NCBI GenBank assembly: GCA_016176465.1
Contig: JACOXD010000004.1
Location: 1-50,118 of the forward strand
Direction: 5' to 3'
DNA length: 50,118 nt
Origin: Candidatus Daviesbacteria bacterium
GTDB lineage: Bacteria > Patescibacteriota > Microgenomatia > Daviesbacterales > UBA10151
Below the pieces are notes generated by a model. The model was not told the DNA's origin, searched no databases, and saw only the letters and a list, made by a program, of their open reading frames with translations. Shown piece after piece: positions 1-50,118 of the stretch. Numbering within the stretch: position 1 is the stretch's first letter; every line of letters begins with the position of its first letter. The position numbers and the translations under genes are program-made.

Positions 1-77
1 CTTTTTAAGTATAAAAAGCTCCATCACATTTATATCTTGACATAGATTAGATTAAATTGCAAAAATCCCTTAAAGAA

Positions 78-83
78 TATGAT
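78..83 (+). promoter_or_regulatory. possible -10 box of the phosphohexomutase gene
   Basis: TATGAT lies 17 nt upstream of the ATG at 101. A TTGACA at 37-42 is too far away to pair with it, and no good -35 sits at the ideal distance. There is no Shine-Dalgarno sequence before the ATG. Weak call. Confidence 0.25.
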
Positions 84-100
84 AAAATTGATAAACATTT

Positions 101-1501
101 ATGCCCCCGGAGAAGATTTTTAAAAGTTACGATATTCGCGGAATATACCCTAGCGAGATCAACGAAGAAAATATTATTTCCATAACAAAAGCAATTTTTA
201 AACTATTTCAAGATAAATTAGGAGAGGAAAAACAATTGAAAATTGTAGTTGGGCGCGATATGCGATTATCTTCCCCTGCTCTTTTTGAAATAGTAACTAA
301 AACGTTGGTTAATTTGGGGGCAGAGGTCATTGATATTGGTTTATCCCCCACCACTACTTTTTATTTTGCCGTTTTTGAATATGGCTATGATTGCGGAATT
401 CAAATTACAGCTTCTCATAATCCTAAAGATTACAATGGTATGAAAATGGTAATTAATTCCTCCTCAGGTTTAATTAAAATTGGCAAATCAACCGGCATGG
501 AGGATATCAAAAAATATGCCATTGATGGGGTTAACCCCCCCAAAAAAGATGGCGGAAAAATAACAGTTCATGAAGAAGTATTAAAAGATGAGGCGGAAAA
601 TGCCCTTAAGATTGCTGGCAACCCCAAGCTTAAAACTTTTAAGATCGTATCCGATGCGGCCAATGCTATGGCAGCGCTATATTTGGAGGAGTTATTTAAA
701 ATAATCCCTGGAAATTTGATAAAGATGAATTTTAATCTTGATGGAACTTTTCCAGCTCATCCAGCTGACCCGCTAGATCCAAATAATGTAGTTGATTTGC
801 AAAAAAGGGTACTCGCTGAAAATGCTGATTTAGGTATTGCTACAGATGGTGATGGGGATAGATTATTTTTTGTGGATGAGCAAGGTGAAATTGTCCCTCC
901 AACTATTATCATCAGTATTGTTTCTCAAGAACTTTTAAAAAATAATCCAGGCGAAACTATTTTAGTTGATATTAGATACCTTTTAACTCCGCAAAAAAAT
1001 GTTGAGGAATCGGGAGGGAAACTATCAATTACAAAAGTAGGTCATGCATTTATCACTGAAAAAATGTATGAAACCGGGGCGATTTTTGCCGGCGAATCCT
1101 CTGCTCATTATTTCTTTAAAGCAACAGGGAATGGTGAGTCACAACTTCCAGTGGTTTTATCCGTATTAAAAAAGTTGACAGAAACTGATAAAAAACTATC
1201 GGAGGTGCGCGAGGAGCTAAAAAGAAGTTACGAATCAGGAGAAATTAATTTTAGAGTCAAAAATGCTTCAGAGATTATGGAAAAATGTAAAGATGAATTT
1301 AATGATGGAGAAATTTCAACTCTTGATGGAGTAGCAATTAGCTTTCCGACATGGAGATTTTCTCTTCGAACATCTAATACTGAACCTCTTTTGCGGTTAA
1401 ATCTGGAAGCACTGGATGAAAATACTATGCGGGAGAATAAAGAAAAAATATTAGGACTAATTGAGCAGCTTGCTGTTAAGGAAGAGGGTTCATCCCATTA
1501 A
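101..1501 (+). CDS. manB: phosphomannomutase/phosphoglucomutase
   Basis: Alpha-D-phosphohexomutase of 466 residues, which interconverts hexose 1- and 6-phosphates for nucleotide-sugar and envelope glycan synthesis in the cytoplasm. Visible motifs are the N-terminal KSYDIRGIYP, the phosphoserine loop TASHNP with catalytic Ser105, the metal loop DGDGDR near 248-253, the sugar-binding loop GESSAHYFF near 331 (GEMSGHYFF is more usual), and the C-terminal phosphate site RTSNTEPLLRL near 425. Length is normal for the bacterial PMM/PGM family. Substrate (mannose or glucose) cannot be fixed from sequence. It is the only + strand gene here, converges on the neighbouring operon and ends at a shared terminator. 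Confidence 0.93.
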   Translation: MPPEKIFKSYDIRGIYPSEINEENIISITKAIFKLFQDKLGEEKQLKIVVGRDMRLSSPALFEIVTKTLVNLGAEVIDIGLSPTTTFYFAVFEYGYDCGIQITASHNPKDYNGMKMVINSSSGLIKIGKSTGMEDIKKYAIDGVNPPKKDGGKITVHEEVLKDEAENALKIAGNPKLKTFKIVSDAANAMAALYLEELFKIIPGNLIKMNFNLDGTFPAHPADPLDPNNVVDLQKRVLAENADLGIATDGDGDRLFFVDEQGEIVPPTIIISIVSQELLKNNPGETILVDIRYLLTPQKNVEESGGKLSITKVGHAFITEKMYETGAIFAGESSAHYFFKATGNGESQLPVVLSVLKKLTETDKKLSEVREELKRSYESGEINFRVKNASEIMEKCKDEFNDGEISTLDGVAISFPTWRFSLRTSNTEPLLRLNLEALDENTMRENKEKILGLIEQLAVKEEGSSH

Positions 1502-1532
1502 AAAACGAGGCCTATTGCTAGGCCCCGTTTTA
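1502..1532. terminator. bidirectional intrinsic terminator
   Basis: Arms AAAACGAGGCCT and AGGCCCCGTTTT pair with one mismatch around a 6-nt loop. The A and T tracts at the two ends let it stop transcription from both sides, ending the + strand mutase gene and the - strand operon that converge here. Confidence 0.8.
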
Positions 1533-1536
1533 AGAA

Positions 1537-1938
1537 TTAACTAACTGTAGTGCTTTCTTTATTTCCCATCATTCCAGCCCAAAAAGCCCAAACAGCAACT
1601 ACAAGATGTAATATATTATCAGATGGATTTTCCAAATTAGTTACCCCTAAATTAGGAGTACTTGATCCCGCATTTAAAAACCCAAAAACTGCTGCCAGTG
1701 CTGCAACAACCCCAACAAGTAAAACTAAATACCTTATCATTGCTGCATCTTTAAGCATATAATACGCACCTAAAGCAACAGCTCCTAAAATTAAATGTGC
1801 CCAATTTTCTGTTGAATCAAGCCAAAAGAAATCACCAAGCATACTATTTTCAGGAGTCGGTCCCAAAACAAACGTACCTAAAACACCAAGGGCAACAAGG
1901 ATAATACCGCCATAAAGCAAAAATTGTTTTGGAGTCAC
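1537..1938 (-). CDS. small four-helix membrane protein
   Basis: Protein of 133 residues with about four hydrophobic segments (near 8-26, 43-61, 68-88 and 108-124) joined by short polar loops, so an integral membrane protein. The layout resembles DUF4383-like four-helix proteins, but I do not recognise the family firmly. The start is GTG at 1938, preceded by a G-rich stretch (GGGGGTGAGAAA) that can act as ribosome binding site. It is the last gene of the ribosomal block, 98 bp after rpsI, and runs into the bidirectional terminator. A palindromic repeat lies just upstream. Function unknown. Confidence 0.7.
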   Translation of the reverse strand: MTPKQFLLYGGIILVALGVLGTFVLGPTPENSMLGDFFWLDSTENWAHLILGAVALGAYYMLKDAAMIRYLVLLVGVVAALAAVFGFLNAGSSTPNLGVTNLENPSDNILHLVVAVWAFWAGMMGNKESTTVS

Positions 1939-1955
1939 TTTCTCACCCCCTCTCG

Positions 1956-1981
1956 CCCTCCGAAGTTTTAACGTAGGAGGG
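1956..1981. repeat. palindromic repeat CCCTCCGAAG...GTAGGAGGG
   Basis: Imperfect inverted repeat with 6-bp GC arms (CCCTCC/GGAGGG) around a 14-nt centre, in the rpsI to membrane-protein gap. It resembles the elements at 18659-18686 and 12802-12832 in its CTTCG/GGAGG ends, suggesting one dispersed REP-like family. Confidence 0.5.
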
Positions 1982-2036
1982 TTTATTTATCTAAAATGTA
2001 GTATATGAAAAGTTTTTCAGCAAGAGGGAAAAAATT

Positions 2037-2462
2037 CTAACGTTTGGGAGATTGTTTTTTGGCTCTTGCTTTATGAGCTAGACCGTATTTGCGTCTTTCT
2101 TTTACCCTTGGATCTCTTGTGAGTAATTTAGCTTTCTTTAATGGGCTGTGGAATGTTTCTTTATTAATTTGATCAAGTGCTCTTGCTAAACCATGAACAA
2201 TCGCACCAAGTTGAGAAATAACACCTCCGCCTTCCACTTTAACTGTGGCAGTATATTGACCTAGACTGCCGGTGACTTCAAAAGGTTTCTGGTAGAATTT
2301 TTGAAAAACCACGCCCTTAAAATATTCGGAAATTGGCTTACCGTTAACAATCATTTGTCCTACCCCTTTGAATATTCGCACTCTTGCAACTGCTTCTTTT
2401 CTTCTACCAATTGCATGAGTGAATTTTGAATTATTTTTTTCTGATTTTTGAGTATCTGCCAT
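2037..2462 (-). CDS. rpsI: 30S ribosomal protein S9
   Basis: S9, 141 residues, binds the 16S rRNA 3' domain and reaches the P site with its basic C-terminal tail. Family hallmarks are AIGRRKEAVARVRIFKGVG near 17-36, GLARAL near 95, and the end RKYGLAHKARAKKQSPKR finishing in the expected Lys-Arg. It starts 1 bp after rplM stops, giving the usual rplM-rpsI pair. A short polar N-terminus (MADTQKSEKNNS) precedes the core. Confidence 0.97.
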   Translation of the reverse strand: MADTQKSEKNNSKFTHAIGRRKEAVARVRIFKGVGQMIVNGKPISEYFKGVVFQKFYQKPFEVTGSLGQYTATVKVEGGGVISQLGAIVHGLARALDQINKETFHSPLKKAKLLTRDPRVKERRKYGLAHKARAKKQSPKR

Positions 2463-2463
2463 A

Positions 2464-2880
2464 TTAGTTTCCTAACTGTTTTTGAAAATTATGATTTTCA
2501 TCCTTAAAGACAAAAAGTTTTTTTAACATTGTTTTTCCAATTTTGGTTTTGGGTAACATCCCAGCAATTGCATGTCTTAAGATTTTCTCAGGCTTAGTTT
2601 CAATTAATTTATCATAGGTTTCCACCCTTAAACCACTTGGATATCCTGAATGTCTAACATATTTTTTTTGAGTAGCCTTTTTTCCACTGACTTCAATTTT
2701 GGCAGCATTAGTAATAACTACATAATCCCCAACATCCAAATAGGGTACAAAGGAAGCTTTATTTTTTCCCATTAATAATCTGGCAACTTCTGTTGCTAAC
2801 CTCCCTAAAATTTTTCCTTTAGCATCTATTAGGTGCCAAGATCTTTTAATATCTTTAGCTGATAACCTATTTGTTCCCAT
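2464..2880 (-). CDS. rplM: 50S ribosomal protein L13
   Basis: L13, 138 residues, an early-assembly protein of the large subunit. Visible motifs are the N-terminal RSWHLIDAKGKILGRLATEV, the central DVGDYVVITNAAKIEVSGKK, and YVRHSGYPSGLRV followed by AIAGMLPKTKIGK. The length is that of the bacterial family. It begins 2 bp after rplQ and is followed by rpsI, so the alpha operon and the L13-S9 pair are fused into one transcription unit. Confidence 0.97.
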   Translation of the reverse strand: MGTNRLSAKDIKRSWHLIDAKGKILGRLATEVARLLMGKNKASFVPYLDVGDYVVITNAAKIEVSGKKATQKKYVRHSGYPSGLRVETYDKLIETKPEKILRHAIAGMLPKTKIGKTMLKKLFVFKDENHNFQKQLGN

Positions 2881-2882
2881 GA

Positions 2883-3296
2883 TTACTTAGCTTCCTTTTT
2901 AGCTTTATTCTTAACAACTTTTGCATCCTTAATTTTAACAGCCACACTATCCTTGACTAAACTAATTTGTACCATCATTGCCCCATCTCCTTTTCTGACT
3001 CCTAGTTTTACTGTTGATGTATAACCGGAAATTCGGGTTTTAAAGCGGGGTGCGATTTCATTAATTAATTTTTTAGCTGTTAACTTATCAGAGAGAAATT
3101 GATTAACTAATCTTTTAGTTTTGGGATTTTTTGCCTGATTAATAACTTTATCCACCAAACCTTTAATTGCTTTTGCTTTAGCTTCTGTAGTTTGAATTAC
3201 TTCCTTTAAAAAAAGGGACCGCACTAAATTTTTAAATAGTGCTTCTCGCTCGTTTCTGTTTCTTCCCAAGCGTTTACCATAAATTCTATGCTTCAC
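2883..3296 (-). CDS. rplQ: 50S ribosomal protein L17
   Basis: L17, 137 residues, sits at the base of the large subunit near the exit tunnel. It shows the family start MKHRIYGKRLGRNRNEREAL followed by LVRSLFLKEVIQTTEAKAKA, and a Lys-rich C-terminus. It overlaps the 3' end of rpoA by 11 bp, so the two are likely translationally coupled, in the usual rpsD-rpoA-rplQ order. Confidence 0.97.
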   Translation of the reverse strand: MKHRIYGKRLGRNRNEREALFKNLVRSLFLKEVIQTTEAKAKAIKGLVDKVINQAKNPKTKRLVNQFLSDKLTAKKLINEIAPRFKTRISGYTSTVKLGVRKGDGAMMVQISLVKDSVAVKIKDAKVVKNKAKKEAK

Positions 3297-4197
3297 TTAA
3301 ACCAAGTCCCCTTTCTGCCAACTTTTCTTGAATTAAACTCAAAGATTTTGTTCCCAAATTTTTTGCCTTCATTAATTGAGGACGAGAAACAGAGATTAAT
3401 TTTCCAATACTATCTACCTCAATTGCCTTTAGGGCGTTGCTGATTCGAACAGGTAAATCTAGCTCTTCAACAGATGCTTTTAATACTTCATCTGATATGG
3501 AAGATACTGGCGCTTCGACTTGTTCCTCTAGAGTAGGATTATAGATTTGTCTAAAATGTTCTGATAAAATCTCTGATGCCTTTTTTACTGCATCGGCTGG
3601 TGTAATAGTTCCATCAGTTGTAACTTCTAAATTTAGCTTATCAAAATCTGTTTTTCTTCCCACCCTAGTTTGATCTACAGTGTAATTTACAGATAATACG
3701 GGAGTAAAAATTGCATCAATTGGCATAACTCCAATCTCAACAGTTTTGCGCTCCTCGGATGGCATATAACCCACTCCCGACTCAGCAGTCATTTCAATAT
3801 GAAACTTCACTTTAGGGTCGGTTAATGTTGCTATATGTTGCGCTGGGTTAATAATTTCTCCCATCCCCAAAGTATTTATATCTCCCGCCTTAACTTCTCC
3901 TTTTTCGTTTTTATCCAAAGTAAGCCTGATTGGTTTATCTCCGGAAATTCGAAGTCTTACCTTTTTTAAATTTAAAATTATTTCAATTACATCCTCAACT
4001 ACCCCTGGGATAGTAGAAAACTGATGAGATACTCCGGAAATTTTAACAGTTGTAATAGCTGCCCCTGGCAGAGAGGTTAACATACAACGTCTTAAGCTAT
4101 TCCCTAAAGTATGACCATAACCCGCATCAAGTGGCTCAAGGGAAACTAGCGCACTACTACCTTCTTCTTTTTCAATATTTAATTTAAATTTAACCAT
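3286..4197 (-). CDS. rpoA: RNA polymerase subunit alpha
   Basis: Alpha subunit, 303 residues, whose dimer nucleates polymerase assembly. The N-terminal domain shows GYGHTLGNSLRRCMLTSLPG near 27-46, and GVVEDVIEIILNLK follows at about 65-78. The C-terminal domain keeps its helix-hairpin-helix region (LDLPVRISNALKAIEVDSIG near 242, then LGTKSLSLIQEKL near 282) that binds UP-element DNA and activators. The interdomain linker is short, making the protein slightly smaller than the roughly 315-330 residue norm. Confidence 0.97.
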   Translation of the reverse strand: MVKFKLNIEKEEGSSALVSLEPLDAGYGHTLGNSLRRCMLTSLPGAAITTVKISGVSHQFSTIPGVVEDVIEIILNLKKVRLRISGDKPIRLTLDKNEKGEVKAGDINTLGMGEIINPAQHIATLTDPKVKFHIEMTAESGVGYMPSEERKTVEIGVMPIDAIFTPVLSVNYTVDQTRVGRKTDFDKLNLEVTTDGTITPADAVKKASEILSEHFRQIYNPTLEEQVEAPVSSISDEVLKASVEELDLPVRISNALKAIEVDSIGKLISVSRPQLMKAKNLGTKSLSLIQEKLAERGLGLSEA

Positions 4198-4201
4198 AAG
4201 T

Positions 4202-4804
4202 TTACCTACTATAAAATTCTACAATTAACTGTTCGTTGATTATTTGTTCCATTTCCTCTCTGTTTGGGACCCTTAAAACCTTGCCTACTGTGGCTTTTCT
4301 TTCAAGCCATTCCGGCAAGGTTGAACTAGCTTCCAAATTCTTTTTAACCTGAGTATTATCCACGAATTTGGGTGAAATTGCAACAACATGGTCTACTTTA
4401 ACCCTAAATGAGGGGATATTATTTTTTTTACCATCAACGTTAATGTGACCATGCCCAACTATTTGTCGGGCTTCCATACGCGAACTGGCAAAACCTAACC
4501 TATATACTACATTATCTAATCGCAACTCTAAAAGTTCAAGTAATTTAAGTCCTGTTGCACCTCTGGTTTTAGCAGCAAGGTCAAAGAGATTTTTAAATTG
4601 CCTCTCAGATAAACCAAAAAGTCTTTTAGCTTTTTGTTTTTCCCTAAGCTGCATTCCATATTCGGAAAATCTTTTTCTAAATTTGATACCTCTCATTCCT
4701 GGAGGGTTTGCACCTTTTCGCTCAATAGACTTAGCATCTTTAGCAAATAATGCTACCCCTTCTCTTCTACTTAATCTTCTTTTAGGTCCAGTATAACGAG
4801 ACAT
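4202..4804 (-). CDS. rpsD: 30S ribosomal protein S4
   Basis: S4, 200 residues, a primary 16S-binding protein that nucleates the 30S body. It starts MSRYTGPKRRLSRREG and carries the S4 RNA-binding motif near 90-150 (LELRLDNVVYRLGFASSRME, then ARQIVGHGHINVDGKK). No zinc-binding cysteines are present, so it is the Cys-free form. The start overlaps the rpsK stop by one base (TAATG), and rpoA follows after 4 bp. Confidence 0.97.
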   Translation of the reverse strand: MSRYTGPKRRLSRREGVALFAKDAKSIERKGANPPGMRGIKFRKRFSEYGMQLREKQKAKRLFGLSERQFKNLFDLAAKTRGATGLKLLELLELRLDNVVYRLGFASSRMEARQIVGHGHINVDGKKNNIPSFRVKVDHVVAISPKFVDNTQVKKNLEASSTLPEWLERKATVGKVLRVPNREEMEQIINEQLIVEFYSR

Positions 4805-5196
4805 TAGACTCTTCTCCTTTTTTTAGCTCTTGGGCCATTATGTGGCATGGGTGTAACATCTGCAATCATAGTTATATTCATTCCGGCATTTTTTAACGCT
4901 CTAATTGCAGCATCTCTGCCGGATCCAGGGCCTTTGATAAAAACTTCAACTGAGTTCATTCCATAACCTTTAGCTTTTTGGGCAACACCTTCAACTGCTG
5001 TAATCGCTGCAAAAGGAGTGGCTTTTCTGGCGCCTTTAAAACCTGATGCACCTGAGGAACCCCAAGCAAGAGTATTTCCACTACCATCTGTTAAAGTGAC
5101 TAAAGTGTTGTTAAAAGTGGCGGTAACATATACTCTGCCCGCACTAAAACTTTTGGGAGCAGCTACTTTTTTTTTAATAGTAGTTTTTTTAGCCAT
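4804..5196 (-). CDS. rpsK: 30S ribosomal protein S11
   Basis: S11, 130 residues, part of the 30S platform near the E-site mRNA path. It shows GRVYVTATFNNTLVTLTDGS near 20, GFKGARKATPFAA near 52 and the conserved C-terminus DVTPMPHNGPRAKKRRRV. The N-terminus is Lys-rich. It lies 2 bp after rpsM and overlaps rpsD by one base. Confidence 0.97.
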   Translation of the reverse strand: MAKKTTIKKKVAAPKSFSAGRVYVTATFNNTLVTLTDGSGNTLAWGSSGASGFKGARKATPFAAITAVEGVAQKAKGYGMNSVEVFIKGPGSGRDAAIRALKNAGMNITMIADVTPMPHNGPRAKKRRRV

Positions 5197-5198
5197 AA

Positions 5199-5606
5199 TT
5201 ATTGTTTTGGTGCCTCAGCTGGTGCTTTTGTAGCCACCACTTCCTTTCTGATTGTTCCAACTGTCTTTCGCTTACCTCTTCTTGTTCTAGCATTAGACCT
5301 GGTTCGCTGGCCTCTTGTAGGTAAACCTTTTCTATGCCTTGAACCTCTATAACTGCCAATGTCTTCCAATCTTTTAATATTTTCCTCAACCTCCCTTTCT
5401 AAGTCTCCCTCTACTTTAAATTTTTCTAAAGCTTTTTGGATCCTATTAATTTCTTCCTCAGTCAAATCCTTCATTCTTTTAGCTCCATCAATTTTGGCAT
5501 CTTCCAAAAGTAATCTCACATTAGATCTACCTATTCCATACAAATAGGTTAAACCTATATCTGCTCTTTTTTCATTTGGTAAATCAACTCCGGCTATTCT
5601 TGGCAT
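5199..5606 (-). CDS. rpsM: 30S ribosomal protein S13
   Basis: S13, 135 residues, in the 30S head where it contacts P-site tRNA and bridges to L5. Motifs are [20 protein letters not shown], then [17 protein letters not shown], and the basic stretch [20 protein letters not shown] with [12 protein letters not shown]. The C-terminal tail runs about 15 residues beyond the core ([13 protein letters not shown]). It starts 4 bp after rpmJ ends. Confidence 0.97.
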
Positions 5607-5610
5607 AAAG

Positions 5611-5727
5611 CTATCCTTGTCTTTGTTTGTGTTTTGGATCTCTGGGACAGATCACAAATAAAATCCCCTCTCTTTTTACTATTTTGCAAAATTTGCACCT
5701 TACTTTAATGCTTGATTGTACTCTCAT
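5611..5727 (-). CDS. rpmJ: 50S ribosomal protein L36
   Basis: A 38-residue protein read directly from the gap between infA and rpsM. It starts [20 protein letters not shown] and ends [14 protein letters not shown]. The zinc ligands of L36 are intact: Cys11, Cys14, Cys27 and a His near position 33. Length and neighbours (infA, rpmJ, rpsM) are as expected. L36 packs against 23S rRNA near the base of the L7/L12 stalk. Confidence 0.95.
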
Positions 5728-5735
5728 AATTTAAA

Positions 5736-5975
5736 TTACTTAATTCTAAATGTAATCCTTCCTTTATCTAAATCATATTTAGGACTCATCTCAATTTTTA
5801 CTCTATCTCCTGCTAATAATTTAATATAATGCATCCTCATCTTGCCTGAGATATGACATAAAATCACTCTACCTATAAGCTGGGGCAGATCATCAGCTCT
5901 GTCTATAATTACTCTAAAAAGAGTATTGGGTAAAACTTCCTGGATCTTACCTTCTACTTCTATGGTCTCGGGCAT
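5736..5975 (-). CDS. infA: translation initiation factor IF-1
   Basis: IF-1, 79 residues, an OB-fold protein that binds the 30S A site during initiation. The sequence begins [20 protein letters not shown] and continues with [20 protein letters not shown] and a [10 protein letters not shown] end, matching the family (bacterial form MAKEDVIEVEGTV...). A 12-residue loop ([12 protein letters not shown]) replaces the shorter turn common elsewhere. A possible promoter lies about 60 bp upstream, so infA-rpmJ-rpsM onward may have its own start besides read-through from map. Confidence 0.95.
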
Positions 5976-6036
5976 AAATATTTTTTGACAAATAATAAAT
6001 CTGGCCCCTTTAAACAGGCCAAACTATAGTCTACGA

Positions 6037-6065
6037 ATTTTATCAAAAATACCCTAACTTTACAA
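6037..6065 (-). promoter_or_regulatory. possible promoter for infA
   Basis: TTGTAA and TAAAAT are 17 bp apart on the - strand in the 100-bp map-infA gap, pointing at infA. A weak GGCC-arm hairpin (about 6003-6022) lies between it and the start codon. Confidence 0.4.
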
Positions 6066-6075
6066 CCCATAGAGT

Positions 6076-6855
6076 TTAAACTTTTCTCCAATCAGTTAAA
6101 ACTTCAGCTTTCTCTTTACCAACAACCACTGTCATCTCAAATAATCCACCGAGTGAACCATCAGCACTGCAGTAAGTCCATTTATCATCGCTTAAAACAA
6201 CATTAGGAGTGCCTTCTGTATAAATTACCTCAATCGCTAGAGTCATTCCCGCTTGCAGTATTAACCCTGTCCCAGCTATTCCAAATCCAGGTACCTCAGG
6301 ATCTTCATGTAATTTTTTGCCAATACCATGACCGACTAAAGTCCTAACAATATGGTAGCCTTCATTTTCTACTTTAGTTTGGATAGCATTTGAGATGTCC
6401 CCAATTGTGTTTCCATCTATTGCTTGTTTTATCCCCAACCATAAAGCTTCCTCTCCTACTTTTAAAAAATTACTCGCAGAGAAGCTTTGCTTATTTTTGT
6501 TTTTCTCCCCTTCTCCTCCAACAATTACACTCCATGCAACATCTGTATGCCAACCATGTAAAGACACTGCTAAATCAATACTTAGCAAATCTCCCTTAAC
6601 TAATTTTCTATCTGTTGGTATCCCATGAACTACTTGTTCATTAACTGTAATACAGGTTGCCCACTTATACCCAGAAACTGTTTTATAAGATAAATCTCCA
6701 CCTAAGCTATAAATTTTATCTGTCACCAATTTATCTATTTCTAAACCAGAAGCACCTTCTTTAGTATAATCTAGTGCTATTTTCAAAGCAGCTGCCGCAA
6801 TTTTGCCTGATTGTCTCATTAAGTTTAGTTCTATATCAGTTCTACTATGGACCAT
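6076..6855 (-). CDS. map: methionine aminopeptidase, type I
   Basis: Removes the initiator Met from nascent proteins. 259 residues. The five dinuclear-metal ligands are visible: Asp94 (SIDLAV), Asp105 (HTDVA), His176 (VGHGIG), Glu209 (LAIEV) and Glu240 (GLFEM), with the substrate-contact His78 in VVHGIP. Between Asp105 and His176 there is an extra loop, GEGEKNKNKQSFSASNF (about 114-130), where most relatives have a short turn. Part of that loop is a repeat also found at the start of rplO. The start overlaps the adk stop by one base (TAATG). Confidence 0.96.
   Translation of the reverse strand: MVHSRTDIELNLMRQSGKIAAAALKIALDYTKEGASGLEIDKLVTDKIYSLGGDLSYKTVSGYKWATCITVNEQVVHGIPTDRKLVKGDLLSIDLAVSLHGWHTDVAWSVIVGGEGEKNKNKQSFSASNFLKVGEEALWLGIKQAIDGNTIGDISNAIQTKVENEGYHIVRTLVGHGIGKKLHEDPEVPGFGIAGTGLILQAGMTLAIEVIYTEGTPNVVLSDDKWTYCSADGSLGGLFEMTVVVGKEKAEVLTDWRKV
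6478..6493. repeat. AAGCAAAGCTTCTCT repeat inside map
   Basis: The 24 bp around this core match 9108-9123 (rpsE/rplO junction) with three differences. Both copies are read in the same frame on the - strand, giving Lys-Gln-Ser-Phe-Ser. The core contains the small palindrome AAGCaaaGCTT. Confidence 0.5.
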
Positions 6856-7382
6856 TATTTAAGGTAACTTAAAATCTCCTGATGCACTTTCTCTACTTCT
6901 TGTTCCCCATTAATATAATGAACCGGAATTTTACCTTTATAAAAATCAACTAACTCTATTATTTTTTCCCCTTGAGTTTGATGTCTAAAATCTATCAATT
7001 CTTCCCTATCATCCTCTCTTCCCCGAGCCAGTAGTCTCTCTTTAGCTCGATCAGGGGAGATGTTAAGAAAAAAAATCACATCTAAGTTTGGATCAAAATA
7101 ATCTATTTGGACTAGATGCCGAGGATAAGAATCTGATACAAAGCCATTTTTTGCATCATCTTGTGATAATCTCTCTTTAATCAAATTTGCAACAATTGCA
7201 TCATCAACCATTAGCCCTTTATCTAAGCTCTCTTTAACTTCTCTACCTTTAGGGGTATCTTTTTTAGCAATCTCCCTTAATACATCTCCTGTTCTAAGAA
7301 AACATAAATTTAGCTTATCAGCAAGGAGTTTTGCTTGAGTACTCTTTCCACTTCCCATCAACCCAGTAACTAAAATGTTCAC
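6855..7382 (-). CDS. adk: adenylate kinase, short form
   Basis: Nucleoside monophosphate kinase, 175 residues. The P-loop is GLMGSGKST at 7-15, differing from the usual GxPGxGKGT. The NMP-binding segment LRTGDVLRE follows near 30, DSYPRH replaces the common DGFPR near 85, and [12 protein letters not shown] near 117 is a short LID. The zinc-type LID insert is missing, so it is the short form like eukaryotic AK1. Its position between secY and map supports adk over other NMP kinases. It starts with GTG, overlapping the secY TGA stop (GTGA). Confidence 0.88.
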
Positions 7383-8668
7383 CGCCTTAGAAAGCCCTCG
7401 TAGTTTCTCTCAATTAATTTAGACTCAAATTGTTTGGCTGTATCTAAAATAACTGAAACTATAATTAGAAGTGAGGTTCCACCAATCACCAAAGTTGTAA
7501 CCCCTGTTATTTGTGAAGCGATATTTGGAACAATGGCAATTAATCCTAAAAATATTGCACCTGCTAAGGTAATTCTAACCAAAATATAATTTAAATAATT
7601 GGCTGTTGCAGTTCCCGGTCTAATACCTGGAACAAATCCACCATATTTTTTAACTTCATCGGCAATTTTAGTTGGATTAAAAATAACCGCTGTATAAAAA
7701 TAAGTAAAACCTATTACTAAAAGAAAATAAACAATGTTATAAAGGTAAGAGTTAGTATTAAAATTTGTAAGCAAAAAAGTTCCAATTGAGCGAAGAAGGG
7801 GTGCTTGATTTTGGGATAAAAATTGACCCCCGAAAGAAGGAAGCAGAACGAGCGACACTGCAAAAATTATTGGAATAACTCCTGCTTGATTCACCCGTAA
7901 GGGTAAGTAAGTTTGGGATGTAGCTACTTGACGATTAGAGGAATATCTCCTGGCATATTGGACTAAAATTTGTCTTCGTCCTTCGTTAACAAAAACAACT
8001 CCGGCAATAATTATTAATGAAACAATTGCAAAAACCACTAGATTAATTAATTGTTGCTGATCCAAAACCGAAAAAGTTTTCATTAAAGCAACTGGTGCTT
8101 GGACAGCAATTCCCACAAAAATTAGTAGCGAAATCCCGTTGCCAATTCCATAATTTGAGATTAACTCCCCCAACCACATCAAAAATATTGTCCCCGCGCT
8201 CATGCTTACAATTATTGTTAAAATCTCAATTGGTGTAAAAGCAGTCACTAAACCTTGATTTCGAAGTAGAGTATACATTGCAATTGATTGAATTAACGCT
8301 AAAGGAACCGTTAAGTACCTGGTGTATTGGTTGATTTGTTGTCTGCCTTGTTCCCCTTCTTTAGATAAAGCTTCAAGCTTTGGAAAAACCATTGTTAGAA
8401 GCTGCATTATAATTGAGGCATTAATATAGGGGTTTAACCCTAGAGAGATTACCGAAAAATTAGCTAAAGTTCCACCCGAAAATATATCGAGTAACCCAAG
8501 AAGTTGCGAGCTTTCAAATAAAGACCGTAGACCAGATAAATTAACTCCTCCTGATGGAATATGAGCTGCTATTCTAAAAATAACCATTATTAAAAAAGTG
8601 ATGAGGATTTTTTTACGAAGTTCAGGAATCTTAAAGGCGTTAACAAAAGGACGATAAATGCTATCCAA
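7379..8668 (-). CDS. secY: preprotein translocase subunit SecY
   Basis: Channel subunit of the Sec translocon, about 429 residues with ten hydrophobic helices. Motifs include [14 protein letters not shown] (plug region after helix 1), [17 protein letters not shown] (helix 2) and [17 protein letters not shown] near 350. I place the start at TTG 8668 because GGGAGG lies 5 nt before it. An upstream in-frame TTG at 8689, inside the end of rplO, has no such site. The gene ends with TGA overlapping adk, showing that TGA is a stop in this genome. Confidence 0.95.
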
Positions 8669-9107
8669 GTTTACCTCCCGCTTTTTCAATTTTTTTCAAA
8701 GCAGATTTGGAAATTGGTACTCCAATAATTAAAGCAGTTTTAATTTCTCCAATATTTAAAATTTTAACCCCTTTTTTATTTATTTCTTTTTCTGAAATCA
8801 AATCCGCTTCCACTAAACTGGCTGCATTTACATTGCTACCTCTTTTAAAAGTATTAAGTTGATCTAGCGTTAAAGTTACCGGTTTAGGAGATACTGGTTT
8901 ATTTCTTCCTGCTCCTCTTAAAAATGGTATCTTTTTATATAATTGAATTCCACCACCACTAAAGTCCATAGAAATAGATCCTCTGGCTTTTTGACCCTTT
9001 GTTCCTCTTCCTCCGGTTTTTCCTTTCCCGGAACCCAAACCTCTTCCCAATCTTTTTTTAGGCCTCTTTGTAGTTTTTAATAAATTACTAAGTGTTAGTT
9101 TACTCAT
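8661..9107 (-). CDS. rplO: 50S ribosomal protein L15
   Basis: L15, 148 residues from the ATG at 9107, an rRNA-binding scaffold protein of the large subunit. It shows the expected [10 protein letters not shown] start, then [20 protein letters not shown] and [23 protein letters not shown] at 9128 would add seven residues (MAKQSFS) drawn from a repeat, so I prefer 9107. rpmD (L30), which usually lies between rpsE and rplO, is absent, as in CPR bacteria. The 3' end overlaps secY by 8 bp. Confidence 0.96.
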
Positions 9108-9123
9108 AGAGAAGCTCTGCTTA
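9108..9123. repeat. AAGCAGAGCTTCTCT repeat at rpsE/rplO junction
   Basis: Second copy of the element inside map at 6478-6493. It covers the rpsE stop codon region and ends just before the rplO ATG, so it may have reshaped the translation start of L15. Confidence 0.45.
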
Positions 9124-9732
9124 GCCACTTTTTTTAATAAAATTTTTATGTTTTAATAAAGTTAATGCCTGCAGTGTTGCATAAACATTTGATGCTTGGT
9201 TTTTAGTACCTAGCGATTTAGAAACAATGTCACTAATCCCTGCTGCTTCAACTACAACTCTGACTGCTCCTCCAGCAATAACACCAGTACCTTTGGGAGC
9301 GGGTTTAAGTAAAACTTTAGCAGCTCCCAGTTTAAAATAAACTTCATGAGGAATAGTTCTATTATCTTTTAATGGTACAGTGATCATGTGTTTTTTGGCA
9401 TAAGTTGAGGCTTTAGCAACTGCTGATTGAACATCTGCAGCCTTACCTAAGCCTACTCCAACCTTACCTTTTTTATCCCCAACTACCACAATAACAGAAA
9501 GAGATCTCTTATCTCCTCCTTGAGTTTTTTTTGAAACCCGATTTACCTGAACAACTTTCTCATAGAACTCAGATTCACCCTCCCCTGGACGGCCTTGTCG
9601 GCCCTGGCCTCTCATGTTGGGGTTTCTGTTGCCATATCTTTGCCCGCCAAATCCACCCGGACGGTTTTGTCCACCACCTTTTTGATTTTGTCCATTTTGT
9701 TTATTTGGTTCTATTTTTTGTGAATCCTCCAT
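9121..9732 (-). CDS. rpsE: 30S ribosomal protein S5
   Basis: S5, about 203 residues from the ATG at 9732, lines the mRNA entry channel. The core is typical: [18 protein letters not shown], then [20 protein letters not shown] and the C-terminal KNFIKKSG. The first about 55 residues are an unusual low-complexity stretch rich in Gly, Gln, Asn and Arg with [10 protein letters not shown]-type repeats, likely disordered and RNA-binding. An in-frame TTG at 9756 would add eight residues, but its GGAGG is only 2 nt away and lies inside rplR. Confidence 0.95.
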
Positions 9733-9745
9733 ATTATCTTTCTTA

Positions 9746-10081
9746 TTAAAATTCAAGTCCTCCTTTTCTGGCTCCCTCTGCTAAGGCTGATATTCTACCA
9801 TGATATTTAAATCCTCCTCGATCAAACACCACTTGTTTAATATTTTTCTTAGTGGCTTTGATAGCTAAACTCTCACCTGTCTTAGATGCTTTTTCTTTTT
9901 TAGTGCCTTCTTTAATTTTTATATCTGATGCTGAAACTAAAGTTTTACTTTTAGAATCATCAATAATCTGAGCATAAATATGCTGTCCTGATTTAAACAC
10001 TGATAATCTGGGACGGGAATTTGTTCCGTAAATATTTTTTCTAATTTTTTTATGAATACTTAATCTTTTACTTTTTAACAT
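9746..10081 (-). CDS. rplR: 50S ribosomal protein L18
   Basis: L18, 111 residues from the ATG at 10081, binds 5S rRNA. The sequence [20 protein letters not shown] near 7, [12 protein letters not shown] near 32 and the C-terminal [20 protein letters not shown] match the family. A longer frame reaches back into rplF but adds residues not found in L18, so the internal ATG is preferred. The spacer to the rplF stop is about 28 bp. Confidence 0.95.
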
Positions 10082-10109
10082 ACTATTATTCAGACATTTT
10101 CTATTTCGC

Positions 10110-10676
10110 CTATTTCGCGCTCCCGCCAGCAACTCCTAAGGCTTTTCCAGCTTTACCTGGTTTCTTTCTAACATATTCGCCAACATATCTAATCCCTTTT
10201 CCTTTATAAACTTCAGGCGGTTTAATTGCTCTTAAATTAGCAGCAACTTGACCTACTAGATTGCGATCAATCCCTGATACAGAAATTTTAGTGTTTTCCA
10301 AAACTGCAAAAGTAATTCCCTCCGGCGCTTTAACATTAACAGGATGAGAAAGACCTACATTTAAAGTTATCCCATCCTCTGTCGCTGCTGCTCTATAACC
10401 TATGCCTACCAACTCTAAATCTTTTTTCCACCCCTCTGTTACCCCAACAACCATGTTATTTAATAAAGCTCTCGTTAACCCATGCAGAGATTTAGACTGC
10501 TTGTCCTCTTTAGCTCTTTTCACTAAAATTTTACCTCCAACAATTTCTACCTTAATCAAAGGTTGTATAGATAAAGATAATTTTCCTTTAGGGCCTGAAA
10601 TCACAACCGTTGAGTGATCAATGGTTACCTCAACCCCAGTAGGTAAATTAATTGGCTGGTATCCTATTCTTGACAT
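10110..10676 (-). CDS. rplF: 50S ribosomal protein L6
   Basis: L6, 188 residues, made of two similar L6 domains, located near the GTPase-associated centre. Seen here are [20 protein letters not shown], then [30 protein letters not shown] near 95, and the C-terminal signature [21 protein letters not shown] short Gly-Ala-rich tail ends the protein. It follows rpsH by 4 bp. Confidence 0.97.
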
Positions 10677-10680
10677 ATTT

Positions 10681-11070
10681 TTACCAAACGTAGGCTAAAA
10701 CTTCTCCGCCTACTCCTTCCTTTCTGGCTTGTTTATCGCTCATAACCCCCTTTGGGGTAGAGATGATAGCCACTCCCAACCCATTTAAAACAGAAGGTAG
10801 TGAATCCTTACCTTTATAAACTCTAAGTCCTGGTTTAGAAATTCTTTTTAGATCAGAAACGGCTGGTTTTTTGTCTTCATATTTTAAGGAAACCAAAATT
10901 TGTAAATGACCATTGTCTCCTTTTCGTTGCTTGCTACCTATTAAGTATCCTTCTTTTTCTAAAACTTTAGAAATTGCCAATACTAATTTAGAGTATGGTA
11001 AGACTACCTCCTCTTTATGGGAAAAGTATCCATTTTTTATTCTAGTTAGCGCATCAGCTACAGTATCCAT
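10681..11070 (-). CDS. rpsH: 30S ribosomal protein S8
   Basis: S8, 129 residues, a primary binder of 16S helix 21 and, in Escherichia coli, translational regulator of the spc operon. The sequence begins MDTVADALTRIKNGYFSHKE and ends ISTPKGVMSDKQARKEGVGG EVLAYVW, as in the family. Upstream, where rpsN (S14) is normally found, there is only a 127-bp repeat-rich spacer. Confidence 0.97.
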   Translation of the reverse strand: MDTVADALTRIKNGYFSHKEEVVLPYSKLVLAISKVLEKEGYLIGSKQRKGDNGHLQILVSLKYEDKKPAVSDLKRISKPGLRVYKGKDSLPSVLNGLGVAIISTPKGVMSDKQARKEGVGGEVLAYVW

Positions 11071-11197
11071 AAAATTTTACCAAATATTTAAATTTTTTCT
11101 TAACTACATTAGACTCTTTTGCCAATCAATTAGCGTTTAGTTATTAGCGTTTAGCGTTTAGTTTTTATTTTTTCAACTTTACGCTATACCCTATTCG
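11071..11197. repeat. repeat-rich spacer in place of rpsN
   Basis: The gap holds tandem and inverted copies of TAGCGTTTAG/TACGCTATA-type 7-10-mers (for example three TAGCGTTTAG-like units at about 11130-11160). No S14-like frame with CxxC pairs is present on either strand. A related TTTACGCTTAACGCTT stretch lies at 12698-12716. Confidence 0.55.
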
Positions 11198-11746
11198 CTA
11201 TACGCTTCCTCCTTTCCTAAAAGGCATACCTAAAAGTTCTAGAAGCCTTTTACCTTGCTCTTTATTAAAAGCAGTTGTATTAATTGTAATTTGCAATCCC
11301 CTTAATTTATCCACCATTTGATAATCAACTTCTGGAAAAATAATTTGTTCCCTAATCCCTAAATTAAAATTTCCTTTTTGGTCAAAGGAAGTTTCCACTA
11401 CTCCTCTAAAATCCCTAACTCTTGGGAGAACAATATTAATTAATTTTTCCAAAAATGCAAACATCTTATCTCCCCTTAAGGTCACCATTAAACCAATGGG
11501 GGAACCCTTAGTTAATTTAAAATTTGCAATAGATTTTTTAGCCCTAGTAACTACACTTTTTTGACCTGATATAGCCTCTAATGTTACCTTTGCTTTTTCT
11601 ATTAATCCCTCATTATCTTTTGCTTCACCAATTCCCATATTAATGACAACTTTATTAATCTTAGGAACTGCCAGCATATTTAAAACGGCAAACTCACTCA
11701 TTAACTTCTGTCTAACATCTTTTAAATACTTATCTTTTAACGACAT
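11198..11746 (-). CDS. rplE: 50S ribosomal protein L5
   Basis: L5, 182 residues, binds 5S rRNA and forms an intersubunit bridge with S13. Family features: VPKINKVVINMGIGEAKDNE near 27, GQKSVVTRAKKSIANFKL near 57, GLMVTLRGDKMFAFLEKLIN near 80 and LGIREQIIFPEVDY near 128. The length is standard. It lies 111 bp downstream of rplX in a spacer that shares a 15-mer with the rpoB-rpoC gap. Confidence 0.97.
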   Translation of the reverse strand: MSLKDKYLKDVRQKLMSEFAVLNMLAVPKINKVVINMGIGEAKDNEGLIEKAKVTLEAISGQKSVVTRAKKSIANFKLTKGSPIGLMVTLRGDKMFAFLEKLINIVLPRVRDFRGVVETSFDQKGNFNLGIREQIIFPEVDYQMVDKLRGLQITINTTAFNKEQGKRLLELLGMPFRKGGSV

Positions 11747-11857
11747 TGGACTAATTCGGTCATAAATTCAGGGCTTCAATCGGCATCTATCTGCCTAATT
11801 GTCCACTACGACCTTATAACTCCTTTCAGTCTAATAATTTGTTTATTCATATATTTA

Positions 11858-12166
11858 CTAAATAGCCTTTCCGCATTTTCTGCAAACTCTTTTTTTGCCA
11901 TCTTTGTCAATTTCAAATCCGACTCTAGTTACTTTTTTGCAATTTGGGCAAATAAGTCCCACATTAGAAATGTTCATGGGTTTTAAAATCTCAATTATCC
12001 CTCCTTCAATTTGCCCTTGTTTTTTTACATGTCTTTTATAAAGATTTAACCCTGCAATAAAAACTTTATCCTCTTTTGATAAAACTTTCTCAACTTGACC
12101 GGTTTTACCTCTATCTTTTCCTAGTAATATTGAAATTGAATCACCTTTTTTTAGCTTTTTGGACAT
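11858..12166 (-). CDS. rplX: 50S ribosomal protein L24
   Basis: L24, 102 residues, a KOW-domain assembly initiator near the tunnel exit. The KOW motif is KKGDSISILLGKDRGKTGQV near 6-25, and GLNLYKRHVKKQGQIEGGII follows. The C-terminus keeps a four-cysteine zinc ribbon (CPNC near 74 and CRKC near 95) that many bacterial L24 proteins have lost. Spacers on both sides (about 110-120 bp) are longer than elsewhere in the operon. Confidence 0.96.
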   Translation of the reverse strand: MSKKLKKGDSISILLGKDRGKTGQVEKVLSKEDKVFIAGLNLYKRHVKKQGQIEGGIIEILKPMNISNVGLICPNCKKVTRVGFEIDKDGKKRVCRKCGKAI

Positions 12167-12286
12167 TTCTACCCACCTCTTTCTGTCAATAAACTCACGT
12201 TACTGAAATGTCCAGTGTGGATTTTTATTTTTTTATTGATGTGTTTTTTACTTCTTAATTCGTAATTCATAATTTTGAATTCTTCT

Positions 12287-12655
12287 CTACCAAACCTCCG
12301 CTGCTAAAGAGACTATTTTGTTAAATCCACTATCTCTAACTTCCCTGGCAATTGGTCCAAAAACCCTGGTTGCCCGCAAATTTCCATCTTTATCAATAAC
12401 TACCGCAGCGTTATCATCAAATTTTATATGTGATCCATCTGCTCTTCTTTGTTCTTTTCTAGATCGAACCAAAACTGCTCTAATAATTTCTCCATTTTTC
12501 ACTTGTCCATTTGGATCCGCGCCCTTAACAACTCCCACAAAAACCTCACCCAATCGGGCCAATCTTTTTCCGGAGCCTCCCAAAGGTTGGATCACCTGAA
12601 TCTTTTTGGCTCCGGAATTATCTGCAACTACTAACATTGATCGATGCTGAACCAT
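12287..12655 (-). CDS. rplN: 50S ribosomal protein L14
   Basis: L14, 122 residues, lies at the subunit interface beside L19. The pattern [20 protein letters not shown], then [20 protein letters not shown] [40 protein letters not shown] and [20 protein letters not shown] is that of the family at its normal length. It follows rpsQ by 28 bp. Confidence 0.97.
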
Positions 12656-12683
12656 TTGTTAGGGTTAAGGGTTTAGGGTATAG

Positions 12684-13133
12684 TTATTTCCTTTCCGCTT
12701 TACGCTTAACGCTTCCCCCTTTCTTCGTAACTTTTTCTTTTTTTACTTTATCTTTTTCATCAGTTTTCTCTTTTTCTTCCTTCTTGCCCATCGTAGCTTT
12801 ACCTTCGCCTGAGGGGTGTGTTGCGGAGGAGGGTTTTTCTTTCTCTGGTAGAACTTCCGAAATAGCTTGTGCTGCTTTTTCTTGCATCTGGGCTGTTCCC
12901 AAACTAACAATATCGACACCTAATATTTTGATGATTGCCCAATGTTTCCTTTTAGAGATAGGTTTAATTTTTCCAAAAATAACTACATCGCCAAGTTTTG
13001 CACCCATTTGATCATCTACCAAGTATTTTTTGGTTCTGGTAAATGTCTTCTGATAAAGTGGATGCTTTTTCTGGCGTTCTGTTATTACAACAGCTGTATT
13101 TTGCATTTTTATAGATACGACTCTTCCAACCAT
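12684..13133 (-). CDS. rpsQ: 30S ribosomal protein S17, extended
   Basis: S17, normally about 80-90 residues, here 149. The OB-fold core (MVGRVVSIKMQNTAVVITER, then HPLYQKTFTRTKKYLVDDQM and GDVVIFGKIKPISKRKHWAI) ends near residue 85. The remaining about 65 residues are a highly charged Lys/Glu tail, probably disordered. Part of the tail (near 100-111, SSATHPSGEG) is encoded by a GC-richer REP-like segment at 12802-12832. L29 lies upstream by 6 bp. Confidence 0.95.
   Translation of the reverse strand: MVGRVVSIKMQNTAVVITERQKKHPLYQKTFTRTKKYLVDDQMGAKLGDVVIFGKIKPISKRKHWAIIKILGVDIVSLGTAQMQEKAAQAISEVLPEKEKPSSATHPSGEGKATMGKKEEKEKTDEKDKVKKEKVTKKGGSVKRKAERK
12802..12832. repeat. REP-like segment inside rpsQ tail
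   Basis: CCTTCG at one end and TGCGGAGGAGG at the other match the ends of the intergenic element at 18659-18686. It is translated in frame as part of the S17 C-terminal extension and is GC-richer than the surrounding A/G-rich tail. Confidence 0.4.
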
Positions 13134-13139
13134 ACTTTT

Positions 13140-13412
13140 TTAAACAGATCTTTGTTCTGCTTTATCTCCTTCCTTTTCTTTCTTTGCTGCACTTACACTA
13201 TTTTCCATTTGGCTAAGTAATTGCTTTTGCCTTAAAATTGTTAAAACCTGCGCTAAATCTTTTCTTTTTTTAAAAATAGATTTTAAATTTTTTAACTTGT
13301 TCATATTTTTATCTAAAACTAAATCAGCAATCTCTGAATTAATTTTTTTTATCCTTTCAAATAGCGACTTTTCATCTAAGGCTTTTACTTCTTTTAATTC
13401 GTTTTTTTTCAT
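13140..13412 (-). CDS. rpmC: 50S ribosomal protein L29
   Basis: L29, 90 residues, at the tunnel exit where it contacts SRP and trigger factor. The family pattern, two helices with L..K..E.....R.Q.A.G.L.N, is weak here. The helical LFERIKKINSEIADLVLDKN near 17 and LKSIFKKRKDLAQVLTILRQ near 44 fit, and the location between rplP and rpsQ is decisive. It has a charged C-terminal tail of about 25 residues beyond the usual 60-70. Confidence 0.88.
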   Translation of the reverse strand: MKKNELKEVKALDEKSLFERIKKINSEIADLVLDKNMNKLKNLKSIFKKRKDLAQVLTILRQKQLLSQMENSVSAAKKEKEGDKAEQRSV

Positions 13413-13416
13413 AGTA

Positions 13417-13830
13417 TTAAGCCTTCACTATAAATTTAGTTTTTACCGGTAATTTATGTGCGGCTAATCTCATAGCTTCTTTAGCTACCTCTTGCGTTAC
13501 TGCTCCCATTTCAAAAAGTATACTTCCAGGTTTAACAACAGCTACATATCCTTCAACATCTCCTTTTCCTGAACCCATTCTTGATTCAGCAGGATGTTTG
13601 GTAATTGGTTTATCCGGAAAAATCCTAATCCAAATCCTCCCACCTCTTTGGGTGTAGTGAGCCATAGCCCTTCTGGCTGCCTCAATTTGTCTGGCAGAAA
13701 TAAAGCCTCTGTCTTTAGACTTTAATCCAAAGTTACCAAAGGAAATGGAGTTTCCTCTTGTTGCTATTCCTCCCCTTTTTCCCTTAAACATTTTTCTATA
13801 TTTAACTCTTTTTGGTGTCAATAATGCCAT
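13417..13830 (-). CDS. rplP: 50S ribosomal protein L16
   Basis: L16, 137 residues, contacts A-site tRNA and 23S domain V. It shows [20 protein letters not shown], then [40 protein letters not shown] near 61 and [19 protein letters not shown] near 83. The arginine region near 80 that is hydroxylated in some bacteria is conserved. A 125-bp spacer with AATTC-rich repeats separates it from rpsC. Confidence 0.97.
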
Positions 13831-13955
13831 TTTATTCAGACATTTTCGGACAATCTTTCAGTTAATCTAAAAGTTCCTACTGCCGAAAAGTCTGGTTCTT
13901 CCCTTTCTCTGTCTAAATAGTTTTAATTCATAATTCTGCACTCTTAATTCTGAAT

Positions 13956-14597
13956 TCATATTTTAACTTCTCCTTTGTTTATCCAAACTTTAACTCCAAC
14001 ATAACCTGATTTTGTTAAAGCCGGATAAACTGCAAAATCAATATCAGCTCTTATAGTATGAAGTGGAATAGAACCTTGAAACTTCCACTCACGTCTGGCA
14101 ATTTCCGCTCCCCCAATTCTTCCCGATATAACTACTTTTACTCCTTTAGCGCCGGATCTCATTACTCGATCTACTGCTTGATTCATTACTCTGGCTGCAG
14201 GCAATCTCCTAACAAGTTGCTCGGCAACGCTTTGTGCAACCAAATATGCTGACAAATCAGGAGCTTTTAAATCCATCGGAACAACTTCCAAATTATTAGC
14301 GTCTTTAATTTTTAATTCTTTAAGTAAAAACTTTTTAAGATCCGCTAAACCTGTTCCTCCCCGACCAATTAAAATTCCAGGTCTCGATACAAAAATAATT
14401 ATTTTTGTTTTATTAATTGATCTTTCAATTTCTATTTTATTAATTCCTGCAGGTCGAAGTTTTTTCATTAAAACTTCTCTTATCTTTATATCTTCTGCCA
14501 AAAACTGGCTGTATTTTTTCTGATCGGCAAACCACCTGGAATCCCAGCTAATTCCAACACCCATTCTAAAACCAATTGGATTAATTTTTTGTCCCAT
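13956..14597 (-). CDS. rpsC: 30S ribosomal protein S3
   Basis: S3, 213 residues, with helicase-related residues at the mRNA entry site. The start MGQKINPIGFRMGVGISWDS is typical. The KH domain motif is RPGILIGRGGTGLADLKKFL near 72-91, and the C-terminal domain shows RVMRSGAKGVKVVISGRIGG and RREWKFQGSIPLHTIRADID. The common C-terminal extension is missing (ends KVWINKGEVKI). It follows rplV by 2 bp. Confidence 0.97.
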   Translation of the reverse strand: MGQKINPIGFRMGVGISWDSRWFADQKKYSQFLAEDIKIREVLMKKLRPAGINKIEIERSINKTKIIIFVSRPGILIGRGGTGLADLKKFLLKELKIKDANNLEVVPMDLKAPDLSAYLVAQSVAEQLVRRLPAARVMNQAVDRVMRSGAKGVKVVISGRIGGAEIARREWKFQGSIPLHTIRADIDFAVYPALTKSGYVGVKVWINKGEVKI

Positions 14598-14599
14598 AT

Positions 14600-15034
14600 T
14601 TATTTAGCCAATTCGGACGTACTTTCAGTCTTCGATTCGCTTTTTTCTGCCGAATCGGCTAGCACGACCTCACTGCCAATTCCTCCCTTCTCTTTTACAT
14701 TCTTTATATCAACTTCATCTGTAAGTACTATTCTTATATGAGATAACCTTTTTTTATAAGGTCTTCCTCTACCTCTTCCTGCAGTTCCAACTCTATAGCG
14801 TTTCATTTTTGAACCTTCATTTATTTCTATTGCTTTAAAAGTTAAATTTTCTTTTCTGCCTGCATTAGCTAAAGCTGTCTTAATAGCTTTTGCTAAATCT
14901 TGCGCAGCAGCTCTATTAGTAAATTGCAACAAATCTAGGGCCCTATCAGGGTTTAATTTTCTGATCATATCAGCCACTAACCTTAGTTTTCTCGGTGAAT
15001 GTCCAACATTTTTTTGTGTATGTTTGTATTCCAT
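14600..15034 (-). CDS. rplV: 50S ribosomal protein L22
   Basis: L22, 144 residues, whose beta hairpin lines the exit tunnel. Seen are MEYKHTQKNVGHSPRKLRLV, then DRALDLLQFTNRAAAQDLAK and the hairpin GSKMKRYRVGTAGRGRGRPY followed by KKRLSHIRIVL. After residue about 112 comes an acidic Ser/Glu/Lys tail of about 30 residues. The tail DNA has an AGCC/GGCT-armed inverted repeat (about 14605-14663). Confidence 0.96.
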   Translation of the reverse strand: MEYKHTQKNVGHSPRKLRLVADMIRKLNPDRALDLLQFTNRAAAQDLAKAIKTALANAGRKENLTFKAIEINEGSKMKRYRVGTAGRGRGRPYKKRLSHIRIVLTDEVDIKNVKEKGGIGSEVVLADSAEKSESKTESTSELAK

Positions 15035-15038
15035 AAAA

Positions 15039-15326
15039 TTATGTTTTTGCAGTTGCCTTTTCTGTTACTTTACCGTGCGATCTAAAGGTTCTAGTTGGTG
15101 CAAATTCTCCTAACCTGTGTCCAACCATCCCTTCTGTTACATAAACCGTTATAAAGTTTTTTCCCTGGTGGACTAAGAAAGTGTGTCCCACAAATTCAGG
15201 TGGAATCTGGCAGTGTCTGGCCCAAGTCTTAATAGGAGACTTACCAACTCCGCCAGCCTTTTGGGCCTGTACTTTTTTCATTAACTTTGCATCAATATAT
15301 GGTCCTTTTTTTAATGATCTACCCAT
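15039..15326 (-). CDS. rpsS: 30S ribosomal protein S19
   Basis: S19, 95 residues, forms the 30S head with S13. It starts [20 protein letters not shown] and shows [20 protein letters not shown], then [34 protein letters not shown]. The length is standard. Its start overlaps by 8 bp the end of an unknown gene placed between rplB and rpsS, a position where no gene is normally found. Confidence 0.97.
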
Positions 15327-15690
15327 TTTGTGCTCCTTCTGTTTGCCCTATTAATCCGACAATTTCTTCTCTTAGACTAACCACCTCTAATGCTAAATCT
15401 CGCGTTCTAGGATCAACATTGCCCATTTGGCATGGAAGCCACATACTATAACGTCCTTCAACAAATGGACTAATACCAACCTTAAAGAACTCTTCACCTA
15501 AATTAGATAAATTTATTACATAACTGACTTCCTCTGGTGATTCATAATCTTTTTCACCCACTGCATACGTTTTCCCATCTTTAAATGCATATTCTCCTTC
15601 AGTCTTTACTCCTATTAGTTGACAAAAATTTGTCCCTCTTTCTATTGCTGCTTGATCAATATAGATTCCAACTTCTATTTTCCTATCCAT
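15319..15690 (-). CDS. unknown protein inserted in the S10 operon
   Basis: A 123-residue acidic protein between rplB and rpsS. Its ATG overlaps the rplB stop (TAATG) and its 3' end overlaps rpsS by 8 bp, so it is tightly coupled to both. It looks soluble, mixed alpha/beta, starting [20 protein letters not shown], with two cysteines (near 23 and 87) and an end helix [17 protein letters not shown]. No signal peptide, membrane segment or known motif is visible, and I do not recognise the family. Codon use is like its neighbours. An accessory ribosome-linked role is inference from position only. Confidence 0.8.
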
Positions 15691-16508
15691 TATTTTCTCC
15701 TTTTTAAAATAAATTTAGATGTCCATTTATTCTTTTTTCTGGTGTGACCAACTGCTTTTCTGCCATATTTGGTCATTGGGGATTTTCTTCCAACTCCGGA
15801 TCTACCTTCTCCTCCTCCATGGGGATGGGAATCAGGATCCATAGCTACACCCCTTACCTTTGGCCTAATACCCATATGTCTAATTCTCCCTGCTTTTCCA
15901 AAATTAATATTTTTCCATTCTTCATTACCTAAGCTTCCAACAGTAGCCATAGATTCCAAAGGAACCATTCTAATCTCACCACTTGGCATTTTCAAGTGTG
16001 CGAAGCCTGATTCTTTGGCTTGCAGAGTCAATCCTACTCCGGCACTTCTGCCTATTTGCCCACCTTTTCCTGGAGTTAACTCAACATTATGTAATAGTGT
16101 CCCAATTGGAACATTTTTTAACTTTAAGGCATTGCCTAATTTAATATCTACTTTTTCGTTGGAAATAATTTTATCCCCTATTCTTAATCCCTTAGGAGCC
16201 AAAATATAGCGTTTATCACCATCCATATAATTTATCAGTGCGATATCAACATTTCTATTTGGATCATATTCCAAAACTACAACAGATCCCTCAACCCCAA
16301 ACTTTTCTCTTTTAAAATCAATGTAACGATAGAATCTTTTTTGCCTTCCACCTTGATGTCTAACTGTTACTTTTCCGTGAGATCTGCCGCTATGTTTTGA
16401 TAATAAAAACTTTAATGCTTTTGGTGAAGTGAGAACTTTAATAGGATGTTGCATTCTAGATGCAAATCTTCTGGTTTGAGTTTTTTCTTTATATGGTATA
16501 AGCGCCAC
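15690..16508 (-). CDS. rplB: 50S ribosomal protein L2
   Basis: L2, 272 residues, needed for subunit association and peptidyl transferase assembly. Characteristic parts are SGRSHGKVTVRHQGGRQKRF near 40, LAPKGLRIGDKI near 102, RSAGVGLTLQAKESGFAHLK near 153 and the conserved C-terminal VRGVAMDPDSHPHGGGEGRS near 218, including the His essential for activity. Length is standard. Confidence 0.98.
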   Translation of the reverse strand: MALIPYKEKTQTRRFASRMQHPIKVLTSPKALKFLLSKHSGRSHGKVTVRHQGGRQKRFYRYIDFKREKFGVEGSVVVLEYDPNRNVDIALINYMDGDKRYILAPKGLRIGDKIISNEKVDIKLGNALKLKNVPIGTLLHNVELTPGKGGQIGRSAGVGLTLQAKESGFAHLKMPSGEIRMVPLESMATVGSLGNEEWKNINFGKAGRIRHMGIRPKVRGVAMDPDSHPHGGGEGRSGVGRKSPMTKYGRKAVGHTRKKNKWTSKFILKRRK

Positions 16509-16976
16509 TTATTTTGCTCCTTCCTTTTTTGTATCTTTCTTTTTAGATTCCTTCTTTTCTATCTTAGGTTTAGCTGCTTTTTGAATTTTCACTTTTGTGC
16601 CTTTAAGTAAACTTTTCTTTTCTTTAATAGTTGTTAACTCTTCCCCTTCAGCTCCGCCAGCTGGCGGATTAACTTCCTCAGCATCTTTGGCATCTGATAC
16701 TTCAAACAAAGGAATTTTTTGGCCTTTTTTTACTCTGACAATTGCTTTTTTTAAACCTGATTTAAAAAAATATCCTTTTCTTGATCTTTGCATTTTCTTT
16801 TTACTTGGGATATTAATCATTTGCAAAGATAAGATATCAACACTAAATTTAGCTGCCACTAACTTTTTTACTTCTTTCTTATTGGCACCTTTATTTACTT
16901 CAAATGTATAAAGGTTATCTTTAATCAAAAGCATTGATTTTTCATTAATTAACGGTCTTAATAAAATGCTACGCAT
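16509..16976 (-). CDS. rplW: 50S ribosomal protein L23, extended
   Basis: L23, 155 residues, at the tunnel exit where it docks trigger factor and SRP. The core (LLRPLINEKSMLLIKDNLYT, then FEVNKGANKKEVKKLVAAKF and KKAIVRVKKGQKIPLFE) ends near residue 92. The remaining about 60 residues are a Lys/Glu-rich tail. In it, Pro-Pro-Ala-Gly-Gly is encoded by the perfect 16-bp palindrome TCCGCCAGCTGGCGGA. L23 is usually about 95-100 residues, so the tail is an addition. Confidence 0.95.
   Translation of the reverse strand: MRSILLRPLINEKSMLLIKDNLYTFEVNKGANKKEVKKLVAAKFSVDILSLQMINIPSKKKMQRSRKGYFFKSGLKKAIVRVKKGQKIPLFEVSDAKDAEEVNPPAGGAEGEELTTIKEKKSLLKGTKVKIQKAAKPKIEKKESKKKDTKKEGAK
16653..16668. repeat. perfect 16-bp palindrome inside rplW
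   Basis: TCCGCCAGCTGGCGGA is self-complementary and much GC-richer than the rplW tail around it. Read in frame it gives Pro-Pro-Ala-Gly-Gly. It looks like a small palindromic element captured by the coding sequence. Confidence 0.55.
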
Positions 16977-16998
16977 TATAGTGATTAGGCACTAGGTT

Positions 16999-17868
16999 TT
17001 AGGGACTAGTTTTTCCTTTCTTTTTAAATAATCTTTTTTCTAATTTTTCCACTGCATCTTTGGTTAAAATTAAAGTCTGATGTTTTATAACTTCATAAGC
17101 ATTAAGCAAATTAACGTCTAAAAGGTTTGCTTTCTCTATATTTTTAACTGCTCTTAATGCTTTTTCAGACCTATCTCCAACTAAAAATAAAGCTGTTTTT
17201 TTAGCAGAGCTAACTTTTGTTAAAAAATTAACAAACTCTTTAGTTTTACCTAAAGCTTTATCCAAATTAGCAACTCCTAAAATTTCTTTTTCTTGCAATT
17301 TTTGAGACAACGCAGAAATTAAAGCCTGTTTTTTCATTTTTTTGGGTAAATCCAAATTAATTTTTCTGACCTTAGGTCCAAGAGCAATCCCTCCACCAAC
17401 AAATATTGGAGCTCTAACTGCTCCATGCCTTGCTCTGCCTGTTCCTTTTTGGCGATAGATTTTTCTGGTTGAACCTTCAACTTCTCCTCTAGTTTTGGTA
17501 TTTGAAAAATGACCTTTTTTGTTATTCAAATAAACTCTCATTGCTTGAGAAAGCAAGGATGAATTAACAGGTTGGGCGAAAACTTCTTTAGGTAAACTTA
17601 AATTTCCCATTGACCTACCTGCTAAAGAATAAACAGGGATCGAGAGGCTTATCCTTTTGCTAGCGAGGGGTGACGCCGAGGAGAGGTCTTGGCGCGAAGC
17701 CGCAGCGACTGAAAGAAGCGAGGATGCACGACGAGAAACCGAGGCGGTCTTCGACTCTGAGGGACGAGCCCTCAGGCTCAGACTCGAACGAGCAGGACCC
17801 GGAGCTTTCGTGGGCTTTGCTTTTCTTGTTATTGTTTTCTTACTTACTACTTTTTTTTTAACTGGCAT
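16999..17868 (-). CDS. rplD: 50S ribosomal protein L4 with insertion
   Basis: L4, 289 residues from the ATG at 17868, which has AAGGAGAGG 4 nt upstream. A longer frame exists but lies wholly inside rplC. The core shows [20 protein letters not shown], then the tunnel loop [20 protein letters not shown] and [20 protein letters not shown]. Residues about 18-76 are a Ser/Arg/Ala-rich insertion absent from normal L4 (usually 200-210 residues), encoded by a GC-rich repeat segment. In gamma-proteobacteria L4 represses its own operon, and a leader hairpin upstream of rplC makes regulation here worth testing. Confidence 0.93.
17640..17815. repeat. GC-rich repeat element in frame inside rplD
   Basis: This stretch is strikingly GC-rich in an AT-rich region. 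It contains the perfect inverted repeat CTGAGGG-ACGAG-CCCTCAG and further TCGA and GCTTC arms nearby. It is open in frame and encodes low-complexity Ser/Arg/Ala. It looks like a mobile palindromic element inserted into the N-terminal part of L4. Confidence 0.6.
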
Positions 17869-18565
17869 TTTCCTCTCCTTCTTTTGGCGCTTCTGCCTCT
17901 TTAACTTCGTCTGCACCCTCAGTTTTTGCACCTTCAGCTTCTTTAGCTTCTTCTTCCTCATCTACTTTTTCCTCAGGTGGAGGAGTATTATTTTCTTTAT
18001 CTACCCCAACAACCTCTAATCCTGTATAGCTTAAATTGCTATTTCCCATGTGACCTGCCATTTTTTTACCTTTAAAAACTCTACCCGGAGTTGTACCAGA
18101 ACCAATAGATCCTGGAGCTCGATGACGATCTGATTGACCATGAGTTTTTGGTCCACCATGAAATCTATATCTTTTAACTCCTCCTTGAAAACCTTTTCCT
18201 TTAGTTGTTCCACTTACCTTTACTGCATCGCCAATAAAAAAAATATCCGAGACTTTTATTTCTTGTCCCGGATTTACATCTACAGTTTCAACCCTTACTT
18301 CTTTAAGAAAACGGAGTGACATCTCCACTCCGGCTTTCTTGGTATGTCCAATTTGGGCTTTATTAACGCTTTTTTTACCTCCAGAGGAGGGGCGTATTAT
18401 TCCAAAGCCAATTTGGACAGCGCTATAACCATCTTTGGTATCAGTGGTTTTAAGTTGAGTTACAAAGTTTGGACCCAAAGTAATCACAGTAGCCCCTACC
18501 CTTCTTCCACGAGAGTCATATGTTGAAGTCATACCTTTTTTTATACCGAGTAATGTGTTGATCAT
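17858..18565 (-). CDS. rplC: 50S ribosomal protein L3
   Basis: L3, about 235 residues from the ATG at 18565, near the peptidyl transferase centre. Motifs: INTLLGIKKGMTSTYDSRGR at the start, KGKGFQGGVKRYRFHGGPKT near 122 and HRAPGSIGSGTTPGRVFKGK. The last about 45 residues are an acidic Glu/Ala/Lys tail not normal for L3. A TTG at 18574 lies next to a T-run and is unlikely as a start. No Shine-Dalgarno is visible, and a terminator-like hairpin ends 7 nt before the ATG. Confidence 0.95.
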   Translation of the reverse strand: MINTLLGIKKGMTSTYDSRGRRVGATVITLGPNFVTQLKTTDTKDGYSAVQIGFGIIRPSSGGKKSVNKAQIGHTKKAGVEMSLRFLKEVRVETVDVNPGQEIKVSDIFFIGDAVKVSGTTKGKGFQGGVKRYRFHGGPKTHGQSDRHRAPGSIGSGTTPGRVFKGKKMAGHMGNSNLSYTGLEVVGVDKENNTPPPEEKVDEEEEAKEAEGAKTEGADEVKEAEAPKEGEENAS

Positions 18566-18572
18566 AAAAGTC

Positions 18573-18608
18573 AAAAAAAGAGTGAGTTCGCCTAGGCGAA
18601 TCTCACTC
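18573..18608 (-). terminator. terminator-like hairpin in the rplC leader
   Basis: On the - strand GAGTGAGATTCGCC and GGCGAACTCACTC form a 13-bp stem with one bulge, followed by seven T residues. It ends only 7 nt before the rplC ATG. Transcripts coming from tuf-rpsJ would have to pass it, so it may be an attenuator for the ribosomal operon. Confidence 0.65.
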
Positions 18609-18658
18609 AGTATCTCGCACCTATTTTTAATCGCCGTATCACTGCCTGATCCGACTTG

Positions 18659-18686
18659 TCCTTCCGAAGATTACTGCGGAGGAGGA
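18659..18686. repeat. REP-like palindrome upstream of rplC
   Basis: TCCTTCCG and CGGAGGAGGA form an imperfect inverted repeat around AAGATTACTG. Its right end matches the segment inside rpsQ (12822-12832). It sits in the 200-bp leader region before rplC, which otherwise shows only the hairpin at 18573-18608. Confidence 0.45.
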
Positions 18687-18780
18687 CGCGCGATTTACTG
18701 AAAAGTTAAATTGTTAAACTTATCCTGATTTAAACATCAGTTATGGAATTTTAACACACGAGTGAGGCTAAATGCAACTG

Positions 18781-19161
18781 CTACTCCAAAAACAACTCGC
18801 CTTTTGGAAAGTTTATTTTTAGATGGAAGTGTTTAAGAAAAGATAATCCTAACAAACCATCAATCGGAGACTCAGGAGGAAAATCTTTAATGATTGCATC
18901 TACATTTTTAATTTTTTTCCCTAGCACACTTATTTCTGGAATGACTACCTTAGGTACAGTTTCAATTGCAGTAGCAGTTGTTGTTTGAATAGTTTTTTCA
19001 GGATCAATAGAGATTCCAATTCCCAAAGCCAATTTCCAAGGTAATACCACCAAACTCGCGCCTGTGTCGAGTACTAATCTTGTGACTATAGTGACTCGCC
19101 CTGTCACTTGCGCATCAACAATAATAACAGATGCAGAGGGGTCAAATCTTAGAATTGGCAT
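18781..19161 (-). CDS. retropepsin-like aspartic protease
   Basis: A 126-residue single-domain protein of the clan AA (retropepsin-like) type. The catalytic motif LVLDTGASLVVLP (Asp near 32) is followed by a flap-like stretch and the hydrophobic-Gly end motif DGLLGLSFLKHFHLKINF near 102. Such short proteins act as dimers, each giving one Asp. No signal peptide or membrane segment is visible, so it is probably cytosolic. It overlaps the preceding small gene by 13 bp, and the two are probably co-translated. Natural substrate unknown. Confidence 0.8.
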   Translation of the reverse strand: MPILRFDPSASVIIVDAQVTGRVTIVTRLVLDTGASLVVLPWKLALGIGISIDPEKTIQTTTATAIETVPKVVIPEISVLGKKIKNVDAIIKDFPPESPIDGLLGLSFLKHFHLKINFPKGELFLE

Positions 19162-19373
19162 TTAAAAAGGAAGGAACCAGATATCCTCCCTGTATATAAA
19201 GTAGCCACTGTTTTACCCTTTGGAACTTTAGCTATCCTTTCATAGATTTTGTTTCGATCGCTGCTGGCAAGTAGTGGTTTAACATCCACAGGTTGATTCA
19301 GCTCATTTTCTTTAATTACTTCCAGCAAAACCCAGGTATTTTTAAATTTTTTCTTAACTTCTGAAATCTTCAT
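19149..19373 (-). CDS. small partner of the aspartic protease
   Basis: A 74-residue protein from the ATG at 19373 (a TTG at 19400 would add nine). It starts MKISEVKKKFKNTWVLLEVI and ends TVATLYTGRISGSFLFKCQF. Short proteins of this general form, with a W-V-L-x-E-V start and a late Y/F-T/F-G motif, commonly accompany retropepsin-like genes in bacteria and archaea, in the manner of DUF5678. That match is from memory and modest. The 13-bp overlap with the protease gene supports a functional pair. Confidence 0.65.
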   Translation of the reverse strand: MKISEVKKKFKNTWVLLEVIKENELNQPVDVKPLLASSDRNKIYERIAKVPKGKTVATLYTGRISGSFLFKCQF

Positions 19374-19410
19374 GATTACTAATTTTACCAAATTACCCAA
19401 AAGCTAACAA

Positions 19411-19450
19411 CTTCCACCCCCTGGGTGGAATAGGTTGACACCTGCGGATA
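19411..19450 (+). repeat. two-hairpin repeat, copy A
   Basis: A palindrome CCACCCcctGGGTGG is followed by GAATAGGTTGACACCTGCGG, which holds a second small palindrome AGGT-TGAC-ACCT. Copies with the same order are at 27301-27345 (reverse strand) and 36289-36326. All lie just downstream of a - strand gene. Confidence 0.6.
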
Positions 19451-19488
19451 TTCATTAAAGTCTGAAGCTAAATGCAAGCTATCGAGAA

Positions 19489-19854
19489 TTAATTATCCTC
19501 AGTCCCTATTTGTGGAAAATCTAAACCAATAGAGGTAGTCAACCCTAAGAAATAAATATCCATTACTCTACCTACTAAACCTTGTGGGCCACTTATACCA
19601 GCTCGCTGATAAAGCTCAACTACATCGGTAGGATGAGCAAATGTTCTAATTAAACCAGAAAAGCCATCTAAACTCCTAAATTCCAACTGTAGATGAGAGT
19701 CCCCCTTTACTGAAGCTCCAGAAACTTCCATTACCTCTACTCTTAAATTGGGATTGTCAGGGCTTAGATTTGCATCAAACCAACCGCTACCCACTAGTTT
19801 AAACTGGCGAATTGCACCTCTTTTAATAGCCTCTTCTGTTTCATGAAAATTCAT
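19489..19854 (-). CDS. unknown protein after rpsJ
   Basis: About 121 residues from the ATG at 19854; a TTG at 19899 would overlap rpsJ and adds a less likely start. It begins MNFHETEEAIKRGAIRQFKL and includes WFDANLSPDNPNLRVEVMEV and LVGRVMDIYFLGLTTSIGLD. It appears soluble with mixed alpha/beta character and no cysteines, signal peptide or motif I know. It lies 22 bp downstream of rpsJ in the same direction, so is probably co-transcribed. Function unknown. Confidence 0.65.
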   Translation of the reverse strand: MNFHETEEAIKRGAIRQFKLVGSGWFDANLSPDNPNLRVEVMEVSGASVKGDSHLQLEFRSLDGFSGLIRTFAHPTDVVELYQRAGISGPQGLVGRVMDIYFLGLTTSIGLDFPQIGTEDN

Positions 19855-19876
19855 AAAAGTAAATTTTTGAAGATAT

Positions 19877-20185
19877 TTACATCTTAATCTCGATGTCAAC
19901 TCCTGCAGGCAACTCTAAATACATTAAAGAATCTATTGTCTTATCTGTAGGTTCAATAATATCTATGACTCTTTTATGAACTTTTATTTCAAATGCTTCT
20001 TGGGAATTTTTTTCTACAAAAGGAGAGCGGGGAACTGTTATTCTTGAGGTTTTAGTGGGGAGTGGGATGGGTCCAACTACTTTGGCACCAGTACGCAAGG
20101 CAGTATCAATTAACTGCTCGCAAGTAGCATCTAAGACTCGATGATCATATGCTTTTAATCTAACACGAATGCGTCCTTTGGCCAT
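19877..20185 (-). CDS. rpsJ: 30S ribosomal protein S10
   Basis: S10, 102 residues, in the 30S head and also NusE in antitermination complexes. The sequence [20 protein letters not shown], then [20 protein letters not shown] and [15 protein letters not shown] is typical. Unusually it is separated from rplC by about 1.3 kb holding three non-ribosomal genes, although tuf-rpsJ order upstream is conserved. Confidence 0.97.
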
Positions 20186-20234
20186 ATTTTAATTATTCCC
20201 CTATCAAAGTGCTTATATTTTACACCCTAAAGAT

Positions 20235-20265
20235 AAAAAAAGGGCCATCTCTGGCCCCTTAAAAA
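20235..20265. terminator. intrinsic terminator after tuf
   Basis: GGGCCA-GAGA-TGGCCC stem on the - strand followed by seven T residues, starting 9 bp after the tuf stop. The opposite side has AAAAA/TTTTT flanks too. It would end most tuf transcripts before rpsJ. Confidence 0.8.
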
Positions 20266-20273
20266 TCATTGCT

Positions 20274-21458
20274 TTAGGCAATAATTTTGGTAATAACTCC
20301 TGCTCCAACAGTTTTACCACCTTCTCTAATAGCAAAGCGGAGTCCTTCTTCCATAGCAACAGGTGTAATTAATTTTGCAGTAATTTTAGTAGTGTCTCCT
20401 GGCATTGCCATCTCAACTCCTTCAGGAAGTTGAACCTCACCAGTCACATCTGTGGTTCTAACATAAAATTGTGGTCTATATCCTTTGAAAAAGGGAGTGT
20501 GCCTTCCACCCTCTTCTTTGGAAAGTACATAAATTTCTGCTTCAAATTCGCTATGTGGGGTAATTGAGCCTGGTTTTGCCAAAACTTGGCCACGCTCAAC
20601 ATCATCTTTTTCAATCCCTCGAAGTAACACTCCAGCATTATCTCCAGCTTCTCCTTGGTCCAACATTTTATGAAACATTTCAACACCTGTTACAACACTC
20701 TTTGTGGTTGGTCTGATTCCCACAATTTCTACCTCTTCATTAACTTTAACAACTCCTCGCTCTATCCTTCCTGTAACAACAGTCCCACGACCTTTGATTG
20801 AAAAAACATCTTCAACTGCCATCAAAAATGGCTTATCTTTATCTCGTACTGGAGTTGGAATCCAAGTATCAACAGCTTCCATTAAGGCTTCAATAGATTT
20901 TACTGCTTCGCCATCTCCTTCCAAAGCTTTTTTAGCTGAACCTCTAATTATGGGTGATTGCGGATCATATTCATATTTTTTAAGTAAATCTCTAACTTCT
21001 TCTTCAACCAAATCCAAAAGTTCTGGATCATCAACCATATCTACTTTATTTAAATAAACTACAATAGCAGGAACTCCTACTTGGCGAGCTAATAATAAAT
21101 GTTCTCTAGTTTGTGGCATTGGTCCATCTGGTGCGGATACAACTAAAATGGCGCCATCTGTTTGGGCGGCGCCTGTAATCATGTTTTTAATATAATCTGC
21201 ATGGCCTGGCATATCGATGTGGGCATAATGGCGGGTTGCAGTTTCGTATTCTTGATGAGTAATATTAATAGTTATACCTCTAGCTCTCTCTTCTGGAGCA
21301 TTGTCAATCTGTTCGTAGGATCTATATTCTGCTTGACCTTTTTCAGCTAAAATTTTAGTAATAGCAGAGGTTAGCGTAGTTTTACCATGGTCAACGTGAC
21401 CCATGGTCCCAATATTAACGTGTGGTTTATTTCTTTCAAATTTTTTTACATCAGCCAT
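20274..21458 (-). CDS. tuf: elongation factor Tu
   Basis: EF-Tu, 394 residues, delivers aminoacyl-tRNA to the ribosome. G-domain motifs are GHVDHGKTT at 19-27 (P-loop), the switch I RGITI near 60, DMPGH near 82 (DCPGH is usual), NKVD near 137 and SAKKAL near 175. Domains II and III follow with [20 protein letters not shown] and the ending [15 protein letters not shown]. It has its own promoter 120 bp upstream and a terminator right after the stop. Confidence 0.98.
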
Positions 21459-21547
21459 AATTTTAGTTTAAAGTTATTAGTTTGTAGTTCATAGTATAAA
21501 TCATCTGAGAGTATCTATCAACCATAAACTTTAACCCATTAACCCTA

Positions 21548-21571
21548 ATAAAAACCAGCTCTAAGCTGGAT
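21548..21571 (-). terminator. hairpin plus T-run at the start of the tuf transcript
   Basis: CCAGCT-TAG-AGCTGG followed by TTTTTATT on the - strand, beginning a few nt after the predicted tuf start site. It could end read-through from gpsA or act as an attenuator in the about 115-nt tuf leader. Confidence 0.55.
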
Positions 21572-21579
21572 TAGCAAGC

Positions 21580-21608
21580 ATAATACTAGATTTAATTTTA
21601 AAATGCAA
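21580..21608 (-). promoter_or_regulatory. tuf promoter
   Basis: TTGCAT and TATTAT separated by 17 bp on the - strand, upstream of tuf. The expected start site is near 21573, giving a leader of about 115 nt. Confidence 0.6.
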
Positions 21609-21615
21609 TACCCAC

Positions 21616-21651
21616 CTGTCATTCTGATACGGCTCTGCCGGAGAAGAATCT
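21616..21651. repeat. CTGTCATTCTGA...GAAGAATCT repeat
   Basis: Shares both ends, in the same order, with the left half of the element at 47731-47796. Its centre holds a CGGC-TCT-GCCG hairpin. It lies just upstream of the tuf promoter. Confidence 0.5.
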
Positions 21652-21663
21652 ATTAAATTTAGC

Positions 21664-21690
21664 TTTAGCTTGACAACTCGGGGTTGGAAG
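21664..21690 (+). repeat. TTTAGCTTGACAACTCGGGG repeat, copy 1
   Basis: A 27-bp sequence identical at 24373-24399, with a third copy of 24 bp at 27905-27928. It contains the small inverted repeat CAAC-TCGGG-GTTG. It lies about 30 bp downstream of gpsA. Confidence 0.6.
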
Positions 21691-21719
21691 TTGGAAGTAG
21701 TATTGATCTAACAAGGAAT

Positions 21720-22730
21720 TTATCTTCTAACCTTAAATCTTTGCTCAGTAATTTGTTGGTAAGCTTGATATGGAGTTAATTCTCCTATAAGGATCTTATG
21801 CACTCCTTCTAAAACAGGTACTTTCACTCCCAAAGCTGAAGCAAGCTCAACTGCAGATCTTGCGGTGTATAAACCTTCAACCGTTTCGGTTGTGGCAAAA
21901 ACTTTCTCTAGAGGCTCGCCTCTTCCAATCCGTACTCCTGTTTTAAAATTCCTAGTTGCCTGTTTAGCCCAACTAAGATAAATATCGCCAAATCCTGCTG
22001 GACCCAAAAGAGTTAGCAAATGACCCCCTGCTGCTAAAGTTATCCTGGTGATATCTTGGAGTGCTAGTCTAGCTATATAAGATTCAGCATTATCATCCAA
22101 TTCCATCCCGTTGCACATACCCGTAGCGAGCGCGCCAACATTTTTTAAGGCTCCTACTAGTTGCACACCAATGAAGTCTCTACTTGCTTCAACAACAAAC
22201 CCATTTCCTTCAAATGCAGAGCCAATGGGTCTTATAACATCTGCTTTATCAGCAGCAATTACAGTTCCTGTAGGTTTACCTTGTGCAATTAAAGTAGCTA
22301 AGTTGGGTCCTGATAAAACTGCCAGCCTGGAAACCTGAGGTTGTATCTCTCTTACTACCTCTGACATCAATTTATGGGTATGCAGCTCTATTCCTTTTGA
22401 GCCAACAACTATAAATGCTTCATTGGGCCAATAAGGAGAAAGTCTTTCGAGATATTCTCTTAGTCGTTGAGCAGGTGGGGCAAAGACCACGATATCTATA
22501 TCGTCAAAAAGTTCTTTAGGATCATATACTCCTTTTACATTATCTGGAAAAATTATATTAGGAAGCCTCCTATCATCTGGTAATCTATGCGTTCTTTGGA
22601 ATGTCTCTGCAGCCTCAGGAGTTCTAAAGCCGAGTCTAACTTCATGACCAAGTCTGGAAAGATGGACAGCAAATGCAGATGCAAGTTGCCCTGGAGGCAA
22701 ACACGCTATTTTTTTAGGTTCAAACTCCAC
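21720..22730 (-). CDS. gpsA: glycerol-3-phosphate dehydrogenase-like protein
   Basis: 336 residues, NAD(P)-dependent glycerol-3-phosphate dehydrogenase family, which makes glycerol 3-phosphate for phospholipids. The C-terminal part is well kept: GALKNVGALATGMCNGMELD near 194 with the catalytic Lys196 region, DNAESYIARLALQDITRI, GPAGFGDIYLSW and the ETVEGLYTARSAVELA end motif. SKGIE near 109 and SGPNLA near 139 also match. The N-terminal dinucleotide loop is unusual: LPPGQLA at 11-17 replaces GxGxxG, so cofactor binding may differ. Start is GTG with a possible -10 only 8 nt away. Confidence 0.8.
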   Translation of the reverse strand: MEFEPKKIACLPPGQLASAFAVHLSRLGHEVRLGFRTPEAAETFQRTHRLPDDRRLPNIIFPDNVKGVYDPKELFDDIDIVVFAPPAQRLREYLERLSPYWPNEAFIVVGSKGIELHTHKLMSEVVREIQPQVSRLAVLSGPNLATLIAQGKPTGTVIAADKADVIRPIGSAFEGNGFVVEASRDFIGVQLVGALKNVGALATGMCNGMELDDNAESYIARLALQDITRITLAAGGHLLTLLGPAGFGDIYLSWAKQATRNFKTGVRIGRGEPLEKVFATTETVEGLYTARSAVELASALGVKVPVLEGVHKILIGELTPYQAYQQITEQRFKVRR

Positions 22731-22738
22731 AAGCCACT

Positions 22739-22767
22739 ACTTTACCAGCAAAAGCTTGAAGAAGCAA
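22739..22767 (-). promoter_or_regulatory. possible gpsA promoter
   Basis: TTGCTT and TAAAGT spaced by 17 bp, with a TG upstream of the -10. Only 8 nt separate the -10 from the GTG start, predicting an almost leaderless mRNA. Confidence 0.4.
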
Positions 22768-22847
22768 TTATTTTGAGAGTTTCGCTCTTAACTTCATCAG
22801 TATCTTAGTCTGTTAGAATAACAGTCTGGCTGCTTACAAAAATTCTC

Positions 22848-22883
22848 AAAAAAAGTTTGTGCGTACACCTGAAAGGTGCAAAC
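22848..22883 (-). terminator. intrinsic terminator after the small membrane protein
   Basis: On the - strand GTTTG-CACCT-TTC-AGGTG with outer CAAAC forms a stem with an internal bulge, followed by seven T. It ends the unit antitoxin, toxin, small membrane protein. Confidence 0.65.
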
Positions 22884-22938
22884 CTAAATCAGTGTTATTC
22901 CATATCTTCAATTATATAAAAGAAAAGTTTTGACTTCA

Positions 22939-22976
22939 TGATACAAAGATATGCTATAGCTTAAGATTGTATCAAT
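22939..22976. repeat. 38-bp direct repeat, left copy
   Basis: Identical base for base to 24319-24356 and in the same orientation. Structure: arms TGATACAA and TTGTATCA outside, central palindrome GCTATAGC, and unlike 6-mers between. The two copies bracket the toxin-antitoxin and membrane protein genes with a period of 1380 bp. Confidence 0.85.
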
Positions 22977-23006
22977 TAACACTCAAGGAGTGTAGCTTCA
23001 TCTCCT

Positions 23007-23378
23007 TTAACTTCTCTCATCAGTCACATTGCCAAATATTCCTATTAAAACTCCAACTGATACAGAAGTAGCTCTTATTAAAAGTCTTCTCCTAGTAGTA
23101 ATTTTTCTTAACTCAGCGCCCATTAAAACCCCTAAACCTATCAAAATTATGCCACCAGCTTGCATAAAAGGAGTAGAAGCGGGATCTTGATCAGATTTTG
23201 GATCTAAAAGAGGCAACTGGATGGGTCCTTTCTTGGGGCGTCCATAATACTCAGGATTTAATAAGTAACCTAAACCTCTTGTGACTATAGCTCCAGCAGC
23301 CCAAGGTCTTGCTATATCATTAAAAAAGGTTGAACTTCTTAATCTTTCTCCAATCGGCTCCGATTCCCTATTTGACAT
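23007..23378 (-). CDS. small membrane protein of the toxin cassette
   Basis: 123 residues. The first about 70 residues are soluble and Pro-rich (GYLLNPEYYGRPKKGPIQLP). Two hydrophobic segments follow, AGGIILIGLGVLMGA near 74 and ATSVSVGVLIGIFG near 103, around a basic loop RKITTRRRLLIR. So it is probably membrane-anchored. I know no family for it. A TATAAT 12 nt before the ATG (23391-23396) suggests its own promoter. It lies 84 bp after the PIN toxin, inside the pair of 38-bp repeats. Confidence 0.65.
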   Translation of the reverse strand: MSNRESEPIGERLRSSTFFNDIARPWAAGAIVTRGLGYLLNPEYYGRPKKGPIQLPLLDPKSDQDPASTPFMQAGGIILIGLGVLMGAELRKITTRRRLLIRATSVSVGVLIGIFGNVTDERS

Positions 23379-23390
23379 TATTTTGGATTT

Positions 23391-23396
23391 ATTATA
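23391..23396 (-). promoter_or_regulatory. -10 box of the small membrane protein
   Basis: TATAAT on the - strand, 12 nt before the ATG at 23378. The sequence 17 bp upstream is GTTAAA, a poor -35. A TTGACA at 23402-23407 is too close to pair. Confidence 0.4.
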
Positions 23397-23462
23397 ATTA
23401 ATCTTGTCAACCTTTAACTCTCCACTCTACCTGTAAAACCAGATGAGGCTATATTTTTTTAA

Positions 23463-23888
23463 TCATTGCAAGCTTCTTAGGTATTGTAAAAACTGAGCCG
23501 GAGTCTTTACTACAATTTTTAAATCCTCTTTGAGTTTTAGAATATTAAAATCCTTAATGTTATATGAAAGAACTAATATAACCTTAGCTTTTCTGGCACC
23601 AGCCACAATATGAGCATCATCCGCATCAAAGACATAATCTCTAAACTCAAGTTTGACCTTATCTAAATCTTTTAATTTTACTAAATTCATTTTATTTTCG
23701 ATTAACGTAGCAAAGTCTTTCTTGTTTAATTGTAACTTTTCTAATCCTCGTCTAAGCTCCTCTAAAGAGATGTTAGAAATAAATAGATCCAGCTGGGTTT
23801 CATTTAAAAGAAAATACGCTGCTCCTTTGCTTGATATAAGTGAAGAGAGGACTACATCCGAATCAACAAAAATCTTTCTCTTATTCAC
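23463..23888 (-). CDS. PIN-domain toxin
   Basis: 141 residues. PIN domain, predicted Mg-dependent ribonuclease of the VapC type. Acidic residues are in place: Asp8 and Asp10 in KIFVDSDVVLSSL, Glu44 in SLEELRRGLEK, and DADDAHIVAGARKAKVILVL near 88-107, with the late Asp in YNIKDFNILK. Start is GTG overlapping the antitoxin TGA (GTGA), so the two are translationally coupled. Targets of such toxins are usually tRNA or rRNA. Target here unknown. Confidence 0.88.
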   Translation of the reverse strand: MNKRKIFVDSDVVLSSLISSKGAAYFLLNETQLDLFISNISLEELRRGLEKLQLNKKDFATLIENKMNLVKLKDLDKVKLEFRDYVFDADDAHIVAGARKAKVILVLSYNIKDFNILKLKEDLKIVVKTPAQFLQYLRSLQ

Positions 23889-24151
23889 AGCTTGGAGCGG
23901 ATTTCTTTTAGCGCTTTGTGTACTTTATCGATATTTTTAAGATCTTCTTGTTCTGCTTTATAAAGATCATCATCTAGTCCTGTAAAAACAAAAGAGATTG
24001 AACTTGCTGGGATTCTATAAACCTTGCCAATTTTTTTGGCAACAATTTCTCCTCGGGAGATTAAATCATAAATTGTATTCTTACTTAGCTGCAGAATCTT
24101 AGCCACCTGTTCAGGAGTATAAACTTTTGGCAAATTTTGATCACTAATCAT
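23885..24151 (-). CDS. excisionase-type HTH antitoxin
   Basis: 88 residues. The N-terminal half is a MerR/excisionase-like helix-turn-helix: VYTPEQVAKILQLSKNTIYD then LISRGEIVAKKIGKVYRIPA (about 10-49), which binds DNA. The C-terminal half (about 55-88) is an acidic then basic helix expected to wrap the toxin. It is first in its operon, overlaps the PIN toxin by 4 bp and has a strong promoter whose predicted start site is at its own ATG. Confidence 0.85.
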   Translation of the reverse strand: MISDQNLPKVYTPEQVAKILQLSKNTIYDLISRGEIVAKKIGKVYRIPASSISFVFTGLDDDLYKAEQEDLKNIDKVHKALKEIRSKL

Positions 24152-24157
24152 TGCTAA

Positions 24158-24186
24158 ATTGTATTAAAAACTACTAAACCTGTCAA
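24158..24186 (-). promoter_or_regulatory. antitoxin promoter, predicted leaderless
   Basis: Consensus TTGACA, 17 bp, TACAAT. Only 6 nt separate the -10 from the ATG at 24151, so transcription should begin at or next to the first base of the start codon. Confidence 0.75.
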
Positions 24187-24197
24187 TACACCACTAA

Positions 24198-24216
24198 TCA
24201 CACCCCAGGGGTGTGA
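24198..24216. repeat. perfect palindrome before the antitoxin promoter
   Basis: TCACACCCC-A-GGGGTGTGA, 9-bp perfect arms (10 with the flanking A/T). It resembles the first hairpin of the A/C/D repeat family but lacks the second half. It sits directly upstream of the -35 box. Confidence 0.55.
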
Positions 24217-24255
24217 TATCACTGTTATGTCTGATGAGTGCTATAATAGTTGATC

Positions 24256-24273
24256 TAATACACTAGTGTATTA
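24256..24273. promoter_or_regulatory. 18-bp palindrome, possible operator
   Basis: TAATACACTAGTGTATTA is perfectly self-complementary and lies about 105 bp upstream of the antitoxin ATG. It may be an operator for the HTH antitoxin or a second regulator. No gene is found in 24152-24505; that stretch holds this site, the promoter, two repeats and a CCCGATCGGG palindrome at 24424-24433. Confidence 0.45.
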
Positions 24274-24318
24274 TAGTGAATATAGCTTGATATCATAGAC
24301 TAGATTATTAGATTAAAG

Positions 24319-24356
24319 TGATACAAAGATATGCTATAGCTTAAGATTGTATCAAT
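24319..24356. repeat. 38-bp direct repeat, right copy
   Basis: Second identical copy of the element at 22939-22976, upstream of the toxin-antitoxin operon. Bases on either side of the two copies differ, so the repeat unit is exactly 38 bp. Confidence 0.85.
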
Positions 24357-24372
24357 CTGTGTATCTAGAATA

Positions 24373-24399
24373 TTTAGCTTGACAACTCGGGGTTGGAAG
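24373..24399 (+). repeat. TTTAGCTTGACAACTCGGGG repeat, copy 2
   Basis: Identical over 27 bp to 21664-21690. It lies downstream of the stop-interrupted ORF that follows fusA. Confidence 0.6.
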
Positions 24400-24505
24400 T
24401 ATTGGAATTATTGACAAATTCACCCGATCGGGCATTTTTATCAAAAAAAAATTAGTGAGAAAATGGTTTAAAGTTTACTTTACATCTCCGGGATGAGTGA
24501 AAGAT

Positions 24506-24775
24506 TTAATCTATGGAACCTCGCCATAAATCTGTTGCAGCAATTTCTTTTCTTAAAATAGCAGCTTCGTGAGCTCTTATATCTGCTTGAAACTGTCCAG
24601 TAAGAGTTGGGTCAATATTTCCTCCTCCATAAAATACATCATAACCTTGGCTATCGTGATCCCTCCCATACATTAGATGATTTATAACCCTTAAGCCGTC
24701 TTCATACTCTGTTGGTCCTACTGATCAAACCAGGGCTTCATAACCTGCACGATCAATTAGTGGATGCTCAGACAT
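24506..24775 (-). pseudogene. stop-interrupted small ORF after fusA
   Basis: A 90-codon frame starting ATG one base after the fusA stop and ending TAA at 24506. Codon 17 is TGA. Before it reads MSEHPLIDRAGYEALV, after it SVGPTEYEDGLRVINHLMYG and on to LRKEIAATDLWRGSID. Both sides look like real coding sequence in one frame. TGA is a stop elsewhere in the window, so this is either a nonsense mutation (TGG to TGA is one step), a read-through site, or a shorter gene starting at an internal ATG (MYGRDHDS, about 55 residues). I do not recognise the product. Confidence 0.55.
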
Positions 24776-24776
24776 T

Positions 24777-26957
24777 TTAACTTTCTACCCGCCCTGTAAA
24801 CCCAGAGGATTCTACTATCTTTTGAGCAATATTTGCTGGAACTGGTTCATAATGGGAAGGTTCTATATAGGCTGTGGCTCTACCTTGAGACATAGATCTA
24901 ATAGCAGTAATGTAGCCACCTAACTCTGAAAGTGGCACTAGCGCATTAATAATTTCTGAATTTCCCCGCTTTTCTGTACCTAGAATCTGGGCTCTTTTAG
25001 CAGATAGATCGCCAATTAAATCCCCCATAAAATCCTCAGGCGTAGTTACCTCAACCTTCATAATAGGTTCAAGTAAGATCATATCTGCTTTAGCAGCAGC
25101 ATCAGATAAACCTAAGGACCCTGCAATTTTAAATGCTATTTCAGATGAGTCAACATCATGGAAAGACCCATCATAAACAACTACTCTTATATCAGTTACC
25201 GGGAAGCCGGCTAAAATTCCGGTATCTTCTTTTTCAATGACTCCTTTTTCAATAGCAGGGATAAATTCTCTAGGGATCGCTCCACCAACAATTTCCGATT
25301 CAAATTCCCTACCTTGCCCCCTAGGTAGAGGTTCAATTCTAAGTAGACAGTGTCCATATTGACCGCGACCTCCTGTTTGGCGGATGTATTTACCCTCACC
25401 TGTAGCTATCTTTTGCAAAGTTTCTTTATAAGCAACTTGTGGTTGACCGACATTAGCTTCAACTTTAAACTCCCGCTTCATTCGATCAACAATAATTTCT
25501 AAATGTAACTCCCCCATTCCAGAAATTATTGTTTGACCTGTTTCAGGGTTAGATTTAACTCTAAAGGTAGGATCTTCCTCGGATAATCTTTGCAGCGCTA
25601 AACCTAATTTTTCCTGGTCTGATTTGGTTTTAGGCTCAATTGCTAAAGAGATAACTGGCTCGGCAAACTGAATTGATTCCAAAACAATTGGAGCTCCCTC
25701 ATCACAAAGGGTATCACCAGTAACTGTATCTTTTAATCCAACAACAGCCACGATCTCTCCAGCATAAGCCTCATCTATCTCTTCCCGATCATTGGCATGC
25801 ATCAATAAAATTCGCCCGGCCCGCTCTTTTATTTGTTTGGTAGAGTTATAAACATAAGATCCACTCTTTAGAGTACCTGAATAGATCCTTACATAAGTTA
25901 ACCTTCCAACATGAGGATCAACTTGGATTTTAAACGCCAATCCGGCAAAAGGGGCATCTTTAGTTTGAGACCTAACTAACTCCTCACCTGTTTTAGGATC
26001 AATCCCTTTAACTTCAGAGATATCTTGAGGCGAGGGAAGGTATTCTATAACGCCGTCAAGCATTGGCTGGACTCCTTTATTGCGTAGTGATGATCCCGCC
26101 ATAACTGGAATTATTTTTTTAGCAATAACAGCTTTACGCAAGGCTAATTTTAGATCATTTACCGGGATATCCTCTCCATTTAAATACCTCTCCAATAACC
26201 CCTCATCTGTAGCAGCAATCTCTTCTATAAGTTTATTTCTAAATTCATCAACAGATAAGACCATATCGGAGGGGATCTCTTCTTCTACAAACTTAGCTCC
26301 TGTCTCACTTGGTCCTGAACTTGCTTGCAGTGAGCCTGTCGAAGGATCCCCTTGCCAAACTAAAGCTTTTTTTGTTAAAAGATCAACTACTCCTTTAAAT
26401 GTATTTTCTGATCCAATAGGTAAGTTATAAGCAAGCGCATTAGCACCTAATCTATCTCTGGCAGATTGAATTGTTCCATGAAAATCAGCTCCTACTACAT
26501 CCATTTTATTGGCAAAAGCAATTAAAGGAACACCATATCTATCAGCTTGTCTCCAAACAGTTTCAGTTTGAGATTGAACTCCTGAGGCAGAATCTAAAAC
26601 AATTACTGCGCCGTCTAAAACCCGCAGAGAACGCTCAACTTCTACTGTAAAATCAACATGTCCCGGGGTATCAATTAAGTTAATTCTTATTTCTTGATCT
26701 TTATATGGCCCATTTTTAGGAGTCCAGAAAGTAGTGACGGCTGCAGAGACAATTGTAATACCACGCTCTTTTTCCTGCTCCATCCAATCAGTTGTAGTTG
26801 TTCCCTCATCAATGTCTCCTATTTTGTAGGTTTTACCTGTATAAAATAAAATTCGCTCAGTGGTTGTTGTTTTTCCAGCATCAATATGAGCAATAATACC
26901 CATGTTTCTAATTCTATCTTGGGGAAAATCTCTTTTGGTTTTTTTTGCTAGCGCCAT
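24777..26957 (-). CDS. fusA: elongation factor G
   Basis: EF-G, 726 residues, the translocase GTPase. G motifs: [20 protein letters not shown] near 18-37, RGITIVSAA near 65, DTPGHVDF near 95, [10 protein letters not shown] near 149. Domain IV ends with the tip loop regions and the protein closes with [20 protein letters not shown] and [20 protein letters not shown]. Residues about 203-216 ([14 protein letters not shown]) form a small in-frame insertion encoded by a REP-like sequence, in the G-prime subdomain region. It follows the GreA-like gene by 2 bp. Confidence 0.97.
26311..26349. repeat. REP-like insertion in frame inside fusA
   Basis: Begins GGTCC and ends GGATCC on the + strand, with the core TGAGCCTGTCGAAGG, a sequence type known as a widespread intergenic REP. 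Here it is translated as part of EF-G. The element is 39 bp, a multiple of three, so the frame is kept. Confidence 0.55.
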
Positions 26958-26959
26958 TG

Positions 26960-27190
26960 TTATTTTTTAGCATCTCCATTTTCTAAATCTGAAATAATTT
27001 TTTTAACCTCATCAATTCTGGCTCTATAAGTATCAGCATCCTCAAGTGCCATTTGGTATGCTGCATTCTCAGAGAGATCCCCCATAGCTGCAGCTTCACC
27101 TTTTCGTTGCATGATAGCTTCCAGCTCTTTTTCCAAAGCTGCTAATTTAGCTTTCCAGATTTTAATTTTCTCTTCTTTAGTTTTTTCCAT
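26960..27190 (-). CDS. GreA N-terminal-domain protein
   Basis: 76 residues. It matches only the coiled-coil N-terminal domain of GreA/GreB: two helices joined by the tip [20 protein letters not shown] near 40-59, which carries the Asp and Glu that reach into the polymerase secondary channel. The C-terminal FKBP-like domain that anchors GreA to polymerase is absent. It may be a stand-alone secondary-channel factor or a reduced GreA. It sits 2 bp before fusA, after a terminator that separates it from the GNAT gene. Confidence 0.75.
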
Positions 27191-27208
27191 ACTTAAAATA
27201 CCAAATCT

Positions 27209-27246
27209 AAAAAAAATCCCTCCCTGAATGTGGAGGTTTAATTTTT
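27209..27246. terminator. intrinsic terminator between the GNAT gene and the greA-like gene
   Basis: CCTCC-ACATTCAG-GGAGG followed by GATTTTTTTT on the - strand. A TTTAATTTTT on the other side may allow action in both directions. Confidence 0.65.
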
Positions 27247-27300
27247 GCGCTTAAATGGTAATTTATTTAAAGCCAAAAGTCAAATACTCCAGATTCTATA

Positions 27301-27345
27301 AATCCTGAGGTGTCTACCTAACCCACACCCGGTGTGGGTTGAATT
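27301..27345 (-). repeat. two-hairpin repeat, copy C
   Basis: Reverse-strand copy: AACCCACACC-GGGTGTGGGTT then AGGTAGACACCTCAGGAT, the same two-part order as 19411-19450. It lies just downstream of the GNAT gene. Confidence 0.6.
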
Positions 27346-27351
27346 CGTAAT

Positions 27352-27771
27352 TTAAATCAATTTCTCATATATAGCAAAATCTCTTTTAAAATGGTGCTTT
27401 GGAAGATCTGCTACTTTTACATACCCTAAAGCTTCATAAAAATTAGCGGCTTGCCAATCCTTACCTGTTATAAGATGAGCTTTGTGTGCTCCTTCTTTTT
27501 TGCCAAATTCCTCAGCTTTTTCCATTAAAGCCTTACCAATTCCCTTGCCTCTTGCTCTTTGAGCTACAATCAAACCACCTACATAAAGTACACCTGATTC
27601 ATGTTTACCAGTTATAGACCCAATAATTTCACCATCTTCAGTTGCTTTAAATACAAATTCTTTTTCATTCCAATTAACTGGTTTCCCATAATGTTCAACA
27701 TCCACACCATGCCATTGTTCTTCATTAAACTTTTTTATTGCTCTTTTTGTAGCCTTACTAACTTTAACCAT
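27352..27771 (-). CDS. GNAT-family N-acetyltransferase
   Basis: 139 residues. GNAT fold with acetyl-CoA motif A, VGGLIVAQRARGKGIGKALM (about 64-83, the Q/RxxGxG/A loop being QRARGKGIG), and motif B NFYEALGYVKVADLPKHHF near 110. A basic N-terminal helix (MVKVSKATKRAIKKFNEEQW) precedes it. Substrate cannot be inferred. It lies between rpsG and the greA-like gene but is separated from both by repeats or a terminator. Confidence 0.85.
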   Translation of the reverse strand: MVKVSKATKRAIKKFNEEQWHGVDVEHYGKPVNWNEKEFVFKATEDGEIIGSITGKHESGVLYVGGLIVAQRARGKGIGKALMEKAEEFGKKEGAHKAHLITGKDWQAANFYEALGYVKVADLPKHHFKRDFAIYEKLI

Positions 27772-27890
27772 AAATCTCTTCTAACATATTTTAGATGAGA
27801 ATGGAATATTTAACTAAAGTGGAGACACAACAGGGATTTTACCAACGGAAATGAAAGAATAAGAAAAACCCTCTAAATTTTATCCCCACT

Positions 27891-27928
27891 CAGCTTGACA
27901 ACTCCAGCTTGACAACTCGGGGTTGGAA
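27891..27928 (+). repeat. TTGACAACTC repeat, partial plus full copy
   Basis: A 14-bp partial copy (27891-27904, CAGCTTGACAACTC) is followed directly by a 24-bp copy of CAGCTTGACAACTCGGGG and the rest of the repeat found at 21664 and 24373. It lies just downstream of rpsG. Confidence 0.6.
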
Positions 27929-27943
27929 AGCTAGAGACTGACT

Positions 27944-28420
27944 CTACCATCTAAAGTGAGAAAATGCCCTATTAGCTTCGGCCATACGCAAGATATCATT
28001 ACGTTTTTTGAGTGCTCCACCGCTATTTTGGCTAGCATCTACTAACTCAGCAGCTAGCTTTTCTGGGAAAGTTTTAAATTCCTTATTAGATTTTCCCTTT
28101 GCAGCAGCTAAAATCCATCTTATAGCTAAAGCTTCTTTTCTATCTCCTCTAACTTCAACTGGAACTTGATAGGATGCTCCCCCTACTCTTCTTGGCCTAA
28201 CTTCCATTCTAGGAGAGACATTAGCAATGGCTGTATCGAAGATGCTTAAGGGGCTTTTGCCAGTTTTTTTATCGATTATATCTAGCGCTTTATAAATTAA
28301 ATTTTGGGCAGTAGCTTTTTTACCATTTTGCATCACCCTATTTATAAAACGGGTAACTAATCTTGAGTTATAAATTGGATCTGGTGAAAGTTTCCTTCTA
28401 GGTGCTCTTTTTGCTCGCAT
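27944..28420 (-). CDS. rpsG: 30S ribosomal protein S7
   Basis: S7, 158 residues, organises the 30S head. It begins with basic MRAKRAPRRKLSPDPIYNSR and shows FINRVMQNGKKATAQNLIYK, then VSPRMEVRPRRVGGASYQVP near 70 and RKRNDILRMAEANRAFSHF-like C-terminus. It follows rpsL by 2 bp in the usual str order. Confidence 0.97.
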   Translation of the reverse strand: MRAKRAPRRKLSPDPIYNSRLVTRFINRVMQNGKKATAQNLIYKALDIIDKKTGKSPLSIFDTAIANVSPRMEVRPRRVGGASYQVPVEVRGDRKEALAIRWILAAAKGKSNKEFKTFPEKLAAELVDASQNSGGALKKRNDILRMAEANRAFSHFRW

Positions 28421-28422
28421 CT

Positions 28423-28899
28423 TTATGCTCCTTCAGCTGCAGGGGCGGGCTCAGCTGCAGCAGCAGGTGCGGCTGCTCTTGGAGCAACACTGCCACCAAC
28501 TTTAGAACCATACTTTGATCTGGATGATTTTCTATTTACTACCCCACTTAAATCAAATTTACCTCTAACTAAGTGATACTTAACCCCTGGTAAATCCTTA
28601 ACCCTTCCACCCCTTACTAAAACAATACCGTGTTCTGCTAAATCATGACCAATTCCTTGAATATAAGCTGTTACCTCACCTTTATTAGAGAGTCTCACCC
28701 TCGCTACTTTACGCAAAGCTGAATTTGGTTTTCTAGGGGTCATGGTTCTAACCAAGGTAACTACTCCTCTTTTTTGAGGATTAAAAGTTGTGACATATTT
28801 TCTATCTTTGGCATTATAAGATCTACGCAAAAGTGTGGCTTTCACTTTTTTACCAAATCTTTTGCGGCCTTTTTTAATTAATTGATTAATTGTTGGCAT
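28423..28899 (-). CDS. rpsL: 30S ribosomal protein S12
   Basis: S12, about 158 residues from the ATG at 28899 ([18 protein letters not shown]), the decoding-centre protein. Conserved loops [20 protein letters not shown] (with the Lys of streptomycin resistance sites) and [19 protein letters not shown] are present. The last 25-30 residues are an Ala/Pro-rich tail ([15 protein letters not shown]) beyond the normal end. The ATG lies 1 bp after the rpoC stop. Confidence 0.97.
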
Positions 28900-28900
28900 T

Positions 28901-31900
28901 TTATTTATTTTCAATTACTACCCGATCCGCACTGGTTGGGATTAGGCGTCCTATTATAACGTTTTCTTTTAAACCCAGCAAGCGATCAACTTTACCTATG
29001 GCTGCTGCATCTGCCAAAACAGTGGTAGTTTCCTGGAAGGAAGCTGCGGAGAGAAAACTCTCTGTTTGTAATGCTGCTCTGGTAATTCCTAAAATTACCA
29101 CACCAGCTGTGGATGGATCCCCACCTTCAGCCAAAACTCTTCTATTTTCATCTTCAAATCTATATCTTTCAATGACCTCACCAGGTAAAAGATTGGTATC
29201 CCCTTGAGTCTCAATCCTAACTTTATCAGACATTTTACGTACAATTACTTCGAAATGTTTTTCATTTACTGAAACCCCCTGGCTCTCATAAACTTTCCTG
29301 ACGTCATTTACAATATAGCGCTGTGCTTCCCTTAAGCCTTTAACGCGCAAAACCTCCTTAATATCCAAATGGCCACTAGCTAGTGGCGTACCAGCTGCAA
29401 TTAACCCTCCATCCTCAACTAAAATTTGAGATTGAACCGGGATTAGATATTCTCTTTCTTCAAAAGGTTTGGTGGTAGTTCTCACTCTAACAATTCTTCC
29501 CTCTTCAGTTTCCGAAATTGTTACTTTTCCGGCAATTTCCGAGATTGGGCTAATAGATTTAGGGCTTCTGGCTTCAAACAATTCCTCAACCCTGGGTAAA
29601 CCTTGAGTAATATCAACTCCAACAATTCCTCCAGTGTGGAAAGTCCTCATGGTTAGTTGGGTTCCAGGCTCTCCAATTGATTGAGCGGCAATAACTCCAA
29701 CTGGTGTACCAAGATCCACTGGTTTCCTTGATGAAAGATCCAACCCATAACAGGCTGTGCAAAGACCAAATTTAGCTTCACAAGTTAATGGTGAGCGAAC
29801 AGTAATTTCCTCAACATTACTTTTGAAAAGTTCCGCTATGATAGGTTCTTCGATAAACCCACCTTCTAAAACCAAGACTTTTTTAATTTTAGGATCAGTG
29901 ACTTTATTTATTACTTTTCTGCCCAAAAACCTAGTGGTATTAGTTGGGTAATTTTCTTTGGATACATCCAAAGTTAGACCATTTTGAGTACCACAATCTT
30001 CCAATCTAACAATAACGTCATGGGCTACATCAACTAATCTTCTTGTCAAATATCCTGCGTCAGCAGTTTTTAAGGCTTTATCAGCTACTCCTTTTCTGGC
30101 ACCTCGGCAAGATGTAAAGTATTCAAACACTCCCAAACCTTCTCTATAGTTTGACTTGGTAGGCAATTCAACAATTTTTCCTGTTGGATCAACTGAAAAT
30201 CCCCTCATTCCGGAAACCTGTTTAATTTGCTCAGATGTAGCCCTGGCTCCACCTGAATTAATGATAATTGAGATGGGATTTTGTGGATTAATTGAGGCAA
30301 AAGTTTTTTTGGCAATTTCCTCCCCGATCCTGGTCCAAACCTCTTGAGAAAGAGCGCTTTTTTCTGAGGAAGTTATTAACTCTTTCTTAAAATTGGCTTC
30401 AATTTCGGCAATTTCTTTATCTCCTGAGGCAATCATTTTATCTTTTTCTTTAATAATTATGTTATCGGATATCGCCAGTGATAAACCTGAAACAGTAGCT
30501 CCCCAGAATCCAATATCCTTAATATCATCAATTAATTTAGCCACATCATCATGAGGTAAGGTTTTAAAAGCCTGCATAATGATATTTCTAATTGCCAATC
30601 CATTGATTGGGTTATTAATAAAATGCAAACTCTGCGGCATAAAGCTGTTAAAAATGATTCTTCCCACAGTTGTATCTAAAATTTCATCCTCAACTTTAGA
30701 CTTTATTAGTTGCCTAAGATCTAATTTTCCGACCTGATAAGCTAAAATAGCCTCTTCTTTAGAGTAAACCTTGTCTTTTTTTTCTAAATTCAAATCAATT
30801 GATGTGACAAAGTAAGCACCCAAAGCCATTTCCCTATTTGGCACATTAATGGGTGATCCATCTGAGGGTTTTAAGATATTTTCTCTGGCAGTCATTAAAT
30901 CTGAGGCTTCCTGTTTGCTTTTTTCAGATAAAGGAACGTGCACCGCCATTTGGTCTCCATCAAAGTCAGCGTTAAACCCGGCACAAATACAAGGATGAAT
31001 TTGAATAGCGTTGCCATCTATTAAAATCGGATAGAATGCTTGAATTCCAAGTCTATGTAAGGTTGGAGCACGGTTAATCAAAACCGGATGTCCCTCTATA
31101 ACCTCCTCCAAAATATCCCAAACCTCTGGTGGTCTAAACTCCAATAAATTTTTGGCACCTTTAACGTTGGATGCTAAACCGCGTGAAATCATCTCCCTTA
31201 GTACAAAAGGTTTAAACATCTCCAGAGCCATTTCTTTAGGAAGCCCTACTTGGTTTAGTTTTAATTTGGGACCAACAATAATAACTGAGCGACCCGAATA
31301 ATCAACTCTTTTTCCCAGCAAATTTTGTCTAAATCTTCCCTGTTTTCCTCGCAGCATGTCGGAAAGTGAGCGCAATTGATGCCCCGAAACAGCAGTTCGG
31401 CGGGAGGTTTTAGCTGATGTATCAATTAAAGAATCAACTGCTTCTTGAAGCATCCTCTTTTCATTGCGCAAAATTATCTCAGGTGCTCCAAGGTCAATTA
31501 ATTTTTTAAGTCTATTATTTCGATTAATTACTCTTCTATATAAATCATTTAAATCTGAGGTAGCAAATCTTCCTCCCGGAAGCTGCACCATTGGCCGAAG
31601 ATCAGGCGGTAGAACAGGTAACACAGTAATAACCATCCATTCAGGAGTAATTTTTGAACCTCTCATTCCTTCTACTAACCTTAACCTCTTGGTTGCTTTA
31701 ATATGGCGCTGACCTGTTGTTTTTCTAACCTCTTCTCGAAGATATGCAGATAGTTTATCAAGGTCAATTTTTCTTAAAACTTCCAGTAAACTTTCAGCAC
31801 CCATATTTACTTTGGCAAAATCAAAGACTCCATACTCAAAAAGTTTGGAATACTCATCCTCAGATAATACTTTCATTGGGACAACGTTTTTAACCAAAGA

Positions 31901-32623
31901 TGAAACTGTTGAATAAATTTGCTCTAGCTGGGAAAGCTCAACCGAGAAGTTTTCCCTAAGTTTAGCTATCTCCTGGCGGGATTTAAGCTGCATATCGGAT
32001 GCGGCCAACTCATATTTTTCACTATCTTTGCCTCCGGAAGAGCGTGTCATCTTTTTCTTAAGCGCCACTTGTTCTTTCTTCAAAATAGCCTCCAGCTTTC
32101 TAATTTGATCTTCCAAATTTTTCTTAGCTTCCTCACTCTTTTCTTTGAGTTGTTTTTCTAAAGACTCTTGCGCTTTAGTTTTTGCCTCTTCATCAATTTC
32201 GGTAACCAAATATGATGCAAAATAGATAATAGATTCTAAACTTTTCATAGTTAAATCTAAAACCAAGGAAAGTTTGGAAGGAGCTCCTTTAACATACCAA
32301 GAATGGGCAACAGGAGCGGCCAGTTTAATATGACCCATTCTCTCTCTTCTTACCTTTGATTGAGTTACTTCAACACCACATTTATCGCAAATTACACCAC
32401 GATAACGAATTCTTTTATATTTTCCACAGTAACATTCATAATCTTTAGTCGGACCAAAGATATTTTCAGAAAATAACCCATCTTTTTCCGCTTTTAGAGT
32501 TCGATAGTTAATAGTTTCAGGTTTTGTTACTTCACCAAAACTCCATCCCATTATCTGTTCTGGAGATGCTATTGATACTTTTAAGCTTTCAAAATCTAAA
32601 ATATCCATAACTGTTTTGGACAT
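28901..32623 (-). CDS. rpoC: RNA polymerase subunit beta-prime
   Basis: Beta-prime, 1240 residues. The N-terminal zinc cluster is [20 protein letters not shown] near 62, the catalytic Mg loop [12 protein letters not shown] near 552, and the second cysteine cluster [14 protein letters not shown] near 950. Bridge and trigger helix regions ([20 protein letters not shown] then FHTGG) follow. A Lys/Glu-rich coiled coil (about 145-240) precedes the clamp. Together with beta it forms the polymerase core. It lies 76 bp downstream of rpoB. Confidence 0.98.
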
Positions 32624-32699
32624 TTTTGGTCATAGCTTTAACAATCCATTAAGTTTAAACTGCCAAAAAGTCCACTACAACCTTGTGTCTTTTACCTCC

Positions 32700-35600
32700 T
32701 TATTCCTCCTCCTTTTTTTCTTCTGAATCTGTTACATTTACATCTATTACTTCCATAGGTCCCTTATCAGCTGTTAATTCTTGATCTATTCCTACCTCTT
32801 TTACATCAAGTGCTTGTTTAAATTGGTTAACTTGCGAATCATCGCTGACAGATTGATCATCAGAAGCAGTAGCTTGATCATCTGCTACTAAAGCAGTAGG
32901 AATTGGGGCTTGGACAATTTGTACTCCTTGTGGCTCAACAGCTAAGGAAAGGGATTGTAATTCTTTTCCTAAAACCTTAAAAGACTCTGGTATCAAAGCT
33001 TGGGGAATCTCTATACCTTTAACTATAGCTTCAAATGCTTTAGCACGTCCTACCACATCATCAGATTTTAGAGTTAACATCTCTTGTAAAATATTAGCTG
33101 CACCATATGCTTCCAGTGCCCAAACTTCCATCTCTCCTAATCTTTGTCCGCCCATTTGGGCTTTTCCTCCAAGTGGTTGTTGAGTGACCAAAGAGTAAGG
33201 ACCTGTTGAGCGGGCATGAGCTTTATCCTCAACCATATGGATTAGCTTAAGAAAGTATGCATAGCCTACTACTACGTCCTGTTCTAAATATTGTCCCGAT
33301 CTTCCATCAATTAACCTGGATTTACCTGTTAAGGGTAAGTTGGCTTTCTTAAGTAGACCTTCCAAGATATTTTCAGGGATACTCTCAAAAACAGGAGCAG
33401 CAATTTTAATTCCTAATTTTTCAGCAGCAAACCCAAAATGAGCCTCAAGTAACTGGCCCAAATTCATGCGGGATAAAATTGAGGCTGAAGATATAATAAT
33501 ATCAACCGGTCTTCCATCCTCTAAATGAGGCATATCAGCGCTTGAGACAATTTTAGAAATAACCCCTTTATTACCGTGTCTTCCTGCTAATTTATCTCCG
33601 GCTGTAACTTTTCGTAGTTGAGCAACTTTTACTTTAATTCTCATCAAAGTCCCAGCCTCTAAATCATCCCCAGCTTCTCTTGATAAAATGTGTACTCCAA
33701 TCACTGTTCCTCGCTCTCCATGAGGCATACGTAGTGATGTATCCCTAACCTCTTTGGCTTTTTCTCCAAAAATTGCTCGAAGTAATCTCTCCTCCGCAGT
33801 TAACTCTGTTTCTCCTTTTGGCTGGACTTTCCCAATTAAAATATCATTTGGTCCAACCTCTGCACCAATTCTAACAATCCCCCGTTCATCCAAATTAGCC
33901 AACGCTTCTTCAGATACATTGGGAATATCATTGGTTAACTCATCAGGTCCAAGCTTTGTCTCAACTACATCTGTTGTGTACTCTTCAATATGGATGGAGG
34001 TTAAAATATCTTCTTTAACTAATCTATCTGAAATAACAATTGCATCTTCATAACCCAACCCATCAAAGCTCATATAAGCGATCAATAAATTTTGACCTAA
34101 AGCTAGCTCTCCTTGCTGAGTAGATGTCCCTTCCACCAATAAATCCCCCATCTTTACTTTTTGCCCTAATCTCACTGCTGGGTGTTGAGAATAACAAGTG
34201 GACATTGGTGAATTGACAAATTTTTTTATTAAAATTTCATCCATCTGACCTTTTTTGCCCTTTAAGATTATTTTTTCTCCATCAGCATAGGTTATAGTCC
34301 CATCAAATGGCGCCCTGATGACTCTGGCCATATTATCTGCAATCATTTTTTCCATTCCTGTTCCAACAACAGGGGAGGATGGTTTAAGTAAAGGCACTGC
34401 TTGACATTGCATATGAGTACCCATCAAAGCTCTATTTGCATCATCATGAGCTAAAAAGGGGATTAATGAAGCTGATGTACCAACAATTTGCTGTGGGGAG
34501 ACATCAATATAATTAACCAATTTAGACTCAGCTTCAAAAAAGCTGCCTTTATGACGAACCGGTACCCTATTTTGGGTAATAAATCCTTTCTTATCAATAT
34601 CAACTGTTGCTTCAGTAATATATTGCTCTTCTTCATCATCAGCGGAGAGATAAACTATCTCATCAGTTACTCTTGGTTTATTTTTTTCTAAGATAACTTT
34701 TCTGTAAGGTGTTTCCAAAAAGCCATACTCATTAACCCTGGCATATAAAGCAAGGTAAGTTACCAACCCAATATTTGGTCCCTCAGGTGAGCGGATTGGA
34801 TCAATTCTTCCATATTGGGAGTGATTAATATCACGAATGGAAAAACTGGCTCTATCTCTGGCAATTCCTCCTACACCCATCACTGAGAGCCTTCTTAAAT
34901 GATCAACTTCAGATAAAGGATTTGTTTGATCTAATATCTGAGAAAGCTGTGAGCTTCTAAAAAATTCATTAATAGCAGCAATGACCGGCCTGGCGTTTAC
35001 CAAACCTGCAGCAGATATCTCTTGATCTAGCGTAAGTAAGCTCATTCGCTCCCTTATTACTCTCTCAAGTCTTAGTAACCCTACATAAAAAGCATTTTGA
35101 GCAACTAATTCCCCAACAAAGCGAACCCTTCTATTGGCTAAATGATCAATATCATCTACCCAACCTTTACCGTTTGCTAAATTAATTAAATATTTTAATG
35201 TTTCGACAATGTCGTCTTTTGTCAAAACCCAATTTTCAAAAGTATTGGGGATATCTAACTTTAACCTTTTATTAATCTTAAATCGTCCTACCCGAGTTAG
35301 GTTATAGCGTCTCGTATTAAAAAACATATTTTCAAGCATGGACTTGGCTGTATCTAAAACGACCGGATCTCCAGGGCGCATCTTTCTAAAAATTTCCAAA
35401 GTTGCCTCATCTGGATCATTTGTTAAATCTTTAGCTAAAGTGGCTTGAATAAATTGATGGTCAGAATTTATATCAACATCTTTGAAGCGATCCCTAATCT
35501 CATCCTCGGAAAAACCTAAAGCTCGAAGTAGTGTAGTAGCTGCGAATTTTCTTCTTCTATCAATTTTGACTGTTAAAACATCAGAGCGGGATACTGCAAA

Positions 35601-36113
35601 CTCAAGCCAAGATCCATGAGAAGGTCTAAGTTCACCTCCATATAGCCTTCTTCCAGTTATTGGATCATCACTTGCACTAAAAAAAACGCCCGGTGAACGG
35701 ACGATTTGAGAAACTATAACTCGCTCAACCCCATTAATAATAAATGTCCCCTTTTCAGTCATCTGGGGGACATCTCCTAAGAAAGCTTCTTGAGTATATT
35801 TTTGATCGGTTTGAAGGTTGGTAAGAGTAACTTTAACCCTTAAAGGAGCATCGAAAGATACCCCTTTTTGGATACATTTTTCCGGAGTCAGTTTTGATTT
35901 ACCAAAAAAATATTCTCCAAACTCAAGTTTCCAATTTTTTCCGGTAAAATCCACAACTGGAGATACTTCCTGCAAAATAGCTCCAATTCCCTCTTTCAAA
36001 AATTTATCGTAAGATTGCTTTTGCAACCTTACCAAATCCAAAGGTATTGGTGAGGTAGTTTTTTTACCCCAATAGACACGGTCATTTAAAGTACTTACTG
36101 CTGGTGATGGCAT
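32700..36113 (-). CDS. rpoB: RNA polymerase subunit beta
   Basis: Beta, 1137 residues. Visible are GVFFSASDDPITGRRLYGGE near 145, the rifampicin-pocket region SPEGPNIGLVTYLALYARVN, DDANRALMGTHMQCQAVPLL, and AGRHGNKGVISKIVSSADMP near 850. The C-terminus adds about 75 residues, rich in Gln, Ser and acidic residues, after the usual end near 1060. A strong promoter lies 110-138 bp upstream. The rplK, rplA, rplJ and rplL genes that often precede rpoB are not here. Confidence 0.98.
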   Translation of the reverse strand: MPSPAVSTLNDRVYWGKKTTSPIPLDLVRLQKQSYDKFLKEGIGAILQEVSPVVDFTGKNWKLEFGEYFFGKSKLTPEKCIQKGVSFDAPLRVKVTLTNLQTDQKYTQEAFLGDVPQMTEKGTFIINGVERVIVSQIVRSPGVFFSASDDPITGRRLYGGELRPSHGSWLEFAVSRSDVLTVKIDRRRKFAATTLLRALGFSEDEIRDRFKDVDINSDHQFIQATLAKDLTNDPDEATLEIFRKMRPGDPVVLDTAKSMLENMFFNTRRYNLTRVGRFKINKRLKLDIPNTFENWVLTKDDIVETLKYLINLANGKGWVDDIDHLANRRVRFVGELVAQNAFYVGLLRLERVIRERMSLLTLDQEISAAGLVNARPVIAAINEFFRSSQLSQILDQTNPLSEVDHLRRLSVMGVGGIARDRASFSIRDINHSQYGRIDPIRSPEGPNIGLVTYLALYARVNEYGFLETPYRKVILEKNKPRVTDEIVYLSADDEEEQYITEATVDIDKKGFITQNRVPVRHKGSFFEAESKLVNYIDVSPQQIVGTSASLIPFLAHDDANRALMGTHMQCQAVPLLKPSSPVVGTGMEKMIADNMARVIRAPFDGTITYADGEKIILKGKKGQMDEILIKKFVNSPMSTCYSQHPAVRLGQKVKMGDLLVEGTSTQQGELALGQNLLIAYMSFDGLGYEDAIVISDRLVKEDILTSIHIEEYTTDVVETKLGPDELTNDIPNVSEEALANLDERGIVRIGAEVGPNDILIGKVQPKGETELTAEERLLRAIFGEKAKEVRDTSLRMPHGERGTVIGVHILSREAGDDLEAGTLMRIKVKVAQLRKVTAGDKLAGRHGNKGVISKIVSSADMPHLEDGRPVDIIISSASILSRMNLGQLLEAHFGFAAEKLGIKIAAPVFESIPENILEGLLKKANLPLTGKSRLIDGRSGQYLEQDVVVGYAYFLKLIHMVEDKAHARSTGPYSLVTQQPLGGKAQMGGQRLGEMEVWALEAYGAANILQEMLTLKSDDVVGRAKAFEAIVKGIEIPQALIPESFKVLGKELQSLSLAVEPQGVQIVQAPIPTALVADDQATASDDQSVSDDSQVNQFKQALDVKEVGIDQELTADKGPMEVIDVNVTDSEEKKEEE

Positions 36114-36169
36114 AAAGTAGATGGCTCGGACAGGCTAAAGTTTTGCTCCCTTACATTACGAAAAAGTAA

Positions 36170-36189
36170 GCGTACATATATCTGTACGC
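36170..36189 (-). promoter_or_regulatory. hairpin in the rpoB leader
   Basis: GCGTACA-GATATA-TGTACGC on the - strand, followed after TTAC by TTTTT, about 27 nt after the predicted start site. It may be a leader attenuator or an RNA-stability element. Confidence 0.45.
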
Positions 36190-36222
36190 CTACAAATTTC
36201 TATTCTCTATTTAAGTTAAGTA

Positions 36223-36251
36223 AGAATAACAAACTAAGATCAATTTGTCAA
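36223..36251 (-). promoter_or_regulatory. rpoB promoter
   Basis: TTGACA, 17 bp, TATTCT on the - strand. The expected start near 36216 gives a leader of about 100 nt. Confidence 0.7.
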
Positions 36252-36288
36252 CCCTTATTTTAGTGGTATAACCTGCACCATGTTCCTA

Positions 36289-36326
36289 TCAACCCCCGGG
36301 GTTGAATAGCTTGCAACCTGAGGATT
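36289..36326 (+). repeat. two-hairpin repeat, copy D
   Basis: CAACCCC-C-GGGGTTG followed by GAATAGCTTGCAACCTGAGG, the same two-part plan as 19411-19450. It lies immediately downstream of tgt. Confidence 0.6.
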
Positions 36327-36332
36327 TTAAAA

Positions 36333-37497
<1,165 letters not shown>

Positions 37498-37594
37498 TCA
37501 AAGAATATTACCCTACTCAATAGAAATACAAAAAAATAATCATAGGTTATCTGGGAGGCATCGATTTTACTAATCAACCATCATTAATTGCTAA

Positions 37595-38131
37595 CTATAC
37601 TTCTAGAAGCTTTTCAAGATCTGTAGGTGCATCTGTAGGAATTGGTTCAAGAGCTGGGGGTTTTATGACTTCTCCTCTCTTTATAAGGTAAAGTATATTT
37701 GTCTCATTTAAATAGGTTAATCTTGCTCTCTCATTATCTTGCATTTGGAATAAATTAGCTATATCACCTTCTCTAGGCATGAGGATAAAAGAAGCTGCTG
37801 AAGGGTCAAACCTACTAGCTCTGATTATCCTTACATAAGCCCCAACTCCATCCTGATCTGCAGCTACTATAAGTGATTGTCTCATCTTGTAGGTTTTTAA
37901 AAGATAAGCACACCAATCTCCCGGACTAAACTCTCTCATTTGATGATACATGCTCTTAACATCTGGTCTTGAAGTTTCTCCTACTTTATTTCTTGCCCAA
38001 GGTTGTAATTTGCTTAGCTGAATTCTATGTCCAGTAAGTTGATCCTCTACAACCTGAAATTCTAACCTTTGTGACAAGGTATCTACTGGTAAACTAAATA
38101 ATTCTTCAGTTCTTGCTTCTGGCGTTGCCAT
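37595..38131 (-). CDS. unknown protein, last gene of helicase operon
   Basis: 178 residues, soluble, no signal peptide or membrane segment. Parts that look structured are WCAYLLKTYKMRQSLIVAAD near 73 and ASFILMPREGDIANLFQMQD near 113. The extreme C-terminus APTDLEKLLEV closely matches the end of the 1205-residue protein of the same operon (TPTDLERLLEL). I do not recognise the family. It starts 7 bp after the helicase gene, so it belongs to that operon. Confidence 0.75.
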   Translation of the reverse strand: MATPEARTEELFSLPVDTLSQRLEFQVVEDQLTGHRIQLSKLQPWARNKVGETSRPDVKSMYHQMREFSPGDWCAYLLKTYKMRQSLIVAADQDGVGAYVRIIRASRFDPSAASFILMPREGDIANLFQMQDNERARLTYLNETNILYLIKRGEVIKPPALEPIPTDAPTDLEKLLEV

Positions 38132-38138
38132 ATTCTTA

Positions 38139-41100
38139 TTAGCTTTCGGTTCCTCTCCTTAACCTTCTATTTAGCTCTGAACCAATCAACCTTTGAACAG
38201 ATGCTTCATCCCATTCCTCTATCTTATGTAACCCTCTTCTTGCAATTATACCAGCCAGGATCTCTTCAGATTCTTCATAATTTCTCCCCAAGCTAGTTTC
38301 TATTCTTCTTCTTGCTGCAATCCAAATTCTTCTATTACCTTGATTGAGGTTTGGCTTAATCTCATCTACCATTTCCCTAGGAGAAAGTAATAATATACCA
38401 TCTACGGTTGGACTACTAATTTCAGTCGTTTGTTGTGTAAGGGGATTTTCTACCTTGAAACGCTTTGAGGAAAAGATAGGATATTCAACTTTAACTACTG
38501 TTTGCTTACCATTTTTCTTACCCTTATATTTGCTAATTCTGGTTTCTTCATCACTTAATAAGCTCAAGTCTTCACTATTAAATCCAGCCAAATTAGGCTG
38601 ATTTGTCTTTTGAACTGTTATTATCCATCCAATTCTTTTAAAAGGTTTAATGTCTGTGGCATAAGAGACTCCTGAGTGTTCTTCAAGTATTGTAAAACCA
38701 AAATGCTTAGTTAAGCTTTCTGCAAATAGCCTAAATCTCTCTTCATCAAAACTACTTTCTGGAAAACTTAATACAACTGATCCTCCCATTTTTAAAACTC
38801 TGTTTATTTCAATTAATGCTTTTACCCTTTCCAACTGGGTAGGATCTTGGTGACTCCCGTTGCCCTCAGAAACTAATTTTGTCCAAGGCAACATAAAGGA
38901 ACAATCTATAGCATCATACCTTTCAGTATCTAAATCTAGCTGAGATGCTCTACCAACCATAATATTGCCCACCTGAGGAAATCTTTCCTGAGCTACTCTT
39001 AAAGCCGATCCATTGATATCTAAATTATCAATTTCTGCCTCATATCCTGCTTGGGCAACTTTTCTAGCGAATAAACAGGTACCAGCCCCTATAGATAAGA
39101 TTCTTCTAGGATGAGTTCTTAAGAGTACATTTTTCATTAGTTCTGCATTATTACCTACTATCCTAAACTCATCTCTTCCCTCATCAAAATAGAACTCTGC
39201 AAATAGTTCATAAAATGTTTTACCATTCCTTTCTTGAGAAAGCTGTTCTGTTGTTTCTTGCTCTCCAGCACCTTTAAGTCTTCTAACAATGTCTTGCAAA
39301 AATAGTTGCCCCACAGTCGGTTCTACTAAGAGTATCCTTCTAGCAGCTGTAGCTTCATTGAAGAATGCCTGATCTTCTGGGTCAAGTTCTACTCCCGCTA
39401 GAGCAATTTGTGCTAGGAAATCTTTTCTCCTAACCACATCATAGAATCCTTGGTCTATGGAGTTTTCAGATTCAAATACCATAACTTCCATAGGTTTGGC
39501 TTGACCAGGACGCAAGAACCTTCCCGCCATTTGTTTATATTCATCCCAACCCCAAGGCCAAAATGGGAACACTAAAGTTCCTCTTCTAATATTTCTATTC
39601 TGTTCTGTATCTCTAATTGCCCAGTCCATACTTTCATACACTGATTCCATATCAGCTACTACAAAATTATTTCTAAGACCATCTATTCTCCAAACTTGAG
39701 CAGCTTTATCTCTAGCATAAAAGCTTCTATCACCATCAATATTTATAGCCATCCCATTAAGTAAACCAGGTAACCAATCAGAGACTAAATACTCATAAAG
39801 ACTTAAAGCATTATCTGCTAAATCTTCATCTCGAGTATTTGGATCATCTAGGTTACGAGTGATACCTCTTTTGTGATAAGGAACTGCGATAAAAACTTGT
39901 TCTTCTGGTACAAAGCCTTCTACAACCACACCTCTTGCATCCTTCTGCGCACGTTGCTCTATAAATTCCTTCATAGCTAAATACTTTGAAGAAACTGCAC
40001 CTTTTGGTTTCCAATCCTGAGCTGTCAGTGTATTACTTTTTGCCAAGCTTTCCACACCCTCTACTAAACTATCCTCAAATAAACATTGGATTAAAAACTC
40101 TGCGTCACCAAATTTAGCTATCCAATCAGCACTAAATGGCTCATCTGGAATTGATGGGTCTTTTTGTACAGACCAAGTTGTCCAAGCATCATGTAACTCT
40201 ACTAATCTAGTTTGTAGACCTGCTACTCTTTCATATACAGGTGTTGGGACTAAACCTCTTTCCTGACATACCTTTTTAATTAGCTCAGGATTTAATAAAA
40301 CGCTTCTTAAGAGCCTCACCTTAGCTAGTGTCCCTATCTGTAAATTAGCTATCCATTCATATAGAACTCTCTCTGATGGGCTCATTGGTATAGCTTTTCT
40401 AGGATTTTCTGGTAGCTTGGGAGCTTTATCTCCAAATAAATCTTCCAATGTCCATTGAATCATTAGCTGCTCTCCATAAAGAAGAGAAAATGCCACTTTT
40501 GGATCTTTCAAAGCTTGAACACTAAAGGGAACCTTTCCATCCTCAACCCTTCTAGGAAGGGCAAACCTTTCAGGGTAAAGTAAGGCTAAAGTTATATCTA
40601 AATCAGCTAAAGAAGAGGCAATTGGTGTAGCTGTTAAAGCTACCATAGGAGTATTAATAATACCCCTTCTTTCTTGGTTTTCTCTGATTTGTGTTACCAA
40701 ATCAGCGATCATTCTGCTTCTTTGAGCACTTTCTTTTCTAAACTCATCTGATTCATCAAAAATTACTCCATTAGTTTGTCTCCTAGTTACTAAGGCGTTA
40801 TGAATTCTATGATAAAGCGCAGGATTATTCCAAGCTCTTCCTAGCAACTCACTGCCGATATAAACATATTCTGCTGTTTCAACCCTTGGATCCTCCAAAT
40901 TTCTTGCTTCTCTAATAGTAAAAACATCTCTTTTGACATCCTCTCTAAATATTTTAGCTGCTTCTCTTGGCCAAGTATTTCTAGCTCTGGCTGGACCAAA
41001 AATAGTTACTCTAACTTGATTTTCCCTTTCACTATCCACCTCAACCCAATTTTCTGCTAAAGTTCCCTGCGCTAAAGCTGTCTCCATAGCCAAGAAAGCA

Positions 41101-42080
41101 CAAGCAGTCTTTGTTGCACCAGTATCACCATTTAGTAGCTTTCTTCTAGTTTTTAAAAATTCATACACAAAATATTTTTGTCTAAATAAAGGAAACGGTG
41201 ACTCATCAGAAAACCAACCTTCTACAACATCCTTAAAAACAGGAGGGATCCTTACATATTGAATCTGTCTAAACTCTTGATAGACTATTTCCAAAAATTC
41301 TCTCCTTATTTGGGAAGTTTCTTTAGTAATAGCTTGTTGTAACTTGGTAAAACCTTCATCCTCTGACTCAATAAACATCCCCATTGCTTGGTTTACCAGA
41401 TAGTTTCTAACAATATTTAAAGTTGCAGCATCAGGGTTTCTAAATATTTCTTCTGGAACAAGTGATACTAAATCCCTAAATTCTATTTCACCCTTACCTC
41501 TATGAATCTCCAAATCTCTTAAGTAAGGTCTTAGCAAAGGTCGAGTTGTATAGGATCTAAGTTTTTCTCTTTTTTTCTCATCAACTGCATCTTGGAAGAG
41601 TAAAGCATAAGTTATAGCACCTAAAACTGGTACAGGAAGCACTGTTCTAAGTTGTTTTAAGCGCTCATCTCTATCTACAAACCTAACCACCTCTTCATCT
41701 GCTTCTTGAGCTTCTTTAGAATCTGGTTGTATAACTCCTTTTTGTATTAAAAGAATACTCAACTTATCTCTAAGTTTTTTTGCTTCAGGAGAGACTGCTT
41801 GGTGGGGTAGCAGAAAGCTTTTTAAAAGCTGGTCTTGTCTTGGGTATCGACCATCTTCAATCAGAGAATAAGCAATTGTGTATTTTAATTCATAGTTCAA
41901 ATCTCTAGCATACTGATCTTCAAAAGGATCTCTTAAAGGATTTGCAGGGTCAGAAGGGTTCAGTATTACTTCTACTGCACGCGGTGATAGTGCATGTTTA
42001 GGCTCCAGATCCAATCCTACAGTAGCACCATTTGCTTCTTGACCTATACCTTCTTGTGTCTCTACTGCTTCAGTTCTCAT
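38139..42080 (-). CDS. SNF2-like helicase fused to methyltransferase
   Basis: 1313 residues. An N-terminal unknown region (1-300) is followed by a superfamily 2 helicase core: degenerate Walker A LNGDTGATKT (316-325), Walker B VIFDESDEF (439-447), motif III ALTATPI (481-487) and the second-lobe motif YKQMAGRFLRPGQAKPMEV (848-866), whose Q-x-x-GRxxRxGQ form is SNF2-like. A class I SAM methyltransferase domain follows (about 975-1160): motif I ILSIGAGTCLFA at 994, LDIN at 1020, DAIDCSFMLPW at 1056, and a C-terminal helical region. Substrate unknown. Such fusions occur in defence and DNA-modification loci, but this one I cannot place. Confidence 0.8.
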   Translation of the reverse strand: MRTEAVETQEGIGQEANGATVGLDLEPKHALSPRAVEVILNPSDPANPLRDPFEDQYARDLNYELKYTIAYSLIEDGRYPRQDQLLKSFLLPHQAVSPEAKKLRDKLSILLIQKGVIQPDSKEAQEADEEVVRFVDRDERLKQLRTVLPVPVLGAITYALLFQDAVDEKKREKLRSYTTRPLLRPYLRDLEIHRGKGEIEFRDLVSLVPEEIFRNPDAATLNIVRNYLVNQAMGMFIESEDEGFTKLQQAITKETSQIRREFLEIVYQEFRQIQYVRIPPVFKDVVEGWFSDESPFPLFRQKYFVYEFLKTRRKLLNGDTGATKTACAFLAMETALAQGTLAENWVEVDSERENQVRVTIFGPARARNTWPREAAKIFREDVKRDVFTIREARNLEDPRVETAEYVYIGSELLGRAWNNPALYHRIHNALVTRRQTNGVIFDESDEFRKESAQRSRMIADLVTQIRENQERRGIINTPMVALTATPIASSLADLDITLALLYPERFALPRRVEDGKVPFSVQALKDPKVAFSLLYGEQLMIQWTLEDLFGDKAPKLPENPRKAIPMSPSERVLYEWIANLQIGTLAKVRLLRSVLLNPELIKKVCQERGLVPTPVYERVAGLQTRLVELHDAWTTWSVQKDPSIPDEPFSADWIAKFGDAEFLIQCLFEDSLVEGVESLAKSNTLTAQDWKPKGAVSSKYLAMKEFIEQRAQKDARGVVVEGFVPEEQVFIAVPYHKRGITRNLDDPNTRDEDLADNALSLYEYLVSDWLPGLLNGMAINIDGDRSFYARDKAAQVWRIDGLRNNFVVADMESVYESMDWAIRDTEQNRNIRRGTLVFPFWPWGWDEYKQMAGRFLRPGQAKPMEVMVFESENSIDQGFYDVVRRKDFLAQIALAGVELDPEDQAFFNEATAARRILLVEPTVGQLFLQDIVRRLKGAGEQETTEQLSQERNGKTFYELFAEFYFDEGRDEFRIVGNNAELMKNVLLRTHPRRILSIGAGTCLFARKVAQAGYEAEIDNLDINGSALRVAQERFPQVGNIMVGRASQLDLDTERYDAIDCSFMLPWTKLVSEGNGSHQDPTQLERVKALIEINRVLKMGGSVVLSFPESSFDEERFRLFAESLTKHFGFTILEEHSGVSYATDIKPFKRIGWIITVQKTNQPNLAGFNSEDLSLLSDEETRISKYKGKKNGKQTVVKVEYPIFSSKRFKVENPLTQQTTEISSPTVDGILLLSPREMVDEIKPNLNQGNRRIWIAARRRIETSLGRNYEESEEILAGIIARRGLHKIEEWDEASVQRLIGSELNRRLRRGTES

Positions 42081-42081
42081 A

Positions 42082-45000
42082 TTAGAGTTCTAATAACCTT
42101 TCTAAATCTGTTGGTGTAGTATTTAGATGCTCTGCCATTGACTTTAAATCCTGTACAAGCTGTTCTATTCCACCTGGATATTTTCTAACCACATTTTCTA
42201 GATCGTGTCTTTTTTCCTTCATTAAAATGTAGGGAGTAACATTACCATACTGTAAAAAGTAAGGTAGTGCTGCCTCTCTAACTCTTTCTGGTTTCCAATA
42301 TCCTTGAGGACGTTGCTCTCTTAGTAAAGAGAGACCAAGTTTCAGCCTTATTCCCTCACTACCTCCTGGGTAATATTGAGTTATGGCCATTCCCAAACCG
42401 GATAAGCCTGCTTTTTTCAAGTTTTTTTGACTATAGTGATTACCTGCTTGGACAAACCTCATTATTTGTTGTTCAATTACTGCTTTTATTCTTTCTGAAT
42501 CCTCAGCTAATCTAGACCAGAAAATTCTTCCTCTTTCATCGACAGGAAGTCCTTCTTCATTCACGGTTAACCCTTTTCCTATGGTCCAACGAGGATGTAT
42601 TACTTGTCCCATATATTCTCTTAACCCTACTAGCCCTCCTGGATAATAGTGTTGCGCAGCATGGATTAAATCTCTTCTATAAGCAGCACCCAAGCTAGTT
42701 TGAGTTAATTCTCCTCCAGTAGCTATAAATTCCTGCGCTTCTCTTTCTATAAAAGCTTGTAATACTTCTGGTTGATCTTTTAACAAAGACCATCTAATTT
42801 TTCCTTCAAATAATAGAGTTTCACGAATAGCTTGGTAGTCTTCATCTTTTAACCATTGGCTAATATCTGGTTGAAGAACAGTAGGTCTTTCTCGTATACG
42901 ATGTTTTACTATTTCTACAATATTTAAGTCAGACAAGCCCAAGTTACCCTTATGTAATCTACGAGAAGTTAATAACTTTTGATTTCCATCCTCATCTTGA
43001 GAATAGATGTCAACCCAAGTTAAACCTTCTTCCTCATCATATCCAGGTTTAAAAACAAGTTGCTCTCCTACTCTAAAGGCTGAATCCCTAATCGTTACCA
43101 ACTTATTACCAACCCAACCTAATCTAATAAGGCCAGGGGAAACGACTTTAGCACTAAATTCCTGTAAATCGGCTGGGATTATAGCATCTTTACCATCCAA
43201 GTAATCCAGAAACCTTTGTCTCTCAGGGCCATACCAACGTCTGGTTTCTAATCTTCCCTCTTCTTGGTTTACTCTAAACGAACTAATAAGATTATCCATA
43301 TTTACTGCATTACCTTCTAAAATCTGATATATTTCAAGCCATTTATATCCTCCTTTTGTATCTTCTCTAGGAACTGCTAAAAACTCACCCTGCACCTCAT
43401 CTATATCTACTATTTCTTTAGTAAGATTCATTACTTTAATCCCCAATTCTGAAGTCTGACCTAAATAAACTGTTCTGTATCTTCCAGAACCATAGAAACG
43501 ACTTAATACCGCAGGAGATATCTGATCAAAAGGTAACCCACCGCTAAAGTAGTTCATCATTTGCTCACAGAAAATTGATTGATGGCTAGCAGATACACTT
43601 TCTGTTCCTCTACTTTTTGCAGAAGATATTAAATTTATTGTTTTCTTGTCTAAAGCTTCACCATAGAGCATTCTTTCAAACTGTGCTCTATTGTATAAAG
43701 TTACCTCTCTATCAATTCTCCCCCTAGCTCTTATAGAACTTACACCTTCTACATGTGCTGTTACTGTACCTATTGCAACTTGATATTCTTTAGCTAGATC
43801 TTGAGCCATAGCCCATTCTCCTGCTTGGTCAGTATATCTTCCGGTTTCTGGATCAACTTTTAGTAGAGATAAAAAATCTTGCAGTATTCTCTTAGCTTCT
43901 TCAGCACTATATAAAGTTGTCCTTCGACCATTGCTTCTTCCTGCCATAGAGGGAATACCTTCTAGTCTGTTAGTTATAACTTCAGGGATTAAACCAGTTT
44001 CATCGGTTAAAGCAGGAAGGCTAATCCATTGCCTTTCCTCATCTTCAAAAATACCTGTTTCAGGATCTACTGTTGGAAGAAGTACTTCAGTCATAACTCT
44101 ACCCACATCAGCAAGATTGTAGAGCATAGAGGCGCTTTTAGTTCTATATTCTATTTTTCTTATACTATCAAGGCTATCAGCCACCTCAGCTGAATTACCA
44201 TACTTAGAATGGATATAATATAGAGAAACCCATGCCTCATTTTTTTTATCTTTATATATTCCAGTATCTTTATCATAAGTAAGACCATCTCGTTGAAAAA
44301 ATATCTCCTCAAGCTTAAATAATCTATGCTTAAGATCAAACCGATATCTTCCTAAAAGTACTTCATCTTTAGCTAACAGGAAATCAGCATATTCTTTTGT
44401 AGAACCATCTGGTACTAATGACAAATGATCTCCTTCCTGAAGACCAAATTTTTGAGACAGAACTATATAAGTTTTTTTATATTTTTCTCTCCAAAGGGAC
44501 AAAAGGTCTGTCGTCGCTCTTACCAATGGCACAGGTACTAGTTCATCAAACCCAACCTCACCATGAGCATAATCTTTTAGGAGCTGCATTTCTGGACCCT
44601 GCCAGCTTTTATTTTCAATTCTACCTTCAATTACCCTACCACTAGAAATATATTCCCCTTGTGGTTCTCCTGTTAAGGGATCTACCTTATATAATTCCAA
44701 CCATCGATATCTTCTTCTAGTATCATGTCTAGGCACTAAAACAACTTCAGTTTGAGATACGACTTCTCCAAAGGGAAAATAGAAAGATAATTGTTTACCG
44801 TTTAACACACCTAAATTAATAGCTTCATCATTTTTAGTAATAGCTCTTATTGGACGTAAATCTTCGAAAACTATATCGTGGTTACCTGACAAATGATCTA
44901 ATAGAAGCTGTCTTTCATAGCCAAACCAATTTTTTGTTGAAAATCTATGCTCTTGTGGAAACATTCTATAAGAAGTTACCAGTGGCCACCTCTCTTTTGA

Positions 45001-45699
45001 TAAATCTTGACTTTCTTTTAATATATCTACCCATTCATATCCTGGAATTTCACCTTTTTTGGGAATAAATCTAAATATATCTTCATCCTCAACCAACCTA
45101 TTTTCATATATGCTAATAATAAATCTGCTATCTGCCCCCAGTCTGTAATTTGCTAAAGAAATTTTTTGTTTGACATAAAGCACAAATGGGAGTAAATCAT
45201 CAAAGGTAATACCATTTGCCCCTACCAAATAATCTGCAATAAGTTGTTCTCCTAAATTATGCCATTCTTGGAAATCAATTCTACTACTAGACTCTCCAGG
45301 CATCAGCCTACAAGCGCTAGCAGGGAATTTTTCCAATCCAGAATCTCGTGGTCCATATACATAAAAATTTAACCAGAAATATGGATTTATTCCTCTCGTA
45401 GATTGGTTAGGAACTACATAAAGTGAACTTAATCCGCTCTCAATATATTGGGAATCAATACCTAAACGAAGGTATATATTTACTCCATAATCTCTACCAA
45501 GATAGAATTGAAACCTAGTTGTACCTCTTCCGTGAGCTCGGCCTGCCAAGTCTAGAGTGAAAGGAGAAACTTGGCTAAAAGTTGTTTCTCCGATTAAAAA
45601 ACAATAAAGACCGTCAAGCCCTTCTTTTTGAGAGGCGAATTTAACCCCCTCATATTTATTAATTTCTTCTTGAGTTATACCTCGGGGAACCTCGCTCAT
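42082..45699 (-). CDS. 1205-residue multi-repeat protein
   Basis: No known family. Three repeat classes are visible. Class 1, about 105 residues, some five units (about 30-170, 171-283, 284-390, 710-845 and a half unit to 915), with Y-x-W-L/V-E/D-x-Y then W-x-G-P/Y-E-x-Q-x-L-x-D-Y-L-x-G and F-D-D-L-x-P. Class 2, about 68 residues, three units (472-537, 543-607, 614-678): VDPETG, a Trp, then TLYN, like winged-helix modules. Class 3, three C-terminal units with YPGG (1018, 1109, 1174), resembling the short DNA-binding repeats linked to homing endonucleases. The helicase gene starts 1 bp later. No signal peptide. Confidence 0.8.
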   Translation of the reverse strand: MSEVPRGITQEEINKYEGVKFASQKEGLDGLYCFLIGETTFSQVSPFTLDLAGRAHGRGTTRFQFYLGRDYGVNIYLRLGIDSQYIESGLSSLYVVPNQSTRGINPYFWLNFYVYGPRDSGLEKFPASACRLMPGESSSRIDFQEWHNLGEQLIADYLVGANGITFDDLLPFVLYVKQKISLANYRLGADSRFIISIYENRLVEDEDIFRFIPKKGEIPGYEWVDILKESQDLSKERWPLVTSYRMFPQEHRFSTKNWFGYERQLLLDHLSGNHDIVFEDLRPIRAITKNDEAINLGVLNGKQLSFYFPFGEVVSQTEVVLVPRHDTRRRYRWLELYKVDPLTGEPQGEYISSGRVIEGRIENKSWQGPEMQLLKDYAHGEVGFDELVPVPLVRATTDLLSLWREKYKKTYIVLSQKFGLQEGDHLSLVPDGSTKEYADFLLAKDEVLLGRYRFDLKHRLFKLEEIFFQRDGLTYDKDTGIYKDKKNEAWVSLYYIHSKYGNSAEVADSLDSIRKIEYRTKSASMLYNLADVGRVMTEVLLPTVDPETGIFEDEERQWISLPALTDETGLIPEVITNRLEGIPSMAGRSNGRRTTLYSAEEAKRILQDFLSLLKVDPETGRYTDQAGEWAMAQDLAKEYQVAIGTVTAHVEGVSSIRARGRIDREVTLYNRAQFERMLYGEALDKKTINLISSAKSRGTESVSASHQSIFCEQMMNYFSGGLPFDQISPAVLSRFYGSGRYRTVYLGQTSELGIKVMNLTKEIVDIDEVQGEFLAVPREDTKGGYKWLEIYQILEGNAVNMDNLISSFRVNQEEGRLETRRWYGPERQRFLDYLDGKDAIIPADLQEFSAKVVSPGLIRLGWVGNKLVTIRDSAFRVGEQLVFKPGYDEEEGLTWVDIYSQDEDGNQKLLTSRRLHKGNLGLSDLNIVEIVKHRIRERPTVLQPDISQWLKDEDYQAIRETLLFEGKIRWSLLKDQPEVLQAFIEREAQEFIATGGELTQTSLGAAYRRDLIHAAQHYYPGGLVGLREYMGQVIHPRWTIGKGLTVNEEGLPVDERGRIFWSRLAEDSERIKAVIEQQIMRFVQAGNHYSQKNLKKAGLSGLGMAITQYYPGGSEGIRLKLGLSLLREQRPQGYWKPERVREAALPYFLQYGNVTPYILMKEKRHDLENVVRKYPGGIEQLVQDLKSMAEHLNTTPTDLERLLEL

Positions 45700-45710
45700 A
45701 ATTTAAGCGA

Positions 45711-45739
45711 ATTATAGCATAACTACCCTATAGCTTAAA
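45711..45739 (-). promoter_or_regulatory. promoter of the helicase operon
   Basis: Extended -10 TGC-TATAAT with TTTAAG 17 bp upstream (poor -35). The -10 ends 11 nt before the ATG, so the leader is about 5 nt. Confidence 0.55.
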
Positions 45740-45762
45740 TTAAATGGTTTAAAAAGGTAACG

Positions 45763-46551
45763 TTAAGCTTTTTGAGCAAGGACAGTAATCATCCCAGATT
45801 TTTGAGCTGGTTCCATAGGATGAATAGCTAAATCATCTTCTCCATACATAATATTTTTCAGCCCTATTTTTGGCATAACTTCACTATGAGCTACTCTCAT
45901 CCCTTTTGATAAAACTTGAGCTAGTAGTTCGGTAGGTTTTAAGTAGAGATGTGGTTCTAATTCAGGCTGCCCGGAACACCCACACCAATCCCAGTAGGCT
46001 TCCTCACTTATCTGAACTTCTGGATCAAAAGAGGCAGCTTCTTTGAAGCTCTTAAAATTATCATCTTCCTGTCCAGAAGTTCTTAACCAAAGATATCCCC
46101 CTCTTTTAGTTGCGTCAATAGCTCTATCTAAAACTGCAAACGCTTCTTGTTTTTCAGCAAAGTGTACAAAAAGTTGACCCATCATAACTACATCATATCT
46201 ATTACTTCCAAAATCTGCTTCATTAAAATCAGTGAAATCAACTGATATAGCTAATCTATAAGCTTTAGCAATTTTTGTTAAATGTTGAGCATAGGGGTTG
46301 CCAACTCTCTCTATACCTCGCACTTGCATTCCGTGTAAAGCAAAAAACATACTGGCCCTTCCCGCTCCAATTCCTAAATCTAAAACTGTCCCCTCTCTTT
46401 GCAATAAACTATCACTAAATTTCCAAATCTCTGGATCTCCTACAAAAAATGGCCAACCCTTTTCTTGGCCATTATGAATCATTCCTTCAAAAAGCTGGCG
46501 GGAGACTTTATTTAATTTTCCTTTTGATAGCAAAATTAGTTTTTCGTTCAT
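45763..46551 (-). CDS. class I SAM-dependent methyltransferase
   Basis: 262 residues. Motif I VLDLGIGAGRASMFFALHG near 55-73, acidic motif II region GIERVG near 78, DVVMMGQLFVHFAEKQEAFA near 119 (post-I/IV) and a later beta strand GGYLWLRTS near 151. A CGCSG cluster near 190 is unusual. The family is broad (small molecule, lipid or protein methylation), so the substrate is unknown. It has its own promoter and ends 63 bp before the helicase operon. Association with that operon is by position only. Confidence 0.8.
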   Translation of the reverse strand: MNEKLILLSKGKLNKVSRQLFEGMIHNGQEKGWPFFVGDPEIWKFSDSLLQREGTVLDLGIGAGRASMFFALHGMQVRGIERVGNPYAQHLTKIAKAYRLAISVDFTDFNEADFGSNRYDVVMMGQLFVHFAEKQEAFAVLDRAIDATKRGGYLWLRTSGQEDDNFKSFKEAASFDPEVQISEEAYWDWCGCSGQPELEPHLYLKPTELLAQVLSKGMRVAHSEVMPKIGLKNIMYGEDDLAIHPMEPAQKSGMITVLAQKA

Positions 46552-46565
46552 AAAATGATTGCAGA

Positions 46566-46594
46566 ATTCTAGCAGATTAATATCGCTTAATCAA
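46566..46594 (-). promoter_or_regulatory. methyltransferase promoter
   Basis: TTGATT, 17 bp, TAGAAT with TGC before the -10. The -10 ends 14 nt from the ATG, giving a leader of about 8 nt. The rest of 46552-46736 is AT-rich with no gene. Confidence 0.6.
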
Positions 46595-46736
46595 ACATTA
46601 TGGGGCAAATTTTACTTAGATATGATTAAAAAGATAAAAAATTTTGCCAATTATAGCTTTTTTTCTATTAATCCAAAATACCTTGAATCTCTGCTTTTGT
46701 TTTTTTACTCACCCTACAAAATAGTTATCTTTATAG

Positions 46737-47144
46737 TTATCTTTTTCTTAATTTTATGGAATGATCTTTTAACCACTTAGAAATTTGTTCAATTAATAAA
46801 TGCTGGTTATCCACTGCTACAGCAAACTCCACTTCTTCTTGATGATTGTTAACTAACTTATATCCATTTATTTTTAAAAATAAACCGGCTGAGGTTAAAG
46901 CTGTACGTTTGTTGCCATCAACGAACGGATGATTTTTTAAAAGTGATTGAAGAAGGGCTGCTGCCATATCAAAAAGATTGGAATATAAATCTTGTCCATC
47001 AAAGCTAGATTGAGGTCTTGCGACAGCAGATTCAACAAGCCCTAGGTCTCTTATTCCCAAAGATCCCCCAAACCTTTTTACCATTTGGTCATGGATTAGC
47101 AAAACCTGGGCAACACTTAGAAAATATAGTTTCTTAGTAGTCAC
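46737..47144 (-). CDS. doc: Doc-type Fic toxin
   Basis: 135 residues. The Fic/Doc motif HPFVDGNKRTALTSAG near 72 matches the Doc form HxFxDxNKR, which phosphorylates EF-Tu in phage P1 Doc, whereas AMPylating Fic proteins carry HPFxxGNGR. The N-terminal region LIHDQMVKRFGGSLGIRDLG also fits the death-on-curing family. It starts GTG overlapping the antitoxin TGA by 4 bp. Target here not shown. Confidence 0.88.
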   Translation of the reverse strand: MTTKKLYFLSVAQVLLIHDQMVKRFGGSLGIRDLGLVESAVARPQSSFDGQDLYSNLFDMAAALLQSLLKNHPFVDGNKRTALTSAGLFLKINGYKLVNNHQEEVEFAVAVDNQHLLIEQISKWLKDHSIKLRKR

Positions 47145-47383
47145 CTTTTGGAGAGTTCTTCTAATACATCTTTATGGTCTTCAATAAACTCATCAACCAT
47201 TTTCGTAAATTTGTGATCTACCCCAGGAGCAAGAGTTTTTTTTTGAGGGGTAACTACTAATTCGTTACCTTCTTTTTTAACTACCACTAAAGAACCATCC
47301 CTTAAATTAAGTTCTTTCATAAGCTCTTTGGGGATAGTCACAGCCACAGAATTACCGTTTTTGTAAAGTTTTTGGGGTTGCAT
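47141..47383 (-). CDS. AbrB/MazE-type antitoxin
   Basis: 80 residues. The N-terminal swapped-hairpin AbrB fold shows KLYKNGNSVAVTIPKELMKE near 5 and LRDGSLVVVKKEGNELVVTP near 27, as in MazE and SpoVT-like DNA-binding proteins. The C-terminal half (about 53-80) is the likely toxin-binding helix. Pairing an AbrB fold antitoxin with Doc rather than Phd is a known but less common mix. Its promoter contains two direct repeats that may be operators. Confidence 0.85.
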   Translation of the reverse strand: MQPQKLYKNGNSVAVTIPKELMKELNLRDGSLVVVKKEGNELVVTPQKKTLAPGVDHKFTKMVDEFIEDHKDVLEELSKR

Positions 47384-47391
47384 ATATAAGT

Positions 47392-47420
47392 ATTGTACTG
47401 ACGATGTACTGACTTGTCAA
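47392..47420 (-). promoter_or_regulatory. Doc antitoxin promoter and possible operator
   Basis: Consensus TTGACA, 17 bp, TACAAT. The -10 ends 8 nt before the ATG, so a near-leaderless mRNA is expected. The spacer and -10 contain two direct repeats of GTCAGTACA, 11 bp apart (one helical turn). The -35 overlaps the stop codon of the upstream protease gene. Confidence 0.75.
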
Positions 47421-47737
47421 GAATTCAGGATCTTAAATACTTTGCCAATAATATTTTCTCTATTAACCCAGCCATAATATCTACTATCCCTACTTTTATT
47501 TTTGTTCTCCCCTATAACAAAATATTTACCATTTCTTATTTCTTTAATTTTTTTTACTAAATATTGTTTAGAATTCTCTGGATTTTTTAAAATAACTAGA
47601 TCATTTATTTTAAAAGACACCGCTAATTTATTTACCAATACGAAATCACCTGGTTTTAAAAAAGGATACATACTTTCTTCCTTTATTTGAAATTTTACAA
47701 TTGGTGAAATTTTAAAAAAAAGCTTAAAAACTGTCAT
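47417..47737 (-). CDS. sodX: S26 signal-peptidase-like protease, probable SodX
   Basis: About 106 residues from the ATG at 47737. S26 peptidase with the nucleophile region EESMYPFLKPGDFVLVNKL (Ser-Met then Pro), the Lys base region YLVKKIKEI, and the late box NKSRDSRYYGWVNRENIIG. No membrane anchor is visible, unlike typical LepB, which fits the short peptidases that mature Ni superoxide dismutase. The sodN gene lies immediately upstream. An ATG at 47764 would add nine residues (MMRFFVSLR) read from a palindromic repeat, so I discount it. The function is inferred from the pairing. Confidence 0.75.
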   Translation of the reverse strand: MTVFKLFFKISPIVKFQIKEESMYPFLKPGDFVLVNKLAVSFKINDLVILKNPENSKQYLVKKIKEIRNGKYFVIGENKNKSRDSRYYGWVNRENIIGKVFKILNS

Positions 47738-47796
47738 TCTGAGTGAAACGAAGAATCTCATCACTAGATCCTTCGGGCTTTGCCCTCAGGATGACA
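47731..47796. repeat. palindromic repeat between sodN and the protease
   Basis: CTGTCATTCTGAG at one end and CTCAGGATGACA at the other form an 11-bp inverted repeat with one mismatch. A CCTTCGGG hairpin lies inside. A partial relative is at 21616-21651. It starts 7 bp after the sodN stop. Confidence 0.7.
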
Positions 47797-47803
47797 TGGC
47801 ACC

Positions 47804-48241
47804 TTATTTTGCCTGGGTTTTATGGAAGATATCAGCAATTTCATCAACAGATTTTATCAGCTCTTGGGCAAGTTCTTCATCTATAGCTTGCTTGTTTTTA
47901 GAAACTAATTTTAAAGCTTTCCAAAATTTAGTATGTAGATCGGGGAATTTTTCTAGGTGTTCTTCTTTAAAATAGTCTGCCCAAAGAATAGAAAGTTCAT
48001 TTTTACAAATTCTTCCATGTTCTTCTTTAACTAAAACCATTCTTACAAAAGAGTTTCTGGTTTGAAGTATCTCTTCTGGTGTTCCACCAGTAGGTAACTC
48101 TTTTATTTTTTGCACCATTTTTAAAATAGTTTTTGCAGCAGTTTGAGCTGCTTTTGGATCATATATCCCACAAGGAATATCACAATGAGCATAAGCGTAA
48201 TCGGCCGGGATTAATTTAAGAAGCAAGTAAGATAATCTCAT
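47804..48241 (-). CDS. sodN: nickel superoxide dismutase
   Basis: 145 residues from the ATG at 48241. The Ni-hook motif AHCDIPCGIYDP is complete: after cleavage before His19 the mature enzyme would start His-Cys-Asp-x-Pro-Cys-Gly-x-Tyr, giving His1, Cys2 and Cys6 as Ni ligands. An 18-residue leader (MRLSYLLLKLIPADYAYA) precedes it. The remainder is a four-helix bundle type, with KNELSILWADYFKEEHLEKF near 85. It removes superoxide and needs a protease to expose His1, which the next gene probably supplies. Rare in CPR-type genomes as far as I know. Confidence 0.93.
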   Translation of the reverse strand: MRLSYLLLKLIPADYAYAHCDIPCGIYDPKAAQTAAKTILKMVQKIKELPTGGTPEEILQTRNSFVRMVLVKEEHGRICKNELSILWADYFKEEHLEKFPDLHTKFWKALKLVSKNKQAIDEELAQELIKSVDEIADIFHKTQAK

Positions 48242-48249
48242 ACTTCCCA

Positions 48250-48277
48250 ATTATACTCAGATTTATCTTTCTTTCAA
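48250..48277 (-). promoter_or_regulatory. sodN promoter
   Basis: TTGAAA, 16 bp, TATAAT. The -10 ends 8 nt before the ATG at 48241, so the mRNA should be nearly leaderless. A TTG at 48250 overlaps the -10 and cannot be the start. Confidence 0.6.
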
Positions 48278-49182
48278 TATAGTTTTTGTAAATCTTTGGC
48301 ATTAAATTTATTCTGGAAAATCTCCGGATGTAAAATTTCTGCTAAAAGCTCTATTCCATCAATTACTCTTGGACCAGAGCAATTAAAGTAAGCTGGGCCA
48401 TTTACTAAGTAAACCTGTTTATTTTTAACTGCCGATAATTTTTTATAACTAGAGTTATTTTCTAGAGTAGATAACTCTTTTTTTGTTCTTTCAATAGAGA
48501 AGCCACACGGCATTAGAATTAAAACTTCTGGATCGTAATCTATTATTTGTTTCCATAAAAGTCTAACAGAATCTATACCTTTAGTTGATATTTCATCAAC
48601 TCCTCCGGCAATCTCTACTTGCTCTGGTACCCAATGGCCCCCGTTATAAGGTGGATCTAACCATTCCATACAATACACTTTTAACTTTTTTAAATCTTTA
48701 GTTTTAATTTTTATATCTTCCATTTTCTGTCTTAGTTTTTTAACTTCTTCCCCTGCTTTTCTCTTTTTATCTATTTTTTCCCCTACTTTTAAAATATCTC
48801 CTAAAATCTCCTCAATTGAATGTGGATGAAGGGTTAAAATCTCCGGAGTTGGATCACAATCTCTAATAGCTTGCTGAATATCTGTAGGGGTTATAGCGCA
48901 TACTTCACAAAGTTTCTGGGTAATTACTAAGTCGGGTTTTAGGGAAATAAATTTATTTTTATCTATAGTATAAATACTTTGATCTATTTTTAAAAACTTA
49001 GAAACCTCTTGATCAATTTTTAAACTGGGATTATTTGTGTTAATTATTGTATTGGTGACTACTGGTTTTACTTTTACATCTTCGGGATAATCACATTCAT
49101 GGGAAATACCCACAATCCTCTCCCCAGAACTTAGTAAATATAAAATTTCAGTAGCTGATGGAAGTAGCGAAATAATTCGCAT
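48274..49182 (-). CDS. BtuF-like corrinoid-binding protein
   Basis: 302 residues of the periplasmic-binding-protein type used for B12 and iron chelates. The start MRIISLLPSATEILYLLSSG is the classic BtuF opening, with PDLVITQKLCEVCAITPTDI near 82 and ILTLHPHSIEEILGDILKVG near 114. There is no signal peptide or lipobox, so it may stay in the cytosol, like the BtuF-like proteins found beside cobalamin-related genes in other bacteria. Neighbours with DUF4430 and DUF6580 features support a corrinoid role. Substrate not proven. Confidence 0.8.
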   Translation of the reverse strand: MRIISLLPSATEILYLLSSGERIVGISHECDYPEDVKVKPVVTNTIINTNNPSLKIDQEVSKFLKIDQSIYTIDKNKFISLKPDLVITQKLCEVCAITPTDIQQAIRDCDPTPEILTLHPHSIEEILGDILKVGEKIDKKRKAGEEVKKLRQKMEDIKIKTKDLKKLKVYCMEWLDPPYNGGHWVPEQVEIAGGVDEISTKGIDSVRLLWKQIIDYDPEVLILMPCGFSIERTKKELSTLENNSSYKKLSAVKNKQVYLVNGPAYFNCSGPRVIDGIELLAEILHPEIFQNKFNAKDLQKLY

Positions 49183-49183
49183 T

Positions 49184-49717
49184 TTAAAATGCTGAATTAT
49201 AGATTCTTTTAGGAAGATATTTTTTAGCGTAAAGATGCGCTACCTCATATCCGCCAAAAAATGCTCCGGTAAAAAATAAATCTCCAAGTAAAGTATTTCT
49301 AAAAAAAGGCAATCCAGCAATATAGCTTTGGATTAAACCTTGAAAATCTCTGGAGTACCAAGAGTTTGGATTTGCCCAAACCCCAAAATTGGTAATCAAA
49401 AAAAATAGTATAGAAGCCAGTAGTGATCCTATCGCTATGGTAGCGAGCTTTTTTCTATCTCTTATCCACAAACCAATTATTCCTGATAAAACAAAACTGC
49501 CATAAACATAAAACATTTCTCTTCCGTAAAAGCCCAAAGCCAAATCACTTAAAAATAAAGCTAAAAGAGGCAAAATAAAAGCATACTTTTTAGATAAATA
49601 AACTCCCCCAAATAAAGCCAAAGCAGTAATAGGGGCAAAATTAGCAGGATGAGGAAGTAATCTTACTGAAACAGCAATTAGTATAAAAGTTAATGGAACA
49701 ATCTTTAAAGCCTTCAT
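49184..49717 (-). CDS. DUF6580-type membrane protein, possible ECF S component
   Basis: 177 residues with about five to six hydrophobic helices. The start SVRLLPHPANFAPITALALF GG is typical of DUF6580-like proteins, proposed substrate-binding S components of energy-coupling-factor transporters. The fourth helix region LFFLITNFGVWANPNSWYSR and LLGDLFFTGAFFGGYEVAH follow. No ATPase or EcfT gene is in the window. It lies 1 bp before the BtuF-like gene, so they are co-translated. Confidence 0.75.
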   Translation of the reverse strand: MKALKIVPLTFILIAVSVRLLPHPANFAPITALALFGGVYLSKKYAFILPLLALFLSDLALGFYGREMFYVYGSFVLSGIIGLWIRDRKKLATIAIGSLLASILFFLITNFGVWANPNSWYSRDFQGLIQSYIAGLPFFRNTLLGDLFFTGAFFGGYEVAHLYAKKYLPKRIYNSAF

Positions 49718-49801
49718 AGTAATTTAATGAGACTCGGTCGAACTGGCTTTTTTGTAAGCAAACAAAGGTAACAGTTTAAGGTTGATCAAAAAAGTCAAAT
49801 C

Positions 49802-50118
49802 TTATTGCAGTTCCCACGTAATTTTTTCTTCTCCCTGGCAGACATATTTACTTGCTGAAACAGTTCCAACTTTTCCATCTACAAGGTAAGTCCAATATTT
49901 ACCTCCACCTTGTTCTTTACCATTTATAGCTGTTATTAGCTTTCCCAGGGATGGATGTTCCTCTGATTTAACTTTTGTTTTTCTGGATAAAATATCGTAT
50001 GCACTCTCACCCAGCTCACAATCATAGGTGATCAAATCTTTATTAACCGCTGATGGAGTCACACTTACGGGGGATGAATTTAAAGTTTTACTTTGCTGAT
50101 TTTGGAAACTGCGTTGTC
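49802..50118 (-). CDS. DUF4430 domain protein, 5' end off the window
   Basis: The frame stays open from the window edge through to 49802 with no stop, so the gene starts beyond 50118. About 105 codons are seen. An Asn/Gln/Ser-rich linker is followed by a DUF4430/transcobalamin-C-like domain: GESAYDILSRKTKV, GGGKYWTYLVDGKVGTVSAS and a C-terminal Trp (ITWELQ). A GTG within the frame (50062) is not a convincing start. The linker suggests a secreted or surface protein. The domain is known from transcobalamin and from bacterial surface proteins, matching the B12-like neighbours. Confidence 0.75.
   Translation of the reverse strand, partial: QRSFQNQQSKTLNSSPVSVTPSAVNKDLITYDCELGESAYDILSRKTKVKSEEHPSLGKLITAINGKEQGGGKYWTYLVDGKVGTVSASKYVCQGEEKITWELQ

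Follow-up and report, generated by a model that had tools for sequence, protein, structure and literature searches.

BREX-related types with the SNF2-like helicase BrxHII (PMC12839542) resemble the locus analysed here in being SNF2-family helicase and methyltransferase loci with tandem HTH-like recognition modules. The locus differs in carrying no BrxL, nuclease or N6-adenine methylase and in joining SNF2 motor and methyltransferase in one protein, and the passages on BREX consulted in that account describe neither an AAG-like protein nor shared C-terminal tails. PglZ, BrxC and PglX were absent from the island in PADLOC and Pfam scans, and the components of DISARM (the drmA helicase, drmB with DUF1998, drmC with PLD, and the DNA methylase) remained unmatched in the same scans. 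The full mad1-8 set of MADS is absent as well, the similarity being limited to the methyltransferase stretch of mad2, which aligns to both P0002 and P0004. Type I and type ISP restriction-modification systems differ from the locus by their nuclease domain and NPPY N6A methylase motif, neither of which is found here. The likeness to HsdS of type I systems lies only in the way of working, as exchangeable recognition proteins would plug into a common motor/methyltransferase core; the specificity proteins are here repeat arrays of several unrelated kinds. Glycosylase chemistry or fold in genome conflict, finally, is known from the PabI restriction glycosylases, which pair with a methyltransferase (PMC10273834), and from Brig1 (PMC11078745). 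The glycosylase-like protein of this locus has the AAG/MPG fold and not that of PabI (HALFPIPE) or Brig1, it has lost the catalytic Glu in 4 of 9 copies, and it is linked to an SNF2-methyltransferase and reader arrays. A literature search of partial coverage found no matching system, nor the combination of an SNF2-methyltransferase fusion, an AAG-fold base reader and swappable arrays with a common peptide. The parts come from known superfamilies; it is their arrangement and the plug-in logic that appear undescribed, and we do not claim novelty at the level of function.

The locus lies in a window of 50,118 nucleotides (the whole stretch of DNA analysed) from Candidatus Daviesbacteria bacterium (Patescibacteriota; Microgenomatia), whose genome amounts to 1.07 Mb across 18 contigs. 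In Patescibacteria, genomes are small, recognised defence systems are fewer per genome than in other lineages and phage infection is intense; these bacteria, it has been suggested, may hold kinds of defence invisible to present methods (PMC12259885). The locus is a concrete candidate for such a defence. Our reading of it is that of a modular DNA-targeting complex whose readers dock via a shared C-terminal peptide, probably serving genome conflict, and we hold this reading to be somewhat probable. The features on which it is built are collected below.

Table. Features of the locus, in coordinates of the window
Feature	Start	End	Strand	Basis or remark
Inserted segment, 9.2 kb, between Fic and tgt	37498	46736	.	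Empty site in relative G010
P0001, AAG/MPG-like protein with shared tail, 178 aa	37595	38131	-	Profile comparison
Shared C-terminal tail of P0001, PTDLEKLLEV	37598	37627	-	Follows a low-confidence, probably disordered linker
Trp45 of P0001, at the base-stacking aromatic (human Y127)	37997	37999	-	Aromatic in 9/9 system copies
Gln43 of P0001, at the AAG catalytic Glu position (human E125)	38003	38005	-	Alignment with MPGs
P0002, hub: N-terminal domain, SNF2 ATPase and class-I methyltransferase, 1313 aa	38139	42080	-	Profile matches
Methyltransferase core of P0002, about residues 990-1115	38736	39113	-	G1000, D1021 invariant; no NPPY/PC motif
SNF2 ATPase region of P0002, about residues 290-890	39411	41213	-	K324, D442-E443, T485, Q850, R854 invariant in 9 homologues
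P0003, modular repeat-array adaptor ("reader"), 1205 aa	42082	45699	-	Repeat units found
Shared C-terminal tail of P0003, PTDLERLLEL	42085	42114	-	Tail comparison
Three YPGG units of P0003 (42598-42765, 42328-42498, 42136-42312)	42136	42765	-	Repeat-unit search; predicted 4-helix repeats
Two further u units of P0003 (residues 711-826, 827-924)	42928	43569	-	Iterated HMM
Three HTH-like h units of P0003 (44083-44280, 43873-44073, 43660-43860)	43660	44280	-	Repeat-unit search
Two u units of P0003, about 110 aa each (residues 151-262, 263-370)	44590	45249	-	Iterated HMM
P0004, stand-alone class-I methyltransferase (TehB/UbiE-like), 262 aa, without the shared tail	45763	46551	-	Profile matches

All four genes were found where the initial annotation had put them, with spacers of 1 bp between P0003 and P0002 and 7 bp between P0002 and P0001, and its assignment of these last three genes to one operon was upheld. 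In the one relative compared (G010), the gene order is MazE, Fic, tgt (2 bp after Fic) and rpoB, with no island, and the flanks of the window match this arrangement with 9.2 kb added between Fic and tgt. As Fic adjoins tgt in this island-free genome, the Doc(Fic)/MazE-like pair, which the annotation had counted among the neighbours together with the methyltransferase P0004, is an ancestral flank and was rejected as a member of the system, whereas P0004 does lie within the insert. Membership of this co-inserted protein in the system is uncertain; the idea that it is homologous to the methyltransferase beside another hub locus (L063) was rejected, as BLAST gave no match. In GC content the insert is unremarkable (36.4% vs 34.9% for the genome), so the segment is not compositionally foreign and recent acquisition, judged by base composition, is unsupported. 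The annotation had also expected a defence, anti-plasmid or DNA-modification system. PADLOC returned only a generic methyltransferase fold, Pfam and NCBIfam scans gave no nuclease domain in the island proteins, no known defence effector is present, and the methyltransferase of P0002 falls outside the canonical DNA base methylases.

That P0002 is an SNF2 helicase fused to a methyltransferase, as had been read from its motifs, was borne out by profile matches. The protein itself matches Methyltransf_11 with E 9e-10, and the profile of its family, which we call the hub, matches the PDB SNF2 structure 1z63 (E 4e-26) and the PDB methyltransferase structure 6uak (E 1.5e-7). Both the profile match and the conserved ATPase motif residues place P0002 in the SNF2 family, with a Walker A motif that is atypical in the window (GDTGATKT). 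SNF2 motors act on double-stranded DNA. Neither the DNA-methylase motif IV, (D/N/S)PP(Y/F/W), nor the cytosine-methylase PC motif is present in the hub methyltransferase, whose motif IV region reads CSFMLPWTK or SMMLHWTD and whose best family matches are BioC and UbiE. DNA methylation by the hub is thus unproven, and the substrate of the methyltransferase is the weakest step of the mechanism that we propose. On one hand, this BioC/UbiE-type fold, the match of the hub SNF2 profile to RapA as well and the lack of a nuclease would suit a host regulator or remodeller of the RapA/Mot1 kind, in which the SNF2 motor would clear proteins or polymerase off DNA, with the arrays choosing the sites and a protein as the substrate of the methyltransferase. 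On the other hand, a very patchy occurrence in 9 of 374 genomes and fast-changing readers would be ill-suited to a housekeeping regulator, and the AAG-like partner suggests base recognition; we therefore consider such a regulator very unlikely.

P0001 on its own has no Pfam match. The protein encoded after the hub in another genome (L080, in G454) serves as a bridge: it reaches E 6.6e-5 against PF02245 (Pur_DNA_glyco), below the Pfam cut-off, and aligns to the small-protein profile too. When this profile (eight members) was compared with that of 16 ordinary MPGs, hhalign gave a probability of 95.3 and a score of 57.5, with 141 columns aligned colinearly; the best of 150 column shuffles scored 18.6 and the reversed profile 13.1, and each small-protein subclade alone scored 35-37 against the MPGs. 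Judged from these comparisons, and at the profile level only, the small protein is a remote AAG/MPG homologue over the glycosylase domain. What it shares with PF02245 is this homology over 141 columns and the stacking aromatic, which is W, F or Y in all nine system copies; it differs in that the His of DxAxH is missing, the catalytic Glu is variable, a C-terminal tail (a putative docking peptide) is present and the gene stands in an operon with the hub. The Glu is found in 16/16 of the ordinary MPGs compared and in five of the nine system copies, the remaining four having Q (in the window), Q, I and V. The human AAG variant E125Q binds DNA like the wild type and is inactive (PMC5363859). Thus, with Gln at the catalytic position, the P0001 of the window is probably a reader of a base rather than an enzyme that excises it. 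No other MPG was found in this genome. Neither the AAG/MPG kinship nor the recurrence of locus-specific tails across the family had been noticed in the initial annotation.

The third protein of the operon, P0003, had been described as large and repetitive, and the repeats can now be resolved: it is a mosaic of u units of about 110 aa (four clear and, by iterated HMM, two weak ones at residues 34-146 and 372-435), three h units and three YPGG units. Searches of PDB, Pfam, PHROG and NCBIfam gave nothing significant for P0003 or the YPGG units, and no surface or metabolic family was recognised in P0003; a match to the TALE-like BurrH (E 0.3) was at chance level and was discarded. The u units also occur in the adaptors of loci L025 and L066, and YPGG units in those of L024, L025 and L064. 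Among 281 genomes of the class, YPGG units were found in four, always at the hub locus, and they are absent from all other genomes among 172 of the phylum; as the genomes used for training were among those covered by the repeat-unit searches, it is only the absence elsewhere that carries information. In a genome of another class (G594), the N-terminus of the hub itself carries four h units, a Rosetta-stone fusion, and a single exception to this association is an h-like protein in G435 with no hub nearby. From the HTH-like architecture and the association with the hub, we infer that the repeat arrays bind DNA. An RNA-directed machine, with arrays that bind RNA and a methyltransferase that modifies it, would agree with the all-helical AlphaFold model of the YPGG module, which recalls RNA-binding helical repeats, and with the fact that some class-I methyltransferases of such shape modify RNA. 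It would sit badly with an SNF2 motor, which acts on double-stranded DNA, and with the AAG fold, which is that of a DNA-base enzyme, and appears highly improbable to us. The AlphaFold models of P0001 and the YPGG module are mediocre (pLDDT 69 and 71, respectively) and have no fold match in the PDB, and thus none of our claims about folds rests on them.

P0003 and P0001 were also said to end alike, and this similarity goes beyond chance. Their tails follow the consensus PTDLE[RK]LLE[LV] and score 43 against each other, while the best of the other C-termini reached only 20 against them among 1117 ORFs (1.069 of 1.072 Mb of the genome). Within this genome the tail is thus restricted to two proteins, both in the operon. 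Random tail pairs score 13 on average, and a score of 43 was reached by 7 of 60,000 such pairs, homologous genes included. The same anatomy recurs with other sequences: in five loci (the window, L025, L026, L027 and L063), proteins whose bodies have no similarity by BLAST carry a common tail, with scores of 38-56 within a locus (21-26 for the weaker tail of the L025 small protein) and a mean of 17 between loci. Three proteins of L025 with mutually unrelated bodies have ADQWLDEMLR-like ends, the small and the ~720-aa proteins of L026 and L027 end in EELxRxExEILxEL, and the tails of L063 are TTEAANEWLQNLL and TTEQANQYIQGI. Three repeat proteins of L024 end in NAQIEALLKD; in L064 and L065 the tails are common only to homologous repeat proteins, and L066 has no convincing shared tail. 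Identical tail residues are encoded by different codons at 4 of 8 positions in the window and 7 of 11 in L026. As most loci use different codons for many of the identical residues, the peptide itself is maintained by selection, and recent DNA duplication was rejected as the source of the likeness for the window, L024, L026, L027 and L063. In L025 the tail codons are mostly identical, and duplication may have produced the likeness there.

This is the anatomy that a docking peptide should show if it co-evolved with a single local receptor, and docking is accordingly a predicted, sequence-based function of the tail. The helices are generic, amphipathic and acidic, and the small proteins of three loci (L024, L064 and L066) lack a tail, so it could be asked whether the tail is rather a self-association helix or a tag for degradation or localisation, on proteins that work separately. 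A general tag would hardly be confined to one operon, nor would its changes from locus to locus be shared by unrelated proteins, a pattern that fits one local partner, and the readers of G594 are fused to the hub itself; we thus regard this explanation as unlikely.

Homologues of the three genes are not scattered over other genomes, as they might have been had the grouping been fortuitous; they occur together. A full-length hub was found in 9 of 374 Microgenomatia genomes, a patchy distribution from which weaker matches to the hub profile (mostly to the methyltransferase domain only) were left out, and more distant forms of the hub exist outside Microgenomatia. The gene after the hub encodes the small protein in 8 of the 8 loci where it is visible (the contig of L065 ends there), candidate adaptors adjoin the hub in 9/9, with one to three locus-specific repeat-array proteins per locus, and hub, small protein and adaptor(s) stand together at every sufficiently visible Microgenomatia locus. 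Taken with the insertion at an empty site, this patchiness is best explained by horizontal acquisition of the gene set.

The phage P1 protein DarB is a large protein that joins a methyltransferase and a helicase and acts in anti-restriction. In this respect P0002 is alike, and the locus might help a mobile element in anti-restriction or transfer, travelling with the element's own DNA or acting on it so as to protect it, with the tail packaging the proteins together. Apart from the fusion and the empty-site insertion, the surroundings of two loci would agree with such a helper, as L026 adjoins conjugation-type genes (a replication-relaxation protein and a T4SS coupling ATPase) and L024 lies ~8 kb from a serine recombinase. 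Against it, the island has no capsid, packaging or integrase genes, L064, L065 and L066 are located among housekeeping genes, and no homologue of the hub was found in 50,697 phage records (tblastn), 72,556 plasmid records or the viral contigs of IMG/VR. A DarB-like helper is therefore quite unlikely.

We favour a role in genome conflict for the modular DNA-targeting complex, as this would account together for the patchiness, the clean insertion, the diversity of readers and the neighbours, which include AbiE genes near two hub loci (a raw neighbour observation), the conjugation-type genes and a Cas4-like match. Glycosylase precedents for such a role exist in Brig1 defence (PMC11078745) and in base-excision restriction (PMC10273834). 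In this scenario, arrays of the P0003 type would choose the target DNA as interchangeable nucleic-acid-binding readers, and the common amphipathic C-terminal peptide would plug otherwise unrelated proteins into one receptor, which may be the N-terminal domain of the hub, the small protein or each other. P0001, with its AAG/MPG fold, would probably flip out or sense a particular base, and the hub, once at the target, would translocate along double-stranded DNA by means of its SNF2 motor and then carry out SAM-dependent methylation or remodelling. The likely outcome would be that foreign or mobile DNA is marked, silenced or blocked. A more speculative and rather doubtful extension is that lineages with the catalytic Glu intact first produce an unusual methylated purine and then remove it by excision, leaving abasic sites in the DNA of invaders, with a dead reader in the other lineages; the whole would then constitute a new class of genome-conflict system. 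Should the arrays follow a DNA code that can be read, they might also offer a modular scaffold for DNA recognition.

The hub, a fusion of a SNF2 ATPase and a class-I methyltransferase, has a homologue in G594, a genome of another class, which combines reader and engine within one protein, and neither an adaptor (the repeat-array protein) nor the small AAG/MPG-like gene lies alongside it. The HTH-array protein of G435 has no hub nearby.

Features of the window and of the compared loci
Feature	Location	Strand	Remark
Hub homologue, four HTH-like h units fused at N-terminus	L079:7672-11658 (G594)
HTH-array protein, h-unit-like, 514 aa	L201:9517-11061 (G435)
Hub locus neighbourhood	L026:16670-18987 (G044)		replication-relaxation protein and TraG/TrwB-type coupling ATPase adjoin
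261-aa protein, no known family	L066:7244-8029		between AbiEii and adaptor
Stand-alone methyltransferase	L063:13866-14960	-	directly past small gene, convergent
Fic/Doc toxin and MazE-like antitoxin pair	window 46737-47383	-	position kept in G010
tgt (queuine tRNA-guanine transglycosylase), broken	window 36333-37497	-	comparison with G010
Two adjacent membrane-like paralogues, ~960 aa each	L113:9849-15583	-

Among the other hub loci, the neighbours at L026 suggest an integrated conjugative element, and the 261-aa protein at L066 is possibly a further component of the system. The L063 methyltransferase resembles P0004 of the window in standing alone at a hub locus, but no similarity between the two was found by BLAST.

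As the toxin-antitoxin pair occupies the same place in the relative G010, it must be older than the island. On the opposite flank, tgt, of which relatives hold intact copies, is frameshifted because 17 nt present in G010 are missing, a stretch encoding TDSGG of the conserved DSGGFQ motif; this is either a young pseudogene adjoining the insertion or an assembly error.

The L113 paralogues end in KWWEKEEED and SWWEKEEEA at their C-termini.
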